NCBI GenBank assembly: GCA_024275095.1
Contig: JAJRZV010000063.1
Span: 1-13,738, forward strand
DNA from: a bacterium
GTDB lineage: Bacteria; JAJRZV01
Length of the DNA: 13,738 nt
Direction: 5' to 3'
Shown here piece after piece: positions 1 through 13,738 of this stretch. Each line of letters opens with the position of its first letter. The first letter of the stretch is position 1. The translations under genes and the position numbers were made by a program. Below the pieces are notes generated by a model, which was not told where the DNA came from, searched no databases, and was given only the letters and a program-made list of their open reading frames with translations.

Positions 1-175
1 AGAATCAATATGGCGACGCTCATGTTGTAGAGGTCTAACCTGGTGTAATATATGACGAATTGTTGGCCTGCATGTTGTCTCAATATCCCAATTTGAAAAA
101 ATATCGTTCTAAAACAAATCGTTGTTATTGCTTTATTTGAGCTTTGTTCAACCACCGATGTTTTTCAATTTTTAC

Positions 176-203
176 TTGACAATATCTGTTTGTTTTCTGT
201 AGA
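176..203 (+). promoter_or_regulatory. Possible sigma70-type promoter for the operon
   Basis: TTGACA at 176-181 is a perfect -35 consensus inside an AT-rich tract. The best -10 candidate at a 16-base spacing is TGTAGA (198-203), which matches only half of TATAAT, so the call is weak. The site lies about 35-60 bases upstream of the first ATG, a sensible distance for a short 5' leader. No other gap in the operon exceeds 35 bases, so a promoter near here is expected if the cluster is one transcript. Confidence 0.3.
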
Positions 204-221
204 AGGGGTGGCCAGTTTTCT

Positions 222-229
222 GAGGAGGT
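222..229 (+). promoter_or_regulatory. Shine-Dalgarno that fixes the flp start
   Basis: GAGGAGGT lies six bases before the ATG at 236. An in-frame GTG at 230 directly abuts this site with no spacing, so it cannot be the start. The strength of the site fits an abundantly translated major pilin. Confidence 0.75.
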
Positions 230-235
230 GTGCTG

Positions 236-469
236 ATGAAAGGTAAAGCTCGCTCGCAGGAGAGCACTCTCAAGGAATTGCTCCTGGATGAAGAAGGCCA
301 GGGAATGACAGAGTACATTATTATCCTTCTCCTCATTGCCGTGGCGATGATAGCGGGATGGAAACTGTTCGGAAAAAAACTCGCCCGCCTTCTTGGTTTT
401 GCAGTGGAGCAAATCGGCGGAGTTGAAGACGGCGTGAATGACATTCAGGGAGAATTCTCGGGCGAATAA
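236..469 (+). CDS. flp: Flp-family type IVb major pilin candidate
   Basis: This 77-residue prepilin should be cleaved by the Tad prepilin peptidase and polymerised into the adhesive Flp pilus. The leader is about 21 residues, longer than in many Flp pilins, and ends in DEEG. The cleavage context is G21 followed by Gln-Gly-Met-Thr-Glu-Tyr, which places Glu at mature position +5 and Tyr at +6, the hallmark of Flp pilins. A hydrophobic helix follows at residues 28-43, then an amphipathic and acidic tail. Mature length would be about 56 residues, normal for the family. It is the first gene of the operon and has the strongest ribosome site, as expected for the major subunit. The ATG at 236 was chosen over the GTG at 230 from Shine-Dalgarno spacing. 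The family call is secure. Its role as the main pilin rather than a minor one is inferred from position. Confidence 0.9.
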   Translation: MKGKARSQESTLKELLLDEEGQGMTEYIIILLLIAVAMIAGWKLFGKKLARLLGFAVEQIGGVEDGVNDIQGEFSGE

Positions 470-489
470 AAAGTTTCTGGAGTCGGGAA

Positions 490-1392
490 ATGAGATCACG
501 CGGTGCGGTATATGTTGAGGCTCTGGTGGTAATACCCTTGCTGGTAGTGTTCATCCTTGGTCTCGTTCAGCTTTCACTGCTGTGGCAGGTGAAACTCGGG
601 GCTCGCTATGCTGCTTACTGTGCAGCAAGGGCTGTCGCGGTTCACGGTGGCGGGAGAAGGTATGCACAGAGTGCCGCGCTTCTGGCATTGACACCTGTAA
701 TGCCGAGGATCAGCGGGGTGTTTGCAGATGCCGCAGCGGCTCCTTCCGTTATCCTCGATGCACTTCAGGCCCGCGTGCAGGAATACACCGGGATGATAGC
801 AGGGTATGCAGGCAGCGTGGCAAGGGGTGCTGTAAAAGAACTCGGCGAGTCCGTGTCGTCATCATTGAACGTACGCATTCCCATGCCGGATGGATATGAC
901 GTGAACGTCAATATCGCTCGTCTTCTGCCTCTTGATGCTGTGGAGAATTTTATCGCAGGTGTTGCGGGCGAACTCACGGGGGGAGCGTTATCGTTTTTTA
1001 CGGAAAGAATTTTCTCGTCGATGTCCTTGGCATCGGGGCCCGGAAGGCACTACTCCGTACCGCCTGCCGGAAGAACGAGCCGTGTGGTTGAGATCGCTGA
1101 AAGATACCTGACCGCTAAATATTTCACTGAAATACGCGTGCTCGATGAAACCGGTGGTGAAGTGACCGGGCAGGTATCTGCGGGAGAACTTGTCACCGTC
1201 GAGGTGATCGTGCATTATCCCCTTCCCGTGCCTGTGGTGCGCAGGCTCATGGGGAGTCCTCCCCGGAGATTGCCGGACAATCCCGTAGCTCGGATATTTG
1301 AAAGCACAGGCGCTGGTTACTTCAGCCGTGTGGTGGCCCGCTCGACCATGAGAATTGAAGGGATGAGAGAACGTGAAGGGAACCCGGGCTGA
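490..1392 (+). CDS. tadE: TadE-like pseudopilin, long variant
   Basis: This 300-residue membrane-anchored protein has a TadE-type N-terminus. A five-residue leader ends in Gly5, followed by Ala-Val-Tyr-Val-Glu, which places Glu at +5 as in prepilins cleaved by TadV/CpaA. A single hydrophobic helix spans about 11-32. It is followed by an alanine-rich stretch with AARAVAV near residue 45-51, typical of TadE proteins. The remainder, about 250 residues, is predicted to be extracytoplasmic. TadE proteins are usually nearer 150-200 residues, so this one has an enlarged middle region (about 90-175). TadE is a processed pseudopilin needed for Flp pilus assembly. The gene starts 20 bases after flp with GGAG seven bases before the ATG. 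It overlaps the next gene by 20 bases, which suggests translational coupling. The function is assigned from the N-terminus and the locus. The C-terminal domain is not recognised. Confidence 0.8.
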   Translation: MRSRGAVYVEALVVIPLLVVFILGLVQLSLLWQVKLGARYAAYCAARAVAVHGGGRRYAQSAALLALTPVMPRISGVFADAAAAPSVILDALQARVQEYTGMIAGYAGSVARGAVKELGESVSSSLNVRIPMPDGYDVNVNIARLLPLDAVENFIAGVAGELTGGALSFFTERIFSSMSLASGPGRHYSVPPAGRTSRVVEIAERYLTAKYFTEIRVLDETGGEVTGQVSAGELVTVEVIVHYPLPVPVVRRLMGSPPRRLPDNPVARIFESTGAGYFSRVVARSTMRIEGMREREGNPG

Positions 1393-3136
1393 AAGAAAAC
1401 TTTTGAATGATGAGAGCGGAGGAGCGCTCCTTCTGGTGCTCCTTGGTTGCCTGGCGGTGGTCACATTTCTCGCGGCGGTTTTCAACATGGGTGTCCAGGT
1501 GATGGTGAAGACGGGGCTCCAGGGAATAGCGGATGCGGCTGCACTGACAGGAACATCCTGGCTGGCTGCGGGGCTCAACACCCTGGCATTTATCAACTTT
1601 GCAATGATGACAATCGTGGCTCTTGTTGTTGCGCTGGCGCTTATCGGTGTGGCTCTGGGAGCCTGTTCTTCGCTGGTATTTGTGCCTGTGCTTCCGGCGG
1701 TATGTGCAGCGGCAATGGTCCCTTATTACCGCGTTGTTGTACCGGAAGTGGTTCCCAAGCTGTGGAAAGCCTCCATCGGCCTTCAGCGTACCGGTAATGT
1801 GTACATGAAACTGTTCCCCATTGTGGCAGCCGGAGACACATTCATAAAAGGAGTGCAGGAATCCGGCGACACGCGTAGGTGGAGGCCTTTTGTGGTTTTT
1901 TACCCGCTTCTACCGGGAACTGACAGTGATGATGGTTTTGAACGCCTGAGCCTTCACGTCGAAAAAGGGGCTTTTGAAGATTTTGCCAGAGAAGTGGAAA
2001 AGCAGGTGGGGAACGCCATAAATAAGCTGCTCGAAGGTACGGGGATTTTTGGTGGCCCAATGGCAAAGGCTGCTGGGTGGATCGGCGGCAAAGCCGCATC
2101 TCTTGCAACCAGCGGTGTAGGAAACGTGCTGGGCACGGTTCTATCAGATGGCGGAATTCAAAGTGAACATGGAGAAGAGAAGAATTTTGAAAGGGTGCTC
2201 AGATTCGACATTAATCCGTCACTTGTGTCTTCTGAGCGGGGATATTTTGATCCTCGACCTCCCCAAGAGTGTACCCAGGAAAAGTGCCGCCAGATACTTC
2301 ACATGCTCAAAAAGTGGGAGGAAGTGGCGAGATCGGGAGAGGTTTCAGCGACCATAGAGCCACTGCGTCATTATCGCTTTGTCTACCGCAGTGAGAGCGA
2401 AGGCATGCGTTTTACGCGCGTGGTGAACATCAGCTTGAGATGGCGGTATTACCACCTGGTGTGGAATGTGACCGACGAGGACGTGGACGGTGACGGACGT
2501 GTTCAGGGTGATGGGTGCCGCAGGAGATGGGCCGGGACCCGAAGTGGTGACACGGCAGGTTTCAGGCCCTTTCAGGCCATGCAAGAACGCCTGGTGGAGG
2601 TGATTCCAGAATGGCTGCATCGTGGTGAAAACCTGAGGGGTGCAGAAAATGCTTCATGTCGCAATCTGGATTACGAAGTCAAAGTCATCTGTGATGGTAC
2701 GGAATACGTTAAGGAACGTTTTGTGCTGAGAGACCTGGAGGCGAGGTATACCCAGTCATTCCAAGTGTCACCGCCGCCGGAGATGCCGGCACCGTTCGTA
2801 CTCCACGCTCACGCGTTCGAGAAGCTGCGTATGGCTGTGCTTGCCTGGGACAGGGGGCGTACACGCAGGCCGTATGTGCTGGAACACCTGATGGGAGATG
2901 GTGCACCTGCAGGCACGTTTGCCGTTGCCCAGGCCTGCGCGGCCAGCCCTTCTGCTGTTCCGGGAGAAGCGTTTTTCCACTGGGACTGGACGGAATTTTT
3001 GTGTCCTGTTTCCCTCGTAAGGGAACTTGCTCGGGCCTGGCGTTCTGCACCCCCAAACGGCGATATGGAGCCGGAAGAAGGCACAGCCGGTGACTCGTTG
3101 GAGGAGTGGATCAGTCGCCATGTGCTCGTACACTGA
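1373..3136 (+). CDS. tadG: TadG-like / Tad-domain pilus assembly protein
   Basis: This 587-residue protein begins with GTG inside the preceding gene. The N-terminus (DESGGALLLVLLG, residues 13-25) leads into a hydrophobic helix at about 17-40. Then comes a TadG-type segment, GIADAAALTGTSWLAAGLN (51-69), matching the usual Asn/Asp-Ala-Ala-Asp-Ala-Ala-Ala theme of this family. Unlike its TadE-like neighbours it has no Glu at +5 after the leader glycine, so prepilin-type cleavage is doubtful. A second hydrophobic region covers about 74-118. The remaining 460 or so residues should be extracytoplasmic and include a DxDxDG acidic loop at 368-373, possibly calcium binding. Several cysteines (300, 305, 382 and others) could form disulfides. 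Tad-domain proteins sit in the envelope and are needed for pilus assembly or anchoring. The gene overlaps the TadE-like genes on both sides. Confidence 0.75.
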   Translation: MKGTRAERKLLNDESGGALLLVLLGCLAVVTFLAAVFNMGVQVMVKTGLQGIADAAALTGTSWLAAGLNTLAFINFAMMTIVALVVALALIGVALGACSSLVFVPVLPAVCAAAMVPYYRVVVPEVVPKLWKASIGLQRTGNVYMKLFPIVAAGDTFIKGVQESGDTRRWRPFVVFYPLLPGTDSDDGFERLSLHVEKGAFEDFAREVEKQVGNAINKLLEGTGIFGGPMAKAAGWIGGKAASLATSGVGNVLGTVLSDGGIQSEHGEEKNFERVLRFDINPSLVSSERGYFDPRPPQECTQEKCRQILHMLKKWEEVARSGEVSATIEPLRHYRFVYRSESEGMRFTRVVNISLRWRYYHLVWNVTDEDVDGDGRVQGDGCRRRWAGTRSGDTAGFRPFQAMQERLVEVIPEWLHRGENLRGAENASCRNLDYEVKVICDGTEYVKERFVLRDLEARYTQSFQVSPPPEMPAPFVLHAHAFEKLRMAVLAWDRGRTRRPYVLEHLMGDGAPAGTFAVAQACAASPSAVPGEAFFHWDWTEFLCPVSLVRELARAWRSAPPNGDMEPEEGTAGDSLEEWISRHVLVH

Positions 3137-3845
3137 GGATAAAGGCGTGATTTACACAGAGGCACTTATCACCCTGCCTGTGCTGGTGTTGCTCTTGTAT
3201 GCCGTAATTTACGTTCCCCGGGTTCATTACGCAGGTATAAAGCTTCAGGAGGCTTTGCGTTTTTACCTTCTGGAGGCGGGTAGAAACGTCATTTCGAATG
3301 ATGGTGATGCTGAGAAGTATTTTGAGGATTTTAACGAGGAGTGGCGTTTCAGCACCACCATTTCACACGAAGGGTCATCCGGATTAGGTGAAGAGTTCGC
3401 TTCGGGTGATGGTTTCGCAGGTGCCATCGGAGATGTACTGGATTTTATCCTGGGTTCACGACGCGTGAATGTAAGTGTGACAACAGGGGTGATTGTGCCC
3501 CTGGGAATAAGGGTGAGTTTAAGCGGTATCCTGAAGGCACATCTCGACCCATTTCACGGGTCCGTAAGGGCATGGGTGCCGCGGAGCGTTTCAACACTTT
3601 ACGCGCTGGGTTACGCTCTTGCCGGAAGTTCTGAACAGGGATTGTCACAGCACATCATTCGCAATTCTCTCGGTTCTTATGTCCAGAAGGGAGAAACCGC
3701 GGCTGAAAGGGCAGGGCGGCGCCTGGGCCTGCCTGCGCCTGCAGGGGATGCAGAGAGAAGCCGGGGGCTTGTTGACGAAGAAGATGTTTTGGGTGCTTTT
3801 GCTTCTGAATGTGCGCCTCAACACTTTCCAGGAAGTGAGCGATGA
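3120..3845 (+). CDS. tadE: Second TadE-like pseudopilin
   Basis: This 241-residue protein has a short leader (residues 1-9, ending Lys-Gly) followed by Val-Ile-Tyr-Thr-Glu, again placing Glu at +5 from a glycine cleavage site. A hydrophobic helix follows at about 15-33. Residues after 40 are soluble, with an acidic stretch at 60-75 and a basic, proline-containing C-terminus. It therefore looks like a TadE-type pseudopilin. The reading frame is open further upstream to 3027, but that part lies wholly inside tadG and would bury the leader. A GTG at 3147 would remove the cleavage glycine. The ATG at 3120 is therefore preferred, although the nearest strong Shine-Dalgarno (3100-3106) sits rather far away at 13 bases. 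The gene overlaps tadG by 17 bases and the next gene by an ATGA. Confidence 0.75.
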   Translation: MCSYTEDKGVIYTEALITLPVLVLLLYAVIYVPRVHYAGIKLQEALRFYLLEAGRNVISNDGDAEKYFEDFNEEWRFSTTISHEGSSGLGEEFASGDGFAGAIGDVLDFILGSRRVNVSVTTGVIVPLGIRVSLSGILKAHLDPFHGSVRAWVPRSVSTLYALGYALAGSSEQGLSQHIIRNSLGSYVQKGETAAERAGRRLGLPAPAGDAERSRGLVDEEDVLGAFASECAPQHFPGSER

Positions 3846-4507
3846 AAGTGTTTCTATCCAGAATTCTGGGTGTTGCCGCAGGCATCGTGGCGATTTCCCT
3901 GGCAGGTTCCAGGTGGGCCGGAGGCACGGTTGCGTGGTACGGTGAACCTGCCGGTAAGGTTACAGATGTAAGAAGGGTTACAGCATACCTGAATCGTACT
4001 CCAGTAAAGATCATAACCGCTACCTATTACGGCAGGCCCGTTGACGCCCTTCGGCTGATTATGGGCCCCGGCGCGCGTATCGGAGGTTCGGCAGATGTGG
4101 CCGTTGGTACGGACGTGGACCTGTACAGGCTTCTTGCAGGGGAATTGTTCTCGCTGGGCATAGGCATGGCATTTCGGGGCTACGGGGAGCGAACGGAGCT
4201 GTTTCTCGTGCGCGCGGAGAATCTGGACGGCAACGCCTTTGCAAAAATGCTTCAGACCCAAACAGCGCCGCCTGAAATGCCGAACTGCGGCAGCAAGGGT
4301 TTTTTACTGGAGGCTAACGATGCACGCGTATTTGTGGAAGTGAACGGCCTTTCTCCCGGTTTGCTCCTGGGACGCGCGAGCAGGTCTCTCGAATTTCAGG
4401 GCTATATGTCGGTGAGTTCATTTGCATACGTGAAGACAGACGGCAGGTGCATTTTTTCCATAACTGAGGTGAAGGGTGAGAGTGTTTGCGTATCTGCGTG
4501 CCTGTGA
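3842..4507 (+). CDS. Exported protein of unknown function in the pilin block
   Basis: I do not recognise this 221-residue protein. It begins with a clear export signal: basic residues at 2 and 7, then a hydrophobic core from about 8 to 21. Cleavage near 21-28 is possible. The rest is a soluble mix of predicted strands and helices without obvious repeats. Four cysteines lie in the mature part (149, 203, 216, 220), three of them in the last 19 residues, so a disulfide-stabilised C-terminus in the periplasm is plausible. It sits between a TadE-like pseudopilin and a small Flp-like pilin, and is joined to the former by an ATGA overlap. A role in pilin maturation, folding or assembly is therefore a reasonable guess from position only. 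Its 3' end overlaps the next small gene by 32 bases. Confidence 0.7.
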   Translation: MKVFLSRILGVAAGIVAISLAGSRWAGGTVAWYGEPAGKVTDVRRVTAYLNRTPVKIITATYYGRPVDALRLIMGPGARIGGSADVAVGTDVDLYRLLAGELFSLGIGMAFRGYGERTELFLVRAENLDGNAFAKMLQTQTAPPEMPNCGSKGFLLEANDARVFVEVNGLSPGLLLGRASRSLEFQGYMSVSSFAYVKTDGRCIFSITEVKGESVCVSACL

Positions 4508-4652
4508 AGATGGAGGCCAGGCGGCGGTTGAGTACCTGGTTGTTCTGGGACTTGTGACACTGGCCCTGACGGGCATTTTCTGGATGCTCGGCCGGGCAGC
4601 GGGCGCGGGATTTTCCACCGCGGCCTTTATATGGTCATTACCTGTACCGTAG
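4476..4652 (+). CDS. Small second Flp-like type IVb pilin (58 aa)
   Basis: This short gene is easily missed because it starts with GTG and overlaps the preceding gene by 32 bases. It encodes 58 residues with a leader of about 14 residues ending Asp-Gly-Gly. Then comes QAAVEYLVVLGLVTLAL (15-31): Gln at +1, Glu at +5 and Tyr at +6, exactly the Flp pattern. The hydrophobic helix runs to about residue 38, and the tail is short, rich in Ala and Gly, and ends PVP. The mature product would be about 44 residues, at the small end for Flp. GAGGT at 4466-4470 lies five bases before the GTG at 4476; a second GTG at 4482, also preceded by AAGGG, is an alternative. It lies just 10 bases before the prepilin peptidase gene. 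It is probably a minor pilin or initiation subunit; that role is inferred. Confidence 0.8.
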   Translation: MRVFAYLRACEDGGQAAVEYLVVLGLVTLALTGIFWMLGRAAGAGFSTAAFIWSLPVP

Positions 4653-4655
4653 GAG
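4651..4655 (+). promoter_or_regulatory. Shine-Dalgarno supporting the GTG start of cpaA
   Basis: AGGAG lies seven bases before the GTG at 4663 and overlaps the stop codon of the small pilin gene (4650-4652). No ATG near the protein's N-terminus could serve as the start without deleting part of the first membrane helix, so the GTG is well supported. Confidence 0.65.
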
Positions 4656-4662
4656 AAGCACG

Positions 4663-5169
4663 GTGAAATTTCAATATGCCTTTTTTGTAAACGTGTTTTT
4701 CACAGGATCCCTGCTGGCAGCGGGTGTGATGGATTTTGCAACGGGTAGAGTTCCCAACCTTATTGTACTGCCAGCATCTGCGCTGGCTCTCCTGTGGCAC
4801 GTGGCAGGCGAAGGATTGTCCGGGCTTGTACTTGCAGTAAAAAGTGGAGTTGTTGCTGCTGCACCTCTGTACCTGCTTTTTCGTCTGCGTGCCATGGGAG
4901 GTGGTGATGTGAAGCTCATGTTCTTTGTAGGTGCATGGCTGGGTATGGTTGCCGCGTTCAAGGTGCTGTTTCTTGCCCTCCTGTTCGGAGCCCTGGCAGG
5001 CGTTGTGGAGATGGTGGCACGGGGGCAGATGCGTACGTGGTTGAAAAAGATGATGGGACGGCCCCTGCACGAGCCTTACCGTCCGGTATTTGTGCCGTTT
5101 GCAGGGGCCATAGCGGCGGCGGGTCTCTACATCGTTCTGCTTACCTCTCCCGGAGGAATTTTTAGATGA
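4663..5169 (+). CDS. cpaA: Prepilin peptidase CpaA/TadV (A24 family)
   Basis: This 168-residue inner-membrane aspartic protease should remove leaders from the Flp pilins and TadE-like pseudopilins encoded just upstream. Both catalytic aspartates are visible: D24 in VMDFATGRVPN (22-32) and D82 in GGGDVKL (79-85), matching the GxGDxKL motif of A24 peptidases. Several hydrophobic helices cover roughly 7-23, 31-47, 52-73, 85-118 and 143-160. The N-terminal methylase domain of PilD-type enzymes is absent and the length is normal for the minimal TadV/CpaA form. Translation starts at GTG with a good ribosome site, and the gene ends in an ATGA overlap with cpaB. It is a standard member of the family. 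Confidence 0.95.
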   Translation: MKFQYAFFVNVFFTGSLLAAGVMDFATGRVPNLIVLPASALALLWHVAGEGLSGLVLAVKSGVVAAAPLYLLFRLRAMGGGDVKLMFFVGAWLGMVAAFKVLFLALLFGALAGVVEMVARGQMRTWLKKMMGRPLHEPYRPVFVPFAGAIAAAGLYIVLLTSPGGIFR

Positions 5170-5936
5170 AGTTCGACAGGAAGACTGTATTTGTCGTGGC
5201 TGTCGCCTCTGCCGTTCTGGCGGCTCTGCTCACTGTCCACTATATCCAGGGAGTAAAAAAACAGCTCATGAAAGGACTCGAACCCGTGAAGGCACTTGTT
5301 GCACGTCAGGACATGCGAGCTGGCGAGGTGGTGGAAGAGGAGGGTTTCGTCGTGCGCCTTTTCCCAAAACGGTATCTCCATCCCGCGGCCCTGAAACCAG
5401 GAGACCTGCCACTGGTTGTGGGGCAACGACTGAGAAACCCGGTGTTCAAGGGTCACCCGGTTCTATGGAGCGACCTGGGGGCCGGTGAGAGCAACAGTCG
5501 TGTTTCCGAAGGTCTCATGGAGAGCGAACGAGCAGTGTCTGTGGCGGTGGATGGTGTATCCGGTGTTTCCGGGCTCATTCAGCCAGGTGACCACGTTGAC
5601 ATTTTGTGGACGTACTCGGGGGTTCTTCCGGATGGACGGGCCGGCACTCTTGTAACGAGCCTCCTCCAGAATGTGACGGTTCTTGCTGCAGGTGGGCGTA
5701 CTGTCCCGGGGCACGGCGGTTACTCGACGGTGACCCTGGCCCTGACCCTGAGGGAGGCGGAGATTGTTACGTTTGCCCAGCAAAAAGGAAAAATCACCCT
5801 TGTTCTACGCAACCGCAGGGACGTGTCAGTGCTGGATGACCAGAAGGTATTGCACATGCAGGAACTGCTTGGAAGGGAGATGAAGAGAATCCAGAAGGCA
5901 AGAACCCTGAGAATTATCAGGGGTAAACAGCAATGA
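5166..5936 (+). CDS. cpaB: Flp pilus assembly protein CpaB/RcpC
   Basis: This 256-residue periplasmic protein is anchored by one N-terminal helix (about 7-27). A SAF-like domain covers roughly 42-105, including ARQDMRAGEVVEEEGF. The RcpC/CpaB domain covers about 118-216, with the typical stretch VAVDGVSGVSGLIQPGDHVD (127-143 region) and a later LTLREAEIVTFAQQKGKI (193-210). CpaB/RcpC is known as a periplasmic partner of the Tad secretin and may contact the outer membrane or peptidoglycan. The C-terminal 40 residues are basic and probably helical. The gene is joined by ATGA overlaps to cpaA before it and the secretin after it, the usual order in Tad loci. The length is close to the usual family size. 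Confidence 0.93.
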   Translation: MKFDRKTVFVVAVASAVLAALLTVHYIQGVKKQLMKGLEPVKALVARQDMRAGEVVEEEGFVVRLFPKRYLHPAALKPGDLPLVVGQRLRNPVFKGHPVLWSDLGAGESNSRVSEGLMESERAVSVAVDGVSGVSGLIQPGDHVDILWTYSGVLPDGRAGTLVTSLLQNVTVLAAGGRTVPGHGGYSTVTLALTLREAEIVTFAQQKGKITLVLRNRRDVSVLDDQKVLHMQELLGREMKRIQKARTLRIIRGKQQ

Positions 5937-7177
5937 AAAGTTTCTGTATTGCCGTCGCTGCTTTTGTCATTGGTGTACTACTGGTGCGGGTGAAGTTGCT
6001 TGCCGCTGAGTTCATCAATCTGGTAGTGGGACAATCCCACGTGTTGAAAGTGGCCGGTGCTTCTTCCGTGGCTGTGGGGGACAGTACAGTGGTCGGTGTA
6101 AAAGTTCTTCCCGGCGGGAACGAGGTAATGCTCACGGGCCTCCAGAGCGGCACCACCAATTTTATTGTCATGGGAGAGGGTGGACTCAGAAAGGAATATA
6201 CCGTGCGTGTGCTGGCCACTGATCCCAGGGCACTGGCAGATGCCGTGCGTGAAGCCCTGGAGGGTGTGGAAGGAGTGAAGGTGCGCGTTGCAGGAGCGAA
6301 TGTCATTCTGGAAGGTGAAATACTTCGCAAGGCTGACCAAGAACTGCTTGACAGGGTTCTCGCTGCTTTCCCGGGTGTCATTTCCTTTGTAAAAGGCAGG
6401 CGCGTGTTGCCTGAACTCATGGTTCAGATAGACGTGAAGGCAGTAGAAATTTCCAGCACATCGTTGAAGGAATTTGGCTTTTCGTGGCCATCAGTGTTCG
6501 GAGGTGAAGGAAGTGCCACCTGGACGATGAGACCCGGTGAAGCAACTGGTGGCACCGGCTTCTCCCTGTCCGTCGTGTCCTACCTTACGGCAGCCCTCCG
6601 TCTGCTTTCGGATGCGGGGAAGGTAAGGGTTCTGTCCAATCCCGTGCTCGTTACGCGTAACGGAGAAAAGGCGCGTTTCCTTGCCGGTGGTGAGGTGCCT
6701 GTTCCTGCGGCAGGCTCCCTTGGACAGGTGGATATAGAATTCCGCGAGTTTGGTGTGCTGCTGGAGTTTCGCGCCAGAGCTGATACGTACGGCAATGTTT
6801 CGCTCGACGTGCATGTATCCGTGAGCGACCTGGACTATTCTCGCGCAGTACAGGCGGGAGGGTTTGCTGTTCCTGCCATTCGCAAGAGGGAAACGGAGAG
6901 CCGTGTGAACCTGCACGAGGGAGAGTCACTGGCCATTGCAGAGCTTTTCACTGAGTCGCAGCGTAAAAACGTGAGCAAGCTTCCGTTCCTGGGGGATATC
7001 CCCATACTCGGCGAGCTCTTTAAGAAGCGTTCATTTCAGAATGGACACACCCGCTTCATGATGTTCATTACCCCGGCTGTGTTGCGTCCGGGCAGGCTGC
7101 CTGCGGACAGAATTCGACGAATATTAAAAGTTTACGAAAAATGGAGGAGCGAGGTCAGTGCAGGATTGCTTGACTGA
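5933..7177 (+). CDS. cpaC: Tad secretin CpaC/RcpA
   Basis: This 414-residue outer-membrane secretin should form the channel through which the Flp pilus leaves the cell. In order it has a signal peptide (1-25, with a hydrophobic core and AAEF at the end), a pilus-type N-terminal domain (about 26-95), a BON-like periplasmic domain (about 97-155), and the secretin domain from about 160. Secretin hallmarks include LMVQIDVKAVEI (162-173), NPVLVTRNGEKARFLAGGEVP (from 236) and KLPFLGDIPILGELFKKRSF (349-368). It has no lipobox cysteine after the signal, so a separate pilotin may be needed. None is obvious in the window. It starts in an ATGA overlap with cpaB and overlaps the ATPase gene by 20 bases. 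The family call is secure, and the length is at the shorter end for CpaC. Confidence 0.95.
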   Translation: MKSFCIAVAAFVIGVLLVRVKLLAAEFINLVVGQSHVLKVAGASSVAVGDSTVVGVKVLPGGNEVMLTGLQSGTTNFIVMGEGGLRKEYTVRVLATDPRALADAVREALEGVEGVKVRVAGANVILEGEILRKADQELLDRVLAAFPGVISFVKGRRVLPELMVQIDVKAVEISSTSLKEFGFSWPSVFGGEGSATWTMRPGEATGGTGFSLSVVSYLTAALRLLSDAGKVRVLSNPVLVTRNGEKARFLAGGEVPVPAAGSLGQVDIEFREFGVLLEFRARADTYGNVSLDVHVSVSDLDYSRAVQAGGFAVPAIRKRETESRVNLHEGESLAIAELFTESQRKNVSKLPFLGDIPILGELFKKRSFQNGHTRFMMFITPAVLRPGRLPADRIRRILKVYEKWRSEVSAGLLD

Positions 7178-8702
7178 ATATATCGAGGTGAGGGTGGGAA
7201 GTACCACGCACTGTATCACAGGACCTCAGTGCGTGCTGGGCCGTGATGCTTCCTCATGCGACGTGATTGTCGAGCATCCCACCGTATCCAGGAGACACGT
7301 GCGCATATGGCTGAAGGATGAACATCTGTTTATCCAGGACCTGGGATCAAGGAACGGAACGTTCGTCAACGGCGAACAGGTGAAAGGTGAATGCATGCTG
7401 GGCAGTAAAGGCACGTTCAGAATGGGAGATGTGGAGGTGACTGCTTGTTTGAAACGTGGTCGTTGTGATGCAGATGATACAGGCGTCCTGCCTGTACTCG
7501 TCGAAGCCGTGCGAAGGGAACTCCTGCAGAAAATAGATGTTTTCAGCGCAAGCGGCGAGGAAATTCAACATTACCTTGTGGATATACTGAAAAGTCACGG
7601 CTATGACCCGGGTGTGTATCTCCTTCCCGTAATGCGTGACGTGGTGGGTTACGGCCCCATCGAAGAATTTATTAATGACGAAAGCATCTCCGAGATCATG
7701 GTTAACGGTCCCGGTCAGGTGTACGTGGAACGCCATGGAAAACTGGAACTCACCCCTGTATTTTTTGCATCCGATGAAGAAGTCGTCCGGGTGATTGAAA
7801 GGATTGTTGCTCCCCTGGGACGCCGCATAGATGAATCGCAACCTTACGTGGATGCGCGGTTGCCCGACGGGAGCCGCGTGAATGCTGTGATTCCCCCTCT
7901 ATCCCTTATCGGTCCCGTACTGACCATTCGGAAGTTTTCCCGGCGGAAGCTTGGCATTAATGACCTCATTTCCTTCGGATCCCTTACCAGCAAAATGGCT
8001 GAGTTTTTGAGGCTCGCCGTGGAGTACCGTAAAAACATCGTGGTTTCGGGTGGGACTGGTTCAGGCAAAACCACGTTGCTTAACGTCATTGCATCTTTCA
8101 TACCCTCCGGCGAACGCATTGTCACCATCGAGGATGCGGCCGAACTGAGGCTTCCCCAGGAGCACGTGGTGCCGCTGGAAGCCCGGCCCCCGAATATTGA
8201 GGGACGCGGCGCGGTGACCATTCGTGACCTGGTGAGAAATTCACTGCGCATGAGACCCGATCGTATTGTCGTGGGTGAATGCCGGGGCGGTGAGGCACTG
8301 GATATGCTCCAGGCCATGAATACAGGCCACAGCGGTTCAATGACAACGCTGCATGCCAATTCTCCAAGGGATGCCATTTCGCGGCTCGCTACACTTGCCC
8401 TCATGGCAGGAATAGAACTGCCACTACGGGCAGTTTACGAATGGATTACCTCTGCCGTTGACATCGTCGTCCAGGTGGAGCGTTTCCGCGATGGTTCGCG
8501 CCGAATTACATCAATTGTGGAACTGGGGGGAATGGAGGGCGACGTTGTGGTGCTCAGGGAAATATTCCGCTTTGTGGTGGAAGGAGTGAAGGCGGAAAGG
8601 GTTACAGGGCGCTTTGTTGCCACCGGGGTGATTCCTGATTTTATCCACGAACTCAGGGAACGCGGTGTTCCTGTAGAACTGGACATTTTTGGAGGTGCTT
8701 GA
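7158..8702 (+). CDS. cpaF: FHA-domain / CpaF (TadA) pilus ATPase fusion
   Basis: This 514-residue cytoplasmic protein joins a phosphopeptide-binding FHA domain (about 8-97) to a full CpaF/TadA secretion ATPase (about 150-500). The FHA residues are intact: Gly28-Arg29, Ser44-Arg-Arg-His47, and Asn66-Gly67 followed by Asn71-Gly72. The ATPase has Walker A GGTGSGKTT (298-306), an Asp box around TIEDAAEL (323-330), Walker B/CpaF signature RIVVGECRGGEA (369-380), and a His box TGHSGSMTTLHANS (389-402). It should power pilus assembly by ATP hydrolysis at the inner membrane with TadB and TadC. The FHA domain normally binds phosphothreonine, so a Ser/Thr kinase may control it or recruit it; that is inference. 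The GTG at 7158 starts inside the secretin gene, with purine-rich GGAGGAGCGAGG just upstream. No TadZ/CpaE gene precedes it, where one is usual. Confidence 0.95.
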   Translation: MQDCLTEYIEVRVGSTTHCITGPQCVLGRDASSCDVIVEHPTVSRRHVRIWLKDEHLFIQDLGSRNGTFVNGEQVKGECMLGSKGTFRMGDVEVTACLKRGRCDADDTGVLPVLVEAVRRELLQKIDVFSASGEEIQHYLVDILKSHGYDPGVYLLPVMRDVVGYGPIEEFINDESISEIMVNGPGQVYVERHGKLELTPVFFASDEEVVRVIERIVAPLGRRIDESQPYVDARLPDGSRVNAVIPPLSLIGPVLTIRKFSRRKLGINDLISFGSLTSKMAEFLRLAVEYRKNIVVSGGTGSGKTTLLNVIASFIPSGERIVTIEDAAELRLPQEHVVPLEARPPNIEGRGAVTIRDLVRNSLRMRPDRIVVGECRGGEALDMLQAMNTGHSGSMTTLHANSPRDAISRLATLALMAGIELPLRAVYEWITSAVDIVVQVERFRDGSRRITSIVELGGMEGDVVVLREIFRFVVEGVKAERVTGRFVATGVIPDFIHELRERGVPVELDIFGGA

Positions 8703-9550
8703 TGAGCCTGGTACTGGCGGTGTTCGCCTGGGCGGTTGCCGGTGCAGCTGCCGCGATGTTTTCAGGAGATGCGTTGATTACTGTACTGGATGGGCGCCGC
8801 AGGAAGGTGGCGGACGAACTGGCGGAGGTGAAGAGAGCTGCACGGCCACCGGTGCACGAGGGTAATATTTTCTACCTGCAGGTGTTTTTCTCTGCTGCAG
8901 GGTTTGTCGTATTTTATCTGGCCACGGCGTCCATTCCCTTTTCTGTTATTTTCAGTTTCTCAGGAGCAATTCTTCCCATTATGTACGTGAGGTACTGGAA
9001 ACAGAAACGCATGGAGGCCCTGGAAAAGCAGATGCCGGAGGTGTTGCGTGCACTCGCCTCGGCCATGCGGGCCGGGAGAAGCTTTCAGCTTGCAGTTGAA
9101 TCCGTTTCCTCCGTCTTCGAGGAGCCGGCTCGAAGTGAACTCGCTCTTATCTCAATTCAAATGAAGCTCGGTGCTCATCCGGAAGAGGCTTTAAAAGAAG
9201 GGGCAAAACGTGCAGGCGGTGAGGACATGCTTCTTTTCGCTGCCGCAGTAGAGGCTGCTCGCAGGGCAGGGGGCAATCTTGCGGCCGTGATGGAGAAACT
9301 TGCCGGCACGGTGGAGGATCGTCTTCGCGTGAAGCTGAAGGTCAAAACCCTTGCTGCACAGGGACGTGCCCAGGGGTGGATCATGGGAATGTTGCCGGTG
9401 GGAATGCTCTGCATTCTTTATGTGCTGGACAGGAACATGCTGGCAGGCGTGTTTTCCCATCCGCTGGGTATTGCACTGATGGCGCTGGCCGGGATTTTTG
9501 AAGTTGCAGGAGTGGTGATCATGAGACGGATGCTGAAACTGGAGGTGTGA
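8702..9550 (+). CDS. tadB: Inner-membrane pilus assembly protein TadB
   Basis: This 282-residue polytopic protein of the GspF/T2SSF family works with TadC as the inner-membrane platform for the CpaF ATPase. Hydrophobic helices lie at about 2-20, 57-75, 80-97, 227-243 and 253-274. The T2SSF domain lies in the large cytoplasmic loop (about 107-235), with the typical MPEVLRALASAMRAGRSFQL (111-130) and later AARRAGGNLAAVMEKLAGTV (185-204). The ATG at 8702 is favoured over a TTG three bases earlier because GGAGGT at 8691-8696 sits five bases away. It overlaps the ATPase stop by one base and tadC by one base. Confidence 0.93.
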   Translation: MSLVLAVFAWAVAGAAAAMFSGDALITVLDGRRRKVADELAEVKRAARPPVHEGNIFYLQVFFSAAGFVVFYLATASIPFSVIFSFSGAILPIMYVRYWKQKRMEALEKQMPEVLRALASAMRAGRSFQLAVESVSSVFEEPARSELALISIQMKLGAHPEEALKEGAKRAGGEDMLLFAAAVEAARRAGGNLAAVMEKLAGTVEDRLRVKLKVKTLAAQGRAQGWIMGMLPVGMLCILYVLDRNMLAGVFSHPLGIALMALAGIFEVAGVVIMRRMLKLEV

Positions 9551-10398
9551 TGGTGATCGCTTTTATCGCGGCACTTGCGGGATTTTGTGCATTTGCAGCT
9601 GTGATGACTTCAGGGGACTTTTTAGCTTCTTTCAGTTCTGAAAAAAGAATGGAAGAAAGCGCAGGGTCCCCGGGTTTCCTTGGTGTTCTTGCGGGGGTAC
9701 TGGAGAGAGTTCAACCTGTCTGGCTCGAGAAAACAGTTGACAAGGTTGCAGAGAAATATTTTGAAGAAAAAGGATATGCATTGTTCACAAGTCCATACGG
9801 GTTGTTCATCAGGGGGGAGGTCCTGTTCCTGCTGGTGTTTACAGTGGCAGCCTTTACGGCTTCCTTAACTCTTGCAGTTTTTGCCGGAACCGCAGCCTTT
9901 TTTGTCCCGTTACTCGATGTGCGTTCCAGGCGAGTGGCGCTTGAAAGGGAAACCATGCGGCACTTCCCGTTTTTTCTCGACCTGGTGGGTGTATCCGTGG
10001 AGGCGGGAGTTGACTTTATGCTGGCGGTTGAGAGGGTATACCCCATTCTTCCCCCTGGCAGGGTTAAAGATGCTGCCGGCGAAATGGTTAAGACAGTAAG
10101 GCTCGGATCCACACGGCGGGAAGCCCTCAGTACCCTGGCCGAACAACTCCCGGTAAAAGAAGTTCGTGATTTTGTTTCTGCGACCGTTCAGGCGGACAGG
10201 ATGGGAAGTGGATTGTCAGGCGTTATCAGAACGTTTTCCAGAGAACTTCGCAGGAAGCGTTTTGCAGAAGCGGAGGAAAGGGCACAGGAAGTGCCGGTAA
10301 AGCTCATGCTCCCGTTGCTTTTCATATTTGTGTGCAACTTCATTGTAATAACAGCTCCTGTGATTGTACGTGCGCTTGGCGGGGGCGTGTTGCGATGA
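9550..10398 (+). CDS. tadC: Inner-membrane pilus assembly protein TadC
   Basis: This 282-residue GspF/T2SSF-family protein follows tadB directly, the conserved order. It has an N-terminal helix (about 2-20), a helix pair at 90-122, a cytoplasmic T2SSF segment (about 136-245) with RHFPFFLDLVGVSVEAGVDF (137-156), and C-terminal hydrophobic helix 251-275. The segment AEERAQEVPVKLMLPL (240-255) is typical of TadC C-termini. The start is slightly ambiguous: GGAGGT at 9541-9546 is three bases before the ATG at 9550 and six before an in-frame GTG at 9553. The ATG was chosen, and the difference is one residue. The stop forms an ATGA overlap with the next gene. Confidence 0.92.
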   Translation: MVIAFIAALAGFCAFAAVMTSGDFLASFSSEKRMEESAGSPGFLGVLAGVLERVQPVWLEKTVDKVAEKYFEEKGYALFTSPYGLFIRGEVLFLLVFTVAAFTASLTLAVFAGTAAFFVPLLDVRSRRVALERETMRHFPFFLDLVGVSVEAGVDFMLAVERVYPILPPGRVKDAAGEMVKTVRLGSTRREALSTLAEQLPVKEVRDFVSATVQADRMGSGLSGVIRTFSRELRRKRFAEAEERAQEVPVKLMLPLLFIFVCNFIVITAPVIVRALGGGVLR

Positions 10399-11471
10399 CC
10401 GTGGCAATGATGATTTTTGCGGTTATTCTCGCGGCATCGCAATTGCACGCGCCGGTGGTGTTATGGACAGGGGATGTTCCACCTCCACAGGTGAAAGATA
10501 TAAAGGTTATCCGAGGATCCGTTGTTGAAGCTGTTGATTGCAACGTGCGGAAAGCGGAAGAAGCTTTTGATAAGGGTCGTTCTCACTACGAATTTCTCGA
10601 AGTGGACAGAGCAGAAAAATACTTCCGACGCGTTGTGAGAATTACGAGCCGGATGCCACTGTGTTCAAGAGCACGTCGTTGGCTCGCACTTTCTCACCTT
10701 TACCTTTCGGTGTGCAGGCTTGTCGTCGGAAAAGATAAAAGCGCTGCCAATTACATGAAAAAAGCGGTGAAGGAGGGACTGTGGCAGGACCTCTCGGAGG
10801 TTGAGTTCCCTCCGCCTGTCACGCGCCTTCACCGCCGGGTTCTTTCGAAGGTTCCCATGTGCCCCTGGGAATTTGAGCATCCTTTTGGGAAAGAGATAGA
10901 AACCCATATCGACGCCGTGAGAGTGAAGGTGGGCCACAGAATTCCGTGTGGGAAGCACCTTGCAGAAGCCTTTGTGGATGGACTTGCTGTGACACGCGGA
11001 GATATTACCGTGGAAGAAAAGGGTTCCGTCAGCCTTCCCCTTGTTTTGACAGAAGGCGTTGCAAAAAAACTACTGGAGCAGGATCGTATCCAGGCCTGGT
11101 TTCACACGCAGCAACGGGTGAATAACACTGTGCTTGTGAGGATAACCACCTCTGATAGAGAGTATGAACGGTTAGGCAGTTTTGAGGATTTGAAGGGTGA
11201 ATTTGTTCGTGTGTTGAAGGGCAGTTCAGATGGACGGTCCAGTACCGAGAAGAAAATTCAGCTTTTGCCGCCTGCCGTTTCTGAAGGTGTGCATGAGCGT
11301 CGAGTGCCGCTTGTACCAGTGCCGCTGATTGCGGAGAAAAAACAGTGGTACAGAAATCCCTACATCTGGGGAGGAGACGCGGGGATTGTTGCCGTTGCAG
11401 CAGGTGTGTTTCTGGGTGTGAAAGTTTTTTCTGATGAAGGGAAAAGAGGCGTTTTCATCGTGACCTGGTAG
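10395..11471 (+). CDS. Exported TPR-like protein with C-terminal membrane helix
   Basis: This 358-residue protein has a signal peptide (1-19, ending QLHA). A TPR-like helical region spans about 50-150: EEAFDKGRSHYEFLEVDRAE (55-74), then RARRWLALSHLYL (92-104), then a further helix ending FPPPVTRLHRRVL (138-150). This layout resembles envelope proteins of myxobacteria and relatives in which a TPR segment ends in a proline motif before a PEGA-type beta domain. The mid-region (about 160-270), with GKHLAEAFVDGLAVTRGDIT, could be such a divergent domain. A single hydrophobic helix at 328-343 follows WYRNPYIW. It may play the part that TadD (a TPR pilotin-like lipoprotein) plays in other Tad loci, but it has no lipobox and that role is inferred. 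The frame is open back to 10332 inside tadC. The ATG at 10395 is preferred because it makes an ATGA overlap and exposes the signal peptide. Confidence 0.7.
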   Translation: MTVAMMIFAVILAASQLHAPVVLWTGDVPPPQVKDIKVIRGSVVEAVDCNVRKAEEAFDKGRSHYEFLEVDRAEKYFRRVVRITSRMPLCSRARRWLALSHLYLSVCRLVVGKDKSAANYMKKAVKEGLWQDLSEVEFPPPVTRLHRRVLSKVPMCPWEFEHPFGKEIETHIDAVRVKVGHRIPCGKHLAEAFVDGLAVTRGDITVEEKGSVSLPLVLTEGVAKKLLEQDRIQAWFHTQQRVNNTVLVRITTSDREYERLGSFEDLKGEFVRVLKGSSDGRSSTEKKIQLLPPAVSEGVHERRVPLVPVPLIAEKKQWYRNPYIWGGDAGIVAVAAGVFLGVKVFSDEGKRGVFIVTW

Positions 11472-11506
11472 CAGGTTAAGGCAAAACGCGGAAAGCGGAG
11501 GTTTTC

Positions 11507-12385
11507 ATGAGGTGCTTATTATTACTCACGGGACTTTTTTTACTTTTCCTGGAGGAGCCGGCCGTGGCTGTTGCTTCCACCGGTCAGCTCTTTCCCGGTA
11601 AGACCACCCTGTACTCCCGGCAGTACGTGATTGAAGGCGGAACCTTATACTGGACAAGTTCCGGCATGCAGCGGTCCAGGCACTATGTGCTTGAGGCAGG
11701 AACAGCCTCTCTCCTGGACCGCAGGAAGGCGGAAGTTTACTACGTGACTCCTTCACAGGTGATAGAGGGACTGGAAACGGAAGTTTCCATAGTGGGGAAC
11801 TACTTTTCTGATTATCCTTCCTCTCCTTCGGTGACTGTAGGAGACAGGCCTGTCGAGGCTGTCCGTGTGGTTTCACCCACGCTCGTCCGGTTCACGTTTC
11901 CCTCGCAAATTTCAGCTGGCCTGTACAGCGTGAGCGTGATTTATTCCGGACAGTACCGCGTAAGCATTACACGCGCAATAAAAGTGGTGCATCCTCCACC
12001 CGTTGTATCCCGCATTGTGCCCAGTACGTTTTATGCTTCGGCAGGTGCCGAGTTCCTCGCTTACGGCGAACACTTTCAGCAGGGGCTGACCGCGACAATC
12101 GATGGGAGCCCCGCGGAGGTTGCTGAGACAACGGCTGGTCGCATCAAGGTTCGCGTACCCCGGGGAATGCCTCCCGGTTACAAACGCTTTTCCGTTTTCA
12201 ATCCAGACGGGCAGTTCGTCACGGTGGCCAATGCCCTGAGGATCATTGGCTCTCCCCCTCCAAACACCAGTGCCCAGGGTTGCGGATGCACGCAGTCGGA
12301 TGCCGCTCCTTCCGCGGGAACAATTCCTTACGTCCTTGCTTTTTTGATTATTACAGTGTGGAGGTGCTCCTGTGGGAAAAAGTAA
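11507..12385 (+). CDS. IPT/TIG-domain surface protein with MYXO-CTERM-like anchor
   Basis: This 292-residue exported protein has a signal peptide (1-22, ending AVAVA). A 20-residue tandem repeat follows (35-54 and 55-74, core SR-x-YV-x-E-x-GT). Then come two Ig-like IPT/TIG modules, about 76-162 (VYYVTPSQVIEGLETEVSIV at the start) and 164-247 (VVSRIVPSTFYASAGAEF). IPT domains are common in secreted and cell-surface binding proteins. The C-terminus is Gly-Cys-Gly-Cys (258-261), a short spacer, a hydrophobic helix (271-285) and WRCSCGKK. This layout resembles the MYXO-CTERM sorting tail, a Cys-rich motif plus helix plus basic end that is thought to be processed to anchor proteins at the cell surface. 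The start has GGAGG (11497-11501) five bases before the ATG. Only 35 bases separate it from the previous gene. A role as surface partner or tip-associated factor of the pilus is inferred from the operon. Confidence 0.75.
   Translation: MRCLLLLTGLFLLFLEEPAVAVASTGQLFPGKTTLYSRQYVIEGGTLYWTSSGMQRSRHYVLEAGTASLLDRRKAEVYYVTPSQVIEGLETEVSIVGNYFSDYPSSPSVTVGDRPVEAVRVVSPTLVRFTFPSQISAGLYSVSVIYSGQYRVSITRAIKVVHPPPVVSRIVPSTFYASAGAEFLAYGEHFQQGLTATIDGSPAEVAETTAGRIKVRVPRGMPPGYKRFSVFNPDGQFVTVANALRIIGSPPPNTSAQGCGCTQSDAAPSAGTIPYVLAFLIITVWRCSCGKK
11609..11728 (+). repeat. Two-copy 20-codon tandem repeat in the IPT protein
   Basis: Residues 35-54 and 55-74 of the IPT protein align without gaps around S37-R38-x-Y40-V41-x-E43-x-G45-T46 and S57-R58-x-Y60-V61-x-E63-x-G65-T66. 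The nucleotide match is only partial, so the duplication is old or selected at the protein level. Confidence 0.6.
12278..12382 (+). other. MYXO-CTERM-like C-terminal sorting segment
   Basis: Codons 258-292 of the IPT protein encode Gly-Cys-Gly-Cys, a polar spacer, a 15-residue hydrophobic helix and a short Cys-containing basic tail. The order (Cys motif, helix, basic end) is that of MYXO-CTERM. The tail has only an arginine and two lysines plus two extra cysteines instead of the usual arginine run, so it is an atypical or divergent example. Confidence 0.6.
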
Positions 12386-12758
12386 GACCATCAGGCGGCG
12401 CAGGAGGAGGCACCGTCGCCTGACTGGTGAAGAGCTGAGACTTTCCCTGTCAGCCAGATGGCTGGCCGAACGTCACGCAAGGTGTTTCAAGCGGTTGATC
12501 GATGAAAGATGTGAAAGCCTCAAGGGAAAGGGTGCTGATGATGACGGACGGGAAAAACGGAAGAAAGAAGGGTTGCGGGAACAAGAGGATCTCCTCAGCA
12601 AGGCAACTGAAGAGAATCGGAGAATTGCAATCTGGGTGTATGGGTGGAGACTCTGCGAAGTACAAGGAAAGAAGGCGCTTCAGGCGGCTGAGCAACAGAC
12701 GCTTCGCATGTTTCGTGAAGGTGCGACTGCGCACAATCTCCAGAAGGAGGTCTTGTAA
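12372..12758 (+). CDS. Small arginine-rich protein of unknown function
   Basis: I do not recognise this 128-residue protein. Its N-terminus is extremely basic (nine arginines among residues 8-16), followed by strongly charged, predicted alpha-helical sequence: about 18-50, then a polar linker with DDD near 56-58, then 60-85 and 95-125. No signal peptide or membrane helix is visible, so it is probably cytoplasmic and may bind nucleic acid, phospholipid head groups or an acidic partner. It starts with GTG at 12372, six bases after GAGGT (12361-12365), overlapping the IPT gene by 14 bases. Its stop overlaps the next ATG by one base. This spacing and the ribosome site support it as a real gene despite low-complexity sequence. 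Its position between two genes for exported proteins hints at a shared pathway, but nothing in the sequence shows what it does. Confidence 0.65.
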   Translation: MGKSKTIRRRRRRHRRLTGEELRLSLSARWLAERHARCFKRLIDERCESLKGKGADDDGREKRKKEGLREQEDLLSKATEENRRIAIWVYGWRLCEVQGKKALQAAEQQTLRMFREGATAHNLQKEVL

Positions 12759-13738
12759 TGTTTGCAAAAAGGGAAGTCGAGAAAGTAGTATTTGCCCTGT
12801 TCACTGCTTGTGCACTTTTCGGATACGGATGCACAGGCAGTGATACCGGTGCATTGAAAGGTGAAAATCATCTTCCCCTTGCTGATGCAGGAGGTGATGC
12901 TTACGCGGTTCCCGGAGAAATTGTTTACCTTGACGGAAGCGGGTCCAGCGACCCCGACGGAGACGTTCTCGTTTATTCCTGGTCATTGAAGAGTGCCCCT
13001 GAGGGTGCGGATGTTCTTCTTGCGAACCGCTTTACAGCGTCCTTGCTTTTCAGGGGGGATACCCCGGGAACATACGCGCTTGAACTCGTGGTTTTCGACG
13101 GCACCGGCTACTCGGAGCCTGATACGGCGTATGTGCATGTGGTCTCGGATACGGTAAGGCCTGTGGCACTTGCCTGTGGCGTGCCGGGCCGAATCGGCGG
13201 TTACAGCGTTATTGACGGAAGCGCCTCGTGGGACCCCAGAGGATTGCCACTCGCCTATACATGGGAGCTGACCGGGGCATCTGCCGGGTGTGATGTTTCA
13301 GGAGTGAACCTGGACGCGGCGCTTCCGGTACAGTCTGTACCCGTGGGCTGTGGTGCCGGGGCCAGGTACTGGTTCTCATTGCGCGTGTACAACGGCGAGT
13401 ATGCATCGCTGCTTACACAGGTGGTTCTTGAGGTGCCGGATACGCCACCGGAGGGGAGGGTGCAGGAGCCTGCCTGGCCCATGTCATCGACGGCGGATGT
13501 TACGCTCGCGGCTGTGCCTTCCGACGCAGACGGTGACGTGGTAGCCTGCCACTGGGATGTCGTGGCCAGGCCCCCGGATGTGAGCGTAATGCCGCTTGCA
13601 TCTGCATCATGCAGCGAAACCTTTTCCGTCAGCACCAATGCACCGGGAGTGATGCCCTACGTGGTGTTCCGTGTGCGAATGAGCGACGGACGCGGTGGAA
13701 TGTTTGAGCACTTCGTAAGCGCGTGGGGTCAGGATTGG
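12758..13738 (+). CDS. PKD-repeat putative surface lipoprotein (partial, runs off the window)
   Basis: The frame is open from the ATG at 12758 to the right edge (327 codons) with no stop, so the gene is cut by the window. GAAGGAGGT (12743-12751) sits six bases before the ATG, and the start overlaps the previous stop (TAATG). The N-terminus has a charged start, a hydrophobic core (10-23) and GYGCTGSD. Cys25 is a plausible lipidation site, but the lipobox is weak: Gly-Tyr-Gly precedes the Cys instead of the usual Leu-x-Gly/Ala. Residues about 41-130 form a clear PKD domain, with LDGSGSSDPDGDVLVYSWSL (58-77) and a later LELVVFDG. At least two more divergent PKD-like modules follow, around 134-226 (VIDGSASWDP, YTWEL) and 227-327 (PSDADGDVVACHW). 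Paired cysteines occur in the later modules. PKD domains mediate extracellular protein or carbohydrate contacts. A surface or adhesin role with the pilus is inferred. Confidence 0.8.
   Translation, partial: MFAKREVEKVVFALFTACALFGYGCTGSDTGALKGENHLPLADAGGDAYAVPGEIVYLDGSGSSDPDGDVLVYSWSLKSAPEGADVLLANRFTASLLFRGDTPGTYALELVVFDGTGYSEPDTAYVHVVSDTVRPVALACGVPGRIGGYSVIDGSASWDPRGLPLAYTWELTGASAGCDVSGVNLDAALPVQSVPVGCGAGARYWFSLRVYNGEYASLLTQVVLEVPDTPPEGRVQEPAWPMSSTADVTLAAVPSDADGDVVACHWDVVARPPDVSVMPLASASCSETFSVSTNAPGVMPYVVFRVRMSDGRGGMFEHFVSAWGQDW

Follow-up and report, generated by a model that had tools for sequence, protein, structure and literature searches.

A Tad (type IVc) pilus operon with an FHA-fused CpaF that continues past tadC into genes for an exported TPR protein and putative surface Ig-like proteins

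In canonical Tad operons, the tadD gene lies directly after tadC, and a run of pilus genes that continues well beyond this point raises the question of what the additional genes encode and how they relate to the pilus machine. Such a run fills the window, that is, the whole stretch of DNA analysed here (13,738 nt), which constitutes the entire contig C25 of an assembly of 2.45 Mb in 136 contigs. It is a single long same-strand series in which four extra genes follow tadC, arranged as follows:

230..469, + strand: Flp-type pilin (PF04964 E=0.005, under cut-off; assigned by position and prepilin-like sequence)
490..1392, + strand: TadE-like minor pilin (PF07811 E=1.6e-6)
1373..3136, + strand: TadG-like protein (PF13400 E=2.7e-4, slightly under cut-off)
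3027..3845, + strand: second TadE-like protein (PF07811 E=0.002, under cut-off; true start probably ~3112)
3842..4507, + strand: 221-aa protein in which no domain was recognised; its gene separates cpaA from the second TadE-like gene
4663..5169, + strand: CpaA prepilin peptidase (PF01478 E=1e-15)
5166..5936, + strand: CpaB/RcpC (TIGR03177, 153.6 bits, above cut-off)
5933..7177, + strand: CpaC/RcpA secretin, 414 aa (PF00263 E=7e-37)
7158..8702, + strand: CpaF/TadA ATPase with N-terminal FHA domain (PF00437 E=2e-65; PF00498 E=7e-18)
8699..9550, + strand: TadB (PF00482)
9547..10398, + strand: TadC (PF00482)
10395..11471, + strand: exported TPR protein with C-terminal hydrophobic helix, 358 aa, in the slot of TadD in canonical operons
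11507..12385, + strand: protein of 292 aa with a signal peptide, two IPT/TIG domains and a tail of MYXO-CTERM-like type
12278..12382, + strand: tail of the IPT protein, GCGCTQSDAAPSAGTIPYVLAFLIITVWRCSCGKK (Cys motif, helix, basic end)
12372..12758, + strand: Arg-rich protein, 128 aa, no export signal
12758..13738, + strand: PKD-domain putative lipoprotein, its frame still open at the contig end

The core of a Tad (type IVc) system is present in this one locus, including CpaF/TadA, TadB, TadC, CpaB, CpaC, the prepilin peptidase and Flp (the last with a match under the Pfam cut-off), and the canonical order cpaA-cpaB-cpaC-cpaF-tadB-tadC put forward in the original prediction was borne out by domain matches along the window. 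CpaE/TadZ is frequent in Tad loci, though absent from some; within this locus, no cpaE/tadZ gene was found between cpaC and cpaF, and the start of cpaF falls inside the end of cpaC. At L071, a gene of similar size occupies the slot of the window's 221-aa gene (3842-4507).

From tadC onwards, consecutive genes are joined by a 4-bp overlap (TPR), a 35-bp gap (IPT), a 14-bp overlap (Arg-rich) and a 1-bp overlap (PKD), exactly the four genes and spacings that had been predicted. Shine-Dalgarno-like sites precede the IPT (GCGGAGG), Arg-rich (TGGAGGTG) and PKD (AAGGAGG) genes, and the start of the TPR gene displays a weak one only. A search of 9400-13738 revealed no sigma-70-like promoter, and the terminator-like sites in this interval were as frequent as in shuffled sequence, all of them inside genes and none in the 35-bp gap after the TPR gene. 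An internal promoter or terminator separating the tail genes from the pilus genes, a division named in the original prediction as evidence against it, was thus not found in the sequence scan. From this operon structure, we infer that the four genes would be co-transcribed with tadC.

The first of the extra genes shares with tadD the trait of encoding a TPR protein and adjoining tadC. TadD is the TPR protein of Tad systems and acts as pilotin of the secretin RcpA (PMC10499894). Compared with Tad/Flp systems such as P. aeruginosa RcpA-TadD and C. crescentus CpaO, the locus displays the same core gene set and order and an exported TPR protein right after tadC; however, the window protein has no lipobox (no Cys occurs within its first 48 residues), few TPRs and a C-terminal membrane helix, and its relatives carry a PEGA domain. 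Further, the operon runs on into IPT, Arg-rich and PKD genes, unlike the canonical one. Because of the missing lipobox, we did not file the protein as TadD. Another TadD criterion is a crescent of five TPRs to which the C-terminus of the secretin binds; the AlphaFold2 model of the window protein, built from the single sequence, was too poor (pLDDT 35) for comparison with this crescent, and a PDB search returned consensus TPR proteins only.

The TPR assignment, with a sub-threshold match (PF13432 E=0.0047) corresponding to one or two weak TPRs, is backed by homologues. The closest relative belongs to genome G032, from another phylum (E=2.4e-10), where it is encoded divergently right beside tadC; both proteins share SHLYL and EFPPxVxxLH blocks and a similar C-terminal helix. 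In the relatives from G032 and G178, a signal peptide is followed by a TPR block, a PEGA domain and, at the C-terminus, a hydrophobic helix rich in Trp, and a relative in G349 corresponds to the TPR part. The window protein resembles these in its TPR block, EFPPxVxxLH-type motif and C-terminal helix, all of which are kept, but a PEGA domain is not detectable in it. Judged by its sequence, then, the TPR gene is a member of a signal peptide–TPR–(PEGA)–C-terminal-helix family. In the stretches read, the G178 members lie away from tad genes, and membership in the family therefore does not imply a link to Tad; for the gene in the window, an ordinary Tad companion role fits. The extension had been described as lineage-specific as a whole, a description that fails for its first gene, since the closest relative of the family adjoins tadC in another phylum and genes for TPR proteins often follow tadC.

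The IPT protein carries two TIG/IPT stretches (E=1.2e-18) between its signal peptide and the tail, in which a GCGC motif, a helix and a basic end follow each other according to the tripartite MYXO-CTERM plan. In a MYXO-CTERM signal, a Cys motif, generically GCGC, precedes a helix and a basic end; in M. xanthus, such signals are cut by the myxosortase MrtX, and the type II system delivers the proteins to the surface (PMC11980579). With the thresholds applied here, the curated model TIGR03901 for MYXO-CTERM did not match the IPT tail, and its cut-off was not exceeded by any tail of the genome, for which reason we call the tail MYXO-CTERM-like; matches to this model at L037-L039 were at chance level and were discarded. 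A PDB search with the IPT protein returned no match, and its AlphaFold2 model, computed without an alignment, reached pLDDT 54, the second IPT domain alone being good.

Machinery of the corresponding type was identified elsewhere in the genome. A CPBP protease (L033 1171-1833) scored 102.1 bits against the myxosortase core model Mrt_core NF040914 (cut-off 100), and its EELYFR and HWSAN sequences match the EExxxR/HxxxN motifs; its scores against the MrtP (128 bits) and MrtC (123 bits) models stayed under the respective cut-offs, and that of MrtX was not passed either. The gene lies directly after mutS and is followed by a gene for an exported protein that is cut by the contig end. A type II secretin GspD is also present (571.7 bits, cut-off 351), as are two exported proteins with similar tails, namely a 935-aa Ig-like protein (L196 2397-5201) with a GCGCT tail ending in GCGCTAVPVPEKDAVAGWLVIVFFTAGMLWIMRRLESS, and a 584-aa TIG-domain protein (L193 2649-4400) with the tail GGGC...LRRRFR, ending in GGGCVMAGEGASVHPLYGLIFLLPGLTILALRRRFR. 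The genome contains 56 GCGC-coding sites, and short helix-bearing tails of long ORFs account for two of them, the window IPT protein and the L196 protein. The likeness to TraA-MrtX sorting in M. xanthus accordingly comprises the signal peptide, GCGC motif, helix, basic end, myxosortase-core protease and type II secretin, whereas the differences are a tail under the TIGR03901 threshold, three such tails rather than dozens, and a protease that is no MrtX equivalog.

The original prediction had read the Cys-Gly-Cys motif as an anchor. Motif and helix are real, but a plain anchor is less likely than a sorting signal, given the candidate protease in the genome. That the Cys-helix-basic tail is an unprocessed membrane anchor, with the protein remaining in the inner membrane, is in our view unlikely: its position under the TIGR03901 threshold and an end (RCSCGKK) less arginine-rich than typical would agree with such an anchor, whereas the exact GCGC motif, the second protein with a GCGCT tail and the myxosortase-family protease speak against it. 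Since the genome holds this protease, a type II secretin and two similar-tailed exported proteins, the Cys-Gly-Cys motif most likely represents a processed surface-sorting signal.

As regards the two remaining genes, the Arg-rich protein contains 34 K/R and 20 D/E in its 128 aa, and displayed no domain or family match, no export signal and no convincing relative in 386 genomes; two weak matches (E ~1e-4 to 1e-3) lie inside much longer open frames and were set aside as probably compositional. Its codon usage is equivocal. The ORF is nonetheless probably a real gene, because in Markov sequence a frame would stay open over 128 codons with a probability of ~0.7%, and good ribosome-binding sites flank it. 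The PKD protein matches PKD domains (E=6e-16 / 8e-12) and carries a PROSITE-type lipobox, FGYGC; its best NCBIfam match was the PKD part of myxosortase-dependent M36 peptidases, far under the model cut-off, and a PDB search pointed to the PKD domains of KIAA0319-like proteins and collagenase. The domain calls made beforehand were therefore confirmed for the two IPT domains and for the PKD domain with its lipobox, as well as for the TPR with the sub-threshold, homologue-backed match given above, and the Arg-rich protein is without a domain.

The FHA domain fused to CpaF, found at 7 of 56 CpaF loci, calls for a comparison with the Kil system of Myxococcus, a Tad-like apparatus for contact-dependent killing. 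In the available part of its description, the FHA-fused CpaF appears as a hallmark of Kil, TadG is absent and the genes form two clusters (PMC8460266). The likeness to the window consists of this fusion and the Tad core; the window differs in being a single operon with TadE- and TadG-like genes, and in its IPT and PKD proteins, which that part of PMC8460266 does not describe for Kil. An apparatus working like Kil, through contact and killing, with the extra genes as contact or prey-recognition parts, would agree with the FHA-CpaF fusion, the short secretin, and the myxobacterial-type surface sorting and T4a-pilus secretin PilQ present in the genome. We nevertheless regard it as very unlikely: TadG-like and TadE-like genes are present in one unsplit operon, at odds with the gene content and two clusters of Kil, and a CpaF tree, built without named Kil sequences, left the window unplaced and required ~4 changes for the FHA fusion, so that the fusion is not a clean marker. 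Near an apparent pilMNOPQ run (recognised by eye, PilQ alone being confirmed by search), a small Roadblock-like protein is encoded at L200 10975-11328.

The gene content downstream of tadC was compared among relatives of the source assembly from the same domain, none of them from its phylum. TadC-like matches at <=1e-15 occurred in 86 of 386 genomes, the window's own included, and a TadC scan of genome contigs returned two Kiritimatiellae loci only. At 51 loci, the three positions following tadC held 119 scanned genes, of which at least 18 carry TPR_2 and 22 carry FHA. DUF192 was the commonest tadC neighbour across phyla (23 of the 119), being encoded directly after tadC, for instance, at L061 10711-11070, L074 9391-9753 and L092. 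IPT and PKD were not among the 25 commonest families in this set. Furthermore, no IPT, Arg-rich or PKD genes of the window type were found downstream of tadC at ~75 other Tad loci from other phyla; the IPT matches in 18 other genomes were to generic IPT domains, on other contigs or ~220 kb from tadC, with none adjoining a TadC match. The pairing of a Tad operon with a MYXO-CTERM-like Ig-like protein was unseen at any other Tad locus examined.

Such a distribution also bears on the possibility that the TPR gene alone is functionally Tad, with the three genes after it (IPT, Arg-rich and PKD) forming an unrelated cassette of surface proteins that shares the operon by chance. Genes downstream of tadC vary widely between phyla, with DUF192, FHA and TPR dominating and IPT and PKD outside the top 25, and the other proteins of this genome with IPT-type tails are encoded away from tad genes in the stretches read. 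Conversely, the 14- and 1-bp overlaps and strong ribosome-binding sites join the IPT, Arg-rich and PKD genes to each other, and the gap to the TPR gene is just 35 bp and holds no terminator, so that we consider a chance association somewhat unlikely. Functional coupling of the three-gene extension to the pilus is what we infer from operon structure only.

The reading that we prefer, with modest confidence, is that of an FHA-CpaF-type Tad (type IVc) operon in which the genes past tadC add a TPR component of the cell envelope and Ig-like surface proteins that would be co-expressed with the pilus. The TPR protein would replace the tadD product, being Sec-exported and held by its C-terminal membrane helix, probably as a periplasmic scaffold aiding assembly or positioning of the pilus machine. 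The IPT protein would be exported by Sec and retained in the inner membrane through its C-terminal helix; following the MrtX/TraA model of M. xanthus, a lipid may then be attached at its Cys motif, the myxosortase-like protease may cleave it, and the type II system would be a plausible route for its transfer to the outer surface. The PKD protein probably represents another lipoprotein of the surface. If expressed together, these Ig-like proteins would be displayed on the cell at the same time as the pilus, and adhesion or contact would be the simplest purpose. Of the predicted outer-surface or adhesin accessory, the surface part agrees with the surface-type signals that three products out of four carry, namely TPR (signal peptide and C-terminal helix), IPT (signal peptide and MYXO-CTERM-like tail) and PKD (lipobox-type N-terminus); an adhesin role of the tail genes, drawn from domain type alone, is plausible.

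A broader proposal, rather unlikely as it stands and offered as tentative, is that the Tad operon encodes Ig-like surface proteins of its own that are processed by a myxosortase; pilus and sorted adhesins would then be expressed together as a single module for attachment or contact, in a phylum that has been little sampled. If true, it would connect Tad pili with surface sorting by myxosortases, two systems that have been studied separately, in this little-sampled lineage, and would provide a concrete substrate-protease pair and operon. The TPR protein, for its part, would represent a second type of TPR protein in the tadD slot, membrane-anchored and not lipidated.
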